Positions 1 to 64,000 are shown, counted from the first letter of the stretch. The stretch: 64,000 nt of DNA from Thiomicrorhabdus sp. Kp2 (GCF_000478585.1 NZ_ARWI01000001.1:1178001-1242000), one strand, 5' to 3'. Made by a program: numbers and translations. The notes: generated by a model not told the origin, from the sequence alone.

Positions 1-187
1 GCTCTGCATTATCGTAGCTTTCTAAAGTATGCAAAGTCACATTAGGATAAAGCAAAAACTCTCTAAATCTCTCAGGACGTCGTACCACAACCTTTACTTC
101 GTAACCGGCTTTGGACAATTCGTTTACAACAGATTTTCCAACAAAACCTGTTCCACCAAATACACTGACTTTATTTCCTAATAACAT
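1..187 (-). CDS. NDUFA9-type NAD(P)-binding oxidoreductase, N-terminal part (partial)
   Basis: The reverse strand encodes 62 residues from an ATG at 187 and stays open to the window edge, so the gene continues to the left. Residues 6-14 carry the dinucleotide-binding loop VFGGTGFVG of an extended short-chain dehydrogenase. It is followed by the basic stretch VVVRRPE, which fits NADP(H)-preferring relatives of the complex I NDUFA9 subunit and related sugar-epimerase-like proteins. Such proteins bind NAD(P) in the cytoplasm and often have no assigned substrate. Only the first beta-alpha-beta unit is visible, so the subfamily assignment is an inference. It is divergent from ycgL, with a 143-bp shared upstream region that is AT-rich and has no obvious operator. 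Confidence 0.7.
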   Translation of the reverse strand, partial: MLLGNKVSVFGGTGFVGKSVVNELSKAGYEVKVVVRRPERFREFLLYPNVTLHTLESYDNAE

Positions 188-330
188 GCTTTATCCAATA
201 TTATTCATTCATTATTTTTTACCAAACCGAGTAAGAATAAGTAAATGCTGATGCAAGGTCAAGTTTTAATCTCAGATTCACCCTGTCTATTTTGATACAA
301 TACGCGCAAAATTAAATAAAGGATTAAAGC

Positions 331-627
331 ATGTCAGCCATTAACATTTCAGCCTACAGAAGCCCCAAAAAAGCCGAACTGTATTTATTTGTACCCGAAG
401 AAAAAGGCTTAGAAGGCCTGCCAAATGAACTTTTAGTGATGTTTGGTGAACCTGAACACATCATTGATTTTGAACTCACTGCTGATAAAAAATTAGCGAG
501 AGAAGATGCCACGAGTGTTTTGGAATCCATTAACACCAAAGGCTATTTTATGCAGATGCCACCTAATGAAATTGAGAAAATGGGTGACATGGCACCACCT
601 CCTGAACGTTTAGATAATATCTGTTAA
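331..627 (+). CDS. ycgL: YcgL domain-containing protein
   Basis: A 98-residue protein matching the small, widely conserved gammaproteobacterial YcgL family in length and layout. It starts with a beta-strand segment ending in an aromatic YLFVP motif. A central segment on the pattern 'LP.ELL..FG.P' follows, and then the characteristic GYFMQMPPNEIE segment near residues 71-82. The family has a solved alpha/beta fold but no established biochemical function; a role in cell-division-related phenotypes has been proposed in some species. The ATG at 331 has a good AAGGA ribosome site 7-12 bases upstream. It sits alone between a divergent oxidoreductase gene and the superoxide dismutase gene. Confidence 0.9.
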   Translation: MSAINISAYRSPKKAELYLFVPEEKGLEGLPNELLVMFGEPEHIIDFELTADKKLAREDATSVLESINTKGYFMQMPPNEIEKMGDMAPPPERLDNIC

Positions 628-760
628 ATACGAACAGTAGGCCTGTGAACTTTACGCCTGAATAACCAATTAAATCACTCAAGTATTTACAAACAACACA
701 ATGTGAATACAATAGAGGTTTAGTTTTAATTTCATCACACATTTTACAAGGAATATCAGC

Positions 761-1369
761 ATGGCTTTTACTCTTCCAGATCTACCTTATGACTACGACG
801 CACTTGAAGTCTCTATCGATGCTCGTACTATGGAAATTCACCATACCAAGCACCATAACACTTACATCACTAACTTAAACAATGCCATTGCAGATACTGA
901 ATTGGCTGACGCTTCTTTAGAAGAGATGATGGCTAAAGCAGGTACTTTACCTCCTGCCGTTCGCAACAACGGTGGTGGACACTGGAACCACTCATTCTTT
1001 TGGAATGTTATGTCTGGAGATAGCATGGGCGCGCCAACGGGCGCATTAGCCGATGACATCAATGCCACATTTGGTGGTTTTAATGCCATGAAAGAACAGT
1101 TCAACACAGCGGGTGCTACACGCTTTGGTTCTGGTTGGGCTTGGTTAACGGTTTCAGCCGACGGTAAATTAGAAATCTCTTCTACACCAAACCAAGATAA
1201 CCCATTAATGGATTGCGCCGATACCAAAGGTACGCCAATCCTAGGTTTAGATGTTTGGGAACACGCATACTACCTACGTTACCAAAACCTACGCCCAGCT
1301 TACATGCAAGCTTGGTGGGATGTGGTTAACTGGGATAAAGTTTCAGAATTATACAGTGCGGCTAAATAA
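761..1369 (+). CDS. sod: Superoxide dismutase (Fe/Mn family)
   Basis: A 202-residue cytoplasmic enzyme that disproportionates superoxide to oxygen and hydrogen peroxide. The family's metal ligands are visible: a His in the N-terminal KHHNTY region, a His in the HWNHSFFW motif, and Asp and His in the C-terminal signature DVWEHAYY (about residues 164-171). Length and order of the helical hairpin and alpha/beta domains are normal. The outer-sphere residues lean to the manganese or cambialistic type: the first domain has NNGGGHWNH where Fe enzymes usually carry Gln, and the second domain has the Gln in TPNQDNP. Metal choice is therefore likely Mn or mixed, but this cannot be settled by reading alone. 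An AAGGA site precedes the ATG. It is a stand-alone gene. Confidence 0.95.
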
Positions 1370-1405
1370 CTTTATTCGCAACTAAAATAGTCTGACAAGC
1401 ATTCA

Positions 1406-1525
1406 CACGAAGGCACGAAGACACGAAGTTTTAAGAATCAGCATTCATCACCGATTGCCTGCTAACTTAGATTTAACCAAGTTAAATCTAAAACCTTAAA
1501 CTCTTCGTGACTTCGTGCCTTTGTG
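1406..1525. repeat. Nested inverted-repeat element (possible small mobile repeat)
   Basis: The arms at 1406-1435 and 1495-1525 are inverted copies of each other with one indel and about three mismatches. The left arm itself is three tandem CACGAAG units in 8-bp period. Inside lies a perfect 10-bp palindromic stem (TAGATTTAAC at 1468-1477, GTTAAATCTA at 1481-1490) with a CAA loop. The whole can fold into one long hairpin between the dismutase gene and the next gene. A reading frame passes through the right arm but starts upstream of a better ribosome site, so I treat the element as non-coding. Confidence 0.6.
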
Positions 1526-1547
1526 GTTTCAAAACAAGGAGAATAAG

Positions 1548-2105
1548 ATGGTCAGTTTAACTACCCCTGTTTGTGATTTTAACCAACCCGCTATCGACTT
1601 TAATTTACCTGGCGTAGATAACCAGGCCTGGTCACTTGAAAAAGCCAAAGGTAAAAATGGTCTTTTAGTCATGTTTATTTGTAATCACTGCCCTTATGTA
1701 AAAGCGATTCATAAACGATTAGTTGAAGACACGCGTATTTTGCGTGATGAATATGGCGTGAACAGTATTGCTATTATGTCTAACGATCCAAATGAATATG
1801 CAGAAGACTCTTTTGAGAATATGCAAAAAGTCGCAGAACTTTGGGATTTCCCATTTCCTTATGTTTTAGATGAAACACAAGAAACGGCCAAAGCCTATGG
1901 CGCCGTTTGCACCCCTGACTTTTTTGGTTATAACGCTGATTTACAACTACAATACCGTGGTCGTTTAGACGAGTCTCGCAAAGAGACTTCAGCTGAAGGT
2001 GTTAAAAGAGATTTATTAGAAGCGATGAAACAAGTCGCTCAAACAGGACAAGGCCCTTTAGAACAAATCCCATCAATGGGCTGTTCTATCAAATGGAAAC
2101 CTTAA
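1548..2105 (+). CDS. Thioredoxin-family (AhpC/TSA-like) protein
   Basis: 185 residues with a thioredoxin fold. After a beta-strand (GLLVMFI) comes the redox motif CNHCPYVK at about residues 45-52. It has the CxxC arrangement of thioredoxin-like and AhpC/TSA-related proteins, here with His-Cys-Pro in place of the usual Gly-Pro-Cys. The later segment AYGAVCTPDFFGY contains the cis-Pro loop typical of the fold. No signal peptide is visible, so it is predicted cytoplasmic. The substrate is unknown; a thiol-disulfide or peroxide-linked role is inferred. I chose the ATG at 1548, which has AAGGAG seven bases upstream; a longer frame from 1515 would translate the inverted repeat. It contains a full ACCAGGCCTGGT copy encoding Asn-Gln-Ala-Trp. 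Confidence 0.85.
   Translation: MVSLTTPVCDFNQPAIDFNLPGVDNQAWSLEKAKGKNGLLVMFICNHCPYVKAIHKRLVEDTRILRDEYGVNSIAIMSNDPNEYAEDSFENMQKVAELWDFPFPYVLDETQETAKAYGAVCTPDFFGYNADLQLQYRGRLDESRKETSAEGVKRDLLEAMKQVAQTGQGPLEQIPSMGCSIKWKP
1621..1632. repeat. ACCAGGCCTGGT palindrome, full copy
   Basis: Perfect 12-bp palindrome inside the thioredoxin-family gene, read in frame as part of Asn-Gln-Ala-Trp-Ser. Confidence 0.9.
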
Positions 2106-2220
2106 ACAAAGCTTCCTTATCCAATCCCATCACACCCCTATAAATTAATTTGATTCGCTTCTAAAGTTAACACTTATATAATATCTGTTAACTTTATTAC
2201 TTAAAATTTTGGGGCAAAAC

Positions 2221-2958
2221 ATGCTGAAATATCACTTTAAAAACCTCTGGTTTAGAGACAAATCGGAAGAGATTGTTTTTATAAATAAATATGCCGTGCA
2301 AATGCGTGCTGGTTTGATGTTACTCATACCTATTTACATGGTGATTATTCTATTCACAACGGTACTTGCCCCAACCTGGACAGTCTTACCAAACACATTT
2401 GTAGAAGAGACTTTTGATATGACTCAGGATTGGCGAGTCATTTTTAATGTACAGGCTTCTAAAACGGTATTTGATTACACCATTCCAAGTATTGTACTTT
2501 TATTCGGCTTATTTGAAATGCTGGCTGGTATGTTTATCAAAACCGCTTACCTTTCACCAACAATTCACATAGCGACATTTCTTACCCGAAATATCCGCCC
2601 TAAATGGGAACCTCTCAAACCCAAACGGTTTGCCTGGACAATTGGTGCGGTGTTAATTATTTCTTGCTTAATGTTTTTTAACCCTGATTCGGTCGCCAGA
2701 ACGGTTAATGCACTCTTTAGCGCTGAACTACTAGCAACAACCAGTAACTGGATGCCAGATTTTATTCCTTTACTTGTCGGTATTTGTTTTGCATTAATGT
2801 GGTTAGAGGCAATTTTTGGTTTCTGTTTGGGCTGTAAGATTCACTGGATTCTGGCAAAACTTGGCATTTTTAAAGAGCATTGCTACAGCTGTATGAATGT
2901 AGATTTTGACCAAAAAGCGTGGATAGAAGAACGTAAAGCAATCGAAAAATCGCTTTAG
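2221..2958 (+). CDS. DUF4395-like integral membrane protein
   Basis: 245 residues with at least four hydrophobic segments: roughly residues 30-52, 90-110, 142-160 and 185-205. The C-terminal membrane segment ends in FGFCLGCKIHW, which resembles the conserved FGxCLGCxxY of the DUF4395 family, a group of inner-membrane proteins of unknown function. A further Cys pair (HCYSCMN) lies in the cytoplasmic or periplasmic tail and could bind a metal or form a disulfide. The ATG at 2221 has GGGG six bases upstream; an in-frame TTG at 2209 is less convincing. It is convergent with the TetR gene at 2993. Function is unknown; the family assignment rests on the C-terminal motif only. Confidence 0.6.
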   Translation: MLKYHFKNLWFRDKSEEIVFINKYAVQMRAGLMLLIPIYMVIILFTTVLAPTWTVLPNTFVEETFDMTQDWRVIFNVQASKTVFDYTIPSIVLLFGLFEMLAGMFIKTAYLSPTIHIATFLTRNIRPKWEPLKPKRFAWTIGAVLIISCLMFFNPDSVARTVNALFSAELLATTSNWMPDFIPLLVGICFALMWLEAIFGFCLGCKIHWILAKLGIFKEHCYSCMNVDFDQKAWIEERKAIEKSL

Positions 2959-2992
2959 TTTTTTGTTCACTTTTGAATTACATTAAAGCCGC

Positions 2993-3577
2993 TCATTTAA
3001 CCTGAGTGGCTTTACGGTAAACACGAATTAAGTGATGTAACTCCCCCTTAATTTGCTGAACAGGCGCATTTCTCATCACTCCCAAATAACAATAATCCAG
3101 CAAATGAGCGAGTCCTTTAGGAGTCGTCTGAATAGGTGACAAGGTAATACGATTTTCGTTAACGCCCCTCTCTAATTCCTCTTGAATAAATTGAATGATA
3201 ATTTGCTGTTTAGTATCAACCAAGTCTTCAGCCAACTCATTTATAGCAATATGCAAATCTTTCAAAATGAAATCATCATGCACATTTTCAAAAACTTTTT
3301 TTCCACTGGCAATTAAATACTCCTCAATCGCATCCCAGGGATCTTTTACATCAACCTCTTGCATTCTCGCTTGAGCTTCACCAATCGAATTCGTCATACA
3401 GTGTTGAACAACGTTTCTAAATAAAACCTTTTTATTTTTAAAATATTTATGAACCGTTACCCGAGAATAGCCTGTATATTCACTAATTAATGACATATTG
3501 GTTTTACTAAACCCACGTTGTGAAAAACATTTGAGCGCAAGTTCAGTAATTTCTTGCTTGGTATCTTTTGATGTCAT
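2993..3577 (-). CDS. TetR/AcrR-family transcriptional regulator
   Basis: 194 residues with an N-terminal helix-turn-helix typical of TetR repressors. Helices around residues 8-55 include CFSQRGFSKTNMSLISEYTG and the recognition segment VTVHKYFKNKK. The remainder is a helical ligand-binding and dimerisation domain with no recognisable ligand signature. TetR proteins usually repress a neighbouring operon and release DNA on binding a small molecule. The upstream gene at 3704 is transcribed in the same direction, away from any obvious divergent target, so the regulated gene cannot be named. The DUF4395 gene converges on it. The fold assignment is confident; the regulatory role is inferred from family membership. 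Confidence 0.9.
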   Translation of the reverse strand: MTSKDTKQEITELALKCFSQRGFSKTNMSLISEYTGYSRVTVHKYFKNKKVLFRNVVQHCMTNSIGEAQARMQEVDVKDPWDAIEEYLIASGKKVFENVHDDFILKDLHIAINELAEDLVDTKQQIIIQFIQEELERGVNENRITLSPIQTTPKGLAHLLDYCYLGVMRNAPVQQIKGELHHLIRVYRKATQVK

Positions 3578-3703
3578 TTTTATCTTTAAACTCTTTATAA
3601 AACAGCAATATTATAACGCTTCAAAAGTTAGATTTTAAAACCAAGTTTACCGTTACCAAAAGCACAGGCCTGGTAAAACGCTGATAACCATGGTTTTATT
3701 CAT

Positions 3704-5563
3704 TCAACCAAATTCAACTCGGTTGCGCCCTAACGCTTTGGCTTGATAAAGTGCATTGTCTGCTCTGGTTATAACTTGATCAACACCATCTTCTGCTGTC
3801 GCCTCAGACACACCAAAACTCGCTGTTTTATGCCCAATATGCTCAAAAGTATGCTGACAAATGATTTGGCGTAACTTCTCGGCTAACTCTACAGCACCGT
3901 TTAGCTTGGTATCGACACATAAAATCATAAATTCTTCGCCGCCCCAGCGCCCAACGGTGTCAACCACCCTACAATTGTCTTTAAGCAGATTCGCCAGCTC
4001 TGTTAGAACACTGTCACCCACTAAATGGCCATATTGATCATTAACGGCTTTAAAACAATCAACATCAACCATAATGACTGAAAACGAGGATTGAGAACGT
4101 TTTACCCGTTGTAGTTCATTCTCCAATACGGCATCTAATCTCACTCGGTTACATACGCCTGTTAATGCATCGGTTTCAGAAATGGCTTCAATCATTTTTT
4201 CATTGGTAATATTCTGAGAGACCTCTCGATAACCAATAATCTTTTCACCTTCATATTCAGGTAGGAATGTACTGTCTAGCCAAAAAATGGAACCATCTTT
4301 GGCTTGGTCTTTGACCTGACCACGCCAGATTAATCCTTGTGAAAGCTTGTACCAAATCTCTTCACTCTGTTCATCAACACTATCTGGCGCTTTTAATATG
4401 GTACTTGGCTTACCAATGAGTTCAGACTCGTTATAACCGCTCAACTCACACATTGCTTTACTCACTTTGGTAAAGTTGTCCTCTAAATCTAATGAAGCGG
4501 TTACAACGTATTCATCAATAATCGCAAGTGCTTTGGTGTTTTTTTCAATTTCAACATTGAGTTTTTGTTGCAATCGAGAGGGCGAAACAGCAATAAGTAG
4601 GGCGGTCGGAATGGCTACCAATAGAATTAATAGCGCCAAATAGAGTGTGACCTGCAGGTTTTGCTCATTCAAACTATTTAAAAAATCTTTTTTGGTTTCC
4701 AAAATCAAGAACAGCTGTTCACGGCTTTTAAAGTCCTCTTTGAGCGAAAAACTAAACCAATCTTCAGAACGATATCTAGAGGTTTTTAAAACGTCCATGG
4801 TCATTTCTGGTAAAACGCTTGGGATTTTATAACCTGTATCAAGATACCTTGCCCAGTTCAAAGCATCATTAGGATTGATTAAAATATAGCCGTCCTCATC
4901 AACCAAATACACATTAAATTCTGAACTCTCTTGTAACACATCCAGTAAATGAGACATTTCTGTATTGATAATCACCAAACCAGCAAACACCCCATTATTA
5001 AACACGGGGCTGGCCACCCTTAAAGTGGGTCTAATAGGCAATTCAACACGCTGATTTTCAATATTTAGGTCAAGACTAGAGTGCCAAAACTGGCCTGGCG
5101 AAGCCGTTAACAACTCTTTGTAATAGTAACGTAGAGACTTATCTTGTAAGTTCACTTCAGGAATCAAAATAGATTGAAATGTACCTCTTGGTCTTTCAAC
5201 TCGGATTTTTTCAAACCCTTTGGCGTCAATAAACCGTACTTGAAAAAATTGGTTGTTGGCATTTGAAACATACAAAAAAAGGTTTTCGGCTTGAGCCTGA
5301 GAGATTTGGCTTGGATGAGAGAGGTACTGTCCAAAAAGAGGGTTATCAATAATGGCACTCACTTGGTCTTCAATGCCTTTTAAAGCGAATCGAATCGCAT
5401 TGCGCTTTTGATCTGCCTTGGTCTCTGCTAACTTATAAACATTTTCACTTAACTTATAACCTTCGGCATTATAGGTAACGAACGCTGTTAAAAACGCCAC
5501 CACAAAACTAAAAACCGTGAAGTAAATAATGAACCGTAAATAGATTTTCTTAGTTAAGACCAT
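3704..5563 (-). CDS. Membrane-bound diguanylate cyclase with Cache-like sensor and PAS domain
   Basis: 619 residues. A first transmembrane helix (about 10-30) is followed by a periplasmic region of about 270 residues of the double-Cache type, with the characteristic LVDEDGYILINPN segment near 218. A second transmembrane helix lies near 303-325. A PAS domain follows (about 345-455, with NITNEKM at its end), then a C-terminal GGDEF domain. The active-site motif reads GRWGGEEF, so the A-site is intact and cyclic-di-GMP synthesis from two GTP is expected. It would convert an external small-molecule signal into c-di-GMP, which fits the Lap-type c-di-GMP-controlled adhesion system at 29-40 kb. The ATG overlaps no neighbour. 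The signal is unknown. Confidence 0.92.
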   Translation of the reverse strand: MVLTKKIYLRFIIYFTVFSFVVAFLTAFVTYNAEGYKLSENVYKLAETKADQKRNAIRFALKGIEDQVSAIIDNPLFGQYLSHPSQISQAQAENLFLYVSNANNQFFQVRFIDAKGFEKIRVERPRGTFQSILIPEVNLQDKSLRYYYKELLTASPGQFWHSSLDLNIENQRVELPIRPTLRVASPVFNNGVFAGLVIINTEMSHLLDVLQESSEFNVYLVDEDGYILINPNDALNWARYLDTGYKIPSVLPEMTMDVLKTSRYRSEDWFSFSLKEDFKSREQLFLILETKKDFLNSLNEQNLQVTLYLALLILLVAIPTALLIAVSPSRLQQKLNVEIEKNTKALAIIDEYVVTASLDLEDNFTKVSKAMCELSGYNESELIGKPSTILKAPDSVDEQSEEIWYKLSQGLIWRGQVKDQAKDGSIFWLDSTFLPEYEGEKIIGYREVSQNITNEKMIEAISETDALTGVCNRVRLDAVLENELQRVKRSQSSFSVIMVDVDCFKAVNDQYGHLVGDSVLTELANLLKDNCRVVDTVGRWGGEEFMILCVDTKLNGAVELAEKLRQIICQHTFEHIGHKTASFGVSEATAEDGVDQVITRADNALYQAKALGRNRVEFG

Positions 5564-5702
5564 CTTGCCACTCCAGGCTTATCATTAGAAATAGAACAAC
5601 TATCACACTAACTAATGCAACCCATAAAGTCTATTCATTATTACTTATAGGAATGCAAACGGATTGTATTAACCCTCATTTAAACTCAATATAACCTCAT
5701 GT

Positions 5703-6851
5703 TTAAGCTTGAGACATTTGCTTCTTTAATTGTTTAGCCGCCAAGGCGTACCCCCCTTTATTGGCATCCACAAAGTGAATATGCTCAATACCTGTTTTTT
5801 CCACTAAACAGGTAATTAGCGCGGCATCCGTTAAATGAAAGCCATAAAACAAAGTCCCTTTTTTATAAGCCTCTTCAAGCCAATCTAAGAGCGCTTGCAC
5901 ATTTTCTGAATCACCCGAAAGCACCGCACGAAAGGTATCATCCAACTTCATATAATCGGAATTCACCACCATCTCTTGCTTGTATTTCCCCCAGTCTCCA
6001 TAAGTATTTTTGACTTTAAAGCGCATCCAAAGCTTACCAATCAAGTTCTCAACCCGAATGATTTGTCTCTCCTTCCATTGATGCCATTTGCTTTGATTCT
6101 GACTCTTGGCCAACACTTCCATATTGAGTTTATCTTTATTCAAAGAGAGTGACATACCTTGTACATTTAGAGGGTGGTGAAATTCCACACCCCCTAATAA
6201 ATCCTGAATTTTTTGGTAAACATTTTGATACAGAGAATAAGCTTGCGCCTCTTTTTGTGCTTTAACCAGCAAGCTTAAGGTCACACCACGTTGACTAGGG
6301 ACTTCGTTCCATCGACATTCGAAACCACTAAAATCGGCATTGGATGGTACATTTTTTTCTAAAGCAAATTCAGCGTGGTTTTTTATTAAACTATCTGCCT
6401 CTTCTAAACCACCCCCCATAAAAAAATACTGAACGAGTGACTCTGAAGCTTTATATTTACAAATATTAACAGGCCTGGTAAGTCGATTAACTGGCACTAA
6501 GCCTACTCTAAGTTCTAGCTTTAATGAATCCTTTGAAAGCTCTTGGCACCCTTTTAAAGCTTGCTTAACAACGGTGATTGAATCAGAAGGGATACAAAAG
6601 CTAGCGCCGTCCCCGCCAAAAGCAAAAGGTACTTTTAAAGGTTTAAGCGCATTAAGAACCGCAGCAATCGTACTGCCACCAATGGCATTTATATCTCGAT
6701 AACGCCCCTCCTCAATGGCTTTGGTTGAACCTTTCACATCGGTTATCACAACCCACCAATCATCAGGCAATGGCTGATAAATCTCAGCGTGAAGTCCCTC
6801 TTCTAGGTGGGTTAATACAGCTAGTTCTTGTTCAAAATTAGCGGAACTCAT
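5703..6851 (-). CDS. DUF3095 family protein (class III cyclase-like)
   Basis: 382 residues matching the DUF3095 family. The N-terminal half resembles a class III nucleotide cyclase. WVVITDVKGST at about residues 33-43 supplies a metal-binding Asp after a beta-strand. FAFGGDGASF at about 97-106 is the equivalent of the GD motif around the second metal Asp. The remainder contains family-specific segments such as NTYGDWGKYKQEMV and a C-terminal FHLTDAALITCLV segment. The product would be cytoplasmic. Whether it makes cAMP, cGMP or nothing is unknown; the metal ligands are retained, which makes catalysis possible. It is encoded between a diguanylate cyclase and a divergent glycerate kinase with no clear operon partner. 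Confidence 0.8.
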   Translation of the reverse strand: MSSANFEQELAVLTHLEEGLHAEIYQPLPDDWWVVITDVKGSTKAIEEGRYRDINAIGGSTIAAVLNALKPLKVPFAFGGDGASFCIPSDSITVVKQALKGCQELSKDSLKLELRVGLVPVNRLTRPVNICKYKASESLVQYFFMGGGLEEADSLIKNHAEFALEKNVPSNADFSGFECRWNEVPSQRGVTLSLLVKAQKEAQAYSLYQNVYQKIQDLLGGVEFHHPLNVQGMSLSLNKDKLNMEVLAKSQNQSKWHQWKERQIIRVENLIGKLWMRFKVKNTYGDWGKYKQEMVVNSDYMKLDDTFRAVLSGDSENVQALLDWLEEAYKKGTLFYGFHLTDAALITCLVEKTGIEHIHFVDANKGGYALAAKQLKKQMSQA

Positions 6852-7108
6852 TATCAGTTTTAATCCTTTATACTCACACGACCAGGTTATTTATAGTCTC
6901 TTATTCATTGGTGTTAATCAATCACTTAATCTTCATTTTCAGTCATACTTTCTTAATCAAACGCAGTAAACAAAGGCTAAGCCTAGTAGATATTTTTAAA
7001 GGCTCGGTTATAATGAAATTTCGAGTAAACAACGCTGTGAACTCCCCTTATACTTGCAAAGTCGCCACCCTCTTAGATTCGCTACCCAATAAATGCATAG
7101 GATTTTAT

Positions 7109-8239
7109 ATGTCTAAACCTCTTTCTATCTTACTGGCCCCTGACAGCTTTAAAGGGTCTTTAGATGCATCCGATTTTTGTAAGATTGCTAGCCAAGTCAT
7201 TCAGGCAATAGCCCCCACCGCCCAGGTTTTCTCTCGCCCTATGTCAGATGGCGGTGAAGGTTTTGTAGACAGCTTTGTTTGCGCAGGGGCTGGGCAAGCT
7301 AAATCGGCTTGGGTATCAGACCCTTTGGGTAAAAAAACCAAAGCCAACTTTGCTTGGCAAGCAGAGAGTCAAACCGCCATTATAGAAATGGCACAAGCCT
7401 CGGGTATCACAAAAGTTCGCAAAGAAGAATTAAACCCGTTAAACACCCATACCTACGGTACTGGCCAACTGATTCAACAAGCGATTGACTTGGGGGCTAA
7501 AAAAATCATTCTGGGACTCGGTGGCTCAGCCACAAATGATGGCGGTGCCGGTGCTTTAATGGCATTAGGTGTACCAATGCTCAACAGCAAAAACCAATCT
7601 ATTAACCTAGGTGGCCAAGCCCTAAAGGAGTTAGCCACAATTGGTGAAATCCCATCACACCTTTTGGAAATAGACTGGCAAATTGCTTGTGATGTTACCA
7701 ATCCTTTACTGGGTGAAACAGGGGCAACAGCAATCTTTGGCCCACAAAAAGGTGGACAACCGCAACAACTTGAAATTTTAGAAAAAGCGTTAAGCCAATT
7801 TGCCAAAGTACTAGAGTCACATGCCAATAAGGCAGTTCATTTAGAATCTGGCGCAGGGGCGGCGGGCGGTATGGCCGCTGGCTTTATGGGATTGCTAAAT
7901 GCCAAACTGGTACCTGGGTTTGATGTAATTAATGAAACACTCCAACTTGAAGCGCTTATTAAAAATCAAAATTTCGATTACATCCTTACTGGCGAAGGAC
8001 GGTTTGATAACCAAACCCGTTTTGGAAAACTGCCATTAAGAATTGCTGAACTCGGCCAAAAATACAATGTACCCACCATTGGTCTTTGCGGTAGCCTAAC
8101 TTGTTCAGTAGAAGAGCTTCCCGAATTTAAAGCCATTTTTAGCATTGTAAACAAAGTCATGGACGAACACGAAGCAATGGGCAACGCCCCCTATCTACTA
8201 CAACAAACGCTGTTATCGGTCATTCCGCTTCTTAAATAA
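7109..8239 (+). CDS. Glycerate kinase (GarK/GlxK family)
   Basis: 376 residues of the glycerate 2-kinase family, which phosphorylates D-glycerate with ATP and feeds photorespiratory or glyoxylate-derived carbon into glycolysis. The N-terminus has the family signature LLAPDSFKGSLDA. Later come the Gly-rich motif LGLGGSATNDGGAG (about residues 136-149) and the C-terminal motif LTGEGRFDNQT (about 293-303). I start at the ATG at 7109, preceded by AGGA and directly giving the conserved N-terminus. The open frame extends 67 codons upstream from 6908 but that part has no family similarity. It is divergent from the DUF3095 gene. Confidence 0.93.
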   Translation: MSKPLSILLAPDSFKGSLDASDFCKIASQVIQAIAPTAQVFSRPMSDGGEGFVDSFVCAGAGQAKSAWVSDPLGKKTKANFAWQAESQTAIIEMAQASGITKVRKEELNPLNTHTYGTGQLIQQAIDLGAKKIILGLGGSATNDGGAGALMALGVPMLNSKNQSINLGGQALKELATIGEIPSHLLEIDWQIACDVTNPLLGETGATAIFGPQKGGQPQQLEILEKALSQFAKVLESHANKAVHLESGAGAAGGMAAGFMGLLNAKLVPGFDVINETLQLEALIKNQNFDYILTGEGRFDNQTRFGKLPLRIAELGQKYNVPTIGLCGSLTCSVEELPEFKAIFSIVNKVMDEHEAMGNAPYLLQQTLLSVIPLLK

Positions 8240-8242
8240 GTT

Positions 8243-8464
8243 ACCAGGCCTGCTCAACCGATTACATTTAATAAGACTGCACCCATTAACTTGTAGGTTA
8301 ATGGCTAGCATCCTTATAACAATCTTCACCAAGTTGTTACCCTAGCGTCATATTTTGGTAACGACATCTCATTAATATACCTAACAACAATTTTGTATAG
8401 TCGTCCCTGCCGTTTACACCCTCTGTAAAAAGCCGACTAAACCACAATCTTAGGTATAAAAGTA
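8243..8464. other. Intergenic region with palindrome copy, hairpin and Pho-type promoter
   Basis: This stretch holds a 10-base copy of the ACCAGGCCTG palindrome directly after the glycerate kinase stop. A 7-bp hairpin follows (CATTAAC/GTTAATG, about 8283-8302). Then comes the Pho-type promoter described separately. The hairpin has no T-run, so I do not call it a terminator. No small gene is seen. Confidence 0.5.
8334..8378 (+). promoter_or_regulatory. Candidate PhoB-dependent promoter of the btaA-like gene
   Basis: Three direct repeats with exact 11-bp period: TTGTTAC (8334-8340), GCGTCAT (8345-8351) and TGGTAAC (8356-8362), each separated by four AT-rich bases. This is the Pho-box layout, in which 7-bp half-sites resemble CTGTCAT or CTGTAAC. 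A TAATAT hexamer at 8373-8378 follows 10 bp after the last half-site, the usual spacing when PhoB replaces the -35 element. The downstream genes are lipid-remodelling candidates, which fits phosphate control. The match is imperfect and experimentally untested. Confidence 0.65.
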
Positions 8465-9757
8465 ATGAACAGCACTTCAGCAATGGATGTAAATGTAGAG
8501 AATAAAAACACGCGTAAACTTTTGGGTTCTGCGGTTAACAACACTTCCATATTTAGTCGCAAAGGCTTTCTTGATAGACTGTTTACCGCTTGGTTTGATC
8601 GTTTGGTCTATCCGCAAATCTGGGAAGATCCAGAAGTGGATATACAGGCTTTACAGTTGAACCATAATTCACGAATTTTTACGATCTCTTCGGGTGGTTG
8701 TAATGTACTTAATTATTTAACAGAACAACCTGAAGTGATTGAGGTCGTTGATTTAAATGAAGCGCACATCGCTTTAATTAAGCTGAAATTGATCGCTATT
8801 CAACACCTGCCTAGCTATGAAGCCTTTTTTGATTTTTTTGGCCGCGCCGATTTACCTAAAAACATAGACCGATACGAAGCTTACATTAAACCAAATTTAG
8901 ATTCTGAAACCCTAAAATACTGGGAGTCTAGAGAAAGACCTTGGAAACAGAAGCGTATTGAATATTTTACCAATGGTTTTTATAAACATGGTTTACTTGG
9001 GCATTTTATTGGTTTAATACATTGGACCAGCAAACGTTTAGGGCATGATATTTCACAAGTCATGCAAGCCCGTACAATGCAAGAACAGCAAGTGCTGTTT
9101 GACCAACATGTTGCTCCTGTATTCGACACAAAACTGCTGAAATTTTTATGCAACCGCTCAATGGTAATGTATAGCCTGGGGATTCCGCCTGCGCAATTTG
9201 AAGAGATGAACCGCGACTCTAAACAAGCCAAAATTGGTATGCATTTACTGCTTAAAGAGCGCGCTCGTCAACTGGCTTGTGACTTCCCGCTAGATCAGAA
9301 CTACTTTGCATGGCAAGCATTTAACCGTGGATATGACATTAAACATCGTAAAGCGGTGCCACGTTATTTAAAAAGCGACCAGTTTGAGGCTTTGCAAAAT
9401 CACGTTAATCAGGTGAATGTCACTCACATTTCCATGACTGAACGCCTTAAAGACCTGCCAGATAACAGCTTAAATGCTTACCTGTTTTTAGACGCTCAAG
9501 ATTGGATGGATGAAACACAACTGACTGAATTATGGCAAGAGGTGAACCGTACCGCTATGCCAAATGCCCGCGTGGTATTTAGAACCGCTGGCGATACTTC
9601 TCCTTTAGAAGAGAAACTGCCGCATTCGATTCTTCAGCACTGGCATACTAACCAAGAAGACAATCAAAACTATACTAAACAAGATCGCTCGGGCATCTAT
9701 GGTGGAGTACATCTCTATATTCATTCCAGCACCACAGAAGGCCAGAAGATACTTTAA
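8465..9757 (+). CDS. btaA: BtaA-like DUF3419 protein (S-adenosylmethionine:diacylglycerol 3-amino-3-carboxypropyltransferase)
   Basis: 430 residues of the DUF3419/BtaA family. Family hallmarks are visible: YPQIWEDPEVD (about 51-61), a SAM-binding region IFTISSGGCNVLNYL (about 74-88) and the acidic motif EVVDLNEAHIALI (about 96-108). BtaA moves the 3-amino-3-carboxypropyl group of SAM to diacylglycerol, giving diacylglyceryl-homoserine, the first step of betaine-lipid synthesis. No N-terminal membrane helix is seen; the enzyme should act at the inner-membrane face. The stop codon overlaps the ATG of the next gene (TAATG), so the two are translationally coupled. The usual BtaB N-methyltransferase is absent from the vicinity. 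A Pho-type promoter lies upstream. Family assignment is strong; the exact lipid product is inferred. Confidence 0.8.
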   Translation: MNSTSAMDVNVENKNTRKLLGSAVNNTSIFSRKGFLDRLFTAWFDRLVYPQIWEDPEVDIQALQLNHNSRIFTISSGGCNVLNYLTEQPEVIEVVDLNEAHIALIKLKLIAIQHLPSYEAFFDFFGRADLPKNIDRYEAYIKPNLDSETLKYWESRERPWKQKRIEYFTNGFYKHGLLGHFIGLIHWTSKRLGHDISQVMQARTMQEQQVLFDQHVAPVFDTKLLKFLCNRSMVMYSLGIPPAQFEEMNRDSKQAKIGMHLLLKERARQLACDFPLDQNYFAWQAFNRGYDIKHRKAVPRYLKSDQFEALQNHVNQVNVTHISMTERLKDLPDNSLNAYLFLDAQDWMDETQLTELWQEVNRTAMPNARVVFRTAGDTSPLEEKLPHSILQHWHTNQEDNQNYTKQDRSGIYGGVHLYIHSSTTEGQKIL

Positions 9758-10848
9758 TGGATATACTGAATCGTTCAATACTCTATGTGAATACCGTAAA
9801 ACAACTTGGTGTCAGCCAAGCCATTTGCAACGTCCAAACCAAACTCGACTTGCTGGTGGTTGATGGAGAACCTGTTCCAACAACACTTAATGACGAAGAA
9901 TTTACCAATAGTTATGTGTGCTCTCCGTATACCGCTTACATCTCCTATGCTGAAGATGAACTTGAGCTGATTCAATCCAAAAGTCAGCGAAACCTGTTTT
10001 TAGGCGCTATTCGCATTGCCGATAAGCTGTTAAAACTGGCCAAAATCAACCAAACACTCTCCATTAACAACTGGTTAGTTTCGACCAACTTACCTCCTAA
10101 ATGGTCTAAAGAAACCGTTCCTAAACTCACCCATAAACTGATTCACCGTTATCCTGTACACAGCTTTAATATTCGCTCTTTAAACTGGCACAATAATGCT
10201 GAGCTCATGCAATCCTTGCAAGACAATGGTTGGCTATTGATTCCAGCAAGACAGGTTTATCTGTTTGATAATCAAGATAGACAGTGGTGGCACAGAAGCC
10301 ACACCAAAAGAGATCAAAATCTATTGCGCAAAACTCAGCTCAAACTCATGGAGCCACATGAACATCAAGAAGCTGATTTTGAGGATATTGTGCACTGCTT
10401 TAATAAACTTTTTATTGAAAAGCACTCGCATTTTAACCCTCAATTTAGCGCAGCGTATTTGTACCAGATGCATAATATCGGTTTAATTCAGTTTTACAGC
10501 TTTAGAAACCCTGAAGACAATAAAATCATAGCCTCCATTGGCTTGTTTACACAGCAAGAGATCATAACCACCCCCATGGTAGGTTACGATACTGAGCAAC
10601 CAAAAGAGCTGGGATTGTATCGTTTGCTGATGGCGGTTTTATTAAAAGAGACGTATGAATCGGGTCAGATGATGAATTTAAGCTCGGGTGCGGGTAGTTT
10701 TAAACGAGCGCGTGGCGGCCTACCTACCATTGAATACACAGCGTTTTATACCAAACACCTTTCATGTTCTCGCACCCTAATTATGCAAGGCTTTGCCAAA
10801 TTATTAAACAAGTTTGCTCCTAAGGTACTTGAAGACAATCAAATTTAA
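9757..10848 (+). CDS. GNAT-like protein coupled to the btaA-like gene
   Basis: 363 residues, not recognised with confidence. The second half (about 175-335) reads like a GNAT/FemAB-type acyl-CoA N-acyltransferase fold. It has a strand-rich segment IIASIGLFTQQEIITTP, then GYDTEQPKELGLYRLLMAVLLKE, matching the position of the acetyl-CoA loop and its helix, then a late strand with MMNLSSGAGSFKRARGG. The N-terminal 170 residues have no recognised domain. The start overlaps the btaA-like stop by one base, which strongly suggests a shared pathway. One reading is that it modifies the free amine of the homoserine head group in place of BtaB methylation. That is inference; a protein-targeting or unrelated acyltransferase role is also possible. 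Confidence 0.5.
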   Translation: MDILNRSILYVNTVKQLGVSQAICNVQTKLDLLVVDGEPVPTTLNDEEFTNSYVCSPYTAYISYAEDELELIQSKSQRNLFLGAIRIADKLLKLAKINQTLSINNWLVSTNLPPKWSKETVPKLTHKLIHRYPVHSFNIRSLNWHNNAELMQSLQDNGWLLIPARQVYLFDNQDRQWWHRSHTKRDQNLLRKTQLKLMEPHEHQEADFEDIVHCFNKLFIEKHSHFNPQFSAAYLYQMHNIGLIQFYSFRNPEDNKIIASIGLFTQQEIITTPMVGYDTEQPKELGLYRLLMAVLLKETYESGQMMNLSSGAGSFKRARGGLPTIEYTAFYTKHLSCSRTLIMQGFAKLLNKFAPKVLEDNQI

Positions 10849-10865
10849 ACCCATAAACCATACTT

Positions 10866-10877
10866 ACCAGGCCTGGT
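10866..10877. repeat. ACCAGGCCTGGT palindrome, full copy
   Basis: Intergenic copy 17 bp after the stop of the GNAT-like gene, extended to the 14-bp palindrome TACCAGGCCTGGTA. Confidence 0.9.
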
Positions 10878-10902
10878 AGATTTGTGGTTAGGAATGTGAA
10901 TG

Positions 10903-10930
10903 AGGGACGGTACCTTTGGGTACCGTCCCT
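10903..10930. terminator. 12-bp perfect hairpin between convergent genes
   Basis: AGGGACGGTACC (10903-10914) and GGTACCGTCCCT (10919-10930) form a perfect GC-rich 12-bp stem with loop TTTG. It lies between the GNAT-like gene and the convergent phosphoesterase gene. It lacks a T-run on either side, so intrinsic termination is uncertain and it could be an mRNA-stabilising hairpin. A second ACCAC...GTGGT hairpin-like stretch follows at 10961-11004. Confidence 0.45.
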
Positions 10931-11011
10931 GCATAATACCCACATAACAAAATGGTTTTAACCACAAAGCAAAAACTCGGCGAAGAGCCGAAGCACAGAG
11001 TGGTCTTTGAC

Positions 11012-11884
11012 TTACTGATTATCGTGATTCACTTCAACCCAACGCAATAACTTGATCTCACCTTCTAAGGTTTCCACAATAGCCGTACAAGACTCAACCC
11101 AATCACCGCAGTTTAAATATTGAATATCGTCAATCATTCTGATTTCTGGGTGATGAATATGCCCACAAATCACCCCGTGAAAACCCTCTTTTTTACAGTC
11201 ATCCACCACCGCCTCTTCGTAAGCTGAAATAAAGGAAACAGCGCCTTTTACCTTTTGCTTAACGTAGGATGACAGCGACCAATAGCCCATACCAAATTTA
11301 CGGCGCAGGTGGTTGAAGTAGCGATTCACAATCACCAATGATTCGTAACCCCAATCACCCATAATCGCTAACCATTTATGGGTTTGTACCACGCTATCGT
11401 ACTTATCGCCATGAATCACCAAAAACCGTTGCCCACGAGCCGATTCAAACACCGCATCATCACACAGAGTAATATTGCCAAAATCCACACCTGAATAACG
11501 ACGTAGAAAATCGTCATGGTTTCCCGTTACGTAAGTCACATCGGTACCACGTTTTGACATGGTTAAAATACGACGGATTACATTGGTATGTGATTGTGGC
11601 CAGTACATACGTTTTTTTAAACGCCAGCCATCAATAATATCGCCAACCAAATAGAGGTTTTTACAATGATTATATTTAAGAAATTCAGCTAAAAATTCAG
11701 CTTTGGCACCCTTACTTCCCAAGTGTGTATCTGAGATAAAAACACTTCTAAACAAGTGTTTTTCATGGTCATTTTCGGCCAAAATAAAATCCGCTTCTGC
11801 GATGGAAGCCATCCAATTTGGAAAACTAATTTCCTCGTTTCCTTGAATGTTTTTTTGATTCAAGTTTTGCGCACTAAATTCCAT
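11012..11884 (-). CDS. plcP: Calcineurin-like phosphoesterase of the PlcP / UDP-2,3-diacylglucosamine diphosphatase type
   Basis: 290 residues with all metal motifs of the calcineurin-like superfamily: SDTHLGS (about 50-56), VGDIIDGW (about 79-86), TGNHDDFL (about 119-126), VIHGDKYD (about 151-158) and GHIHHPE (about 234-240). It resembles LpxH-like diphosphatases, but the context suggests PlcP. That is the phospholipase C-type enzyme that strips head groups from phosphatidylglycerol and phosphatidylethanolamine during phosphate starvation, leaving diacylglycerol for glycosyl or betaine lipid synthesis. It is divergent from an Agt-like glycosyltransferase, with Pho-type repeats between them, and lies near a BtaA-like gene. 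A housekeeping LpxH role cannot be excluded by reading; the extra 40-residue N-terminus and the context favour PlcP. Confidence 0.72.
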   Translation of the reverse strand: MEFSAQNLNQKNIQGNEEISFPNWMASIAEADFILAENDHEKHLFRSVFISDTHLGSKGAKAEFLAEFLKYNHCKNLYLVGDIIDGWRLKKRMYWPQSHTNVIRRILTMSKRGTDVTYVTGNHDDFLRRYSGVDFGNITLCDDAVFESARGQRFLVIHGDKYDSVVQTHKWLAIMGDWGYESLVIVNRYFNHLRRKFGMGYWSLSSYVKQKVKGAVSFISAYEEAVVDDCKKEGFHGVICGHIHHPEIRMIDDIQYLNCGDWVESCTAIVETLEGEIKLLRWVEVNHDNQ

Positions 11885-11919
11885 GTAAACATCTCAAAAA
11901 TAATTAGGGGATTTGAGAC

Positions 11920-11964
11920 AGTCTACAAAGCTTTTTTGACAATAATATGACGCTTGAATGAACT
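11920..11964 (-). promoter_or_regulatory. Candidate PhoB-dependent promoter of the PlcP-like gene
   Basis: Read on the minus strand: AGTTCAT (11964-11958), GCGTCAT (11953-11947) and TTGTCAA (11942-11936) in exact 11-bp period. Ten bases later comes TAGACT (11925-11920) as a candidate -10. GCGTCAT is identical to the central half-site of the btaA-like promoter. The first half-site is weak; the spacing is what makes the case. Confidence 0.6.
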
Positions 11965-11966
11965 AA

Positions 11967-12008
11967 ATATCATTACTTTGTCACTTAGAGTTCATCTACT
12001 TTTAATAC
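11967..12008 (+). promoter_or_regulatory. Candidate PhoB box upstream of the Agt-like glycosyltransferase
   Basis: ATATCAT (11967-11973), TTGTCAC (11978-11984) and AGTTCAT (11989-11995) repeat with 11-bp period on the plus strand, next to the opposite-facing box. A TAATAC at 12003-12008 is a possible -10 but is 7 rather than 10 bp away. This is the weakest of the three candidate Pho promoters. Confidence 0.45.
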
Positions 12009-12029
12009 GTTTCTATTAGATTTGTAACA

Positions 12030-13061
12030 ATGAAAGTAGAAAACCTAAAAAACATTAAGCGACTCACCTTAATTACCGACGCTTGGACACCCCAGGTGAA
12101 TGGGGTTGTGACGACCTTAACAAACCTTATTAAAGAACTTAGAAACCAAGGTGTTAAGGTAGATATTATTCAACCTTCTGAATACAAAAGTTTTCCGTTA
12201 CCGACTTACCCTGAAATTAGATGTGTGTGGCGACCAAAAGGTTTAAATAACCGAATATTAGACTTTAAACCTGATGCTATTCATATTGCTACCGAAGGTT
12301 CTTTGGGCTGGTTTGCCAGACACATTGCTCTTAAAAACAAATTACCATTTACCACGAGTTATCACACTCGTTATCCAGAATACATTCGTGCGCGCATACC
12401 CATTCCTCTAGGCCTTACTTACCGAGTATTACGCTATTTTCACCGCCCAGCACAAAAAACGCTGGTACCAGGCCTGTCTATTTTGCAAGACTTACAGGCA
12501 AAAGCCTTTAACCACTTGACCTTAATGTCACGTGGCGTAGATACAGAGCTTTTTAATCCACAACAGCATCGAGAGCTCGACTATCCAAAACCAGTTATGC
12601 TCTATGTTGGCCGTATTGCCCCTGAAAAGAATATTGAAGCATTTTTGTCATTAGAGATACCAGGTAGCAAACTCATTATTGGCGAAGGCCCAGAACGGGG
12701 AAATTTAACAAAACGCTATCCTCATAGTCATTTTTTAGGGGCTAAATCAGGAAAAACATTAGCCGAATTTTATGCCTCAGCCGATGTCTTTGTTTTTCCT
12801 TCTAAAACCGATACTTTTGGTGTGGTCAATATTGAATCAATTGCATGCGGAACCCCAGTTGCTGCCTATCCTGTAACGGGGCCCAAAGATATTATTACGG
12901 AAGGCTTAAATGGTTCAGTCAATGACGACCTAAAACAAGCCATTAAAACCGCTTTATCCCTACCCAAACAGAATATACACCTCAGCATTCCTCAATTTAA
13001 CTGGCCACATGCCTCCCAACAATTTTTACAAAATCTAAGCCCGATTGATTGGTCTAACTGA
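12030..13061 (+). CDS. GT4-family glycosyltransferase, Agt/SqdX-like
   Basis: 343 residues of the GT-B fold, family GT4. The N-terminus LITDAWTPQVNGVVTTL (about 14-30) is typical of enzymes that glycosylate diacylglycerol or related lipids. The C-terminal nucleotide-sugar site is visible as VGRIAPEKNIEAFL (about 192-205), and the loop ending in DTFGVVNIESIACGTPVAAY (about 265-284) supplies the catalytic EX7E-like glutamates. With a divergent PlcP-like gene it matches the plcP-agt arrangement, in which Agt adds glucose or glucuronic acid to the diacylglycerol made by PlcP. The protein has no membrane helix and should act at the cytoplasmic membrane face. The sugar donor is not predictable here. 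Alternative: a glycosyltransferase of phosphatidylinositol-mannoside type. Confidence 0.75.
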   Translation: MKVENLKNIKRLTLITDAWTPQVNGVVTTLTNLIKELRNQGVKVDIIQPSEYKSFPLPTYPEIRCVWRPKGLNNRILDFKPDAIHIATEGSLGWFARHIALKNKLPFTTSYHTRYPEYIRARIPIPLGLTYRVLRYFHRPAQKTLVPGLSILQDLQAKAFNHLTLMSRGVDTELFNPQQHRELDYPKPVMLYVGRIAPEKNIEAFLSLEIPGSKLIIGEGPERGNLTKRYPHSHFLGAKSGKTLAEFYASADVFVFPSKTDTFGVVNIESIACGTPVAAYPVTGPKDIITEGLNGSVNDDLKQAIKTALSLPKQNIHLSIPQFNWPHASQQFLQNLSPIDWSN

Positions 13062-13183
13062 ACCCATATTAACTGATGGATTTTTTAGTTATCTGACTGT
13101 ATAAACGGTACAATACCCCTCATTATTTTTTTAACATAAAAGCTTTGCCTAAATAAGCTCCCAAACAATAAAGCCCTTTTCTT

Positions 13184-14251
13184 ATGAGTAATGCACAACT
13201 GATTTTGCTAGATAAACGTAAACAACCTCTTAAAGAGTATCTTGTTGCAGTCGCTGCCTCCGACGGCCTAAATATCAAAGGGGTTGAAATTATGGCCTCT
13301 CCAGCAAAAGGGCAAAAATCGTTACTCAATGCCAACATCTTTATTCCACCACTTGAAGACTTTGACTATAACCCAAAAAAATTGGCCGAAGAGTCTTTAA
13401 GCAAACTCACCATTGATGAAGAAATCATCGATATTAACGAGTTCATTCAGCGCTGCTCAGAAGAGGAAGAGGTTCGTAAAGCCTTAACGAAATCGGTAGC
13501 TCGTTTTTCAAAAAAACTGGCTGAATTAATCAAAGAATTTTGTGATTCTGATGTGATTCCACTTATTCAAGAAAGCCGTAATGACGCTCTGTTCAAACTT
13601 AAAAACCACGCTAAAGACCTAAAAGGTAAGAATGTGGTGTGTATTGATATTGAAGCGACCAATATTTCGACGGATCCAGAAGCGGATATTATTCAAGTTT
13701 CAGCTTGTGACATTAACGGCAAAGAGCTGTTTAATCAGTTAATCAACCCAGGTTATGACATTCCAGAAAACGAAAAACACAATATCACAACCGAAATGGT
13801 TCAAGGCCAACCCTCTCTTGGCCAGGCCTGGGACCTGATTCACGACACCCTTTTACAAGCCGATGTGGTATTAGCTTACAGCACCGAGAGCGACTTTATG
13901 TACCTAGAAAAAAGTGCTGAAAAGAAGATGCTCAAATTTGAGCTAGACTACAACACCTGGTTAGATGCCGCTGAGCTGAGTAAAGACCTAATTGGTGCTA
14001 TGCGTTGGCACAGTGAAAACATGTATTGGTTCTTTAAAACACCAAAATTGACTGTGGCCTATGAAGAAGTTTTAGGCAAACCATTCCCTGGCGATGCGCA
14101 CGACGCTTTGGCCGATGCCATAGCGACCGTTGACCTTTTTAAAGCGATGCTAGAGAAAGGTACTCAATCCAAGATTGAAGAAAAGAAGCCTAAGAAAAAG
14201 CAGGAACAAATTACCAACAACCCATTTGCCGCTTTAGGGCAACTCAAGTAA
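13184..14251 (+). CDS. DEDDh 3'-5' exonuclease (DnaQ-like)
   Basis: 355 residues with a C-terminal RNase H-like exonuclease domain. The four acidic residues and the general base are visible: VVCIDIEATN (Exo I, about 152-161), the YSTESDFMYLE segment (Exo II, about 231-241) and HDALADAIAT (Exo III, about 309-318), whose His marks the DEDDh subclass. The N-terminal 145 residues are helical and charged with no recognised domain, and a Lys-rich tail ends the protein. The enzyme should remove nucleotides from 3' ends of DNA or RNA using two metal ions. It is larger than the DnaQ proofreading subunit, so a repair role is more likely. hisI starts 14 bp downstream, suggesting cotranscription. Confidence 0.85.
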   Translation: MSNAQLILLDKRKQPLKEYLVAVAASDGLNIKGVEIMASPAKGQKSLLNANIFIPPLEDFDYNPKKLAEESLSKLTIDEEIIDINEFIQRCSEEEEVRKALTKSVARFSKKLAELIKEFCDSDVIPLIQESRNDALFKLKNHAKDLKGKNVVCIDIEATNISTDPEADIIQVSACDINGKELFNQLINPGYDIPENEKHNITTEMVQGQPSLGQAWDLIHDTLLQADVVLAYSTESDFMYLEKSAEKKMLKFELDYNTWLDAAELSKDLIGAMRWHSENMYWFFKTPKLTVAYEEVLGKPFPGDAHDALADAIATVDLFKAMLEKGTQSKIEEKKPKKKQEQITNNPFAALGQLK

Positions 14252-14264
14252 AGGAACTTTTTCA

Positions 14265-14705
14265 ATGTGCAACACGACTTTTAAGCAATTAGAGAAGGCT
14301 CAACAAGGCGAGCAATTTGATTGGCAAGAGTTAAAGTCTCAAATTAAGTTTGATGCAGACGGCTTAATTCCCGCTATTGCCCAGCAGTTTGACACAAAAG
14401 AAGTGTTAATGATGGCTTGGATGAACAGTCAATCTTTAGAAGAAACACTGCAAACAGGTCGTGTCTGTTATTGGTCGCGTTCACGCCAAAACTACTGGCG
14501 TAAAGGTGAAGAGTCTGGACAAGTTCAACTTTTAAAATCTTTAACTTTTGACTGCGATGGTGATGCCATTCTTTTACAAGTAGACCAAACAGGGCCTGCT
14601 TGCCATACAGGTCGTAAAAGCTGCTTTTACACACAAGTGGAAGCTGGTAAAGTCACTATTACCACAAACCCAATTATTAACCCTGAAGATTTATACAAAA
14701 AATAA
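14265..14705 (+). CDS. hisI: Phosphoribosyl-AMP cyclohydrolase
   Basis: 146 residues. It hydrolyses phosphoribosyl-AMP in the third step of histidine synthesis. Key features: MMAWMNSQSL (about 46-55), the ring-proximal YWSRSRQNYWRKGEESG, and the metal-binding motifs FDCDGDAILL (about 95-104) and GPACHTGRKSCF (about 111-122), in which the Asp and Cys residues bind Zn and Mg. It is monofunctional and lacks the HisE pyrophosphatase domain. Other histidine genes are not in the window, so it is separated from the pathway operon here. The ATG at 14265 has AAGGAA upstream. A full palindrome copy lies 17 bp after its stop. Confidence 0.95.
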   Translation: MCNTTFKQLEKAQQGEQFDWQELKSQIKFDADGLIPAIAQQFDTKEVLMMAWMNSQSLEETLQTGRVCYWSRSRQNYWRKGEESGQVQLLKSLTFDCDGDAILLQVDQTGPACHTGRKSCFYTQVEAGKVTITTNPIINPEDLYKK

Positions 14706-14721
14706 GTTTGCTACAGAAGTT

Positions 14722-14733
14722 ACCAGGCCTGGT
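14722..14733. repeat. ACCAGGCCTGGT palindrome, full copy
   Basis: Intergenic copy between convergent hisI and mobA. It has T on the left and T on the right, so symmetry stops at 12 bp. Confidence 0.9.
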
Positions 14734-14775
14734 TATTCTGTCGCATTCATATTTTATTAACCAGGATAGCTCTAA

Positions 14776-15369
14776 TCAGCTTTGGTTAAAGCTTTCTAGG
14801 GTATTCAGGTTTTTAAAGGCATCTGGGCAGCAGTCTGCAAAATTGGCTTGGGTAAATGGGTTCTCTTTTACCCAGCGATTAACACTTAAATGTCCAATAT
14901 CAATTGCATGACCTAAAGACTCTCTCATTGAACAATGCATTAACAAATACAACGGTTGCAACCTTTGGCCATCAAACACGGCCACAATCGGATTTGGCTG
15001 TTGTTTATAGGCTTGAACTAAACGTTCTACAAAATCGTTGGGAATATTGGGGTTATCGCATGGCACAAACACCGCCCACTCTGTATCAATGTGCTGCCAA
15101 GCAGCATGCATACCAGCTAGCGGACCTAAAAACCCTTGATATTCATCACTGAATAACTTCTCTGAGAAGGCTTTATAACGTAGCAATTCGGCGTTTGCAT
15201 TAACCCATACATTCTTAACCTGGCTCGATAACAGCGATAAAATCGGTTTTAATATCGGCTCACCATGGTAAGGCAATAGCGCTTTCTGTTGATAACCCAC
15301 TCGGCTACCTTGGCCACCCGCAATAATAACCCCCGTAATCTGCTGAGGAGTACTCAAACGATTATTCAT
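14776..15369 (-). CDS. mobA: Molybdenum cofactor guanylyltransferase
   Basis: 197 residues. MobA couples GMP from GTP to Mo-molybdopterin, forming the bis-MGD cofactor of DMSO-reductase-family enzymes. The Rossmann-like N-terminus VIIAGGQGSRVGYQQKALLPYHG (about 14-36) is the nucleotide-binding signature (GGxGxRxG...K). The later VPCDNPNIPNDFV (about 100-112) supplies the Mg-binding Asp. The protein is soluble and complete. It implies that the organism has at least one bis-MGD enzyme outside this window. It is encoded just downstream of a hybrid histidine kinase on the same strand with 24 bp between them, which may be incidental. Confidence 0.92.
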   Translation of the reverse strand: MNNRLSTPQQITGVIIAGGQGSRVGYQQKALLPYHGEPILKPILSLLSSQVKNVWVNANAELLRYKAFSEKLFSDEYQGFLGPLAGMHAAWQHIDTEWAVFVPCDNPNIPNDFVERLVQAYKQQPNPIVAVFDGQRLQPLYLLMHCSMRESLGHAIDIGHLSVNRWVKENPFTQANFADCCPDAFKNLNTLESFNQS

Positions 15370-15393
15370 GCATCACACAAATAGTTACGGGGT

Positions 15394-18306
15394 TTATAAA
15401 CACCAAGTAAGCACCATCTCATTAAAAGAGTCTTTTTCAATGGGTTTTGCCAAGAAGTCATCCATCCCTGCTTGTAAACAACGTTTTTTATCTTGCACCA
15501 TCACATTTGCCGTTAACGCGAGAATTGGAATATGAGCAACCTCATTCGCTACATCATTAGCTACATTAGCTAAACGCTCTTCTTTTCTTATCATTTTAGT
15601 CGCTTCAAAACCATCCATCACAGGCATTTGGCAATCCATAATAATAAGGTGATATCTTTTCGGATTAAGACGCCAATAATCGACCCCTTTAAGTCCATTA
15701 TCTGCAATATCCACTTTAGCGCCTAATCGCTGTAAAAACGCATCAATTACATTTTGATTTATGAGATTGTCTTCCACTAATAAAATATGTTTACCCAATA
15801 GTGGTAACTCTTTAGCATTTTTGTGACTGGTATCTTCAACCTGATGAGAAGCGGTTGAGTCAATCATATTGATTTTAGAAAAGTTTTCAAAAGGCAACTT
15901 AACCCAAAAACAACTACCTTTATTTAACTCTGAAGTAACGCCAATCTCCCCTCCCATTAAATCAACCAACTGTTTACAAATTGCTAAACCTAACCCTGTG
16001 CCACCAAATTTTCTGGAGGTTGAGCCATCTGCTTGAGTAAATGAATCAAATAACTTATCTAAGTGCTCCTCTGCAATGCCAATACCACTGTCAATGACCT
16101 CAATCATCACATCTGTGGTATTTTTATATTCCTCAACCAGCCTTACTCTTACAAGAACCTCGCCCTTCTCGGTAAATTTAAGTGCATTGCCAATAAGGTT
16201 CATAAGTAATTGCTGAATACGCATAGAATCCCCTAAAAATGCTTTAGGAAGATTATCTGCATAATCATATTTTAAGGTAATCGACTTCTCTTCTGAGGTG
16301 GTTGATAACAGATGAAGGGTTTCTTCTACCAAACTTTGTAATGCCACTTTCTCTTTAATAAGAAACACTTGCCCTTCATCTAACTTGGCAAAATCCAACA
16401 CCTCATTAATGATTTTTAACAAGATATCACCACTTTGTTTAATGGCTTGTAAATACTGGGTTTGAGTTGAATCGAGCGGCGTATCAAACAGTAAATCGGC
16501 CATCCCTAAAACACCATTCATTGGTGTTCTAATTTCATGACTGATTGTGGCCACAAAACGGCTACGAGCTTTTGCCAAGGCCTCAGCTCTTTCTTTAGCC
16601 AAGCTTAATTGTTGCTGCGTTTGTTGCTGTAAAGTAATATCTCTCACTACCTGAACCAAAAAGTTCTCACCATTTAATTCAATCTGGTTAAAGCCAATTT
16701 CTACGGATACCCTCTGCCCAATAGCATTCCTTAAAAACAGAGGTGCGTTTTCGCGATAAGAGTCTTCTTGTAATGTTTTATTATTTAAATAATGCTGTTT
16801 CAAGCGATCGTATATCGCAAAACTTTCGGCTTCTAACCAGAGACTGAACAACTTGTTTTGCAAATCACTTTTTTGGCATTTTAGTAAACTCTCAGCGGCT
16901 GTATTCGCGTTCAGTATTCGCCCTTGAAAGTTAATAACAAAAATAGCCTCTGGTACAGATTGAATCAAATCTGTTGCATTCTTTTCTGCTGTTTTTTGGG
17001 CGTGAATAGAAGTGATATAACCACGAAGAATTTCTGGCTTGCCCGCTCGGTTGTATAAAATATGGCTCAAGTCATAAATCCATTTATATGAACCCTTGCC
17101 ATTGGTTTTAAGTCGATACACCATTTCAACCTTATCCTGATTCTCTAAGTAGGCTGTGAGTAATTTTTGCCTTACCTCATCCACATCATCATTATGAATC
17201 CATTCAATAAAAGAGTGCTCAACTAAACTTTTTGAATCTTTACCTAATAAACTTTCCACATTAGGCGAAGCATATAAAATTGACATATTTCGATCAATTT
17301 TCTTTTCCAATAAAATGGTTGGGCCTGCATTGAACAACTGGTCATGAACCGCAGCCTGCTTAATTCTTTCTCGCTCTTCCTGCAATTGTCTAAAGAACAA
17401 ATAAAGAAGTGTGGTGATGATAAAAACAACAATAAAAAGCAACAAAGCAATAAACACAACATTATGCACATACTCATCAAACACTGCGTTACGCTGAATC
17501 GCTCGCACTTGCCATGCAACGTTATCAATAGATGCAATGGCTAACGCCCTTTCACCTGGTCTTGCACCTAAGGTTTTGGAATCCATCTCATTGAAAAAAA
17601 CTGAAATTTTTGAGCTACTCATTTCACCCTCAGGGTGATCACCCAATAAGGTTTTATAGGGTGGAAACTGTTCGCTAATAACAAGTTCATACTCTTGAAT
17701 ATTCAAATTCACAATGAATCTTTCAAGCGGTTTAAAAGAGAGTTTTACCCACAGTCCAGCCCACTTATCGACAACCGTAATGGGAAAAAGGATATCAAAA
17801 TGAAAGCCGCCATCAGGCGCCTGATGTGCATTTACTCGTGGGATACTTGGCGTTGTAGTGTTAATAGATTCTTGAATTAAACGTCGACATTTTGGCCCCA
17901 TATCTTCAACATGGCTACCCACTATGATTTTGCCCTTGTGATTAATAACAGCAAACTCAGTATCCGCAGGAAATAACTCTGTTACATCACTTGCTATCTC
18001 TGCCAAATCATAAGGATAACCAGCCCCTTTTGATAACTGTAAAATTCTATCCTGATGATGATAAGCGATGGATTTTACAATTAACTGATGCTTTTCAACA
18101 TAATCAGAAACAAATGAAGCTAAGCCGTTTGCCGATATTTTTGCCGCTTGCGTTACACGCTGTTCATTTTGCGAAATGATATAAACCACAATCGTGACAA
18201 TAAAAAAAGCAAAGCTCAACATAGAAAACCAGAAAATCAGTGGCAGTTTAAACTTAGATTTTGTAGAACGGTTTTTCAAATTGGCTTGATCGGTATTATT
18301 TGACAT
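15394..18306 (-). CDS. Hybrid sensor histidine kinase with Cache-type sensor, two PAS domains and receiver
   Basis: 970 residues. The order is: cytoplasmic N-terminus; TM helix (about 25-45); extracytoplasmic Cache-like sensor of about 230 residues; TM helix (about 283-305); two PAS domains (about 330-440 and 450-560); HisKA with the phospho-acceptor His590 in ATISHEIRTPMNG; HATPase with N and G boxes (LIGNALKFT, DSGIGI, FGGTGLGLAI); and a receiver domain with phospho-acceptor Asp891 in IIMDCQMPVMDG. The final segment LAKPIEKDSF supplies the conserved Lys. There is no HPt domain, so phosphate must pass to a separate protein. The ligand is unknown. Its gene is divergent from the chemoreceptor gene, with a shared 314-bp upstream region. 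Confidence 0.92.
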   Translation of the reverse strand: MSNNTDQANLKNRSTKSKFKLPLIFWFSMLSFAFFIVTIVVYIISQNEQRVTQAAKISANGLASFVSDYVEKHQLIVKSIAYHHQDRILQLSKGAGYPYDLAEIASDVTELFPADTEFAVINHKGKIIVGSHVEDMGPKCRRLIQESINTTTPSIPRVNAHQAPDGGFHFDILFPITVVDKWAGLWVKLSFKPLERFIVNLNIQEYELVISEQFPPYKTLLGDHPEGEMSSSKISVFFNEMDSKTLGARPGERALAIASIDNVAWQVRAIQRNAVFDEYVHNVVFIALLLFIVVFIITTLLYLFFRQLQEERERIKQAAVHDQLFNAGPTILLEKKIDRNMSILYASPNVESLLGKDSKSLVEHSFIEWIHNDDVDEVRQKLLTAYLENQDKVEMVYRLKTNGKGSYKWIYDLSHILYNRAGKPEILRGYITSIHAQKTAEKNATDLIQSVPEAIFVINFQGRILNANTAAESLLKCQKSDLQNKLFSLWLEAESFAIYDRLKQHYLNNKTLQEDSYRENAPLFLRNAIGQRVSVEIGFNQIELNGENFLVQVVRDITLQQQTQQQLSLAKERAEALAKARSRFVATISHEIRTPMNGVLGMADLLFDTPLDSTQTQYLQAIKQSGDILLKIINEVLDFAKLDEGQVFLIKEKVALQSLVEETLHLLSTTSEEKSITLKYDYADNLPKAFLGDSMRIQQLLMNLIGNALKFTEKGEVLVRVRLVEEYKNTTDVMIEVIDSGIGIAEEHLDKLFDSFTQADGSTSRKFGGTGLGLAICKQLVDLMGGEIGVTSELNKGSCFWVKLPFENFSKINMIDSTASHQVEDTSHKNAKELPLLGKHILLVEDNLINQNVIDAFLQRLGAKVDIADNGLKGVDYWRLNPKRYHLIIMDCQMPVMDGFEATKMIRKEERLANVANDVANEVAHIPILALTANVMVQDKKRCLQAGMDDFLAKPIEKDSFNEMVLTWCL

Positions 18307-18620
18307 AGTTTTGCCATGATTTTAGACATAAACCAACCGAGTTAACTCATGTCATTCAGTTATAAAGAGTTCAACTATTGTAACCTTGGTGGCTTTTCAA
18401 GCAAGCTTAAGTATTGAATGAATACACACCTGTACAGCTTGTATAATATATGTATAATAATTAACTTGAATAAGCCGATTTTGTACATAAAAGAAATCTC
18501 TTTTACCAAGTTAATCAGTTCTTATTCAATCGTGATTTTTAAAAATCAAGCCTCGGCAATAGAGAGCCTGCCTTCATAGGTGCTCTAAACCAAGCGAATA
18601 GGACAACGGAGCCTTATCCT
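18307..18620. other. Divergent intergenic region between sensor kinase and chemoreceptor
   Basis: 314 bp without a gene. An AT-rich segment around 18440-18470 with repeated TATAAT-like hexamers (TGTATAATATATGTATAATAA) is a plausible promoter core. The last 80 bp before the GTG are GC-richer and can form partial hairpins (AGAG...CTCT around 18560-18590). This looks like a structured mRNA leader but matches no riboswitch I can recognise. Confidence 0.4.
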
Positions 18621-21344
18621 GTGAGAAATAATCAGCCAACCAATAATAATGAATTTGTTATATCTGAAAATATGACCCTTGTTTCTAAAACAGATTTAAA
18701 CGGTACTATTTTAGAATGTAATGATGCCTTTGAACTTGCCAGTGGTTTCACTCGTAGCGATTTAATTGGTCAACCCCACAATATGATTCGACATCCCGAT
18801 GTTCCAGAGGCGGTTTTTGCTGACATGTGGAAAAGCCTTAAAATAGGATCCCCCTGGACTCAAATTGTAAAAAACAGACGAGCCGACGGTGGTTATTACT
18901 GGGTGAAAGCGAATGCCACTCCTTTGTTTGAGAACAACAAAATAACTGGCTATATGTCGATTCGTTCAAAGGCCTCCTCGGATGAAATTGCAGCGACAGA
19001 AAAAGCCTATAAAGACATAAAAGATGGCCGCGCAAAAATCAAAAATGGCCGTGTTGTTTACGGCTTTGATTTTTTACCAATACGCAACCTCTACTTTCGA
19101 TTAAACCCACAATATCAGTTAAGCATTATGGTAGGGTTGCTGTATCTCATCCCTTACCTTATTTATGCGACAATTGATGGACACCATCTAAGTGAAATCA
19201 TCACTGTTGGCCTGTTAGGTCTTATACCGCCTTACTTATTAGGCCTTTCTCAACTCAAAAACGAACGTCAAAACCGCCATACGCTACGAAGTATCGCCAG
19301 TGGTCAGAGAATCGATAATGTGTGGTTTGACCCTTTGACATTTAGTGGCAAAATTCGCAGCGCCATTAAATCAACCGCACTGGCCTCACAAGAAAAAATT
19401 GAAGAGAGTCAATACCAACTTGATAATGCCAAGCGTTTACAAACAGCCATGGATAAAATCAACTCTAACGTTATGATTGCGGATAATAAGCTGGATATTA
19501 TCTATATGAATAACGCAATGAAGGCCTTCTTTTTGCAGCGCGAAAGCAACCTTAAGAAGGATTTACCTAACCTAGATGCCAAATCTATTTTGGGCTCCAA
19601 TATCGACATATTCCACCAAAACCCTGAACACAATAGAGCGATGCTGGCAAACATTAAAGAGCCGACGACTGCACACATAAAAATGGCGCACTATCACCTT
19701 GACTTAAATATTATCCCTGTATTCAATCGAAACAATTTACAAACAGCCACTATTGTCGAGTGGCAAGATAAAACTGCGGACAAACAACTACTGCAAGAAG
19801 TCGGTAATGCCATCGAAGCGGCAAAAGCAGGGTTGCTTAACCGCAGAATTGATTTGGACAAAACCGAAGGTGTAGCCAGAGAGTTGAGTGAATCTATTAA
19901 TGAATTAATTGCCAATATTGAAAACCCCATCAATGAAGTGGTCAAAGTGGCAGTCTCTCTTTCTGAAGGCAATCTAACGGAACATATTAAAGGCGAGTAC
20001 TTAGGGCGCTTTTCAGTAATGAAAGACAGTTTGAATGTGGCTGTAGATAACTTAGGCTCTATGATGTCGCAAACCAAATTAGCCGTCAATAATGTCAGCA
20101 ATAGCTCATCGCAAATTTATCAGGGCAGTGTCGATTTAAATAATCGTACCCAAAACCAAGCGGCATCGCTTGAGCAGACCGCTTCCAGCATGGAACAAAT
20201 GACGGCGGCGGTAAAACAGACTGCTGAAAATGCATTACAAGCCTCTCAGGTCACCCACAGCTCCGCAGACTTGGCTAAATCGGGTGTTTCCGTCATGGAA
20301 AATGCCATTCTCGCCATGGAACAGATCAATAAATCGAGCCAAAAAATCAATGACATTATCACCTTGATTGACAGTATCGCTTTTCAAACCAACTTGCTCG
20401 CTTTAAACGCAGCGGTTGAAGCAGCCAGAGCGGGTGAACATGGCAGAGGTTTTGCCGTGGTTGCGGGTGAAGTCAGAACTCTGGCTCAAAAGTCGGCTGA
20501 TGCCGCAAAAGATATCCGTCAATTAATTGAAGATACTGTTAAAAAGGTTTCCGAAGGAACCGTCCATGTTAAAGGTTCTGGTGAGTCATTAAACGCCATT
20601 GTAGAATCCATTAACAATGTAAATCAAATCATTGAAGAGATTGCAAACTCTAGTGCTGAACAGAGTGAAGGCGTTAATTTAGTCAATGACGCCATTAGCC
20701 AAATTGACAGCGCGGTACAACAAAATGCGGCCTTAGTTGAAGAAACCGCAGCTACCGCTGAAGAACTTGGCACCATGTCTCAAATGATGACAAAAAACAT
20801 CTCGCACTTTAAAGTTGATAGCTCAAGAACAAGTCTTGATATTGCCTCAACGGCGACAGGATTTGATTTTGCACAAACGCGTAGGTCACATCGCCAGTGG
20901 CGAGTAAAAGTACGCGCCTATATCAATGATATTGAGGTGGATTTTGATCGCAATACCGCTAAAGATGGAACACTCTGTGCCCTTGGACAATGGATATATG
21001 GTCAAGGTAAAGAGTATCAGTCCTTATCAAGTTATCAAGCACTCGAGCGAGCACACGCTGAACTTCATCAATTTATTGGACGAATTTTAGAACTTAAAGA
21101 CATTGGTGATATTGAAACCGCTAATATTGAAATGTCAAAACTCGAAGGTGAAAGCAGCCAAGTGATTGAGTTAATCAGGCAGTTAGAGAGGGAAATCTCG
21201 AGCGGATTTACCACAAAATCAACAGAAAAAGCGCAATTAATAAAACCTTTTGAAACAGAAACTTCAAGTGGTGGGCTTCAAAAAACACTAACACAGAACG
21301 TCAAACCAACCAGTCCTAATAACGATGAGTGGGCCGACTTTTAG
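18621..21344 (+). CDS. Methyl-accepting chemotaxis protein with PAS and C-terminal CZB domain
   Basis: 907 residues. An N-terminal Aer-like PAS domain (about 12-120, with [21 protein letters not shown]) precedes a membrane-anchoring hairpin (about 168-215). A second PAS-like region (about 270-390), a HAMP-like linker and a long coiled-coil signalling domain follow. The hairpin tip lies near residues 588-607, with the highly conserved [19 protein letters not shown] core. A C-terminal zinc-binding CZB domain (about 750-850) shows the [13 protein letters not shown] and HAELH elements. It should sense redox or energy state through PAS and zinc or hypochlorite through CZB, and control CheA. The start is a GTG with GGAG nine bases upstream. 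It is monocistronic. Confidence 0.92.
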
Positions 21345-21377
21345 TCATGTACTGCAAGCATTAAAGGCCTTACTACG

Positions 21378-22589
21378 TTATATATACATGAGTTCTCTTA
21401 ACAACATGGTTGCAAAACTCCCTGCGGGGAGTTTAAAACTCAACTTAAGGTTTAGCGTAAGACTTGATGCCCCCCCTTTTGAGTCTTGATGGGCATCAGT
21501 ATCACTCTCATTAAGCTGTTCAAAAGACCAACTTAACTCTTCAGGCATAACTCTTAAAGCCCTTCTATCTTGCTTTACTCTATTGGCACTTAGGGCATCA
21601 CACCAGGCCTGGTATTTTTCAACCACTTCTTGTTCTAGTCTTTGTGCATCCGCTTTTGTTGGCAAGGTGCCATCACCAAATAAACCTCCTGTGATAAACC
21701 ATTCGGACAACACTACTTTTTTCTGCAACTGTTCAATTTCTTGATTCTCATCAGCAAGTAAAACCTCATGGCCATTTGCACTCTGTAAAAGATCGCCACA
21801 AAGCACTTGGTTCCAATTATTTTGCTGAAGTCGCAGACTAAGCAGGTCATTAAACATCCAAGAGCGAAGTGCTGAAATATACAAACTTTGCTGATTTTGA
21901 TTGCCACCTTTTCGTTTGGCACCCCGCTTTTGTCTTCGGTTATTGGCAAACGAATCACTCAGCAAGAGTTTTTCACCTTGTGCTAAATTATTACCATCTC
22001 GACCAAAACGCTGTTCACCAAAGTAATTAGGGACTCCTTCAAGTTGAATTTTGTGTAAACGAGACTCCAGTTCAGCCATCATCGTATCGGCAGTTTGCTC
22101 GGTAGTGCGCCCAGTAATATTTCTTAAAACCAGTTCAAAACGATTACCCTGCAAACCTCCTCGTTGAATCTTTTTATTATGACGTTGCATCTTTAATATC
22201 TTAACGTCATCCAAGTTTAGCTCTGCAGGATTGGGATCGGCTTTACCTGGCAGTTGAATACTGAACCACTGTTTGGTGACCGCTTGTCTATCTTTTTGGC
22301 CTGCAAAGCCCACATTATGCTTAGCGGTATTTGCCCATTTAGCTAACATGCCCGCCACCCAATCGGTATTTTGTCCTCGCTTTTCTACCCAACACCATAG
22401 GTGCTCCCCCTCCCCCGTTAACTGATTTTCTATGATTTCTTCAACCTTAAAGTCTTCTGGAATGGTTTTTAGCTGACCCGTTAATATCGGTTGCGAATAG
22501 GCATAAGCCAATAAATTAAAGTCCGCTTTAATATTTAATAGAGAACTTTGATTTGAATCGGAAGTGGACGGTTGATTGTTTAGGAACAT
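21378..22589 (-). CDS. truD: tRNA pseudouridine(13) synthase
   Basis: 403 residues. TruD isomerises uridine 13 of tRNA-Glu to pseudouridine. The catalytic motif VGFAGQKDRQAVTKQWFS (about 97-114) contains the active-site Asp, and the family segments VPNYFGEQRFG and QGNRFELVLRNI are both present. I start at the ATG at 22589, preceded by GAGAG; a GTG five codons upstream is also possible. A full palindrome copy encodes Tyr-Gln-Ala-Trp in the C-terminal part. It is transcribed with its back to the chemoreceptor gene, whose end lies 33 bp away, and the lipoprotein gene upstream is separated from it by a terminator. Confidence 0.94.
   Translation of the reverse strand: MFLNNQPSTSDSNQSSLLNIKADFNLLAYAYSQPILTGQLKTIPEDFKVEEIIENQLTGEGEHLWCWVEKRGQNTDWVAGMLAKWANTAKHNVGFAGQKDRQAVTKQWFSIQLPGKADPNPAELNLDDVKILKMQRHNKKIQRGGLQGNRFELVLRNITGRTTEQTADTMMAELESRLHKIQLEGVPNYFGEQRFGRDGNNLAQGEKLLLSDSFANNRRQKRGAKRKGGNQNQQSLYISALRSWMFNDLLSLRLQQNNWNQVLCGDLLQSANGHEVLLADENQEIEQLQKKVVLSEWFITGGLFGDGTLPTKADAQRLEQEVVEKYQAWCDALSANRVKQDRRALRVMPEELSWSFEQLNESDTDAHQDSKGGASSLTLNLKLSFKLPAGSFATMLLRELMYI
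21602..21613. repeat. ACCAGGCCTGGT palindrome, full copy
   Basis: Copy within truD, encoding part of Tyr-Gln-Ala-Trp on the minus strand; same Gln-Ala-Trp reading as the copy at 1621. Confidence 0.9.
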
Positions 22590-22626
22590 TTGGCTCTCTA
22601 GCACTTGGCTTTCTTATGGGGGACAC

Positions 22627-22654
22627 AAAAAAGCCTGGAATTCACCAGGCCTTT
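22627..22654 (-). terminator. Intrinsic terminator of the lipoprotein gene
   Basis: On the minus strand a stem of AAAGGCCTGG against CCAGGCTTT, with one bulge, is followed by a run of six T. It lies 30 bp after the stop of the gene at 22685. One arm is made of a nine-base piece of the ACCAGGCCTGGT palindrome. Confidence 0.7.
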
Positions 22655-22684
22655 CATTTAAAAATAATCAAAACTCATTCAGTT

Positions 22685-23140
22685 TTATAAATCGGTAAAC
22701 ACCTTTTCAGCAATAGGGAGTTCTTTGCCTTCAGGTTTTTCATTATAAATCTGTACCAATACCTGACGAATATTACCAGGTAATACATAGTCTTTAATTA
22801 ACTGACGTGCATCAACAGGAGAATCTTTATGTATATACAAATAGACATTACGTAGATGACACTTATTATCGGGGTCAGAGGCTAAAGGGCGCAAAGTACC
22901 AAACCCAGTAATCTTGACGTCTTCTTTGGTAATAATCGTAATTTTGTGATAATAGGTTGAAGTTAAAGGCTCGGCAAAACAGATTTGTAATACTCGGTCA
23001 AAGTTACCAGACCCTTTATCTAAACCACTCACCACTTTGGCGGTGGTAATGGTAACAGGTGCTTTACTGCAAGCTTGGAGAAACAAAAAACTGAATACCA
23101 TCGCACTCAGGCTAAAAAGTTTAATCCAAGAATAACGCAT
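22685..23140 (-). CDS. Putative lipoprotein of unknown function
   Basis: 151 residues. An N-terminal signal of the lipoprotein type is clear: a basic start, a hydrophobic stretch, then a LQAC lipobox with the Cys near residue 24. The mature part has a conserved-looking pattern, with two Cys residues (ICFAEPLT and NKCHLRN) that could form a disulfide in the periplasm, and a DARQLIKDYVLPGNIRQVLVQIYNE segment near the end. I do not recognise the family. The gene is followed by a terminator and lies 42 bp downstream of the Tim44-like gene on the same strand, so the two may be cotranscribed and both act at the membrane. Confidence 0.65.
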   Translation of the reverse strand: MRYSWIKLFSLSAMVFSFLFLQACSKAPVTITTAKVVSGLDKGSGNFDRVLQICFAEPLTSTYYHKITIITKEDVKITGFGTLRPLASDPDNKCHLRNVYLYIHKDSPVDARQLIKDYVLPGNIRQVLVQIYNEKPEGKELPIAEKVFTDL

Positions 23141-23182
23141 AAAACACCTCTGTTTTGTTTAACCGTTTATTTTGAGACTTGA

Positions 23183-24157
23183 TTATAACGAACCATTGGT
23201 TTGTTGAATACCCGCAACTTGCCAATTACCTTCATCGTTCGCTAAACGGCGAATATGCCAAATCTCATTAAAGGCGTGTGCCCCCTTAACGGCTTCTTCT
23301 TGAATAAACCCGCTAAAACGCACACTCACAATAAAGTACTCGCCATCAACCGCCATAGCAGCAACTTCAGCATCTAAGGTATCCACAACCGTTTGATTAT
23401 CTCCCGCTTGCACACCTCTTAACTCTTGTTGCAAAGCACTAAAAAGCTCTGGCGTGCAGTAAGATTCCATCTCACTTAAATCAACATTATCCCAAGCTTT
23501 TTGCAGGGTAATAAAGTGTGATTTGGCACCCTCTACAAAGCCATGTTCGTCAAACCAGGCTGGGATTTCATTTAAAAACTGAGCATTTTCACTCACACCT
23601 TGACCAACACCATCCTCTAAGTCGGCACCAATAATTGAACCTGTATTCGATGAGGTTGAGTTGGATGACGCAGGCTCGTTAGCTTGGCGATATGCATTTT
23701 GTTCAGAACGATAAGACGCTTGATGAGAAGGTTCTGGCTCTGAATATACTGGCTGATACTCTTGCTGAGAACGGCCTTGGGCTTTACGAGCAAACAATTT
23801 AAACAATACAAAGGCAATCAGAGCAAACAGTAAAATATCAAAGAGCTGAAGACCATCAAAACCATCACCAAACAACATAGCCGCCAATAAACCACCCGCT
23901 GCTAAACCTGCCAAAGGCCCCAACCACTTTGAAGCACCTGATACTGGTTTACCTGCGGTTGCAGTATTGGCCGCTGGTTTAGCAGGCGCTGCTTTAGGTG
24001 GAGTATTGTATTGTTTAGGCGCAACTTGTTTGCTGTACCCAAAACTTTTACCTGCACCAAAACGTTTAGCTTCAGCCACTTGCGCTACTGAAAACAAGCC
24101 AAACATCAGGGTGAATAAAACAATAAAACTCGGTTTAATAGTAAATAGCGATTTCAC
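23183..24157 (-). CDS. Tim44-like domain membrane protein
   Basis: 324 residues. An N-terminal signal sequence ends in AQVAEA, near residue 29. A Pro/Ala/Gly-rich spacer (about 30-75) and two hydrophobic segments follow (about 82-98 and 103-120). After a low-complexity Gln/Ser-rich linker comes a C-terminal Tim44-like domain (about 190-320), marked by FVEGAKSHFITLQKAWDNVDL and the ending EIWHIRR...NWQVAGIQQT. Bacterial Tim44-domain proteins are membrane-associated and of unsettled function; some are linked to phospholipid or membrane-protein handling. The lipoprotein gene follows in the same direction. The MITE-like element and a full palindrome copy lie upstream, in the putative promoter region. 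Confidence 0.85.
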   Translation of the reverse strand: MKSLFTIKPSFIVLFTLMFGLFSVAQVAEAKRFGAGKSFGYSKQVAPKQYNTPPKAAPAKPAANTATAGKPVSGASKWLGPLAGLAAGGLLAAMLFGDGFDGLQLFDILLFALIAFVLFKLFARKAQGRSQQEYQPVYSEPEPSHQASYRSEQNAYRQANEPASSNSTSSNTGSIIGADLEDGVGQGVSENAQFLNEIPAWFDEHGFVEGAKSHFITLQKAWDNVDLSEMESYCTPELFSALQQELRGVQAGDNQTVVDTLDAEVAAMAVDGEYFIVSVRFSGFIQEEAVKGAHAFNEIWHIRRLANDEGNWQVAGIQQTNGSL

Positions 24158-24206
24158 GCAAAACTCCTAACTCTAACAATTCATTTAAATTTGAAAAATG
24201 CATCTT

Positions 24207-24218
24207 ACCAGGCCTGGT
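24207..24218. repeat. ACCAGGCCTGGT palindrome, full copy
   Basis: Intergenic copy, extended to TACCAGGCCTGGTA, between the Tim44-like gene start and the MITE-like element. Confidence 0.9.
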
Positions 24219-24248
24219 AGATTATCTAAAATCAAATCCTATTTTTTA

Positions 24249-24409
24249 GAGGCCTTTGCACGAGACAGGGGCACAAGAAAAACAAGATAGAATTCTTTAG
24301 ATTTAGGTTAAAAAATTAGCATAATAACGAGTTATTGGGCGGATTTTTTAGCTTGAAGATAGAGAATTATAGCTGTTTTTATGTGTTCAGGGCCTCGTGC
24401 AAAGGTCTC
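24249..24409. mobile_element. MITE-like element, 161 bp
   Basis: Terminal inverted repeats GAGGCCTTTGCACGAGAC (24249-24266) and, on the other strand, GAGACCTTTGCACGAGGC (ending at 24409) agree at 16 of 18 positions. A 5-bp direct duplication TTTTA flanks the element on both sides (24244-24248 and 24410-24414). There is no open frame inside, so it is non-autonomous. Its ends resemble those of IS5-superfamily elements, from memory of such ends. It abuts the stop codon of the next gene. Confidence 0.7.
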
Positions 24410-24414
24410 TTTTA

Positions 24415-24999
24415 TTAAGATTGTTTAATGCAACGTGAAATGGTGTAGTCCTTACCCTGTTTCACTTTTTCGTAATTCCCAAACACTTCCATAAAGTTAC
24501 GTTTCATATATTGTCTTAAACCATTAATGGTGACCACAACAAACTGTCCACCTGGTGCTAACTGATTATGTACATCATGCAACATAATACTTAACATCTC
24601 TTTACCGACTTTAGCTGGCACGTTTGACACTACAGTCGTGAACTGAATATCTTTAGGCACGGCACTTAACCCATTTGATAAATAGGCTTTGGCATTTGGT
24701 AAATGATTTAACTTGGCGTTTTTATTAGAATAATCAACCGCCACAAAATCTTTATCAACCATATGTACTTGACCTTTTGGTGCATTGGCGGCAATCGCCA
24801 AACCAATTGGTCCGTAGCCACAACCAATATCCAGGGCGATTTCGTCCTCTTTAATCTCTAAATACTTCAGAAACAGGTCGGTACCTGAATCAATCTCTCT
24901 TGGGCTAAAAATTCCCCAAGTAGTAGCAAACTTTAACTCTTTGCCAGCTAAGTTCGCTTGAATATGTAAATCTTGTTTTAATTCTTCAATTGTTGCCAC
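24415..24999 (-). CDS. Class I SAM-dependent methyltransferase, RsmC-like
   Basis: 194 residues. The domain begins with FATTWGIFSPREIDSGTDLFL, followed by motif I LDIGCGYGPIGLAIA (about 66-80), an acidic motif MVDKD and motif IV VVSNVPAKVGKEM (about 132-144). This arrangement is that of the RsmC/TrmN/PrmC superfamily, which methylates RNA, or protein, at amine groups. The NVPA tetrad in place of NPPF argues for an rRNA or other target of the single-domain branch. Target unknown. The frame is open to 25191 but overlaps rep; I use the GTG at 24999, which has GGGAA upstream and directly gives the family start. It is divergent from rep. Confidence 0.75.
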   Translation of the reverse strand: MATIEELKQDLHIQANLAGKELKFATTWGIFSPREIDSGTDLFLKYLEIKEDEIALDIGCGYGPIGLAIAANAPKGQVHMVDKDFVAVDYSNKNAKLNHLPNAKAYLSNGLSAVPKDIQFTTVVSNVPAKVGKEMLSIMLHDVHNQLAPGGQFVVVTINGLRQYMKRNFMEVFGNYEKVKQGKDYTISRCIKQS

Positions 25000-25090
25000 G
25001 GTATTTCCCAGTAATTTTCTGCATTTTGAATTATCATATTGTACCTTTTCTACAACATCTAATTTAAAAAGCATAAGCCATAAATCATCC

Positions 25091-27124
25091 ATGCACAGTT
25101 TAAACGAAAGACAACGCCAAGCCGTAAAACACATTGAGACCCCAGCCTTGGTTTTGGCGGGTGCGGGCTCGGGTAAAACGCGAGTTATCACAGAAAAAAT
25201 CGCTTACTTGATTCGCCAGTGCGATGTAAAGTCTCACAATATCTATGCCGTCACCTTTACCAATAAATCCGCAAAAGAGATGAAAGAGCGTGTTACCAAG
25301 CTATTAAAAAATGAGAATACTACGGGCTTAAATGTCTCGACCTTTCATAACTTAGGTTTAAACATTATTCGTCGTGAATATAAAGCGCTTGGCTATAAGT
25401 CTAACTTTTCGATTATGGATGCTGCTGATAGCGGGCAAATTTTAAAAGAGTTAATGCTTAAACAAACCTTAGACCCAGAAGTATTAGAAGGTGTTCAGTG
25501 GGATATTTCTAACTGGAAAAACGCTCATATTTCACCCGAGCAAGCATTAGAAAAAGCAGAAGATGCTCAACAACAAGCCCGTGCTATTTTGTACCAGGCC
25601 TATCAAAAACAACTTAAAGCCTATAACGCGGTCGATTTTGATGATTTGATTGGTTTGCCAGTAAAACTGTTTTCTGAAAACCCTGACGTGCTTGAAAAAT
25701 GGCAAAACCGTGTGCGTTATCTATTAGTGGATGAGTATCAAGACACTAACGCCTCACAATATGCTTTGGTTAAACAGTTAGTCGGTGTCCAAGCTCGTTT
25801 TACCGTGGTAGGTGATGATGACCAATCAATTTACGCTTGGCGAGGTGCGCAACCAGAAAACTTGGCGATGCTTAAAGAAGATTTTCCCTCTCTTGAACTG
25901 ATTAAACTTGAACAAAACTACCGCTCTACCAATCGAATTCTTAAATCGGCCAACCAACTTATTGCCAATAATCCACACGTATTTGAAAAAACCTTGTGGA
26001 GTGAGATGGGTGCAGGCGATCCTTTACGAGTTATCTCTTGTGCCAATGAAAACCAAGAGGTTGAGCGTGTGGTTTCTGAAATTATTGTGCATAAATTCAA
26101 GCACAAAACCAAAAATCGCGATTACGCCATATTGTATAGAGGTAACCACCAAGCCCGTTTAATGGAACGTGCGTTGCGTGAACAGAATATTCCTTATGTA
26201 ATATCGGGCGGTAAATCGTTTTTTGACCACGCTGAAATCAAAGATGTGATGAGTTATTTGCGCATTATCGTTAACCCAGATGATGATGCCGCTTTTTTAA
26301 GAATTGTAAATACGCCAAGACGTGAGATTGGTGCCAGCACCTTAGAAAAACTCGCCACCTACGCAACTGGCCGTGGCATTAGCTTATTTGACGCCACGCA
26401 AGAGTTTGGTTTAACCACCATTTTGTCGGACAAAGCTTTAAAGCGAGTGCAATATTTTGGTGAGCAGTTATTAGGTTGGATTCAAGAAGCCGATGGCGCA
26501 TCTGGCGAAGAAGTACCCTCTTTTGTGAAACAACTGGTTGAAAAAATAGAGTACGACAACTGGATACATGAAAATTCAAGTAACCCAAAAACCGCTGAAC
26601 GTCGCATTAACAATGTAAGAGATTTAATTCTTTGGATTGAGCGTATTGTCAATAAAGCCAAAGAGGAAGACGGGGAAGAAAAACGTTTAGAAACCATTGT
26701 GACGCACATGGCTCTAATGGATATGATGGAGCGAAATGAGTCTGAAAAAGAGCATGATATGGTGAGTTTAATGACCTTACATGCTTCTAAAGGGTTGGAG
26801 TTTCCGCATGTGTTTTTAATTGGCATGGAAGAAGAATTACTACCCCATAAACAAAACTTAGAATCACCAGGCCTGGAAGAAGAGCGTCGTTTAGCGTATG
26901 TTGGCATCACACGCGCACAACGCTCTTTAACCATGACTTATGCCACCAAGCGCCGTAAATATGGTGAAGATATGGCCTGTGAACCGAGCCGTTTTTTAGA
27001 AGAGTTGCCACCAGAATCGTTACAGTGGGAAGGCAAACCTGGGGTTGTGGTTTCTAAAGAAGAGCAGATGGAAACAGGCAATGCCCATATTGCCAACTTA
27101 AAATCGATGTTTAAGAAAAACTAA
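25091..27124 (+). CDS. rep: ATP-dependent DNA helicase Rep
   Basis: 677 residues of superfamily 1A. Motif I AGAGSGKTR (about 23-31), motif Ia VTFTNKSAKEM, motif II LLVDEYQDTN (about 213-222), motif III VGDDDQSIYAWRGA, motif IV LEQNYRST, motif V MTLHASKGLEF and motif VI YVGITRAQRSL are all present. Length and N-terminus match Rep rather than the longer UvrD. Rep moves 3'-5' on single-stranded DNA, clears protein roadblocks ahead of replication forks and helps restart them. A 9-base palindrome copy lies near 25593 and an 11-base one near 26866. It is followed 29 bp later by the alcohol dehydrogenase gene, with its own GGAG site. Confidence 0.94.
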   Translation: MHSLNERQRQAVKHIETPALVLAGAGSGKTRVITEKIAYLIRQCDVKSHNIYAVTFTNKSAKEMKERVTKLLKNENTTGLNVSTFHNLGLNIIRREYKALGYKSNFSIMDAADSGQILKELMLKQTLDPEVLEGVQWDISNWKNAHISPEQALEKAEDAQQQARAILYQAYQKQLKAYNAVDFDDLIGLPVKLFSENPDVLEKWQNRVRYLLVDEYQDTNASQYALVKQLVGVQARFTVVGDDDQSIYAWRGAQPENLAMLKEDFPSLELIKLEQNYRSTNRILKSANQLIANNPHVFEKTLWSEMGAGDPLRVISCANENQEVERVVSEIIVHKFKHKTKNRDYAILYRGNHQARLMERALREQNIPYVISGGKSFFDHAEIKDVMSYLRIIVNPDDDAAFLRIVNTPRREIGASTLEKLATYATGRGISLFDATQEFGLTTILSDKALKRVQYFGEQLLGWIQEADGASGEEVPSFVKQLVEKIEYDNWIHENSSNPKTAERRINNVRDLILWIERIVNKAKEEDGEEKRLETIVTHMALMDMMERNESEKEHDMVSLMTLHASKGLEFPHVFLIGMEEELLPHKQNLESPGLEEERRLAYVGITRAQRSLTMTYATKRRKYGEDMACEPSRFLEELPPESLQWEGKPGVVVSKEEQMETGNAHIANLKSMFKKN

Positions 27125-27153
27125 ATCAGCCCACTAACTGATTAGGAGACCAC

Positions 27154-28344
27154 ATGACAAACCCCATTACAAACTTTGAATTTGCCCCTATGCCTCATAT
27201 TCATTTTGGTTGGGGAATTCGTCATCAGCTTATTAAAACCTTAGCAAAGCAACGGCATACAAGCGTGGTGTTAATTACTGGTAAAACCATAGCACACCCT
27301 GGTGAGTTTGGGGATGAGCTTTATCAAAAGTTAAAGTTAACAGGCCTGGTAAAACACTTTATTATCTCGGGTGAACCCTCACCCGATATTGTGGATGAGG
27401 TTGTTCAGCAGTGTGATTCTGACACAGATATCGTTCTGGGTTTAGGCGGAGGAAGTGTGTTAGATGCCGCCAAAGCAATTGCGGGATTGATTCCAAGCCA
27501 AACCTCAGTCATGGATTATTTAGAAGGCGTGGGCGCTGGCAAGCCGTTTCACGTGGAAACTTGCCCGTTTATCGCCATTCCAACCACCGCAGGTACAGGC
27601 AGTGAAACCACTAAAAATGCGGTTTTATCTCGCATTGGTGAATTTAAGAAATCGTTTAGGGATAATAAATTACTCGCCAAAGAAGCTTGGTTAGACCCTG
27701 AACTTTTAACCACCTGCCCCAAAGAGGTGCTTTACTCAACAGGTATGGATGCCTTTACCCAGTTATTAGAATCGTATACAACTCTTAAACCCAATCCTAT
27801 GACTGACGCACTCGCTTGGAAAGGCATGATACTGTTTAAAGGTGCTTTTGAAGACATTAATAGTAGCGATAAAAAGCGCCAACAAAATGGTTACAGCAAC
27901 TTAATGCTTGCCGCCTCACTCTCTGGCACAACTTTGGCCAATGCGGGTTTAGGGGCAGTACATGGTTTAGCGGGACCCATTGGCGCTTTTTTTGAAGCAC
28001 CACACGGCATTGTCTGCGCCCGATTACTCGCACCAATCACCCAAGAGAATATCCTATCTTTACAAAAAGACACATCAGAACACGCAAAATTGACCTTAAA
28101 AAAATATCAACAAGTCAGTCAATTATTTAATTCTGAACTCAATGACGAAGCCCTTTTACCAGGCCTGGTAAAAACCTTACAACAATACGCCCAACAATAT
28201 ACACCGCAAGGTTTAGCTGAATTTGGACTGACCCAAGAGAACATATCCGTGGTGATTAAAAATTGTCGAAGTGGAAGCATGTTAGGTAACTCCGTAACAC
28301 TTTCTGACCATCAACTCAGGCAATCGATTGAAAACTCCCTGTAA
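27154..28344 (+). CDS. Iron-containing alcohol dehydrogenase
   Basis: 396 residues of the group III metal-dependent dehydrogenases. The NAD(P)-binding region contains LGLGGGSVLDAAKAIAG (about 96-112), and PTTAGTGSETTKNAV (about 143-157) is the family signature. The iron ligands sit in the Asp of STGMDAFTQLLESY (about 193-206), the two histidines of GAVHGLAGPIGAFFEAPHGIVCARLL, and a neighbouring residue. It probably reduces aldehydes or oxidises alcohols; the substrate cannot be read from sequence. Two palindrome copies are inside: a full one at 28158 encoding Pro-Gly-Leu-Val and an 11-base one at 27341. It is probably cotranscribed with rep but of unrelated role. Confidence 0.9.
   Translation: MTNPITNFEFAPMPHIHFGWGIRHQLIKTLAKQRHTSVVLITGKTIAHPGEFGDELYQKLKLTGLVKHFIISGEPSPDIVDEVVQQCDSDTDIVLGLGGGSVLDAAKAIAGLIPSQTSVMDYLEGVGAGKPFHVETCPFIAIPTTAGTGSETTKNAVLSRIGEFKKSFRDNKLLAKEAWLDPELLTTCPKEVLYSTGMDAFTQLLESYTTLKPNPMTDALAWKGMILFKGAFEDINSSDKKRQQNGYSNLMLAASLSGTTLANAGLGAVHGLAGPIGAFFEAPHGIVCARLLAPITQENILSLQKDTSEHAKLTLKKYQQVSQLFNSELNDEALLPGLVKTLQQYAQQYTPQGLAEFGLTQENISVVIKNCRSGSMLGNSVTLSDHQLRQSIENSL
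28158..28169. repeat. ACCAGGCCTGGT palindrome, full copy
   Basis: Copy inside the alcohol dehydrogenase gene, extended to TACCAGGCCTGGTA, read as Pro-Gly-Leu-Val. Confidence 0.9.
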
Positions 28345-28472
28345 AACAAAGACTTTAGCAAATAATTATAGGTATTTTTTCCTGTTTTTTCCTTTTAACC
28401 CCACTAAAAAAAAGTGTATGATTGGCAATAAATTAATCAAATCACTCAAAATAAATTATTGAGACGACGTCT

Positions 28473-29411
28473 ATGAAAATATTAAACAGCCTTTTAGTTA
28501 TCAGCTTGGTCAGTTTGCTTTCACCTGCAAATGCTGCAGAACAAAAACCACTCCCGCTTGATTACAATCCAGCAGGACAAGAGACAGAAGCACTTAAAAG
28601 CATTCCTAATGTGGATGCCAATCTTGTTGAAAACAGCTACAAAGACTTAGACCAAGATGGCGTGGCAGATAAACTCGATCATTGCCCTAATACCATATTA
28701 CATGTTGATGTCGATGCAAAAGGTTGTGAATTAGATTCAGACCAAGATGGTGTGTTTAACCGTTTAGACCAATGTCCTGATACAGCTCCAGGTGTAAAGG
28801 TTAACCGTTTTGGCTGTGAAGGTGATGAGGATAATGATGGTGTTTACGATAGCAAAGACCAATGTCCAGGAACACCCGAAGGCACCGTTGTTGATGAAGT
28901 TGGCTGTAAAACCATTGGCGATAGCGATAAAGACGGTGTAAACGATGCGGATGATTTATGCCCTGACACACCAGAAGGCACTGTTGTTAACACACATGGT
29001 TGTGAACCTAAAGCGGTCGCTTTAACAAACATTGTTTTTGACTCTTATGAACACGTAATCCGTGATGATCAAGTTGCCAAGCTCAAAAGTGATGTGGGTG
29101 TACTCAGTGAACTTAAAGAGGGTCAAGTCGTATTGATTACAGGTCATACAGATTGGCAAGCCAAAGCACCTGTTAACGAGAGACTTTCTTGGAGACGTGC
29201 CAACAGCACCAAAGACTTTTTGGAACAGCATCTAGATTATGAGACTAACCGAATCTATATAAATGGTAAAGGCGAAATGGAGCCTGTTGCCAGCAACAAA
29301 ACAGCGGAAGGTCGCCAACAAAACCGACGAATTGAGGTTCAGATTATCCCTAAAGATCAACTGCCTGCTGATGCGTTAACAACCATTCCAGAAGAGATGT
29401 TAGTTAAATAA
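28473..29411 (+). CDS. OmpA-family protein with thrombospondin type 3 repeats
   Basis: 312 residues. An N-terminal signal peptide (about 1-22, ending in ANAAE) is followed by an acidic linker with four Ca-binding thrombospondin type 3 repeats. These have the DxDxDG pattern, each ending in a CP...GC pair (about 55-175). A C-terminal OmpA-like peptidoglycan-binding domain (about 185-300) shows TGHTDWQAKA, LSWRRANSTKDFL and GRQQNRRIEV. The protein should sit in the outer membrane or periplasm and anchor to peptidoglycan; it lacks an obvious beta-barrel. It precedes the lap genes, and a strong terminator after it separates the units. Role in adhesion is plausible from context only. Confidence 0.85.
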   Translation: MKILNSLLVISLVSLLSPANAAEQKPLPLDYNPAGQETEALKSIPNVDANLVENSYKDLDQDGVADKLDHCPNTILHVDVDAKGCELDSDQDGVFNRLDQCPDTAPGVKVNRFGCEGDEDNDGVYDSKDQCPGTPEGTVVDEVGCKTIGDSDKDGVNDADDLCPDTPEGTVVNTHGCEPKAVALTNIVFDSYEHVIRDDQVAKLKSDVGVLSELKEGQVVLITGHTDWQAKAPVNERLSWRRANSTKDFLEQHLDYETNRIYINGKGEMEPVASNKTAEGRQQNRRIEVQIIPKDQLPADALTTIPEEMLVK

Positions 29412-29443
29412 CAACGCAGCTAAAAGCTATTTTGTAAGATGTA

Positions 29444-29473
29444 AAGGCAACCATTGGTTGCCTTTATTTTTTA
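29444..29473 (+). terminator. Intrinsic terminator after the OmpA-like gene
   Basis: AAAGGCAACC (29444-29453) pairs with GGTTGCCTTT (29457-29466) over an ATT loop, followed by ATTTTTT. It is a textbook Rho-independent terminator for the OmpA-like gene. Confidence 0.85.
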
Positions 29474-29493
29474 CAGTGGCTACACTTAATCTC

Positions 29494-30153
29494 ATGAAAA
29501 TGTCCCTCAAAAAAACCCTATCAATCTCTGTACTTCTCAGTGCAGTTTTAGCTATTTGGGTTTCAGCCGAGGAAACACCTAAGGTCGTAACCTTAAAAGA
29601 GATTGAGCAGACAAAAATAAAATATGGTTCACGGGCCGCTGTGCGTTTAACCGAATGGCAAGAACTGGTTGATAAAAATCAACATAAATCAGAAGAAGAT
29701 AAACTCGAGATTGTTAATGACTTTTTCAACCAGGTACGCTTTATTGATGACATTATTCATTGGCAAAAGAAAGATTACTGGGCCACTCCTCTGGAGATGC
29801 TAGCAACCGATGCAGGAGACTGTGAAGACTACTCTATCGCAAAATACTTCACCCTTAAAGCGTTAGGCGTTCCTGAAAGTAAACTCTATATCACTTATGT
29901 TAAAGCCATTCGCCTTAACCAAGCCCATATGGTTCTCACCTATTTTAAAACCCCTAAATCGATTCCGTTGGTATTAGATAACATCAATAAACGCATACTA
30001 GAAGCCAATCGACGAACCGATTTGGTTCCTATTTACAGTTTTAATGGTGACGGTTTATGGCTGGCTCGAGAGCGAGGTAAAGGTAGGTCAGTTTCTGGCG
30101 GAACAGCTAAACTAAAAAACTGGAACAGCCTATTAGAACGGCTAAATAAATAA
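29494..30153 (+). CDS. lapG: LapG-like periplasmic cysteine protease
   Basis: 219 residues of the bacterial transglutaminase-like cysteine peptidase family. An N-terminal signal sequence (about 1-24) leads to the periplasm. The catalytic Cys-His-Asp triad is visible as the Cys of DAGDCEDYSIAKYFTLK (about residue 111), the His of NQAHMVLTY (about 148) and the Asp of LVLDNIN (about 163). LapG cleaves the N-terminal retention module of large LapA-type adhesins, releasing the cell from a surface, and needs calcium. It directly precedes lapD, its c-di-GMP-controlled inhibitor, as in the Pseudomonas system. The earlier TTG at 29458 lies in the terminator and is not used. No strong ribosome site is seen. 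Confidence 0.88.
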   Translation: MKMSLKKTLSISVLLSAVLAIWVSAEETPKVVTLKEIEQTKIKYGSRAAVRLTEWQELVDKNQHKSEEDKLEIVNDFFNQVRFIDDIIHWQKKDYWATPLEMLATDAGDCEDYSIAKYFTLKALGVPESKLYITYVKAIRLNQAHMVLTYFKTPKSIPLVLDNINKRILEANRRTDLVPIYSFNGDGLWLARERGKGRSVSGGTAKLKNWNSLLERLNK

Positions 30154-30221
30154 TCGCAATTAATGAAAAAACAATAGGCTAAAATATTGGCCTAACACAC
30201 AAGTGTTAAAAGGATTTAGGT

Positions 30222-32165
30222 ATGAGTTTAAATAAACAAATGATTCTCTTCATAGCCACAATGGTAATCATCTTACTATTGGGTACTTTTACCTTAAATT
30301 TGAACAACACCAAGAACTTTTTACAGAACCAGCTTGAATCTCACGCTCAAGATACTGCCACCTCACTCGGTCTATCCCTTAGTAGTATTGAGAATCCTGA
30401 GGACATTTCCAGCATGGAAACCATGATCAATGCCGTTTTTGATCGAGGTTACTACAATCACATTACACTTACCGACATGGAAAACATTGGCCTATATAGC
30501 CGTGAAAACACCAAAAGTCTAGACTCTGTTCCAGACTGGTTTATTAATGCCATAAAACTAGAAGCCCCAGAAGCTCAATCACTTGTTCAAGCTGGCTGGA
30601 TTCCGATTGGAACCCTTAGTGTTCAAAGCCATACAGGATACGCCTATAAAGAACTTTGGAAAACAGCAATAAACTTACTGTTATGGTTTGGCCTTGCCGC
30701 GATATTCGCAATATTGGTAGTTATCTATACATTAAAAGTGATTCTCAAACCTTTAAAAGATATGGAAAAACAAGCCGAAGCCATTGTTAAAAAAGAGTAT
30801 TTAATTCAAGACCAGCTACCTTCAACCATTGAATTCAGACAAGTTGTCTCGGCAATGAATGCCATGGTCAATAAGCTACAGACGGTGTTTGAGCGTGATG
30901 CCAATAGTGCTGAAAAATTACAAAAAATGGCCTATCAAGATGGTGTTACAGAACTTAGCAACCGCCGCCATTTTGAAATGATTGTTGATACCTTGCTTGA
31001 CCCAAATGAAGATCTTCCTGAAGGGATAATTTGTTTAATTCGAGTCAATGAACTCAAAGAGTTAAATGATCAATTTGGGTATTTAGTGGGTGATAAGCTT
31101 ATGAAGTCTTTAGCCGACACAATGCGCACCTACCTTTCGTGTGAACATAGTCTCTTTGCTCGACTGAACGGAACGGAGCTTGTTGCAGTATTACCAGGCC
31201 TGGTAGCCTCAAAGATTACTGAACCAAGTCAACGCATCACCGATGCGTTACCTGCTATTTTAGAGTCTCTACAAGCCAAAGCTGCCAGTACCTCCATCTC
31301 TGTTGCTTATACCGATTATCAACCAGGCCAAAGTCGTGGCCCTATTCTTGGCCATCTGGATTTTGCGATTGAACAAGCAGAAAAGCAGGGTAAAAACTGT
31401 GTGTATTACTATAATACTAAGCAAAACCAAGAAAGTAATGAACATGCTTGGGAAGAGACCATAAACCAAGCGATTCTTGAAAAGCGCTTTATACTTTTTC
31501 AACAAAGCGCCTACGATAAAAACCACAGTGTCCATGACCAAGAGCTATTCATCCGTCTTAAAGACAGTGATGGAACAATCCGCTCTGCAGGTTATTTTAT
31601 GCCAGCGGTAGAACAACTTAACAAAACCGCTGAAATTGATCAGCTGGTTATTAATCTTGTAATACAACACCTAAAAACCCACATGGATACCGCTATTCTA
31701 GCTATTAACCTTTCTAAATCGGTTATAGAAGATAATGCTTTCCAGAAAAATCTTATACAAATATTAGCTAATCACGCAAAGTATACTCATAGAATGGCAT
31801 TTGAACTGCCAGAGCGTTTAATCAATGAACAAAAGGGTTTGGCTTGGCCATTAATTTCTGAGCTAAAGCAATTTGGTGTCAATATTGGTATTGATCACTT
31901 TGGAAGTCGACTTGGTAATATGCGCTACTTAAAAGACTTGCGCCCCGACTATGTCAAGTTAGACGCAGCTTTTAGCAAGGCAATTGAATCCGATGAACAA
32001 ACTCGCAATTACGTATCAAGCCTATGTGAACTTGCCAGCAGTTTAGATATTGATGTTATCGCTATGGCTGTTGAAAATGAAGCACAACTTAAAGCCTTTA
32101 ACCAACTTGGTGTGAACTATTCACAAGGATATTATTACGGTGCTCCGAGTTTATTAAATGAATAA
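30222..32165 (+). CDS. lapD: LapD-like c-di-GMP receptor with HAMP, degenerate GGDEF and degenerate EAL
   Basis: 647 residues. TM helix (about 8-25), a periplasmic LapD/MoxY-type domain (about 26-145) with the AGWIPIGTLSVQSHTGYAYKE segment, TM helix (about 148-170), HAMP, then GGDEF (about 230-390) and EAL (about 400-640) domains. The GGDEF motif reads NGTEL at 316-320 and is dead; the EAL domain lacks the EAL tripeptide (FQQSAYDK) and should not hydrolyse c-di-GMP. This is the LapD design: c-di-GMP binding in the EAL domain makes the periplasmic domain sequester LapG, so the adhesin stays on the surface. The gene overlaps the next by 8 bp. A full palindrome copy encodes Leu-Pro-Gly-Leu-Val in the GGDEF domain. 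Confidence 0.88.
   Translation: MSLNKQMILFIATMVIILLLGTFTLNLNNTKNFLQNQLESHAQDTATSLGLSLSSIENPEDISSMETMINAVFDRGYYNHITLTDMENIGLYSRENTKSLDSVPDWFINAIKLEAPEAQSLVQAGWIPIGTLSVQSHTGYAYKELWKTAINLLLWFGLAAIFAILVVIYTLKVILKPLKDMEKQAEAIVKKEYLIQDQLPSTIEFRQVVSAMNAMVNKLQTVFERDANSAEKLQKMAYQDGVTELSNRRHFEMIVDTLLDPNEDLPEGIICLIRVNELKELNDQFGYLVGDKLMKSLADTMRTYLSCEHSLFARLNGTELVAVLPGLVASKITEPSQRITDALPAILESLQAKAASTSISVAYTDYQPGQSRGPILGHLDFAIEQAEKQGKNCVYYYNTKQNQESNEHAWEETINQAILEKRFILFQQSAYDKNHSVHDQELFIRLKDSDGTIRSAGYFMPAVEQLNKTAEIDQLVINLVIQHLKTHMDTAILAINLSKSVIEDNAFQKNLIQILANHAKYTHRMAFELPERLINEQKGLAWPLISELKQFGVNIGIDHFGSRLGNMRYLKDLRPDYVKLDAAFSKAIESDEQTRNYVSSLCELASSLDIDVIAMAVENEAQLKAFNQLGVNYSQGYYYGAPSLLNE
31193..31204. repeat. 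ACCAGGCCTGGT palindrome, full copy
   Basis: Copy inside the lapD-like gene, extended to TACCAGGCCTGGTA, read as Pro-Gly-Leu-Val. Confidence 0.9.
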
Positions 32166-33864
32166 CCTATTAAAAAAAACTTTTATTTCCTCACATTACA
32201 CACCTTATCTTTTGCTATTTATTTTGGGGCTTATATTGAGTTGCAAAAGCTTAGCTGAAGATAAGTGGGGGCATCCGTTAAATACTCAAAAAACGGTTAA
32301 GCTGCAATTAAAATGGGAACATCAGTTTCAATTTGCGGGCTACTATATGGCTCAAGCAAAAGGTTTTTATAAAAAAGCGGGGCTTAACGTTGAGATTATT
32401 CCAGCAGAACCAAAAATAAACCCTATTAACGAGGTGCTAAAGGGCAATGCTGAGTTTGGTGTGGGCACGAGTGAATTACTCCTTAGCTACAATCAAAACC
32501 AACCTATCGTGGTTTTGGGCGTTATCTTTCAACATTCACCTTTAGGCATTGTTGCACTCGAAAATAATGGTATTGATACCATTCACGACTTTGTAGGCCG
32601 CAAAATCATGATTGAAGAAAACTCTTCTGAAATTGATGCCTACCTACAACAATCTCAAATAAAAAGATCACAACTGAATGAGCTTCCACATCACTTTAAT
32701 ATCAACGACTTAATAACCAAAAAAGTCGATGCTATGACGGTCTATACCACATCAGAAATTTATGAACTTGCTGAAAAGAATATAACGTATCGAATTTTTA
32801 CGCCAAGAATGGCTGGCATTGATTTTTATGGTGACAACTTTTTCACCACTGAAAACTTTTTAAACCAAAACCCAGATTTAGTTGAACAGTTCCGAAAAGC
32901 TTCAATTCTGGGTTGGAAATATGCGATGTCAAATATCGATGAAACTGCGCAATACATAAAAAATCATTACCCCACCATCAAAACGCTTGAGGCGCTCAAA
33001 TTTGAAGCCCAGGCAATGCAAGCCTTAATGAGAACTGACCTTATTGAACCTGGTCATATGAGCGAAAGTCGCTGGCAACATATTACATCAGTCTATCAAG
33101 AGCTTGGTCTCATACAAAACCCCATCCCTTTGGAAGACTTTGTTTATAAAAACAATAGAGTGCTCGACCGTCTAGAAAACAAAATCAACGATCTTATACT
33201 GGTTATTTCTGGCATTGCGGCATTAGTGCTGTTTACGCTGTTTTTAGCACGACGCTTTTATAGACTCAAAACCCAACTTAGAACCATGGTCAATCAATCC
33301 CCAATGGCTATTCTATTACTCTCTGACGAGTTCAAAATTATTGAATGGAATCATCAAGCTGAAAAACTTTTTGGCTGGTCCGAAAAAGAAGTTATCAATA
33401 AAAATATATTCTCTTTTTTAGTGCTTGATGCCAATAAAACAAAGGTCAAACACGGACTGAATAACGTTATAAACCAACAAAAGCCACTGCATATTGAAAA
33501 TAAAAACTATTGTAAAGATGGCCGTGAAATCACTTGTAACTGGGCGAATGCCCCTTTTAAAATTGATGATAAAAACTACCTAATTTGTATGGCTTTAGAC
33601 ATTTCCGAATTAAGAGATCTCAAGGCTCTTTCATTTAAAAAAGAGTTAAAAATCGCTGACGACCAAGGTGATACCCACCTTGCATTTTTAAACACATTAG
33701 TGCAAACAATGGCTCTTTGTCTTAAAATTTGGGAAGAGAGCACCTCTAAAACCAAAGTACAACTGGCTGAACAGAGTGGGCTATGGCGAGTCAGTTTAGA
33801 CGGAAGTACAGCTAAAACCCGCACCTTTGATAAATACCTTTCTATTAGACAGTATCCCAAGTAA
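32158..33864 (+). CDS. NMT1/THI5-type substrate-binding protein fused to a PAS domain, apparently frameshifted at the C-terminus
   Basis: 568 residues. An N-terminal hydrophobic segment (about 12-33) precedes a periplasmic NMT1/THI5-like domain (about 40-335), with KLQLKWEHQFQFAGYYMAQAKGFYKKAGL at its start split across residues 42-70. A TM helix (about 342-364) and a cytoplasmic PAS domain (about 370-485) follow. The domain order suggests a sensor binding a pyrimidine- or sulfonate-like ligand outside and signalling inside, but no output domain is left. The annotated frame stops at 33864, whereas the +1 frame at once continues with 41 plausible residues to 33982 (see separate entry). It overlaps lapD by 8 bp and so belongs to the same transcription unit. 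Its partner in signalling is unknown. Confidence 0.7.
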   Translation: MNNLLKKTFISSHYTPYLLLFILGLILSCKSLAEDKWGHPLNTQKTVKLQLKWEHQFQFAGYYMAQAKGFYKKAGLNVEIIPAEPKINPINEVLKGNAEFGVGTSELLLSYNQNQPIVVLGVIFQHSPLGIVALENNGIDTIHDFVGRKIMIEENSSEIDAYLQQSQIKRSQLNELPHHFNINDLITKKVDAMTVYTTSEIYELAEKNITYRIFTPRMAGIDFYGDNFFTTENFLNQNPDLVEQFRKASILGWKYAMSNIDETAQYIKNHYPTIKTLEALKFEAQAMQALMRTDLIEPGHMSESRWQHITSVYQELGLIQNPIPLEDFVYKNNRVLDRLENKINDLILVISGIAALVLFTLFLARRFYRLKTQLRTMVNQSPMAILLLSDEFKIIEWNHQAEKLFGWSEKEVINKNIFSFLVLDANKTKVKHGLNNVINQQKPLHIENKNYCKDGREITCNWANAPFKIDDKNYLICMALDISELRDLKALSFKKELKIADDQGDTHLAFLNTLVQTMALCLKIWEESTSKTKVQLAEQSGLWRVSLDGSTAKTRTFDKYLSIRQYPK

Positions 33865-33982
33865 TCCAAGATGGAAAAATGTCATTAATACCGCAAATTA
33901 CATTTTAAGAACTCTACCAGAGCACACTTCTTGCCATGAACTTAAACAATTAAAAAACAGCATAATTCCACCAAAAAACTGA
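33857..33982 (+). pseudogene. Probable frameshifted C-terminal tail of the NMT1/PAS protein
   Basis: A frame in the +1 register starts in the CCC at 33856-33858 and gives 41 residues beginning PSNPRWKNVINTANYIL before a TGA. The residues read naturally after the upstream end LSIRQYP, as if the open frame lost phase by one base at the C triplet. The reading is by eye; either a true frameshift, a sequencing slip in the CCC run, or programmed slippage is possible. Confidence 0.5.
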
Positions 33983-34307
33983 ATAATTCAAACCAATTAG
34001 TCAACTTTTTACCTAGTTTTTCCTCTTAAAAACTTCAAATTAATGAATTACTCTGCATAATAGGCTAATGTAAATAACCCTACTAAAACCAGTGAATATA
34101 TAAGAAAATCCTTATATATCTTTACCATGTGACGGTTATATATAAAATTAATGCATTCATATTAAACTTACTTAATACCTAGATGAGTATGCTAATATGC
34201 ATTTTGCAGTAATCAATACTGGATAGTTTTTTCCTTGTAAACTGAATTACATAACAAAAATAACAAAATAACAAAAGCCAAGAAGAATTTAGGATTAACT
34301 GGATTTT
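33983..34307. other. AT-rich intergenic region upstream of the type I secretion genes
   Basis: 325 bp without a gene. It holds the perfect 9-bp inverted repeat described separately, several TATAAT-like hexamers, and A-rich repeats of the type 'aacaaaa' just before the start codon. It is the likely promoter and control region of the secretion operon. Confidence 0.5.
34096..34119. promoter_or_regulatory. Perfect 9-bp inverted repeat upstream of the secretion operon
   Basis: ATATATAAG (34096-34104) and CTTATATAT (34111-34119) form a perfect palindromic pair over AAAATC. It could be an operator for a dimeric regulator such as the LuxR-type protein encoded downstream, or an mRNA hairpin. Position 190 bp upstream of the first start codon is compatible with either. 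No direct evidence decides. Confidence 0.35.
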
Positions 34308-36500
34308 ATGCAACATCCAACTGACGATAAACCAATCATTCCAGAAAACAATTCAAGTGAAAATGCACAGTCTTCTCACACAGAGTTGAACAGCCCTTTG
34401 CTAGAATGCCTGGTTATCTACACAAAGCTGAATCGTCAACCTTATTCTAAAGCATCCCTCATTGCTGGCTTACCTATTGATTCGAACAACATTACGCCTG
34501 AAATTTTTAAACGTGCTGCTGAAAGAGCAAACCTTCAAGCGACCTTTAAAGAACGTAAACTAGAAGATATTTCAAGCCTGGTACTGCCCTGCATATTGAC
34601 GCTTTCAAACAACCAGGCCTGCATACTCGACAGCATTGATTTTGAAAAAAACACAGCAACTGTAATCTTACCTGACGCACCTGAAGGCACAAAAACTATT
34701 TCTCTTGAAGCACTTAATCAAGATTATCTCGGTTTTGCTATCTACCTCACCACTAAATCGCTCCATGAACAAAAAACCGAAAACCTAATGGGCTTTCAAG
34801 AAGGCCATTGGTTTTGGGGAACCTTATGGGCTTCTAAATCCATTTATCGAGATGTATTAGTTGCATCCATTGTTATTAATCTATTTGTATTAGCCAACCC
34901 ACTGTTTGTCATGAATGTTTATGACCGAATTGTGCCTAATAATGCGGTCGAATCTCTTTGGGTTTTAGCGATTGGTGTCAGTGTTGTCTATATGTTCGAC
35001 ATTATTCTCAAATATTTACGTTCCTACTTTTTAGAGATTGCAGGCAAAAAAAGTGACGTGATTATGTCTGGTAAGATTTTTGAACAGACGCTTGGCTTAA
35101 CCATGTCAAACCGCGGCGGTTCAATTGGGGTTTTTGCCAACCAACTTAAAGAGTTTGACAGTATCCGTAGTTTTTTCACTTCAGGAACCGTTGCAACGAT
35201 TGTTGACCTGCCTTTTACCATTATCTTTTTATTAGTGATTTTTTACATCGCAGGTAGCATTGTTCTCATTCCAATTTTAATAATCATTTTTATCCTTCTA
35301 TATAGTTTTCTACTAAAAGGCCCCGTAAAACGTGCTATCGAGGCAACTTATGAAGCTAGCAGTCAAAAAAATGCCGTTTTAATCGAAACCCTGACCGCTA
35401 TGGAAACCATCAAATCCCTAGGTGTTGAAGCTCGTGCACAGTGGCGCTGGGAACAGGCCATTGGTGAAATTGCTAAGGCGAGTTTAAAATCTAAAATGTT
35501 GCAAAGCTCACTGGGAAGAATGACTGGATTTATGCAGCAAATGAGTACAGTGATTATCGTACTGGCAGGTGTTTACATTATTCAAGAAGGTGATTTAACC
35601 ATGGGTGGTTTAATCGCTACCGTCATGCTTAGTCAGCGCGCCATAGGTCCAATGGGACAATTTGCCAACCTAATTACCAGTTATGAACAGACCAAAACCG
35701 CCTTGAATTCGTTAAATGAGATTATGGCTAAAGAAGTTGAGCGCCCATTGCATAAACGCTTTATTCAGCACCCTGTTTTTGAAGGTCGTATTGAATTTAA
35801 CAATGTCACCTTTACCTACCCAGATGAAACTAAACCTGCATTAAATAGAGTCAGTTTTGTAATTGAACCTGGTGAGAAAGTCGGCATTATCGGCCGAATT
35901 GGTTCAGGAAAATCTACAATTGAAAAGCTCATTTTAGGCTTTTATCAAGTCGATGATGGCTCAATACTATTAGATGGCATTGATATCACTCAACTTGATC
36001 CTGCAGAAGTTCGCCGCAACATAAACTATGTACCGCAAGACGTAACACTTTTCAGTGGAGATGTCAGAGACAATATCTCTTATCGTGCTCCTTATGTAGA
36101 AGACTCCACTATTATCCGTGCTGCACGTCTTGCGGGCGTTGATGACTTTATCAAACGTCACCCTTCGGGCTACAGTTTAAAAGTAAATGAGGGTGGAAGC
36201 TCGCTTTCTGGTGGCCAGCGCCAAAGTATTGGTGTAGCCAGAGCCTTGCTCCTAGAAGCCCCTATTTATCTCTTTGATGAGCCAACTAATGCGATGGATG
36301 CTAAAACCGAACAGCTAATGATTAACCGCCTACTGAAAGGAACCCTCAACAGCACAACCATAGTTGTTACCCATAAAATGAGTTTACTCCAGCTTACTGA
36401 CAGATTAATGGTTATGGAAAATGGTAAGTTAATAGCGGATGGAGCAAAACAGACTGTTTTAGAAGCCCTGAAAACAGGCAAAATAAATAAGACTACATAA
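34308..36500 (+). CDS. lapB: Type I secretion ABC transporter, LapB-like
   Basis: 730 residues. An N-terminal C39-like domain (about 20-155) lacks the catalytic Cys of peptidase members, as in exporters of giant repeat adhesins. Six-helix membrane domain (about 185-460), then the ATPase domain with Walker A GRIGSGKST (about 529-537), signature LSGGQRQSIGV (about 626-636) and Walker B IYLFDEPTNAMD (about 647-658). With the adaptor and TolC-type channel that follow it would form a one-step exporter, most likely for a LapA-type adhesin, consistent with lapG and lapD upstream. The adhesin gene itself is not in the window. The HlyD-type gene starts 3 bp after the stop. A 10-base palindrome copy lies at 34612. 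Confidence 0.9.
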   Translation: MQHPTDDKPIIPENNSSENAQSSHTELNSPLLECLVIYTKLNRQPYSKASLIAGLPIDSNNITPEIFKRAAERANLQATFKERKLEDISSLVLPCILTLSNNQACILDSIDFEKNTATVILPDAPEGTKTISLEALNQDYLGFAIYLTTKSLHEQKTENLMGFQEGHWFWGTLWASKSIYRDVLVASIVINLFVLANPLFVMNVYDRIVPNNAVESLWVLAIGVSVVYMFDIILKYLRSYFLEIAGKKSDVIMSGKIFEQTLGLTMSNRGGSIGVFANQLKEFDSIRSFFTSGTVATIVDLPFTIIFLLVIFYIAGSIVLIPILIIIFILLYSFLLKGPVKRAIEATYEASSQKNAVLIETLTAMETIKSLGVEARAQWRWEQAIGEIAKASLKSKMLQSSLGRMTGFMQQMSTVIIVLAGVYIIQEGDLTMGGLIATVMLSQRAIGPMGQFANLITSYEQTKTALNSLNEIMAKEVERPLHKRFIQHPVFEGRIEFNNVTFTYPDETKPALNRVSFVIEPGEKVGIIGRIGSGKSTIEKLILGFYQVDDGSILLDGIDITQLDPAEVRRNINYVPQDVTLFSGDVRDNISYRAPYVEDSTIIRAARLAGVDDFIKRHPSGYSLKVNEGGSSLSGGQRQSIGVARALLLEAPIYLFDEPTNAMDAKTEQLMINRLLKGTLNSTTIVVTHKMSLLQLTDRLMVMENGKLIADGAKQTVLEALKTGKINKTT

Positions 36501-36503
36501 ACC

Positions 36504-37892
36504 ATGACTGAGCAGATTCAAGAACAAAAACCAGTAGAGCAAGCTAAGCAAAATAAGCCTCGCAAAACCCATATTGCAGAACAAGACATTGCTTACATGT
36601 CTAGTCTAAGCCAGGCTGCACTGGAAAAACCAACGGTAAAGTCTCAAATGGTGGTTTGGGTCATCCTATTAGTGTTTATTTGGCTCATCGTTTGGGCTAA
36701 CTATGCTGAACTGGACAAAATTGTCCGTGGCGAAGGTAAAGTTGTACCGTCCTCTCAAATTCAAATCATTCAAAACCTAGAAGGTGGTATTGTTGAAGAG
36801 CTCTTTATTCATTCTGGCGATAAAGTCAAAAAAGGGCAAATCCTTATAAAACTAGACAATACTCAGTTTGCAAGTTCGTATGGTGAAAGCGAGCTGAAAG
36901 AAGCTGAATTAACAGCAAAGGCACAACGTTTAGCCGCAGAAGCCTTTAACAAACCTTTTATTGTATCCAAAGTACCCTCTACCGATTTAGAGATACAAAA
37001 GCTCTATGACCGTGAGTTTTATTTGTACGAAGCAAGGCAAAAACAAGTAGAAACCACAGACAATATTCTGGTTGAACAGATTGAACAAAAAAAGCTTGAA
37101 TTACAAGATGCTTATAGCCAACAAAAGCAGCTCACACGCTCACTTAACTTATTAAAAAAAGAAGTGAGTTTTATGAAACCCCTTGTTAAACAGGGGATCG
37201 CATCTCAAGTCGATTTACTTAAACTTGAACGAGAGGAAAATGATGCGCTTTCTAAGTTGAAAGGCGTTGAGTTCTCAATCCCAAGGCTAAAGTCTGCTAT
37301 TTCAGAGGCTCGTTCTAAGCGAGAGGATGCCAAAGAAACTTTTGCCAATGATGCACATGAACAAATGAACCAAGTTCTTGCCGAAAAGGAACAATTAATC
37401 AAGTCTAAAGCCGCTTTACAAGACCGAGTAGACAGAACAGACATTAAGTCACCTGTAAATGGAACGGTAAAGCAGATGTTTGTTAACACCATTGGCGGTG
37501 TCGTGCAGCCAGGCAGTGATATTGTAGAAATCGTTCCTGAAGATGATTCATTAGTTTTAGAAACCAAAATCTTACCTGCAGATATCGGCTTTATTTATGA
37601 AGGACTGAAAGCCAAAATTAAATTTACCGCCTATGACTTTGCTATTTATGGCGGTTTAGACGGTACAGTTACACGTATATCAGCCGATACCATTACTGAT
37701 GAAGAAGGCAATAGTTTTTATATTGCGAGAATCAAAACCGATAGAAATCACCTAGGCACTAAAAAAGAGCCACTCTTTTTGCTACCAGGGATGACCGCGA
37801 GTGTTGATATTATTGTAGGCAAACATACTGTATTAGATTACATTTTAAAACCAATTATTAAAGCAAAAGACACCGCTTTACGTGAATCTTAA
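36504..37892 (+). CDS. lapC: HlyD-family type I secretion periplasmic adaptor, LapC-like
   Basis: 462 residues. A short cytoplasmic N-terminus, a single TM helix (about 48-66) and a periplasmic body. The body shows an N-terminal biotinyl-lipoyl-like half (GEGKVVPSSQIQIIQNLEGGIVEEL), a long coiled coil (about 130-300, rich in Glu, Lys, Gln) and the second lipoyl half with beta-barrel (about 310-440, with VNTIGGVVQPGSDIVEIVPED). The adaptor links the ABC transporter to the outer-membrane channel. It follows lapB by 3 bp and is followed 89 bp later by a LuxR-type gene, so the secretion cluster is one unit or nearly so. It is complete at the usual family length. Confidence 0.92.
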   Translation: MTEQIQEQKPVEQAKQNKPRKTHIAEQDIAYMSSLSQAALEKPTVKSQMVVWVILLVFIWLIVWANYAELDKIVRGEGKVVPSSQIQIIQNLEGGIVEELFIHSGDKVKKGQILIKLDNTQFASSYGESELKEAELTAKAQRLAAEAFNKPFIVSKVPSTDLEIQKLYDREFYLYEARQKQVETTDNILVEQIEQKKLELQDAYSQQKQLTRSLNLLKKEVSFMKPLVKQGIASQVDLLKLEREENDALSKLKGVEFSIPRLKSAISEARSKREDAKETFANDAHEQMNQVLAEKEQLIKSKAALQDRVDRTDIKSPVNGTVKQMFVNTIGGVVQPGSDIVEIVPEDDSLVLETKILPADIGFIYEGLKAKIKFTAYDFAIYGGLDGTVTRISADTITDEEGNSFYIARIKTDRNHLGTKKEPLFLLPGMTASVDIIVGKHTVLDYILKPIIKAKDTALRES

Positions 37893-37981
37893 AAACTTAA
37901 AACGCCCAAATTATTATGCTTCAAAATACGTATAATTACTGGATATATAAAAACTAAAAAACCAAAGGGTTTTAAAAAATA

Positions 37982-38578
37982 ATGAAATACCCCTTATTAT
38001 TTGTGCAAGATCCAAATGCCTTAAAAAACTGGTTAAGTGCTTGCGGAACAGATTCAAAGGTCTTGTATGACCTTATGAATTTATCTAATCGTTTTGATTC
38101 GAGCTCGCACATACTTTTAGTACAAATTTCAGATAGTTCAACGATTGATCAGATTATTGAACTTGCAAAAGAATTTGACGTTATTAGCTTTACGAATCAG
38201 CCAAATGATTTAGAAGGTGTAAAACTGTTTCAAAATGGTATTAAAGGCTATGTTAATACCTACGCCACAGTTGAGCGCATTCAGCAGGTTCTCGCAACCA
38301 TCAATGCAGGAAGCATTTGGCTAGGGCAAAGCGTTATGCAAGCCATGATTGGTGCAATCACAGACAGTCATCAAACAACAGAAGCTTGGAAAGAACTTTT
38401 GACAGACAGAGAGCTTCAAACAACTTCGCTGGTTTTGGAAAATAAAACCAATAAAGAAATTGCCAATGAACTTGACATTACCGAGAGAACCGTTAAAGCG
38501 CATCTCCATAATGTTTTTGAAAAACTTGATGTCACTGATAGACTTGCGCTAGTATTAAAAATTAAAAATTGGCAATAA
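37982..38578 (+). CDS. LuxR-family response-regulator-like transcription factor
   Basis: 198 residues. The C-terminal LuxR-type helix-turn-helix (about 135-195) is clear: LTDRELQTTSLVLENKTNKEIANELDI, then TERTVKAHLHNVFEKL as recognition helix. The N-terminal part resembles a receiver fold (about 1-120), but the Asp pair near its start and the phospho-acceptor Asp are not in place, so it is probably a pseudo-receiver regulated by other means. It sits inside the secretion operon between the adaptor and the outer-membrane channel, which suggests that it controls adhesin or biofilm gene expression. Target sites are unknown; the inverted repeat at 34096 is one candidate. Confidence 0.85.
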   Translation: MKYPLLFVQDPNALKNWLSACGTDSKVLYDLMNLSNRFDSSSHILLVQISDSSTIDQIIELAKEFDVISFTNQPNDLEGVKLFQNGIKGYVNTYATVERIQQVLATINAGSIWLGQSVMQAMIGAITDSHQTTEAWKELLTDRELQTTSLVLENKTNKEIANELDITERTVKAHLHNVFEKLDVTDRLALVLKIKNWQ

Positions 38579-38626
38579 ATACAACAAATTAGAACATACT
38601 AATACAATTTACTGACTGGAAACATT

Positions 38627-39961
38627 ATGACAAACCCTCGCTTACAGAAAAAAATAATAACCACTTTAGTTTCGGCTACGTTACTGCAAGTAAGTTTTAT
38701 TGCTCCAAGTTATTCGATGGAGCTTGTACCAACCATTGAAGATGCCATTATTCATAATCCAGAGTTTAGAGAGCAGATCAAGATTCATCAAGGCGCTTCA
38801 GCCGAACTAGAGGGTGCTGAAGGAAGTTGGTACCCTAAAATTGATATTGCTGCAGGCATAGGTCTTGAGGAAACTAATGATGAAGGTGTAGACTCAACAA
38901 GTTTGACTCGAAAAGAAACCTCTATTCGCTTAACAGAAAACCTATTTGAAGGCTTTAAAACTGAAAATGAAATTGACCGCACACAAGCCGCCATGGATGC
39001 TGCGGGATACAGTGCTCAAGCCAAAGCCAGTCAAATTGCTTTAGATATGGCACAAGCCTATATCAACCTCCTTAAAGAGCAAGAGCTACTTCGATTAGAG
39101 GCTGACAATAAAAAGACACATGAACGTATTCTCGATCAGATCATGCAACGTAGTGAAGCTGGAATTGGTAACCAAGTAGAGGTTGACCAGGCAAAAGCAC
39201 GTCTCGCTCTTGCCAGTTCTAATTATCTAGCTGCGCACAACAATTACAATGATTCATTAAGTCGTTTTCAACGTGTTTTAGGGCGCATGCCTGACAATGA
39301 CTTACTTAAACCAGAGTTTGAATTCCAATTTCCAGAGACCTTGTCAGAAGCCATCGATATTGCGCTGATTAACCATCCTACATTACGCTCTGCCAATGCT
39401 GATATTGCGGAAGCTCAAGCGCAACATAGAAGTGCCAAAAGCGCCTATTATCCTACCGTTAATCTAGAAATAGAGAAAACGTTTGATGAAAACATTAACG
39501 GTCTTGAGCGTAAAGATGAAAACTTTCAAGCCATGCTACGTTTAAGATATAACCTTTACAATGGTGGTAAAGACGCGGCTAACCGAGACAGAACCGCAGC
39601 GGGTGTACAGCAAGCCGCAGAAATCCGTAACAATGCACGTCGCCAAACTATTGAAAATTTACGCTACGCTTGGGATGCTAAACAGTACGTTGGTCAACAA
39701 CTGGTATACATTAAAGAACATATTAAATTAACCTATGAAACGCTTGAGGGATACCGCAAACAGTTTAGTTTAGGGCGTCGTTCACTACTTGACTTACTGA
39801 ACACAGAAGATGAATACAATAGCGCCTTACGTACATTAGTGACCAGTGAAAGTGAATATGTCATTGCTGAGTTCCGCATTTTAAACGGTATGGGAAAATT
39901 GATAGACGCACTTCAAGTTAACGTAAATTATGCTCAGGTCGACAACGATTATTCAAATTAA
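38627..39961 (+). CDS. lapE: TolC-family outer-membrane channel, LapE-like
   Basis: 444 residues. A signal peptide (about 1-30) is followed by two similar halves of the TolC fold (about 38-225 and 245-435). Each half contains long helical segments rich in Gln, Ala and Glu, such as DMAQAYINLLKEQELLRLEADNKK split over residues 139-162. It forms the outer-membrane duct that accepts substrate from the ABC transporter and adaptor encoded upstream. The spacing of 48 bp to the LuxR-type gene suggests one operon. A bidirectional terminator follows. The annotation as LapE rests on operon context rather than on unique residues. Confidence 0.9.
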   Translation: MTNPRLQKKIITTLVSATLLQVSFIAPSYSMELVPTIEDAIIHNPEFREQIKIHQGASAELEGAEGSWYPKIDIAAGIGLEETNDEGVDSTSLTRKETSIRLTENLFEGFKTENEIDRTQAAMDAAGYSAQAKASQIALDMAQAYINLLKEQELLRLEADNKKTHERILDQIMQRSEAGIGNQVEVDQAKARLALASSNYLAAHNNYNDSLSRFQRVLGRMPDNDLLKPEFEFQFPETLSEAIDIALINHPTLRSANADIAEAQAQHRSAKSAYYPTVNLEIEKTFDENINGLERKDENFQAMLRLRYNLYNGGKDAANRDRTAAGVQQAAEIRNNARRQTIENLRYAWDAKQYVGQQLVYIKEHIKLTYETLEGYRKQFSLGRRSLLDLLNTEDEYNSALRTLVTSESEYVIAEFRILNGMGKLIDALQVNVNYAQVDNDYSN

Positions 39962-40005
39962 TAATCTTTATATTTGAGTTAAGAGTTAATAAATAACACT
40001 TAAAG

Positions 40006-40037
40006 AAAAAACCAGGCTCTAAGACCTGGTTTTTTTA
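40006..40037. terminator. Bidirectional intrinsic terminator
   Basis: AAAAACCAGG (40007-40016) pairs with CCTGGTTTTT (40025-40034) across an 8-base loop. The A-run on the left and T-run on the right allow termination of both the lapE-like gene and the convergent TauE/SafE-like gene. The stem contains the outer ACCAGG and CCTGGT arms of the palindrome family. Confidence 0.85.
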
Positions 40038-40064
40038 TCTTTGCCAAAAGCCAATATATAGCAA

Positions 40065-40751
40065 TCAAACCGAAACACTGTATGCTAAATAAAGTTGCCA
40101 AACTCCCATAGACATAACACTAAAACCTGCGATGCGTTTCACCCATACCATTCTTGATAACCGTGTAAAGTAAAAAGCAAAAACCCCCATTAACAATAAA
40201 TTAGGTAAGGTGCCTAAGCCAAAAGCAAGCATCACAGCTGCTCCACTAAGCGCCCCCCCTGCTGTCATCGCCATAATAAGCATGCTATACACTAATCCAC
40301 AAGGCAACCAACCCCAAATTAAGCCATATAACCAGGCCTGGTGATAATGTTTAACTGGTGTCATTTTTTTTGCATATGGTGCTAAACGTAACCAAAGGCT
40401 TTGTCCTACTTTTTCAATTTTAGCTACCCCAAACCACCAGCCGCCTAAATACAAACCCAGTGCAATCATAAATAGCCCCGCTACAACTTGTAACAACTGT
40501 TGTGCAGGTAAAAATGTAGCCAGCGAACCTAAACCCGCTCCCAGTGCTCCAAATATCGCTCCAATAATCATATAACTCGATATACGACCAATATTATAAA
40601 GAAGCTGGTATGGCATCATTTTCAGCCAACTGGTTTGCACTCGACTTTCAAGACTAAAGGTTAAACCGCCAACAACGCCACCACACATCCCCAAGCAGTG
40701 AACACCGCCTAACAAACCAACAATGAGTGCCGTAATGTAAATAGAATCCAT
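40065..40751 (-). CDS. TauE/SafE-like (UreH_2) membrane protein
   Basis: 228 residues with six or so hydrophobic segments and the conserved N-terminal metal-site pattern LLGGVHCLGMCGGVVGGL (about 12-29), whose HCxxMCG motif is typical of the UreH_2/TauE-SafE-like proteins. These are thought to transport metal ions or act in cytochrome oxidase maturation. A Trp- and Gly-rich central segment GLIWGWLPCGLVYSML (about 143-158) has a second Cys. The start codon overlaps the comM stop (TAATG), so it was translated with comM. A full palindrome copy is in the gene, and it is separated from lapE by the bidirectional terminator. Confidence 0.85.
   Translation of the reverse strand: MDSIYITALIVGLLGGVHCLGMCGGVVGGLTFSLESRVQTSWLKMMPYQLLYNIGRISSYMIIGAIFGALGAGLGSLATFLPAQQLLQVVAGLFMIALGLYLGGWWFGVAKIEKVGQSLWLRLAPYAKKMTPVKHYHQAWLYGLIWGWLPCGLVYSMLIMAMTAGGALSGAAVMLAFGLGTLPNLLLMGVFAFYFTRLSRMVWVKRIAGFSVMSMGVWQLYLAYSVSV
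40331..40342. repeat. ACCAGGCCTGGT palindrome, full copy
   Basis: Copy inside the TauE/SafE-like gene, encoding Gln-Ala-Trp on the minus strand. It is the last full copy before the transposon junction. Confidence 0.9.
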
Positions 40752-41424
40752 TACTTGAAAACCCTTGAATTACTCCGATAACTTAACGCTTCAGCAACGT
40801 GCTCCATCTGCACAGAGGTTGAGTTTTGCATATCTGCAATGGTACGTGCTAAACGTAACACACGGTGATAACCACGTGCTGACAACCCCAATCCATTAAC
40901 CGCCTTTTCAATAAACAACGCAACGTGTTCATCTAGTTGTGCATAGTCATTCAATTGATTGGGAGTCAACTGTGAATTAAAGCAACCTTGCCTTTCTAAT
41001 TGTAACTGTCTAACAAGTGTGACTCGCTGTCTTACTTCTGAGCTGCGCTCTTCGTCATTGGGCCTGGTATGATTTTGCAAATCCGCAATATCCACTGCTG
41101 GAACCTCTATATGAAGGTCAATACGATCCAATAAAGGACCTGATAACTTTTTTTGGTAGCGGATGATTTGATCAGGTGTATCTTTACACCTTCCTAAAGG
41201 GTCATCTGGAAAAAAACCACTGGGAGAAGGATTCATGGCGGTAATCAACAAACTGTTCGCTGGATAACTAACATGCTGATTAACCCTAGAGATATTGACA
41301 CATTTGGTTTCTAAAGGCTCTCGTAGTGCTTCTAATACAGTACGATTAAACTCTGGCAGCTCATCCAAAAACAAAACTCCGTTATGCGCAAGGGATAAAG
41401 CACCAGGTTTTGGCGTTGAGCCAC
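40751..41424 (-). pseudogene. comM: ComM (YifB) AAA+ protein, 3' fragment, disrupted by a Tn7-like element
   Basis: The C-terminal about 224 residues of the Mg-chelatase-like ATPase ComM. Visible parts are PKPGALSLAHNGVLFLDELPEF (Walker B region, split at the L), the sensor segment ITAMNPSPSGFFP, SGPLLDRIDLHIEVP with the arginine finger region, and the C-terminal GLSARGYHRVLRLARTIADM. ComM is the helicase that drives branch migration during natural transformation. Upstream of the TPKPG segment the frame runs into unrelated residues at 41425, exactly where ComM proteins have their Gly-rich VGGG loop. The frame stays open to 41512 by chance. The Walker A half lies beyond the right edge of the window, on the far side of the inserted element. 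Confidence 0.9.
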
Positions 41425-41563
41425 TGACATTTCCAGAAGTTAATGCTACACTTCTCGAAAAGAACAATAAGTTAAGTAGTAATTTACTAATAATTAACGC
41501 TACAAATACCATTTAATTTTGCTACAACCTTACCTTTTATTAAAAGTTTTTGCTACAACCTTA
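41425..41563 (+). repeat. Transposon left end with four TnsB-type binding-site repeats
   Basis: The hexamer GCTACA recurs at 41445, 41499, 41521 and 41552 within the first 140 bp. The last two belong to 17-bp direct copies TTTTGCTACAACCTTAC (41517-41533 and 41547-41563), 30 bp apart. Arrays of short TnsB sites with the outermost one near the terminus are the standard structure of Tn7-type ends. The exact terminus at 41425 is inferred from where comM homology stops. Confidence 0.7.
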
Positions 41564-41582
41564 CTTCTACGAGAGCTGTTAA

Positions 41583-42299
41583 TTGAAATTTTCTCACAAG
41601 AACAGAAAAATTGGCTATACATACGGTAGTTTATCAGGAGTCTATTCATTTAGAGGAGAAAAGAGCATTGCGTTTGAATCTAAACTTGAACGGGATCTTT
41701 TGTCTTTACTTGAATTTGATGATTCAATAATTGATGTTACTGAGCAACCGTTCACCATAGAATACGAAAATCAAAATGGCCGTTTAGTGACCTATACACC
41801 GGATTTCTTAATTGAATTTAAAACCCCACTTACCACTTGCTCCTACAGCACTTACCGCAAGTCTCTTTTGGTAGAAGTTAAGCCGGATGACATTCTTAAG
41901 AAAAAGTTTTTTGATTTAAAGCCCAAATTTAAAACAGGCATGCGCTTTGCAAAAGCAAATGACATGGTTTTCAAAATCTTCTCTGAGTCGAGAATACGAA
42001 CACCCAAGCTTAAAAATCTTCAAATGATTGCCCGTTACAAGCGCTACGAGTATTCCCACGATGAAGAAAGGCAAATCCTAGAGCACCTAAAAAACATTGG
42101 ACACACAAGACTTGATCACTTACTTTGTTTCTTATACGTCACAGAAGAACAGCGCTCAATTGCGCTTGGTCAAATCTGGCAATTAGTTTGGAATAAGAAA
42201 ATTGGTTGCGATTTAACTTTGCCTCTCAACTTACAAACAATTGTATGGCTAAAGATTGATGAAACTTACGAAGAAGGAGTATTCAATGACAGATTTTGA
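41583..42299 (+). CDS. tnsA: TnsA-like transposon endonuclease
   Basis: 238 residues. TnsA is the PD-(D/E)xK nuclease that cuts the 5' strands at transposon ends, turning replicative into cut-and-paste movement. The core is seen as Glu in FESKLERDLL (about 28-37), Asp in TYTPDFLIEF (about 72-81) and the EVK of LLVEVKPDD (about 95-103). The C-terminal domain (about 130-238) is the helical part that contacts TnsC. Translation begins at a TTG with GAGAG nine bases upstream; no ATG is available. It overlaps tnsB by 14 bp. In the AbaR nomenclature this gene corresponds to tniC. Confidence 0.88.
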   Translation: MKFSHKNRKIGYTYGSLSGVYSFRGEKSIAFESKLERDLLSLLEFDDSIIDVTEQPFTIEYENQNGRLVTYTPDFLIEFKTPLTTCSYSTYRKSLLVEVKPDDILKKKFFDLKPKFKTGMRFAKANDMVFKIFSESRIRTPKLKNLQMIARYKRYEYSHDEERQILEHLKNIGHTRLDHLLCFLYVTEEQRSIALGQIWQLVWNKKIGCDLTLPLNLQTIVWLKIDETYEEGVFNDRF

Positions 42300-44175
42300 A
42301 TCGACCGGTAGTTATGCTGACAGAAGACGCATTACATTTCGACCTAATGATTTTGTCGAGAACTTTGGCGAAGCTTTTAAACTTACTCAAATAATAAATT
42401 TTGAAGATGTCGTGGGGATAAATTTAAAAACAGGTCGAGCTGAGCGGTTACTAATTAAAAACCTAAAGCATATTGAAACTCTAGATACCGAAGCATATCA
42501 GTCGCTGAGAGATATGGACGATTTTTCCGATGTTGAATGGAAAGAAATCGAAAAACGTTTCATCAGCATTCAACCTCTTATAGAGGGTTCAACTCGTAAA
42601 GAGATTGAACAGCACGCAGAAGCCATTGGAATACATTTCACAACCCTTTATCGCTGGCTGAAAAATTACCAAACAACAGGAACTCTTACAGGTCTTCTGC
42701 CTAAAAAACGTGGACCAGCACAAGGGACTTTAAAAATTGAATATCGTGCAGAGTCCGTTATGAACAATGCTATTCATAATTACTACCTAACCTCCCAAAA
42801 GCCATCTGTTACCGATACCATCCTAGTGATCAAAGATCGCTGTAAAGAACAAAACTTAGCAACCCCATCCGATAACACTATTCGTAACAGAATTTCACAA
42901 ATTTCAGAAGAAAAAAGGCTTAAACATCGCAACGAGAGAAGTAAAGCCCGAACAAAATTTGAACCGACACCAGGAAAGTATGAGGCAGACTATCCATTAC
43001 AAGTTATTCAAATTGACCACACACCTGTTGATTTGATACTCGTAAGTGACGACGAACACCGTCTTCCTATTGGGCGGCCCTACGTTACTTTTGCGATTGA
43101 TTGTTACAGTCGAATGATCGTTGGCTATCATCTTTCACTATATGCACCAAGCACCACCTCTGTAGCAATGTGCATCTCTCAGATGATCAACCCTAAAGAT
43201 GAGCTTTTAATTCAATTTCAGATTGATTCAAGCTGGCCTGTTTGGGGAAATCCAGAATTTCTTCACCTCGATAATGCTGGTGAATTTCGCTCTGACACTC
43301 TGCGGCAATCGTGCCTAGCTTATGACATAAATATCGATTTTCGTCCTGTTGGAAAACCTAATTATGGCGGTCATGTTGAAAGCCTAATGAAAACGGTTAT
43401 GAAAAAAGTTCATAACTTACCAGGAACCACTTTTTCCAATATTGAAGAGCGTGCTGAATACGATTCAGACGGCAACGCGACTTTAACCTTTGACGAGTTT
43501 GAACGTTGGCTTATCATTTACATTACAAAGTTTTATCACAAGAAGAAGCATTCAAGCTTAGGTATATCACCTGAAGATAGATGGCATGAAGGAGTTTTCG
43601 GTTCAAACCATACTAATGGAATCGGGTTACCTCCAAAACCATCAGATCCAGAAACGGTTTACAGAGACTTTTTACCGATTGAACGTCGCACAGTTCAGAG
43701 TAATGGTATCAATATTAATGGGCTAAACTACTACGAACATGTCCTGAGACCATTTATTCATAAAATTGACCCTGAGAAGAATAAAAAACAGCGTTTCATA
43801 TTCCGTATAGACCCTAGGAATATTCGTCAAATCTGGTTTTATGAACCAGAGAACAAGCAGTATTTTAAAATTCCACTCGCTAATCCATCAATACCTCAGA
43901 TGAGCCTATGGGAGCTTAAGGAAGCCAAAAAACGGATTAAGGAGTTTGGCTACACTTTCACAGAAGAACAACTTATTGAAACCCACCGCGAAATGCAGGC
44001 AATTGTTGAAGCATCTGTGAAAAAAACTAAGAGTGCCCGACGCAAACTTGCAAAATCCAAAATGAATAAAGAACAAACCATACCAGAAAACACCTCGCCT
44101 CCATTTCCTCAACCATCTCAGCAGCATGAGTCAGATGATGACCTCTGGGATGATGATATTCCAGTTTTTGATTAA
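42286..44175 (+). CDS. tnsB: TnsB-like DDE transposase (TniA)
   Basis: 629 residues of the Mu/Tn7/IS21-like retroviral-integrase superfamily. Helix-turn-helix modules near 95-135 (GSTRKEIEQHAEAIGIHFTT, then LYRWLKNYQ) bind the terminal repeats. The catalytic triad is Asp244 (IQIDHTPVD), Asp329 (LHLDNAGEF) and Glu365 (GHVESLMK), a DD(35)E spacing. The C-terminal tail is acidic and low-complexity, ending in DDDLWDDDIPVFD, the part used in Tn7 to contact TnsC. I begin at the ATG at 42286, with GAAGGAG upstream, rather than the longer frame from 42256. tnsC starts 14 bp after the stop. Confidence 0.93.
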   Translation: MTDFESTGSYADRRRITFRPNDFVENFGEAFKLTQIINFEDVVGINLKTGRAERLLIKNLKHIETLDTEAYQSLRDMDDFSDVEWKEIEKRFISIQPLIEGSTRKEIEQHAEAIGIHFTTLYRWLKNYQTTGTLTGLLPKKRGPAQGTLKIEYRAESVMNNAIHNYYLTSQKPSVTDTILVIKDRCKEQNLATPSDNTIRNRISQISEEKRLKHRNERSKARTKFEPTPGKYEADYPLQVIQIDHTPVDLILVSDDEHRLPIGRPYVTFAIDCYSRMIVGYHLSLYAPSTTSVAMCISQMINPKDELLIQFQIDSSWPVWGNPEFLHLDNAGEFRSDTLRQSCLAYDINIDFRPVGKPNYGGHVESLMKTVMKKVHNLPGTTFSNIEERAEYDSDGNATLTFDEFERWLIIYITKFYHKKKHSSLGISPEDRWHEGVFGSNHTNGIGLPPKPSDPETVYRDFLPIERRTVQSNGININGLNYYEHVLRPFIHKIDPEKNKKQRFIFRIDPRNIRQIWFYEPENKQYFKIPLANPSIPQMSLWELKEAKKRIKEFGYTFTEEQLIETHREMQAIVEASVKKTKSARRKLAKSKMNKEQTIPENTSPPFPQPSQQHESDDDLWDDDIPVFD

Positions 44176-44189
44176 TACGGATGGATTAG

Positions 44190-45101
44190 ATGACAGAGCA
44201 TTACACTCACCTTCATGAGAGCGTTCACGAAGTAATTCTTCAAGGAAAACAGGAACGGATTGATTTTATGAATCACCCTTTGTGGATTAACCATAACCGT
44301 TCAACGCAAGTGATTCAGGTTCTCAACCAGCTTCTAAGAAGCCCCAAAAAGCCACGAATGCGGAATCTATTGATGATTGGAGAGCCAAACATAGGTAAAA
44401 CATCCCTGATTAAATATTATTCAGGTTTACACCCTAGCTATACAAATGAAGATGAAGACGGAATATCAAGGGCAAACATTCCACTAATTGTGATAGATGC
44501 ACCCGTTCTTGATTCGGAAAAAGCATTGTATGTTTCGATACTTGAGCAATTTTGGACACCATTTAACCCAGAGCATACGCCACTCCGATTAAGAAACCAA
44601 GTTATCTCGTTAATGCGCGAATGCAATGTGCGAATGCTTGTAATTGATGAATTTCACAACTTACTGACATTTACTGCCTCAAAACGCTTGAAGACACTTG
44701 GGATGCTTAAAACTCTTGGGAATGAATTGATGATTCCGATTGTTGCCGTTGGCATTCATGATGCCACAACGCTCATCAATAGTGACCCACAGATGGCAAG
44801 CCGATTTGACACTTTGACTATTCCACGTTGGGATTTGGATAAAAACTTTCGAGGGTTACTGTTAGCGTTTGAAAAACGCCTCCCACTTAGACAAGCATCC
44901 AACTTACATGAAAAAAAGAAAACCGTTTTACTACATAACATTTCCCAAGGAAATACAGGAGACTTGCACCGCTTACTCATCGAGTGCGCAACTTATGCGA
45001 TTGAACATGAAATTGAAGAAATCACGACAAGTGTTATTCAAAATTTTTCTTGGGTAAAACCCACACGCGCCAGTTATTCAAGACAACTTCAAATAAGTTA
45101 A
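44190..45101 (+). CDS. tnsC: TnsC-like AAA+ transposition regulator (TniB)
   Basis: 303 residues. Walker A GEPNIGKTS with Lys70, Walker B LVIDEFHN with Asp153 and Glu154, and a sensor region with the Arg-containing QMASRFDTL (about 203-211). TnsC bridges the target-selection factor TniQ and the TnsAB transposase and carries target immunity. It is shorter than Tn7 TnsC and close to TniB in length, as in Tn6022-like elements. It is followed by tniQ after 11 bp. It forms ATP-dependent filaments on target DNA in relatives; that applies here by homology. Confidence 0.9.
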   Translation: MTEHYTHLHESVHEVILQGKQERIDFMNHPLWINHNRSTQVIQVLNQLLRSPKKPRMRNLLMIGEPNIGKTSLIKYYSGLHPSYTNEDEDGISRANIPLIVIDAPVLDSEKALYVSILEQFWTPFNPEHTPLRLRNQVISLMRECNVRMLVIDEFHNLLTFTASKRLKTLGMLKTLGNELMIPIVAVGIHDATTLINSDPQMASRFDTLTIPRWDLDKNFRGLLLAFEKRLPLRQASNLHEKKKTVLLHNISQGNTGDLHRLLIECATYAIEHEIEEITTSVIQNFSWVKPTRASYSRQLQIS

Positions 45102-45112
45102 GTACATAAACT

Positions 45113-46189
45113 ATGAAGCGTCTTTGGCCAATTGTTTTACCAATTAAAGAAGACGAACTATTAAGCTCTTGGATCATCCGTAATTCCTTAGCTAACGGTT
45201 CGGACCCTATGACTTGGAGTTGGTTCTTTTGGGGTAAGTGGCGACCCTGGACGATTGATATTGACAGACATTGCCCAAAAGAAAAACTTTTAGCTATCAG
45301 TGATAATTTTTTCAGAATTGAATCACTCGAACAAGCGACCTTAAAACCTACCATTTTGAAAGTACTTGGCGAGCAACCACCGTTAAAACAAGCGTGGCCC
45401 TGGTTAACAAGATTAGGTAGTCGCAATCGAGAACGAACCGGTGGCTTACGATTTTGCCCAGAATGCCTAAAAGAAGACCCCGTTTATTTTCGAAAATCTT
45501 GGCGACTTTCGTGGTATCACACTTGCCCTAAACATGATGTTCTACTACAAGAGTCTTGTCCTTCATGCAGCAGTCCGATAACTCCATATAAAAGCGACTT
45601 TGACAAACCTGAATTGCACATATGCAAGCGTTGTGGTTTTGATGTCTCATTAACAAAAACCGAATGTTCATCGAAAAAGATACTTCAAGTTCAGCACCTA
45701 TTAAATAAGGCCATTTTAAATAATAATTGCCATTTACCTTGGAATATCGAAAGCATCGCTGAACTATTTTCAACTATTCGATATTTTTATGAATTTTTTA
45801 ATTTAGCTGCAAAAGGGGCAATAAATGCTGATTTAGCCTTATGCAACAAGCTAGATATTGATACATCCCTTAGACCAACGGCAATCACCATCGAAAACAT
45901 CGATAAATCACCTCCTATCTGGATTCGTGAACTGGACTTTGCAGTTTCACAATTACTGTTTTTAAGCACAAGAGAGATTGTCGAACTATTCTTGGAATGC
46001 GAGATGACGGGAGAAGGTTTTCGAAAATCAAAAGAATCTCAACCCCCAATCATTCAAAACATCCTGTCATCACTACCATCAAACAGTCGCCACAGAAAAA
46101 GCTCCTCAAGAACAACCAAAGAAGTCAAACCGAAATCTAGAGAAGAAGTCTGGGAAATGTGGCTTCAATTGCAAGAGTATCTAAAGTGA
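45113..46189 (+). CDS. tniQ: TniQ-family target-selection protein (TniD)
   Basis: 358 residues. The TniQ start PIVLPIKEDELLSSWIIRNSLANG (split at residue 20) and the zinc-binding region are clear. RFCPECLKEDPVYFRKSW, then HTCPKHDVLLQ, LQESCPSCSSPI and HICKRCGFDV provide four Cys/His pairs (about 119-182). TniQ/TnsD proteins recognise the attachment sequence; here the natural inference is the conserved comM segment, since the element sits in it. The C-terminus is helical with a basic tail. It overlaps tniE by the GTGA start-stop arrangement at 46186, implying coupled translation. Confidence 0.88.
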   Translation: MKRLWPIVLPIKEDELLSSWIIRNSLANGSDPMTWSWFFWGKWRPWTIDIDRHCPKEKLLAISDNFFRIESLEQATLKPTILKVLGEQPPLKQAWPWLTRLGSRNRERTGGLRFCPECLKEDPVYFRKSWRLSWYHTCPKHDVLLQESCPSCSSPITPYKSDFDKPELHICKRCGFDVSLTKTECSSKKILQVQHLLNKAILNNNCHLPWNIESIAELFSTIRYFYEFFNLAAKGAINADLALCNKLDIDTSLRPTAITIENIDKSPPIWIRELDFAVSQLLFLSTREIVELFLECEMTGEGFRKSKESQPPIIQNILSSLPSNSRHRKSSSRTTKEVKPKSREEVWEMWLQLQEYLK

Positions 46190-47652
46190 AAGAATGCGAA
46201 CTTTGTGGCAAATCAGTCGAAAAGTTTCAGCGCAAATATAAAGGCAAGGGTTATTGTTCAACCTGCTATGCTTACTTGTTCAAAAAGAAGAAGTGTTCTC
46301 AGTGCGTTCAAGATAAACGTATTTATCGTTATTTGGAGCCTCCTGTATGCCAACAGTGCGAATTAAAAGATCAGCCTTGCATTCGATGCGGAAAAACCGT
46401 ATTCTCACTAGGAAAGATCACAGAAGACGGTCCTGTATGCAATTCATGCTCAAAATACTACCGTCCAAAGAAATCATGTTCCATTTGCGGTAAGGCGGAG
46501 AATAACGCTTCACGAAGACTCAAATATGGAGAAACAGTCCCAATTTGTGATAAGTGTTTTAACAAAAAACATTTCGTTTCATGTTGCCGGTGCAAACAAC
46601 GTGTAGCCCCTTTTTTATTTGATTTTAACCGCAATGCATACTGCAAGCCCTGTGCAACTAAACCTGATAAAAACTGCAAAGTTTGCGGTATTTCAATGCA
46701 TGCCGGAAATCACAGCAATACTTGCTATGACTGTCATGCTTTGCACAAAATCAAACGAATCTTAAAACAACGAGAAAATGACCTTTCTAATGAGGCTCAC
46801 CAACTCTACCAAGATTATTCCAACTGGTTATTGAACAGAAGAGAACCACCATTTACGAGCAGACAGATTGTTCGTGACTATGAAATTTTCGTATTTTTGG
46901 ACGAATGGCTTACTCAAAAACATGTGTGGCCAACCTACGAAGAATATGTAAAAGTTTTGACTGTAAAAAAGTCTAGAAAGCACCTACTGACGACAACCTT
47001 TCTTAACGAACACAAAATACTCTCAATTGACAAAAAAACAAAAGCTTCAATAGGAGACTTGAACACTATTACTCGATTACTTGAGAAAATTTCACCTGGC
47101 GATTCTTTAAGGCGATATATCGATGGATATTATAAAGAAATGTTGAGCCAATATAATAAAGGTAAAACATCAGCTAGATCATTTCGGCTTGCAATGACTC
47201 CTGCTGTTGCCATGCTGGAACTTGGACTACAACAAAATAAAACCACTCCCGATGACGAACTAATTAAGCAGTATTTTTGGCTTCACTACGGACAGAGAGC
47301 AGCAATAACAGGGTTTATTAATTTTCTCCAAAATAAGGCTCAGTTAGATTTAAAGATACCGAACCAAAATTACTTCCAGTTTAAAAGACCTACAGAGTCA
47401 AGAGCTCGTATAAAGCAAAAATTGATAACCATGCTGCGTTCTGGTAATTTTAGTGAAGAGCTTTACATCAAGACTGCGATTGAATACTTTCATGACATAC
47501 GACTTCCTAGTGAACTTCACCTCATCAAAAAACTTACCGTGAATACAAATGACATATTCCTTTCACTCTCTCTAGCAGGAAAAACATTACACCTACCCGC
47601 CTCATTCAAAGAACTTCAATACAAAAAACGAACAAGCCATAAAAAACCGTAA
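46186..47652 (+). CDS. tniE: TniE-like zinc-ribbon-rich protein of the transposition operon
   Basis: 488 residues. The N-terminal 190 residues contain a run of at least nine CxxC pairs (CELCGK, CSTC, CSQC, CQQC, CIRCGK, CNSC, CSICGK, CDKC, CCRC, CKPC, CKVCG, CYDC), as in a tandem zinc-ribbon array. The remaining 300 residues are helical with no clear catalytic motif; part of it (about 290-400) resembles the core-binding helices of tyrosine recombinases but no catalytic Arg-His-Tyr set is evident. It is translationally coupled to tniQ (GTGA) and so most likely acts in target choice or DNA binding during transposition. The name follows the AbaR operon order, and function in this family is not established. 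Confidence 0.65.
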   Translation: MKECELCGKSVEKFQRKYKGKGYCSTCYAYLFKKKKCSQCVQDKRIYRYLEPPVCQQCELKDQPCIRCGKTVFSLGKITEDGPVCNSCSKYYRPKKSCSICGKAENNASRRLKYGETVPICDKCFNKKHFVSCCRCKQRVAPFLFDFNRNAYCKPCATKPDKNCKVCGISMHAGNHSNTCYDCHALHKIKRILKQRENDLSNEAHQLYQDYSNWLLNRREPPFTSRQIVRDYEIFVFLDEWLTQKHVWPTYEEYVKVLTVKKSRKHLLTTTFLNEHKILSIDKKTKASIGDLNTITRLLEKISPGDSLRRYIDGYYKEMLSQYNKGKTSARSFRLAMTPAVAMLELGLQQNKTTPDDELIKQYFWLHYGQRAAITGFINFLQNKAQLDLKIPNQNYFQFKRPTESRARIKQKLITMLRSGNFSEELYIKTAIEYFHDIRLPSELHLIKKLTVNTNDIFLSLSLAGKTLHLPASFKELQYKKRTSHKKP

Positions 47653-47734
47653 CAAAACATAAATTTATTTTAGATTCAAGCAGTTTACTGGTAAGATATC
47701 GCAAAACATGCCCAAATAAAAAAGGTTGACATTT

Positions 47735-48295
47735 ATGGACAATAAAGATATTGAAAGCTTTGCTGAAAAAGTTCGAAGCGCTCTAGACGTATCTACTCCT
47801 GTCAACTTTATCCAGGTTATAGCTGACTTATATGGAGAACTCCACACGTTTTCTGACTCAGAATGCTCAAAAGAAGCTTACATAAAACCTCTAAGAGAAT
47901 ATAACAACGAACTGGAAAACCTTAATGCCAATCTTCCTCTATTCCGTATTGGAGTTCATGAAGATTACCTATCAGCTAATCGTCGGCGCTTTTCTATTGC
48001 TCATGAACTAGGACATCTTTTTCTACACTTGAATTTTAATAATCCAGAAAAGTGGAATGAAAAAGTTCGAACTAATCAACCGTATTACAGATATGGCAGC
48101 TCTCAACAAGAAAATGAAGCCCATTCTTTTGCTGCAAGCTTTTTAATGCCCAAAGATGAATTTATGTCAGTTTTGAATATAAACACTGATGAAGATGAAA
48201 ACGTAGATATTATAAAAGTAGCGAATCATTTTGAAGTTTCTAAAGCTGCTGTAATCAATAGAGGTCGATGGCTTGGTGTCTTCAGCTGGAACTAA
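47735..48295 (+). CDS. ImmA/IrrE-type zinc metallopeptidase
   Basis: 186 residues. The zinc motif HELGHLFLH is at 90-98 (His90, Glu91, His94), and the third ligand Glu lies in QQENEAHSFAASFLMP, about residue 127. An ending of the type EVSKAAVINRGRWLG is a helix-turn-helix-like segment usual in this family. These peptidases typically cleave a repressor to switch on a phage, mobile or defence module after damage or infection. The ATG at 47735 has AAAGG nine bases upstream; a TTG at 47726 is in frame. It overlaps the start of the cyclase gene by 23 bp, so the two are coupled. No partner repressor of the usual HTH type is adjacent. Confidence 0.85.
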   Translation: MDNKDIESFAEKVRSALDVSTPVNFIQVIADLYGELHTFSDSECSKEAYIKPLREYNNELENLNANLPLFRIGVHEDYLSANRRRFSIAHELGHLFLHLNFNNPEKWNEKVRTNQPYYRYGSSQQENEAHSFAASFLMPKDEFMSVLNINTDEDENVDIIKVANHFEVSKAAVINRGRWLGVFSWN

Positions 48296-49871
48296 CACTT
48301 CAGCTGATGATAAACAGTCAGCTCTAAAAAAAATAATTAACATACAGCGTTCTGATGATTCATCTGACAAACCAAAATCTGACGCGAGCCAATCAAAACA
48401 ATCAGAGACAGAAAATTTTTATGTTTTCATGTCCTTTGACATAGTCGATTCGACCAAGATAAAACACCAACTCATTCGAAAATGGGAAGACGTTTTTATA
48501 GAATTTTTTGGCAGTTTTATTTCTGGGGTAACAAGGCTTACTGAAGACTTTTCCCAATGCTCTGAGTTACACCCCTGGAAAATCCAAGGTGATGAAATTA
48601 TTTTCACCTATAAACTCAAAAATATTACTGATATTCCTAGCTTAATAATTCTGACTGAAAAGTTAGTTGAATACACTTCTGATAAGGTTAAAGAAATAAC
48701 TCTAAGCCTTGTACAGAACATACATAATCACTCTACTCCGTATACCATTCCCAGCGTCAAAGCAACAATGTGGCTAGCCAACGTCTGTGAAAAACATTTA
48801 AAGGATAAATTTGAGAACATCGATATCAATCTTTCTCAATGCTACGAGAAATGTTTTGACAACAAATCCGATGAAGAAACGAAGAAGTGCTTAGATGAAT
48901 GTATCAAGAACCAATTTATTAAAAATGATTCAAAATGCCCGAACTACTTAATACCAGTCCCTCTTACTGATAAATCAAAATCATATGAATTTATTGGACC
49001 CGATATCGATCTTGGGTTTAGAATCGCGAAATACTCAAACAAATCCGGAATCACAATTGACTTATCTTTAGCCTGGGTTCTTCTTAAAGAGTCTTCATCC
49101 TTTCATAACAGTCAACTACCAGATTTATCAAAAAACTTGTTAATCCACTCTTTTATATCTCTCAAAGGAATTTGGGATAGTAAAAAGTACCCTATAATTA
49201 GATATATACCTAAAACAGACACCTCGCTAATAACGTCAACCAATCATCAAGATACTAGCGAATACACCGAAACAGAACCCGCTATCAAAGATATTTCGTT
49301 GCTGGAAGGATTAACTGAAGAATTCAAAATCACGGATAGCTTATCTTTATTAATTGACAAATTGAAAGCTATAAAACAAGGCGATAGAGATCTAATCAAA
49401 AGACAAGATAGCCGAAACCCAGAAACTCACTGTGTTGTTATCTGCTTCTCGGAAGACCTTAAGAAGGTTTTATTAAGGCAAAGAAAGTCTGAACGAGAAG
49501 ATTTGCCCGAAAAGTACGATTGTGGTTGCATGCAGCTATCGCACTCTAATCAACCATTAAAAGACCAAATTATGGACGCTTATCATAAGCGCTTCGAAGT
49601 AAGTCCAAGAATTTTAGAAAACCATGATCAACCAGTACCTATAGCAATATACCAAATTGAGCATAATGATACGCCATGGACAAATGGCATTATTTTTACA
49701 GGCATTGTTTCTGAAAAAGAGGCAAAAGGGTTAAATTTCTTTGAGCTATCTAAAATTCCTAATGATAAGAAACTTGCACCAAATTTACGGAGCAATATAG
49801 AAAAAGCTAAAGAAGAATTACAAAAGCAACAAACAATAAAACAAGGTAAGGAATTATCAGGAACTGAATAA
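48273..49871 (+). CDS. Class III nucleotide cyclase with NUDIX-like C-terminal domain (PycC-like)
   Basis: 532 residues from a TTG with AGAGG nine bases upstream. Residues 50-290 form a class III cyclase. The metal-binding Asp56 is in SFDIVDST, Asp107 in KIQGDEIIFTY, and Asp246 and Arg250 in FIGPDIDLGFRIA correspond to the Asn/Arg pair that holds the substrate. A Cys-rich insert lies near 190-230 (CYEKCF, CLDECI). After a linker, residues 386-515 resemble the NUDIX fold (HCVVICFSEDLKKVLLRQRK), but the NUDIX box lacks the REUxEE glutamates, so hydrolysis is doubtful. The closest known context is the Pycsar uridylate/cytidylate cyclases that make cCMP or cUMP upon phage infection. Product unknown. 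A PycTM-like gene converges on it. Confidence 0.75.
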   Translation: MVSSAGTNTSADDKQSALKKIINIQRSDDSSDKPKSDASQSKQSETENFYVFMSFDIVDSTKIKHQLIRKWEDVFIEFFGSFISGVTRLTEDFSQCSELHPWKIQGDEIIFTYKLKNITDIPSLIILTEKLVEYTSDKVKEITLSLVQNIHNHSTPYTIPSVKATMWLANVCEKHLKDKFENIDINLSQCYEKCFDNKSDEETKKCLDECIKNQFIKNDSKCPNYLIPVPLTDKSKSYEFIGPDIDLGFRIAKYSNKSGITIDLSLAWVLLKESSSFHNSQLPDLSKNLLIHSFISLKGIWDSKKYPIIRYIPKTDTSLITSTNHQDTSEYTETEPAIKDISLLEGLTEEFKITDSLSLLIDKLKAIKQGDRDLIKRQDSRNPETHCVVICFSEDLKKVLLRQRKSEREDLPEKYDCGCMQLSHSNQPLKDQIMDAYHKRFEVSPRILENHDQPVPIAIYQIEHNDTPWTNGIIFTGIVSEKEAKGLNFFELSKIPNDKKLAPNLRSNIEKAKEELQKQQTIKQGKELSGTE

Positions 49872-50340
49872 GGTTAGCTCCCTTAGAAATATTATGCATT
49901 TTATGTTGCAAAACTTGTGCTAAAGCATATGCCTGATCAGAAAGGTCTTCAAGAAATTCATCTTTAGTCCTTCCTAAAAAATCGGCCCGATACTTTTCTG
50001 CACTAGCAAACTTTGAAACGTCACCAAAGAACAAAACTGAAAGTCGAGTTCTATGGTTATTTAAATTTGGCTTAGCTGATTTTAAAAAAAATGATGCTGA
50101 CCAAAGAGTAAGAATCAAAATTATAAATGTTAAAAAATTCAATATTCCTATCAATGAGTCGTTACCGTAAGATTGATTTAATTTAATTACAAATACCAAC
50201 AAAGCTGCAAATATCGCTGTTAAAAATGTTAAGTGCAGGGCAACTTTAAAATTAGTTGAAGTAATATAAAGATCGTATCTTTTTATAATTTCAACAATTA
50301 ATTCTTCCCTATATTCATTCGTACCCTTATCTTCTGACAT
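49807..50340 (-). CDS. PycTM-like membrane effector
   Basis: 177 residues. Two TM helices (about 33-54 and 63-85) are followed by the segment LFFGDVSKFASAEKYRADFLGRT (split at residue 120), a helical stretch LEDLSDQAYALAQVLQHKMHNISKGANL and a C-terminal hydrophobic helix (about 157-177). This layout matches the Pycsar transmembrane effector (PycTM; earlier DUF5706) and the related SLATT group. When its ligand binds, a PycTM disrupts the inner membrane, killing the infected cell. It is on the opposite strand, and its 3' end overlaps the cyclase by 65 bp; in described Pycsar operons the two genes usually run in the same direction. The SLATT alternative cannot be excluded by reading. Confidence 0.7.
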   Translation of the reverse strand: MSEDKGTNEYREELIVEIIKRYDLYITSTNFKVALHLTFLTAIFAALLVFVIKLNQSYGNDSLIGILNFLTFIILILTLWSASFFLKSAKPNLNNHRTRLSVLFFGDVSKFASAEKYRADFLGRTKDEFLEDLSDQAYALAQVLQHKMHNISKGANLIQFLIIPYLVLLFVAFVILL

Positions 50341-50431
50341 CTGCCATCCTCCAATAAATATTTTTCTTTATAGTGGCCAAATCTCTTTAACCACGACATA
50401 CATACTAATTCTAAATTATTAAAATGCTCAT

Positions 50432-51238
50432 TTATTCTCTAAGGGCTAAATGCTGATGTACATTTGGAATTTCACTTTGATCTGTTACCAGATAGGTATG
50501 TAGTGTATAGAAAAAAAGTGCCTTTCTACACGACACCGTAAGCACGCCATTGGTCATTTGATAATCGATTTCGATAATTTTTTTTTGCTCACTACTTAAT
50601 TGAGGGTTAGGAACTAAAAAGAAAGTTTTATACTCATTCCAGTCTTTATCCTTGTCAATATTACTCAGTGGATTATTCATTTTAACTTCAACGACCTCTC
50701 CTAGCATTCGAGGTAAATTAAAGTCTTTAAATTCCCCTGATTTTTCTTCCCAGCCACGTATATGCCACCGATAACCAGAGCTAATCAAGCTATGAGGATA
50801 GACTATTCGCTTAGTCGGCTCAGGCGTATTTAATGATAAATAGTCAAATTCAATAGCAAATCTATGTTTAATAGCTTCTTGGATGGATCGAAACTTATCC
50901 ATATCAACGCCAGAATTTACCGTTTCCAGGCGATGAATAAAAGCTGGACGACCAACAATCTGCAGGTAATCGGCAAAACGATATTTGCTTTTAATTCGGT
51001 AATCTTCGCTCGGTACATATCCTCGACTACGCGGATGATAATGGATATGCCCCGGCTGTTCTTTTGAGATGAGAGCAAAGATTTTCGTGGCCTTGGATTC
51101 TTTTATGCCGAATCGTTCAATAAGATCTTTTCGTGTAACACGTCCTTCAAAGAAAGCCTTATGTAAGGTAAATTCAATGTAATCCTTGTTATTCATCCTT
51201 TTCTGCACTCTTAGTAATGAGCTTCCATTATAAAACAT
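50432..51238 (-). CDS. WYL-domain transcriptional regulator (BrxR/CapW-like)
   Basis: 268 residues. An N-terminal winged helix-turn-helix (about 15-75), with EGRVTRKDLIERFGIKESKATKI as the helix pair, is followed by a WYL domain (about 120-200; FDYLSLNTPEPTKRIVYPHSLISSGYRWHIRG spans strands 1-3) and a C-terminal WCX-like extension (about 205-265). WYL regulators of defence islands repress a neighbouring system and respond to nucleic acid or nucleotide ligands. It is divergent from jetA, with three tandem operator-like repeats between the genes. The start is not certain: ATG at 51238 has a poor ribosome site, and ATG at 51196 (254 residues) is preceded directly by AAAAGG. Confidence 0.82.
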   Translation of the reverse strand: MFYNGSSLLRVQKRMNNKDYIEFTLHKAFFEGRVTRKDLIERFGIKESKATKIFALISKEQPGHIHYHPRSRGYVPSEDYRIKSKYRFADYLQIVGRPAFIHRLETVNSGVDMDKFRSIQEAIKHRFAIEFDYLSLNTPEPTKRIVYPHSLISSGYRWHIRGWEEKSGEFKDFNLPRMLGEVVEVKMNNPLSNIDKDKDWNEYKTFFLVPNPQLSSEQKKIIEIDYQMTNGVLTVSCRKALFFYTLHTYLVTDQSEIPNVHQHLALRE

Positions 51239-51250
51239 AAACTATTAAAT

Positions 51251-51291
51251 ACCTATTATTTATAAATACCTATTGATTTTTAACACCTATT
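51251..51291. promoter_or_regulatory. Three 17-bp-spaced direct repeats, probable WYL operator
   Basis: ACCTATT occurs at 51251, 51268 and 51285, an exact 17-bp period. The first two copies extend to AAATACCTATT. They lie in the only space between the divergent WYL and jetA genes. The most direct reading is an operator array for the WYL protein, controlling both itself and jetABCD. A 17-bp period is not a whole number of helical turns, so neighbouring sites would face different sides of the helix. Confidence 0.6.
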
Positions 51292-51307
51292 AGATTTTAA
51301 TAGTCAG

Positions 51308-51326
51308 CATAAATACATAATTTATG
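51308..51326 (+). promoter_or_regulatory. Inverted repeat just upstream of the jetA ribosome site
   Basis: CATAAAT (51308-51314) and ATTTATG (51320-51326) are perfect inverted copies over ACATA. The repeat ends two bases before the AAGG of jetA. It may be a weak mRNA hairpin that masks the ribosome site or a second operator. Confidence 0.35.
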
Positions 51327-51339
51327 TACAAGGATGACA

Positions 51340-52788
51340 ATGAGCCATTTTTTTAATCTGTATCCTGATACTATCTTTTTTCCATTAGCGGGTGAAAATA
51401 GAAGAGCCTACCTAGACATCATTGTCAGTATGCACTCAAAATTCTTCAGTGAGTCGTCAGAATTTATTGACACCAGTATTCCGATTCCGCGAATCAAAGC
51501 GTTTATCGAAGAAGCGCTTCAGGAAGACAATTGGAACACCGAAGATAAAAACGAAGAGGACACCATTAAATCCCAAGCGATTTATGTATATAACCGATTG
51601 CTTGAAACAGGATGGCTCAATATCCGTAAAGACGGTATTAAACAGGATATTTACATGTCATCGAAAGTTTCTATGCTAGTGGATTTCATTGAGAACATTC
51701 AACTCTACTCATCCGGTGAAATTGGAGGTGGTGTGTTATCAATTCGTAACAACCTAGAATCCATTCTCTCACCAAGAAGCCGAACCTCTGCAACCGACAT
51801 TTCTCAAATGCTGGACCAAGTTGTTCAAGACACACAATCATTAGGCAAGACAATGAAGAATTTGGCTTTGCACCTGACCGACATTTCTCAGGACTTTCGC
51901 CGTTTTACTAAGCTGGATGAAAAAATGACTTTGTTCTTTGAAGGCTTTATTAAGAATTCCTCTTTCTCCGATTACAACCTTATTAAAGGCCAGCACCATC
52001 CATTTCGTTTTAAAAGCGAGATATTGGACATGCTGTACTTGATCGAGTATGAAGCCGAGACAACCCAACGAGTAGTGAATTCCATTCAGGAACACAACAA
52101 ACTCAAGACCGCTCAAGACTTTCCCTATGAAAAGGCGTTGGAGAACTTGAAGAACAAGGCTCGGGTGATTCGCAACATCTTTGAAAATACCGAGCATTTA
52201 ATCGAAAAAATTGATACAAGCCACGCCCGACTTGGACGACAGGTGAATGAATCCATTAAATATCACTCACGAACCCCATCAAGTGCCATCAATGATTTTG
52301 AATCCTTATTAAAAACCATTAAAGCAATCGGAGTAAAAGGCACTATCAGTAATCCATTACCTGTTTATCCGCTTATTTCGTTGGAACTTGTGGCAAGAAT
52401 TCCGAAAAAACGCAAGCCGATTACCCAGCGCAAAAGCACAATCAAGACTCAAATCCCTGAAGAAGTAATAAGGCAGAAAGAAGAAAAACGCCTGGCACTA
52501 GAAAGGCGCACCATTAACCAAGAGAAGCTTACGATATGGCTGGATGAACTGTTCAGCCAGCATGGGGTGCTTGGCCAAATTCACTCGATTGACATTCCGG
52601 TCTCCACCATTGAAGATTTTGTGGCATTTACCGTCTGTCGACGACTGGGCATAGAAGATGAAAAGCTTCACCGAAGCTATTCGGACACATTCAAACAATA
52701 CCGTTTTACCCTGACAGGCGATGATCTTATTGAGCATGAGCACACCTTCTGCCAGCCATTTAGCATCGTAAAAATATTTGGGAGTTAA
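51340..52788 (+). CDS. jetA: Wadjet system component JetA (kleisin-like, MukF-related)
   Basis: 482 residues. No catalytic motif is expected. The N-terminal winged-helix-like region (about 40-120) is followed by a helical, coiled-coil-rich centre (about 150-290). The last 100 residues form a C-terminal winged-helix with ISIDIPVSTIEDFVAFTV-like features. This arrangement is that of MukF-like kleisins of Wadjet, which connect the SMC heads. The operon order JetA-JetB-JetC-JetD makes the assignment firm. I use the ATG at 51340, six bases after AAGG; an ATG at 51334 is too close to it. jetB begins 3 bp after the stop. Upstream are the operator-like repeats. Confidence 0.88.
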   Translation: MSHFFNLYPDTIFFPLAGENRRAYLDIIVSMHSKFFSESSEFIDTSIPIPRIKAFIEEALQEDNWNTEDKNEEDTIKSQAIYVYNRLLETGWLNIRKDGIKQDIYMSSKVSMLVDFIENIQLYSSGEIGGGVLSIRNNLESILSPRSRTSATDISQMLDQVVQDTQSLGKTMKNLALHLTDISQDFRRFTKLDEKMTLFFEGFIKNSSFSDYNLIKGQHHPFRFKSEILDMLYLIEYEAETTQRVVNSIQEHNKLKTAQDFPYEKALENLKNKARVIRNIFENTEHLIEKIDTSHARLGRQVNESIKYHSRTPSSAINDFESLLKTIKAIGVKGTISNPLPVYPLISLELVARIPKKRKPITQRKSTIKTQIPEEVIRQKEEKRLALERRTINQEKLTIWLDELFSQHGVLGQIHSIDIPVSTIEDFVAFTVCRRLGIEDEKLHRSYSDTFKQYRFTLTGDDLIEHEHTFCQPFSIVKIFGS

Positions 52789-52791
52789 GCC

Positions 52792-53451
52792 ATGTTCAAT
52801 GAAGCTCGAAATCTAATTAACAACACGGCGGTTGAAGAGTCACAAATTATCGAGACGTTCAACTACCTGCAAAATCATCAGTTTGTCTTCAGAAGCCTTT
52901 CAAAAGACCGTAAATACTATGCATTTATCAGCGAGCATTTAGATCTATTTAGAAGTGGGTTTGAGTTGTTTGGAAAAACCCTTATCCAGAATCATGACTA
53001 TGGTTACATCGGCATCAATAACACTACGGCGGATGACTTTAATCGTCTAGCGATGGTCGATACCGCTATTCTGGTAACTTTACGGGTTATCTACCATCAA
53101 GAGAAAGAATCCCGCTCTAATGAAGATGGCTCAATCAGTATCCCTGGGAGTCATTTAGTGACTCAGTATAAACAATACACTGAACGTAATGACTTGGATG
53201 ACAGTAAGTCGCGTTTTATGGAGCATTTAAAGCTTTTTAAGCAGAAACGAATCCTTTCGTTGAGCAATGAGCTTGATGAAGAAACCTTGCTTCCAGTTAT
53301 TACCATTTTCCCGACTATCGAAGTTATTATGACTCCGGAGTTCGCACAACGACTTAATCAGGAAATCGCTGATAGAGCAAAGTCATCCTTTTCAGATGGT
53401 GATACCAGCCAAACTAAAACGCCTTCCGATACGATGGAGGAAGTACAATGA
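52792..53451 (+). CDS. jetB: Wadjet system component JetB (MukE-like)
   Basis: 219 residues. A small mixed alpha/beta protein with tandem winged-helix character. The segment FRSLSKDRKYYAFISEHLDLFRSGFELFG (about 33-61, here read as a whole helix pair) fits the MukE-like KITE subunit of Wadjet. The acidic, Ser/Thr-rich tail (last 25 residues) is probably disordered. The subunit would bind the kleisin JetA and DNA, helping JetC load onto circular DNA. It overlaps jetC by the ATGA arrangement at 53448, so translation is coupled. Recognition relies mostly on operon position and length; sequence of this subunit is poorly conserved across systems. Confidence 0.82.
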   Translation: MFNEARNLINNTAVEESQIIETFNYLQNHQFVFRSLSKDRKYYAFISEHLDLFRSGFELFGKTLIQNHDYGYIGINNTTADDFNRLAMVDTAILVTLRVIYHQEKESRSNEDGSISIPGSHLVTQYKQYTERNDLDDSKSRFMEHLKLFKQKRILSLSNELDEETLLPVITIFPTIEVIMTPEFAQRLNQEIADRAKSSFSDGDTSQTKTPSDTMEEVQ

Positions 53452-56400
53452 AATTAAAAAGCGTTATTCTCGTTAATTGGTATTTGTTTGACCCTGTTAC
53501 AGTTCCCATTCGCGGGAATGTCGCCTTAATCGGTGAGAATGGAGCAGGTAAATCCACGATTATTGATGCCATACAGACTGTCTTATTTGGTGGGAACCAA
53601 AAATCTATCCACCTAAATGCAAGCGCCTCGGTTGCCAAAACAAATCGAAGCATCCGAACTTACTGCCTAGGTTATTACAAACCGGGCAACAAAGATGATG
53701 AGTCATCCACTACCTACAGAAAGCGGGATGAGAGCATAACTTACCTGGGATTGGTATTCGAGCATCCGGATAATGGCAGTCATGTTTCACTTTTTGTGGG
53801 GATTGAGGCTTATGAGGATGATCCTGCGCCAAACTTTAAGGTTAGGGGTGTATACCAAGGTAATCGCGCCCTAGAAGCCAAGGACTTTATTACTGCGCAT
53901 GAAGATGGTTCTTATGAATCCCTGACAGCGTTGGATTTGAAAAAGTCTCTCTCGCTTCAAGGTATTGAACCCTACTATGCTGACAAGGCAAAAGACTTTA
54001 TGGAGGCGATGGTTAAGCTCATTGGTCCAACAGCACACCATGACTGGATTGATCCAGAGGCCTTACGTAGCTCACTTGCCAAATCTATTTCCCTAAAAAA
54101 AGAGATCACCGAAGTCTCGCAGTTTGTCGAAAACTTCGTTCTTGAATCCCGTGATATCAAAGTGGATGATTTGATTCGCACCAAGAATCACTATCAAAAT
54201 CTAACCACTAAAATCAGCGAGTTAAGTCAACAAAAGCAAGATTTGGATGAGCTGCATGCCACTTTGAACCGCACTATTACACAACGAAAAAAGATGTACT
54301 CACTCTTGTGGATTGCTTTGGAGAAACAGCTCGAAGCCACTCAAGAGGATCAATATGCTCGAAAACAGGACTTAGCAAAAAATATTCAGAAACGCTGGGA
54401 TAACCGTAAAACCGAACGTCAACTGAAAAAACTCATTGAAGGTTTACGCACCAAGCAAAGCGCTCTATCGATTGAAATCAGCAATGATGATGAGCAACGA
54501 CGTAAGGACAAATTGATTGAAGAAATCGGAAATATTGATGAGAAAATTGATTCGATTCAGAGAAATATGTTGAGTGACATTTTGCATTACCGCCAGTTCT
54601 GTCAGCAAGATGTTTCGGTTTTGCATGAAGAGTCAATAAACCTATTGATGTCAAAAATGCGTCCAATGCTTGAACAGGTCGCTAACCCGTCTTTTGATTT
54701 TGAATCGTTCGACGAACTTGCTGAAGCCTTACTTGGGCAGATTAATGCAATTGAGGACTTGATTGAGCACAAACAAAAACCTTTAATTGCACGAGAAGTC
54801 AAAATCGAAAATCAGATTACAACGCTGACGGAAAACATTAACCGGGTTTCCTCCGGTAAGCGTCTTTTAACTCATGAGACGGAATTCTTGATTCAATACC
54901 TAGAAGAACACGGCATTCAGGCAACCCCAGTGTGTAATGTCGTGGAAATCTCCGATGTCAGTTGGCAACCTGCAATCGAGGCATTTTTGGCGAATAACGT
55001 GGAAGCCTTGATTGTACCAGAAGACCAAGAGGTTGAAGCAATCCGCTTGTATCGAGGATTGAAGAAAACCCACCAGATTTATAAGCGCATCATTGTTAAA
55101 GCCTCCCTTTGCGTGAATTGGTACAACTCAATCGATTTGGCCCCAAACTCTGCGGCCACACTTTTAGAGTCAAGCAACCATTATGCATTGGGTTTTTTGT
55201 ACAAACTGCTAGGCAGACTTGAACTAGTGGATTCGGACTCAGAACTTAGACGCTCGAAATTCGCCTTATCCAAGGACGGAATGGTTGCAAATTCGGTCGG
55301 AGTTTCTCGCCTTAAATTGATCTCTCATCTAAAGATGATGAAAGACCAGAGTCATAACCTTGAGACGTGGCGTCATAAGCGTCGAGTTCTATCGACTGAA
55401 AAAGATGACGAAATTACACCAACTAGGTCAAAACTCAAAGACGTTTCCGATTCACTAGCGCATTTAAAAATTGTTCAGAAAGATACTCAGCGCCAATCAT
55501 TCCAAACACGAAACTTAGCAGTCAAAAGACAAGCAAAGCTAAAAGAAAAAAATGAAGAACTACTGGAAGGGATTGATTTAACTCATATTGAAAACCTGAC
55601 TCATGAACGCGATAAAATTGAAAAGAAGCTTCTACCTCAGCGAACGAAAGAGCTAGAAAGACTTCTGGATGAAAAAGGAGGCATGAGAACCCAGATTAAA
55701 GGCGCAAAAGCTTATCTTTTGGCTCTTAATAAAAAGATTGAAGCGAAATATGAAGAACAGGTCAAAGTTGAAGCATCTGTCTATTTTGATGCTCAATACA
55801 ATGACGAACTTCAAATCAAGTCTGAGGATAAGGATGCAGATACCGTCATGGATGAGCATGAAAACCTCAGTAAGCAGTTTGACAATGCATTGACTCGAAA
55901 TGAGTTCACCATGAAAGATATTGCTGAATCAAATGAAAGCTTTAATCCAGTGACGTACTTCCCGCTAAATAATGAGACCTTGGAACCTGTGGTTCAATAC
56001 GTTCATGAGTGCATCACCAATATTGTCGAGATGAATATCGTCAAATATGAAGAGGCTGCTGAAAGAGCCAGTAAAGAGCTGAATGAGTCCTTTAGAAACG
56101 ATGTGACTAACCGATTAAGAGAAGTCTTTAAAATGCAGAATCGTCAGTTCAGAGCTTTAAATAAGGCGCTATCGCAAAGACTTTTCCATTCGGAACGCTA
56201 TAAATTCATCAAGAAACCAAAATCAGAATTCAAAGATCTGATTGATTACATTGAGAAGACTGACTTGACCACGAATAGTGATGATTTGTTTGATTCCATG
56301 CCACCGGAAGTAGAAGCGCAAATTGAATTACTGATTTCCAGTGACAACGATGAAACATTGAATATTCGGGATTATCGAAAATACTTTGTGTATGACGTTG

Positions 56401-56834
56401 AAGTAACCTCGGATGTAACTCAAGAGCGTTATTACGTCAGTGACCAAATGGGAACAGGCTCTGGTGGTGAAAAGCAATCGCCTTTCTATGTTGCCATTGC
56501 CTCGTCACTGGCGACTGCATGGGGAACCTTGAGCAATCCGGGCAGAAGTGCCGGGCTTGCTTTACTGGATGAGGCATTTGATAAGCTGGATGAAGAAAAC
56601 CTTAAGAATGCGATGGACTTCATGGGCGATACTGGGCTACAGGTTATTGTGGCCACCCCTGCACAGCAAGAATACGTCTTCAAACCAGCAGTCAACAGTG
56701 TGATCTATGTTTCCAAGCACATATTGTCTCGGGATAACGCAACCGCCAGCCTGGATATTGAGATTTTAACGGAGAAAGGGTGGGAAATCTTCAATCCAGT
56801 ACAAACTATACCAAGCGAGGTTGTGAATGAATGA
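53448..56834 (+). CDS. jetC: Wadjet SMC-like ATPase JetC (MukB-related)
   Basis: 1128 residues. Walker A GENGAGKST (29-37, Lys35) lies near the N-terminus. Long coiled-coil arms (about 250-480 and 660-900) flank a hinge-like region (about 490-620). The C-terminal head has the ABC signature GTGSGGEKQ (1002-1010) and Walker B LALLDEAFDKLDE with Asp1041 and Glu1042. It is the loop-extruding motor that measures DNA circle size; in known Wadjet systems small circular plasmids are reeled in and cut by JetD. All motor residues are intact, so the system is likely active. It overlaps jetD by 8 bp. Confidence 0.93.
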   Translation: MKLKSVILVNWYLFDPVTVPIRGNVALIGENGAGKSTIIDAIQTVLFGGNQKSIHLNASASVAKTNRSIRTYCLGYYKPGNKDDESSTTYRKRDESITYLGLVFEHPDNGSHVSLFVGIEAYEDDPAPNFKVRGVYQGNRALEAKDFITAHEDGSYESLTALDLKKSLSLQGIEPYYADKAKDFMEAMVKLIGPTAHHDWIDPEALRSSLAKSISLKKEITEVSQFVENFVLESRDIKVDDLIRTKNHYQNLTTKISELSQQKQDLDELHATLNRTITQRKKMYSLLWIALEKQLEATQEDQYARKQDLAKNIQKRWDNRKTERQLKKLIEGLRTKQSALSIEISNDDEQRRKDKLIEEIGNIDEKIDSIQRNMLSDILHYRQFCQQDVSVLHEESINLLMSKMRPMLEQVANPSFDFESFDELAEALLGQINAIEDLIEHKQKPLIAREVKIENQITTLTENINRVSSGKRLLTHETEFLIQYLEEHGIQATPVCNVVEISDVSWQPAIEAFLANNVEALIVPEDQEVEAIRLYRGLKKTHQIYKRIIVKASLCVNWYNSIDLAPNSAATLLESSNHYALGFLYKLLGRLELVDSDSELRRSKFALSKDGMVANSVGVSRLKLISHLKMMKDQSHNLETWRHKRRVLSTEKDDEITPTRSKLKDVSDSLAHLKIVQKDTQRQSFQTRNLAVKRQAKLKEKNEELLEGIDLTHIENLTHERDKIEKKLLPQRTKELERLLDEKGGMRTQIKGAKAYLLALNKKIEAKYEEQVKVEASVYFDAQYNDELQIKSEDKDADTVMDEHENLSKQFDNALTRNEFTMKDIAESNESFNPVTYFPLNNETLEPVVQYVHECITNIVEMNIVKYEEAAERASKELNESFRNDVTNRLREVFKMQNRQFRALNKALSQRLFHSERYKFIKKPKSEFKDLIDYIEKTDLTTNSDDLFDSMPPEVEAQIELLISSDNDETLNIRDYRKYFVYDVEVTSDVTQERYYVSDQMGTGSGGEKQSPFYVAIASSLATAWGTLSNPGRSAGLALLDEAFDKLDEENLKNAMDFMGDTGLQVIVATPAQQEYVFKPAVNSVIYVSKHILSRDNATASLDIEILTEKGWEIFNPVQTIPSEVVNE

Positions 56835-58062
56835 TGCTGCAAAAAGCGAACAGGTTTTAATCGAGATTCTGACTAAATTATTGCTCAAGCACGAGAGATT
56901 GCTAGCACCTGGCTCAGATAAGCAGGCCGACATAGGTACCCATGAATCAGTGTTTAAGCCTTATGCTAATAGCCAACCACTTGGCATTGTGGAATACATA
57001 AACACTCTGATCCAAAAGTATGAAAAAGAGGGTATTCTAACAGCCACTTGGCATACTCAAAATATCTCTTTAAAACGTATCTATCTTCAAGATTACGAGA
57101 GGCTTTGTGAGTTAATTCAGTACACCCCGCTACTGAAAAAATTGGCTGTTGCTTTGCAGTATCTGGATAACGAGATGTTCGATATTCCGCTTTATCACGC
57201 ATTAAGAGATGATATTAAGGCTCACTGGTTGGAGCATAAATTGTTTCATAAATGTTCTGTTAATCAGTATGAAACCCTGGCCAAAGGCTTTCAGGGTGCA
57301 CATCTGGCATTAGAACTGTATAAGGTAAAAGAGGCCCTGGACTACCGACATTTTTCTATCAAGGCGTTTCAAGACTCCAAGAAGCTCAGTTCTCATAAAG
57401 GTCTTATTGCCAACCTTCTGAAATCACAATTGCCAGAACTTGAAGGTTTTGATGTTGATGAAGTCTTTCGATTCTTTGGAATTACGCCCATAGCGCAGCC
57501 CATTCTTATTTCAGGAAGCCTTAGCTTTACGCAACATGGTAGTGTTCTCAATGCCAACTTTCCCCCAGCAGTAGGATTGTTTCCAACCGAAAAATTAACA
57601 GTTTCAACTCAAGCCTCAATAAAAGTAGTAACGACCATTGAAAACCAAGCATCTTTTATGCGCTATATTCAAGAAGAAAAACAGCCAAACGAAGTGGTGC
57701 TTTATACCGCAGGCATCCCAACTCCTACGTTTATTACACTTTTCCAAAAGATTTCAAAGGAATTAGATGCTCAAACAATGTTCCGTCATTGGGGGGATAT
57801 CGATCTTGGTGGTTTTAAGATCTGGAACATACTCAATAAATCTATTAAAAGAGGTGTGAAACCTTACCGGATGTCACCAGATGATTACCTAAGTTCTGAG
57901 CAACTAAAAGACTTAACTAAATCTGAAAAAATACAGTTAGAACTACTTTCGAACTCTGACATAGAGAAATTAATCCAAAGAGTAACTTCTGTCGGAAAAA
58001 AATATGAACAAGAGATGTGGGAAAAGCAAACAATAAAAGTTGGTAAGGCTAACAATACATAA
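56827..58062 (+). CDS. jetD: Wadjet nuclease JetD (topoisomerase VI A/Toprim-like)
   Basis: 411 residues. The C-terminal half carries a Toprim-like site: the Glu272 of VVTTIENQASF and the DxD pair Asp324/Asp326 of RHWGDIDLGGF, as in topoisomerase VI A subunits, which bind Mg and cut DNA. The N-terminal half (about 1-230) is the helical and winged-helix part that contacts the JetABC motor. In known systems JetD cuts DNA after JetC has extruded an entire small plasmid. All ligands are present. Translation is coupled to jetC by an 8-bp overlap. The operon ends here, followed by 329 bp without a gene. Confidence 0.9.
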   Translation: MNDAAKSEQVLIEILTKLLLKHERLLAPGSDKQADIGTHESVFKPYANSQPLGIVEYINTLIQKYEKEGILTATWHTQNISLKRIYLQDYERLCELIQYTPLLKKLAVALQYLDNEMFDIPLYHALRDDIKAHWLEHKLFHKCSVNQYETLAKGFQGAHLALELYKVKEALDYRHFSIKAFQDSKKLSSHKGLIANLLKSQLPELEGFDVDEVFRFFGITPIAQPILISGSLSFTQHGSVLNANFPPAVGLFPTEKLTVSTQASIKVVTTIENQASFMRYIQEEKQPNEVVLYTAGIPTPTFITLFQKISKELDAQTMFRHWGDIDLGGFKIWNILNKSIKRGVKPYRMSPDDYLSSEQLKDLTKSEKIQLELLSNSDIEKLIQRVTSVGKKYEQEMWEKQTIKVGKANNT

Positions 58063-58391
58063 AACCTACGATACAGAATATCCCATTAACTTCTAACAAA
58101 TTACGAATATAACTCGAATTTCTTTTTATCGTGATAAAAGGGGTTCTGTTTACACATGTTATAATTTCGAATCTCAAAATATCGTATCTACTCAAGTGAA
58201 AACTAATGGTAACTAAAGAAAACACGTTCCACACAATCTTATTAGCTTGGATACGAAGTTTGAGACTTAAGGGGTGAAAGAGTCATGTTGACTGTTTGTT
58301 GCTTGAATAGAACTTTTTCTATGGACGTTTCAGTTCATATTTTCAGACAAATAAATACCAACACCTCAACATTACAAAAAAAGAGAAATTA
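58063..58391. other. Intergenic region between jetD and the restriction-modification gene
   Basis: 329 bp. A TATAAT hexamer near 58160 is a possible -10 but no good -35 is in place. Imperfect inverted copies of TACGATA occur near 58068 and 58178. I see no small gene, no controller-protein gene and no convincing terminator. It is probably the promoter region of the following gene. Confidence 0.4.
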
Positions 58392-60860
58392 ATGATTTTA
58401 GATGCCGAAATTTTAAGAATTCAAGCTAACAATACACTAGACGACAGAGTCAAAAGTGAATTAGGGCAGTTCTTCACTCCAGCACCAATATCTCAATTCA
58501 TGGCATCGCTTTTCCAAACATCAGCAAAGAACATAAAACTTTTAGACCCTGGATGTGGTAGTGGGATATTAACAGCCGCATCAATCGAACACTTTGAACA
58601 AAGTAAAGATGTCCAGGGGATTTCTATAACAACAGTTGATTTAGAAACTAAAACTATTCCATTTCTCCTCCAAACAATCAAGCTTTACGAATCAACAAAT
58701 ACTCGAAGAGGCATACAAATTGAGCACACCCATAAAACTGCAGACTTTATTCTAAACACTACTCTCAAAGATAATAGATTCACTCATGCCATACTTAACC
58801 CTCCATACAAAAAAATTGGCTCTACGAGTAAACACAGAAAAAGCCTTAAATTAGAGGGAATAGATACAGTTAACCTTTATTCTGGCTTTGTTGCTAAAGC
58901 AATTAAGTTACTGGAATCTGGAGGAGAGTTAGTTGCAATCATTCCAAGAAGTTTTTGTAATGGACCTTACTATCAATCCTTTAGAGAATATCTGCTAACT
59001 GAGACGGCTCTCACTCATATTCACATTTTCGATAGCCGAAAAAATGCATTCTCTGACAATCAAGTTCTTCAAGAAAATATCATTATTCATTGCATTAAAG
59101 GGGCTGCTCAAGGTGATATCACCATTACTTCAAGCTCTGATGCTGACTTCACATTTGATGATACCTCTGAAACATTCATTACAGAAAACATGACTAAACG
59201 AACAGTATCGTTTGATCAGGTAGTGAACCCAAATGATGCACACCGATTTATTCATATCGTGACAAGCCAAAGTGAACAAAATATTGTAAATCGTATTTCT
59301 CATTTCAGCACAACACTTCAAGAGCTTGAGATCGAAGTTTCCACAGGACCTGTTGTCGGATTTAGATTAAGAGAATATTTAAAACAAGACTTAGAAGATA
59401 ACAATGCAGGTTTAATCTACTCTTCACATCTTAAGAACACTGTTAATTGGCCAATAGAAAAAAAGCCTAATGCAATTTCCATTACAGAGAAAACCCAAAA
59501 ATTAACATGGGAAAACACCGGTTCATACGTACTGGTCGACAGATTTAGCTCCAAAGAACAAAACAGAAGAATTAATGCTCATATTTACGAGAACCATAAA
59601 ATCCCATCAAAACATATTGGTTTTGACAATAAACTTAATGTTTTCCATAGTAAGAAAAAGCCAATTGATTTCGACTTAGCAAAAGGATTATTCATCTTTC
59701 TAAACTGCAGGTTAGTCGATAAATACTACCGACTTTTTGGAGGCCATACACAAGTAAACGCAACTGATTTGCGTGTATTGAACTACCCATCTAAGGAATC
59801 ATTAATTCGTATGGGTTCCAACTTAGACCTAAATAACATTTCACAAGAAAATTTAGATTCAATAATCGAAGAAGAACTAGCTAATATGACTAACAGCCAA
59901 CAGAACCCCTTAAATAGCGATACAAAAATCAATGCGGCAATCGAAATACTGCAGCAACTTGGAATGCCGAGAGAACAACAAAATGAGCGCTCAGCACTGA
60001 CGCTGCTAGCTTTATTAGGACTAAAACCTGCAGACTCTTGGGATGAAATAATTTTTCCAACCCTAATGATTGGTGTCACCCCAATAATGAATTGGATGGA
60101 AACCGAATATGGCAAAAACTATGCTCCAAACACTCGTGAGACAATCAGAAGACAAACGCTCCATCAGTTTGTAGACGGAGGACTTTGTCTATACAACCCC
60201 GATAGACCTGATAGACCTGTTAATAGCCCTAAAGCTTGTTATCAAATAACAGAAGAATTAGTTAACCTATTAAAATCCTTCAGCACAGAAAACTGGGATC
60301 AAAACCTGCAAAAATACTTACAGGATAAAGAAACATTAGCTGCTCAATATGCAATGCAGCGTGAAATGCAAATGATTCCCTTAACCCTGCCAAATGGTAT
60401 AGAAATCAAGCTTTCTTCAGGTGCGCATAGTCAGCTAATAAAAGATATTGTTACTGATTTTGGGCCTAGATTTGCACCTGGAGCAGATGTCATATACTTA
60501 GGTGATACAGGTGCAAAACAAGATTTCTTTGATGATAAAAAATTTGAGCAGCTAGGCGTAAAACTCAACAAGAAAGGAAAACTACCAGACGTAGTACTTT
60601 ACTGGCCGGAAAAAAACTGGCTTTTATTGATTGAATCAGTCACTTCTCATGGGCCAGTTGACGGCAAGCGATATGCTGAATTGCAGCAGCTATTCAAAAA
60701 CACAACTGCAGGTTTAGTGTTCGTAACAGCTTTTCCAGATAGAAAAGTTATGAATAAATATCTACCAGTTATCTCTTGGGAAACCGAAGTTTGGGTAGCT
60801 GATGCGCCGTCTCATATGATTCATTTTAATGGAGATAGGTTTTTAGGCCCTCATGATTGA
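58392..60860 (+). CDS. One-polypeptide restriction-modification enzyme: N6-adenine methyltransferase fused to a BsuBI/PstI-type endonuclease
   Basis: 822 residues. The N-terminal gamma-type methyltransferase has motif I LDPGCGSG (Asp52 onward) and the catalytic motif IV NPPY at 136-139. The central part (about 300-500) is likely the target-recognition region. Residues 691-822 match the BsuBI/PstI restriction enzyme C-terminal domain: GPRFAPGADVIYLGDTGAK, PDVVLYWP (Asp733), LIESVTSHGPVDGKR (Glu748) and the ending MIHFNGDRFLGP. BsuBI and PstI cut CTGCAG and normally have a separate methyltransferase; here both activities share one chain. The specificity CTGCAG is a family-based inference. Its 3' end overlaps the convergent HEPN gene by 10 bp. 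Confidence 0.88.
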   Translation: MILDAEILRIQANNTLDDRVKSELGQFFTPAPISQFMASLFQTSAKNIKLLDPGCGSGILTAASIEHFEQSKDVQGISITTVDLETKTIPFLLQTIKLYESTNTRRGIQIEHTHKTADFILNTTLKDNRFTHAILNPPYKKIGSTSKHRKSLKLEGIDTVNLYSGFVAKAIKLLESGGELVAIIPRSFCNGPYYQSFREYLLTETALTHIHIFDSRKNAFSDNQVLQENIIIHCIKGAAQGDITITSSSDADFTFDDTSETFITENMTKRTVSFDQVVNPNDAHRFIHIVTSQSEQNIVNRISHFSTTLQELEIEVSTGPVVGFRLREYLKQDLEDNNAGLIYSSHLKNTVNWPIEKKPNAISITEKTQKLTWENTGSYVLVDRFSSKEQNRRINAHIYENHKIPSKHIGFDNKLNVFHSKKKPIDFDLAKGLFIFLNCRLVDKYYRLFGGHTQVNATDLRVLNYPSKESLIRMGSNLDLNNISQENLDSIIEEELANMTNSQQNPLNSDTKINAAIEILQQLGMPREQQNERSALTLLALLGLKPADSWDEIIFPTLMIGVTPIMNWMETEYGKNYAPNTRETIRRQTLHQFVDGGLCLYNPDRPDRPVNSPKACYQITEELVNLLKSFSTENWDQNLQKYLQDKETLAAQYAMQREMQMIPLTLPNGIEIKLSSGAHSQLIKDIVTDFGPRFAPGADVIYLGDTGAKQDFFDDKKFEQLGVKLNKKGKLPDVVLYWPEKNWLLLIESVTSHGPVDGKRYAELQQLFKNTTAGLVFVTAFPDRKVMNKYLPVISWETEVWVADAPSHMIHFNGDRFLGPHD

Positions 60861-61483
60861 ATGGCATCAGTCTTAAGGTATTTTTGATTATCAATAGCAT
60901 CAACTAATTGATCAAAATATGAGTCCAGAAGTTGAACTATCAGATTTTTGTAATTAATAACATCAGATAGTTCAATTTCCCTCATTTCTCCATGTGCAAT
61001 TGCATTTCTGCTACTAAGAAGCCCATCATCGATAAGACCTTTTTTGAGATCTATACCAAGATCTGACACACCGATTCTAGAAACTAGAGCCTTAAAGACC
61101 TCTGTGTTTAAATTTGATTTAGTTGAGACCTCTCCGCTAATATCTTTTGTAAAGATAAGTCCTTCACTTGAATTAATAGCCTCAGAAAATTTATCCCAAT
61201 CATTACCTTGCTGTGTTTTAAATTGAGCATATAAATAGAATGCTCTCAATGAAGGGTGCAAGTCGTTGCATGGTATTCCCATCTTTTGTAAAGCTTTGAG
61301 GTACTTCACTGTAGATGATTTAATAAACCCTTCCCAATGTGCATATATCAACAATAAAAGAGCTCTTAGCAAGTGCTTTCGCGCACTTTCCTCCTGAGTC
61401 GATTGAACTAGAATATACAGTTCAGAAATTTCTTTTTTTCTACGGCTTCGCTCTTTATTTAAGCGATCTTCTAGACTACTCAT
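60851..61483 (-). CDS. MAE_28990/MAE_18760-like HEPN protein
   Basis: 210 residues. Helical throughout, with YAHWEGFIKSSTVKYLKAL (about 47-65) and the motif SRNAIAHGE (about 160-168), which supplies the Arg-x4-6-His signature of HEPN RNases. The MAE_28990 group of HEPN proteins was defined on such sequences. The expected action is metal-independent RNA cleavage, used as an abortive response or as a toxin. I use the ATG at 61483; the TTG two codons upstream is less likely. It follows the DUF262 gene by 9 bp and is evidently cotranscribed with it, so the pair is likely one functional unit. Its 3' end overlaps the restriction gene. Confidence 0.8.
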   Translation of the reverse strand: MSSLEDRLNKERSRRKKEISELYILVQSTQEESARKHLLRALLLLIYAHWEGFIKSSTVKYLKALQKMGIPCNDLHPSLRAFYLYAQFKTQQGNDWDKFSEAINSSEGLIFTKDISGEVSTKSNLNTEVFKALVSRIGVSDLGIDLKKGLIDDGLLSSRNAIAHGEMREIELSDVINYKNLIVQLLDSYFDQLVDAIDNQKYLKTDAIQS

Positions 61484-61492
61484 ATGCAAAAA

Positions 61493-62584
61493 TCATTTTC
61501 CAGAAGCTATTTTAATTAATTTTTTAGTTCGCGTTAAAGACCCCGTACCACGCTTGGTTGAGTCGATATAGTCTTGATCTTCTCCTAAGCCATTTACTAT
61601 CTCATTAATTTCTGAATAAGCATCTAATTCTCTTATTTTTCGAGACAAAATATATGAGCATATCCATTCAAAACGTGACAAAACAAAAGCCCCTTTAAAT
61701 GATCCATCTCTATAGGCCTTAAATGAATCCTCACCATATCGCTGATTGAGCTCACAGAAAACTTCATTAAACAATTCTTCTGATTGGTCATAATTAAATT
61801 CACTACCAGCCTTAAAAATATTAACCATTTGTTCACTTAAGAAACTATCAACGTTCCCATAATCAATCACAATCTCAGTTTCAATCATATTCTTATAAAC
61901 GAAGAATCTTAGAATAAGCTCGTAACGATACCTTTCATTTTCTTGTCGGTCAGTTATTGGAGTACATGTAATAAAATCCTCATTTTTTGAGAGACTCTCT
62001 ATAAAATCATATGCCCCCTTATTAACCATAATCAATAGACAGTTTCGAACTTCCTGCCCCTCTAAAGAACTGCCACCAGTATTTAACCTTTGAAACAAAT
62101 CATATTTAGCATTGTCGTCACTTTCTTTCTTAATGATTTTAAAATCGATTTTATAGCGTTTAAAATCCCTTTGAACTTCTATAGGCAAAGCTTTGTCGCC
62201 AAACTCAGATTTCCATACTGTTCCATCTAAATCTGGAATATATTTTGTTTTCTCAAGAACTAACGGTTCTAAAGGCTCACCATTTTCATTTTTATACTCG
62301 CCAGTGAAAGACAAAATAGTTGCTAACCTTTGCAGCCCATCAACTAAGTCCCATATACCGTCTTCTCTTTGGGACACAAAAAATGATGGCAAAGGTATGC
62401 CCATTAGAATTGATTCAATCAAGCTTGATTTTTGGTACTCATCCCAACGATAGACCCTCTGAAATTCTGGATGAATATCAATTTCACCATCCCTATACAG
62501 ATTTATAACTTCACCAATTGACATTGGGTAAGCATCCGTTGAAATCTTTCTCTTATTTTCTTCAATTTCTTCGATTAAGCTCAT
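61493..62584 (-). CDS. DUF262-domain protein (GmrSD N-terminal-like)
   Basis: 363 residues. The DUF262 core is clear: IHPEFQRVYRWDEYQKSSLIESILMG (split after residue 55) and IPLPSFF, then the nucleotide-binding loop WDLVDGLQRLATIL (about 78-91), and the later QRLNTGGSSLEGQEVRN (about 165-181). The fold is related to ParB-type NTPases. In GmrSD-type restriction enzymes this domain works with a C-terminal DUF1524 HNH nuclease, which this protein lacks; the C-terminal 130 residues are helical. The downstream HEPN protein could supply the missing effector activity. An NTP-dependent sensor role is inferred from the family. Confidence 0.82.
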   Translation of the reverse strand: MSLIEEIEENKRKISTDAYPMSIGEVINLYRDGEIDIHPEFQRVYRWDEYQKSSLIESILMGIPLPSFFVSQREDGIWDLVDGLQRLATILSFTGEYKNENGEPLEPLVLEKTKYIPDLDGTVWKSEFGDKALPIEVQRDFKRYKIDFKIIKKESDDNAKYDLFQRLNTGGSSLEGQEVRNCLLIMVNKGAYDFIESLSKNEDFITCTPITDRQENERYRYELILRFFVYKNMIETEIVIDYGNVDSFLSEQMVNIFKAGSEFNYDQSEELFNEVFCELNQRYGEDSFKAYRDGSFKGAFVLSRFEWICSYILSRKIRELDAYSEINEIVNGLGEDQDYIDSTKRGTGSLTRTKKLIKIASGK

Positions 62585-62616
62585 CTATAAATACCCTCTA
62601 CTTGAAAAAAGTTCTT

Positions 62617-63060
62617 TCACTGACACCAATCAGTCTTAGTTCTACCGTCATAACTTACAGCAAGTCCATTCCTAATAAGACTTTTCCCTAAGTCTTGCCC
62701 ATCAATTGATACATCCGCAAGAATACGAAAGTATTTCCCCCTGTCTATATCCTGTAATTCAATTCTTTTGGCTCCGCGAAGCATCTGAACAGTATGCTGT
62801 TTAGCTTTTCTAGCCAACTCTTTTTCTAGCTGACATTTACCTCGTAGTTCTGGTGTATCAATACCTTTTACTCGAACCGGAATTCTCTGCCCGACAATAG
62901 CCGGCCAAGCATTGATATTCACTCGAAAAGTATCGCCATCGTAGATACTCGTCACTTCATCAACAACGACAGGGCCATAACTTTTACCAGATGCTTGAAC
63001 TACTTCAGCTAAAGCAAAAAGACAAAAAATAAACAAAACTCTGCCAGCAAGCTTAATCAT
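62617..63060 (-). CDS. Secreted thermonuclease-like protein (SNase fold)
   Basis: 147 residues. An N-terminal signal peptide (about 1-23, FCLFALAEVVQASG) predicts export. The SNase core shows VDEVTSIYDGDTFRVNI (about 33-49) with the metal-binding Asp, VRVKGIDTPELRGKCQLEK (about 62-80) with the second Asp, and the catalytic Arg and Glu in that segment, then DRGKYFRILADV with the second catalytic Arg (about 107-118). Calcium-dependent cleavage of DNA or RNA in the periplasm or outside is expected. The ATG overlaps the TGA of the upstream gene (ATGA), so expression is coupled to it. Role in defence or nutrient recovery is unknown. Confidence 0.85.
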   Translation of the reverse strand: MIKLAGRVLFIFCLFALAEVVQASGKSYGPVVVDEVTSIYDGDTFRVNINAWPAIVGQRIPVRVKGIDTPELRGKCQLEKELARKAKQHTVQMLRGAKRIELQDIDRGKYFRILADVSIDGQDLGKSLIRNGLAVSYDGRTKTDWCQ

Positions 63061-64000
63061 GGTCTTTCTTCTAAATAAGACTTAGCAACTTTACTCTTAA
63101 GACTATTCTTTAAACTAAGCACATCAACACCATTTGCCTGGAGTACTTCAATAGCCTGTGCCCTCCAAACTAAATCGCCTGGCTCAACAAATGTTTTTCT
63201 AATTTCTCGCATGGTTCTCATCGCAATCTGAGCCCATTCTTTAAAATCCGCTAACGTCCAAAAAAAGAATCCAGAAAGATGAGGCAATGCACCTGAATTG
63301 GCAGTCAAAACAGGTGATACCATTACAGAGATAATTTCGACATTCTCAGAAGAGCACGTCGGAACATTTGCTCTTATCCATGAAGGGTGTGTAGCTGCTT
63401 GTCTAGCCTTGGTGGCATTTAAGGAAGAAGTATCCTCCGCACCAGCGTAATCTTCAAAAACAATACAGAAATCTCCTAATTGCCACCAAGGATCCGGAGA
63501 AGCATCAGATTCAACTTTTCCGGCATCATAACCCAAATGCTCACCTAATAGCTTCTGAGCGTTTTCAAAAGTTGACTCATTCTCGAATCCTTCTAAAATT
63601 TGTCGTTCTCTTTGAGAATAACTTCGATCATGCCTTGTTCCAAGAGAACTAAGCACGGCTTCAATTTTCTCCACTTGCAGGACTACTAATTCGTGAAGAG
63701 AATCTGTCTCAAGTATGCTTGGGTCTAATTCTAAGTGTTGAGACAACTTAACTAACCAAGGAACACTCTTTGCTGCTTTTTTTGCTGCCTTATAGTGTTC
63801 CATCGCTTTTACATTAAAGGCTAAATTACCATCTGATACGGCTAGCTTTGCAGCTGAACCAGCAAGATACTCCCAAAGAGCTCGATAACCTCCAAGTTGA
63901 CCATCAGTAAGAACTCCAATAACAGATTCTGCACAAGAAACTGCTTCTGTATAATCTTTCTGCCATAGAGCCATCTGATATTCAACTTCGAACTTTACTG
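63057..64000 (-). CDS. C-terminal part of a large protein of unknown function (partial)
   Basis: The minus-strand frame is open to the window edge; the 8 codons before the first internal ATG at 63974 read on in frame (VKFEVEYQ), so the visible 314 residues are probably the end of a longer protein. The start WQKDYTEAVSCAESVIGVL, with GGYRALWEYLAGSAAKLAV after it, looks like the C-terminal helical part of large helicase-like proteins seen in defence islands, but no helicase motif lies in the visible part. I do not assign a function. Two tracts are notable: a Trp- and Asp-rich segment (DPWWQLGDFCIVFEDY) and a strand-rich segment around residues 210-240. Its stop overlaps the SNase start. Confidence 0.55.
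   Translation of the reverse strand, partial: VKFEVEYQMALWQKDYTEAVSCAESVIGVLTDGQLGGYRALWEYLAGSAAKLAVSDGNLAFNVKAMEHYKAAKKAAKSVPWLVKLSQHLELDPSILETDSLHELVVLQVEKIEAVLSSLGTRHDRSYSQRERQILEGFENESTFENAQKLLGEHLGYDAGKVESDASPDPWWQLGDFCIVFEDYAGAEDTSSLNATKARQAATHPSWIRANVPTCSSENVEIISVMVSPVLTANSGALPHLSGFFFWTLADFKEWAQIAMRTMREIRKTFVEPGDLVWRAQAIEVLQANGVDVLSLKNSLKSKVAKSYLEERP

Follow-up and report, generated by a model that had tools for sequence, protein, structure and literature searches.

Gene organization of the locus

The window analyzed is a stretch of 64,000 nucleotides (C1:1178001-1242000) of the complete 2.73-Mb genome of Thiomicrorhabdus sp. Kp2, whose close relatives among named records belong to Thiomicrorhabdus, Thiomicrospira, and Hydrogenovibrio, sulfur-oxidizing gammaproteobacteria. 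The genes and promoter features of the locus are summarized in Table 1. The BtaA-like, PlcP-like, and Agt-like assignments of an earlier note on this DNA were all borne out: by DUF3419, by identity to btaA-adjacent phosphoesterases, and by the GT4 family, respectively. Residues 42-418 of the BtaA-like protein aligned to positions 4-383 of 385 in the DUF3419 model. The PlcP-like protein showed 42-50% identity over ~235-255 amino acids to btaA-adjacent phosphoesterases of other gammaproteobacteria, and its scores with the LpxH models (43-53 bits) were far under the cut-offs (134-190). In other gammaproteobacteria, 14 of 18 loci had an agt homolog immediately beside plcP. The earlier note had left out gene2, which comes second in the btaA operon; its start overlaps the stop codon of btaA by one base (TAATG), which makes translational coupling of the two genes probable. 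Elsewhere in the window (5703-6851, minus strand), a DUF3095 protein (PF11294, E 1e-117) is encoded upstream of a glycerate kinase gene.

Table 1. Genes and promoter features of the btaA-gene2/plcP/agt locus (window positions).
Feature	Position	Strand	Remark
Pho-type array, four 7-bp half-sites, 11-bp period (8323, 8334, 8345, 8356)	8323..8362	+	Upstream of btaA
-10-like hexamer TAATAT	8373..8378	+	10 bp past the btaA array; consensus match only
btaA-like gene, DUF3419 (PF11899), predicted S-adenosylmethionine:diacylglycerol 3-amino-3-carboxypropyl transferase	8465..9757	+	E 1e-103
gene2, 363-amino-acid double-GNAT (FemX/MprF-type) protein	9757..10848	+	Occupies the place of btaB
plcP-like metallophosphoesterase gene, predicted phospholipase C	11012..11884	-	Family match and identity to btaA-adjacent phosphoesterases
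-10-like hexamer TAGACT	11920..11925	-	10 bp past the plcP array
Pho-type triple array upstream of plcP	11936..11964	-	Strongest of the three; exact core match
Pho-type triple array upstream of agt	11967..11995	+	Ranked second by the half-site matrix and fifth by the full matrix
TAnnnT hexamer TACGTT	12006..12011	+	10 bp past the agt array; weak
agt-like GT4 glycosyltransferase gene, predicted diacylglycerol glycosyltransferase	12030..13061	+	Family match and plcP adjacency

Pho-type arrays in the promoter regions

The btaA array reads TTGTTAC-ccta-GCGTCAT-attt-TGGTAAC from 8334 (plus strand), with an extra fourth half-site (TCTTCAC) at 8323, and the ATG of btaA lies 102 bp beyond the end of the last half-site. 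The arrays of plcP and agt read AGTTCAT-tcaa-GCGTCAT-atta-TTGTCAA from 11964 (minus strand) and ATATCAT-tact-TTGTCAC-ttag-AGTTCAT from 11967 (plus strand), respectively. The three half-site arrays with an exact 11-bp period described in the earlier note were thus all present, and these promoters carry PhoB-type (CTGTCAT-like) half-sites as direct repeats with this period. The spacing of 10 bp to a -10-like hexamer also held; its restriction to two of the arrays did not, because TAnnnT followed all three (TAATAT, TAGACT, and TACGTT).

A phoB gene was detected in the genome by a family search (332 bits, above the curated cut-off), and the translations placed phoR, phoU, and pst genes next to it and pstS a few kb off. 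In most of 30 genomes of the genus, the half-sites of the pstS promoter were in precise 11-bp register (NTGTCAY-N4-NTGTCAT-ATTW-NTGTCAA), and a -10-like TTATGA lay ~8 bp past the array. The earlier note had named beforehand the absence of the array from known Pho genes of this genome as evidence against its reading; pstS of this genome carried it (three 7-bp half-sites, 11-bp period). In the stretch examined ahead of pstC (pstC-phoR operon), no strong array was seen. In L021:8789-11571, pstS and a divergent PHO4/Pit-like permease gene have one common intergenic region, with a perfect triple Pho array pointing to pstS.

A half-site matrix was trained on 22 pstS promoter sites of other congeneric genomes, with the genome under study left out, and both strands of the window (127,944 positions) were scanned. 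The arrays ranked 1, 2, and 4, and rank 3 was the btaA array moved by one repeat, exposing the fourth half-site. The scores of the arrays were 14.4, 9.5, and 8.1, versus 29.0 for the pstS box, and that of the weakest array was matched or exceeded at six of 197,782 positions scanned in its own genome: the three arrays, the shifted btaA array, and two registers of the pstS box. When the strict pattern was applied to the whole genome with up to three mismatches, two places only were found, pstS and the plcP array, and the reversed pattern used as a control gave no match. The shorter core pattern gave two exact matches in the whole genome, again pstS and the plcP array; with two mismatches, it was discarded for listing the regulon because of too many chance matches. 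A pair pattern in the E. coli style carried no information, with 97 matches versus 104 in the control.

When the 350 bp ahead of btaA were scanned in the congeners, the highest-scoring array sat ~40-110 bp before the gene, and its score exceeded the 95% background (0.8) in 16 of the 17 upstream regions available in full; control scans upstream of gene2 and of the neighboring exonuclease gene gave at most 1.1. Pho-type arrays above the 99% background also preceded btaA in 12 of 13 cases from the Undibacterium/Vogesella group. Support is weakest for the agt array, with best upstream scores of only -0.1 and -2.8 in the two relatives that have agt beside plcP. This poor conservation, and scores well under that of the pstS box, would be compatible with chance AT-rich repeats in front of genes without Pho regulation. 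However, chance repeats were rejected on the independent matrix ranks and the strict genome-wide pattern, and the same array at pstS and the conserved arrays of two classes, for which the controls stayed flat, also argue against such an explanation, to which we give a very slight probability. We infer that PhoB would bind these arrays, and Pho-regulated lipid remodeling at the btaA-gene2/plcP/agt locus is predicted with high confidence from the sequence. The locus is probably a phosphate-starvation set through which membrane lipids with phosphate would be replaced by others without it, in agreement with the PhoB-dependent remodeling proposed in the earlier note, which the array at pstS supported.

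Occupation of the btaB position by gene2

In betaine lipid synthesis, BtaB is needed after BtaA. In other gammaproteobacteria, the DUF3419 gene was often followed by a BtaB-type methyltransferase gene and plcP, and two complete btaA-btaB-plcP examples also had agt nearby. A BtaB-like enzyme was not found in this genome by profile search: the best match was partial and scored 39.6 bits, versus 192-238 bits for held-out true BtaBs. Neither was one found elsewhere in the genus (best, 70.7 bits, in a genome without btaA) or in eleven betaproteobacterial genomes with gene2 (best, 50 bits). As a candidate for BtaB or another methyltransferase, gene2 was ruled out because it had no such Pfam or NCBIfam match. 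Two branches beside PlcP, as described in the earlier note, were supported, but the "betaine-type" reading of one of them was dropped, since the profile searches gave no BtaB-like protein in the genome or the genus and a double-GNAT gene stands in the place of btaB.

btaA adjoined gene2 in all 20 loci examined. Among 37 genomes of the family, both genes were present in 22 and both absent in 15; the co-occurrence corresponds to 1e-10 by a simple count, a strength that is overstated since the genomes are related. The pair was also found in Undibacterium, Vogesella, and related betaproteobacteria, and several type strains of Thiomicrorhabdus and Undibacterium carry it, with Thiomicrorhabdus arctica DSM 13458 and Undibacterium pigrum DSM 19792 as examples of cultured carriers; a plcP match was absent from most of the betaproteobacterial loci. 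In the phylogenetic trees, the gene2-linked BtaAs lay on one side of a branch (support 86/89), beside the BtaB-linked BtaAs, and the btaA-linked gene2s formed one group (99/96) separate from homologs in other contexts. These results suggested that gene2 likely replaced btaB, and the simplest history, which the trees allow, is a single btaB-to-gene2 swap, after which the pair spread vertically or horizontally. The genome contains several general S-adenosylmethionine methyltransferases, one of which, although unlinked, might act for BtaB, so that the betaine lipid DGTS would still be made with gene2 in a side role; DGHS itself might also be the product, as BtaA alone is reported to yield DGHS in E. 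coli (Riekhof 2005, cited in PMC4796936). This is improbable given the low, partial BtaB-profile match, the lack of BtaB in both gene2-bearing groups searched, and the fact that gene2 never occurred without btaA in the family genomes.

Among 46 residues that are invariant in the BtaB-linked BtaAs, 36 are fully kept and the other 10 vary among the gene2-linked sequences; from the kept residues, diacylglyceryl-homoserine (DGHS) is still the expected product of BtaA. The locus resembles the plcP-btaAB locus (type 1, Phaeobacter MED193; Sebastian et al. 2015, PMC4796936) in the presence of BtaA together with PlcP, in the predicted Pho boxes, and in phosphorus-free lipids made from diacylglycerol, but differs in that btaB is missing and an unrelated double-GNAT gene takes its place. 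With the plcP-agt glycolipid locus (type 2, PMC4796936; Methylosinus, PMC9239053), it shares PlcP beside a GT4 glycosyltransferase, whereas the genes here are divergent, each has its own array, and a btaA branch is added. The regulation and the gene families are thus of an already known kind, and the BtaA-gene2 pair is new.

One congener (G007) had two copies each of btaA and gene2 (contigs C102 and C202). A metagenome-assembled genome (MAG) labelled Synechococcaceae (L077) contained a Thiomicrorhabdus-like gene2, probably on a misbinned contig, and Ralstonia sp. TCR112 had a gene2 homolog at an edge of six or more contigs (L103, L104, L107, L108, L109, and L110), copies that resemble a repetitive element or the result of faulty assembly.

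Structural relationship of gene2 to aminoacyl-tRNA-dependent transferases

No significant Pfam or NCBIfam family match was obtained with gene2 itself; 25 of 49 homologs weakly matched Acetyltransf_6, a family named for GNAT acetyltransferases, and one matched FemAB_like. A profile search against PDB sequences gave chance matches only. The AlphaFold2 model (pLDDT 95.7, pTM 0.92) had full-length matches with Z 12-16 and rmsd mostly 3.2-4.2: the aminoacyl-tRNA-dependent Sbb17/Sba18 (Z 16, rmsd 3.2-3.4), FemX (Z 16.0, rmsd 3.9, 270 residues), and the C-terminal domains of MprF (Z 12-15). The tandem acetyl-CoA GNATs scored lower, with rmsd 5-6.5. The CoA pyrophosphate loop of the catalytic domain (motif A, [RQ]xxGx[GA]) was found in none of the 49 homologs, and its place is taken by G-x-Y-R with invariant Y and R; a plain acetyl-CoA N-acetyltransferase is unlikely because this motif is absent. 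F315-K316 is invariant in 49 of 49 homologs. FemX uses Lys305, and DhpH-C uses the counterpart Lys329 with Phe328 (PMC12945691); judged by pattern, F315-K316 resembles the latter pair.

gene2 is like MprF (aminoacyl-PG synthase) and FemX in its whole-length fold and the lack of the CoA motif, and its invariant FK pair, by pattern, may be a further likeness. It differs in that the identity in the structural alignments is ~8-14%, the 363-amino-acid protein is without the membrane domain of MprF, and the predicted acceptor is DGHS. A likeness is also seen to OlsB and the ornithine-lipid N-acyltransferases, GNAT-type enzymes acting on an amino-acid lipid in phosphate-starved bacteria. OlsB is a single GNAT and acts before the O-acylation step, whereas gene2 has a double GNAT fold and its predicted substrate is a diacylglycerol lipid.

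Proposed pathway and lipid product

Under phosphate starvation, PhoB would bind the direct repeats with the 11-bp period before btaA-gene2, plcP, and agt and activate all three. PlcP would then take the phosphate-bearing head groups off phospholipids, giving diacylglycerol; Agt would glycosylate part of it, and BtaA would transfer the 3-amino-3-carboxypropyl group of S-adenosylmethionine to another part, giving DGHS. gene2 would modify the free amino group of DGHS, in place of the three N-methylations by BtaB known elsewhere, most likely by moving an amino acid from aminoacyl-tRNA, as in FemX and MprF, to form a phosphorus-free aminoacyl-DGHS. The best explanation of the whole, with a probability of approximately 0.55, is that PhoB controls btaA-gene2, plcP, and agt, and that gene2 most likely aminoacylates DGHS. 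The predicted product is an N-modified diacylglyceryl-homoserine and not a betaine lipid, most likely aminoacylated and otherwise acylated.

We infer DGHS as the acceptor and an amino acid as the donor group, and action of gene2 on the amino group of DGHS is likely. MprF-type enzymes aminoacylate phosphorus-free lipids, diacylglycerol (Lys-DAG; PMC10580965) and glucosyl-diacylglycerol (Lys-Glc-DAG; PMC8893666), which agrees with the proposed aminoacylation of DGHS. By analogy with these lipids, the acceptor might instead be the Agt glycolipid, diacylglycerol, or a cell-wall precursor, with co-regulation as the sole tie between gene2 and btaA. Such an acceptor is quite improbable: the strict pairing is with btaA, agt lies beside the locus in two examined relatives only, and most betaproteobacterial btaA-gene2 loci are without a plcP match.

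With DGHS as the acceptor, we tentatively propose that gene2 is a new membrane-lipid synthase, MprF-like and aminoacyl-tRNA-dependent, through which phosphorus-free, peptide-bonded aminolipids would replace betaine lipids in phosphate-starved members of the Thiomicrospira group and some betaproteobacteria. BtaA is generally taken as a betaine-lipid marker. Here, it is paired with a different enzyme under predicted Pho control, in a lineage across two proteobacterial groups, and a DUF3419 match therefore need not mean a betaine lipid. The locus may make a membrane lipid so far undescribed; if so, this would be a new class of non-phosphorus lipid, and enzymes of the MprF/FemX type would have a new acceptor. 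In the open-licence literature, we found no description of a BtaA-GNAT gene pair or of an aminoacylated form of DGHS, which is weak evidence of absence.

Homologs of gene2 without btaA lie in a conserved cluster (L105, L121, L149, L092, L095, and L099; ~1.5-9 kb each) spread among Rhodobacteraceae, Rhizobiales, Paenibacillus, and cyanobacteria. Its members, parts of which vary, are KAS III, an epimerase-type SDR, a metallo-beta-lactamase-fold hydrolase, an F390-synthetase-like protein, the gene2 homolog, a Rieske protein, and an ATP-grasp-like protein. The KAS III and the F390-synthetase-like ligase in this neighborhood suggest acyl chemistry. Since a fold alone shows no function, gene2 might N-acylate DGHS with a fatty acid taken from acyl-ACP, much as OlsB does with the precursors of ornithine lipids, and the resulting lipid would be anionic and have three chains; the GNAT fold and the Acetyltransf_6 matches of the homologs are consistent with this, and some acyl-ACP-dependent GNAT-like enzymes are without the CoA motif. 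This is nevertheless less likely than aminoacyl transfer, because the overall shape is nearer to the aminoacyl-tRNA transferases than to the CoA-using tandem GNATs, the CoA loop motif is absent, and the invariant FK pair resembles, by pattern, that of FemX-type enzymes. Aminoacyl rather than acyl transfer is thus our preferred, although still doubtful, assignment of the reaction. The F390-synthetase name given above reflects sequence resemblance, with no Pfam match, and one of the clusters (L121), Ruegeria-like in a MAG labelled Flavobacteriaceae, is probably on a misbinned contig.
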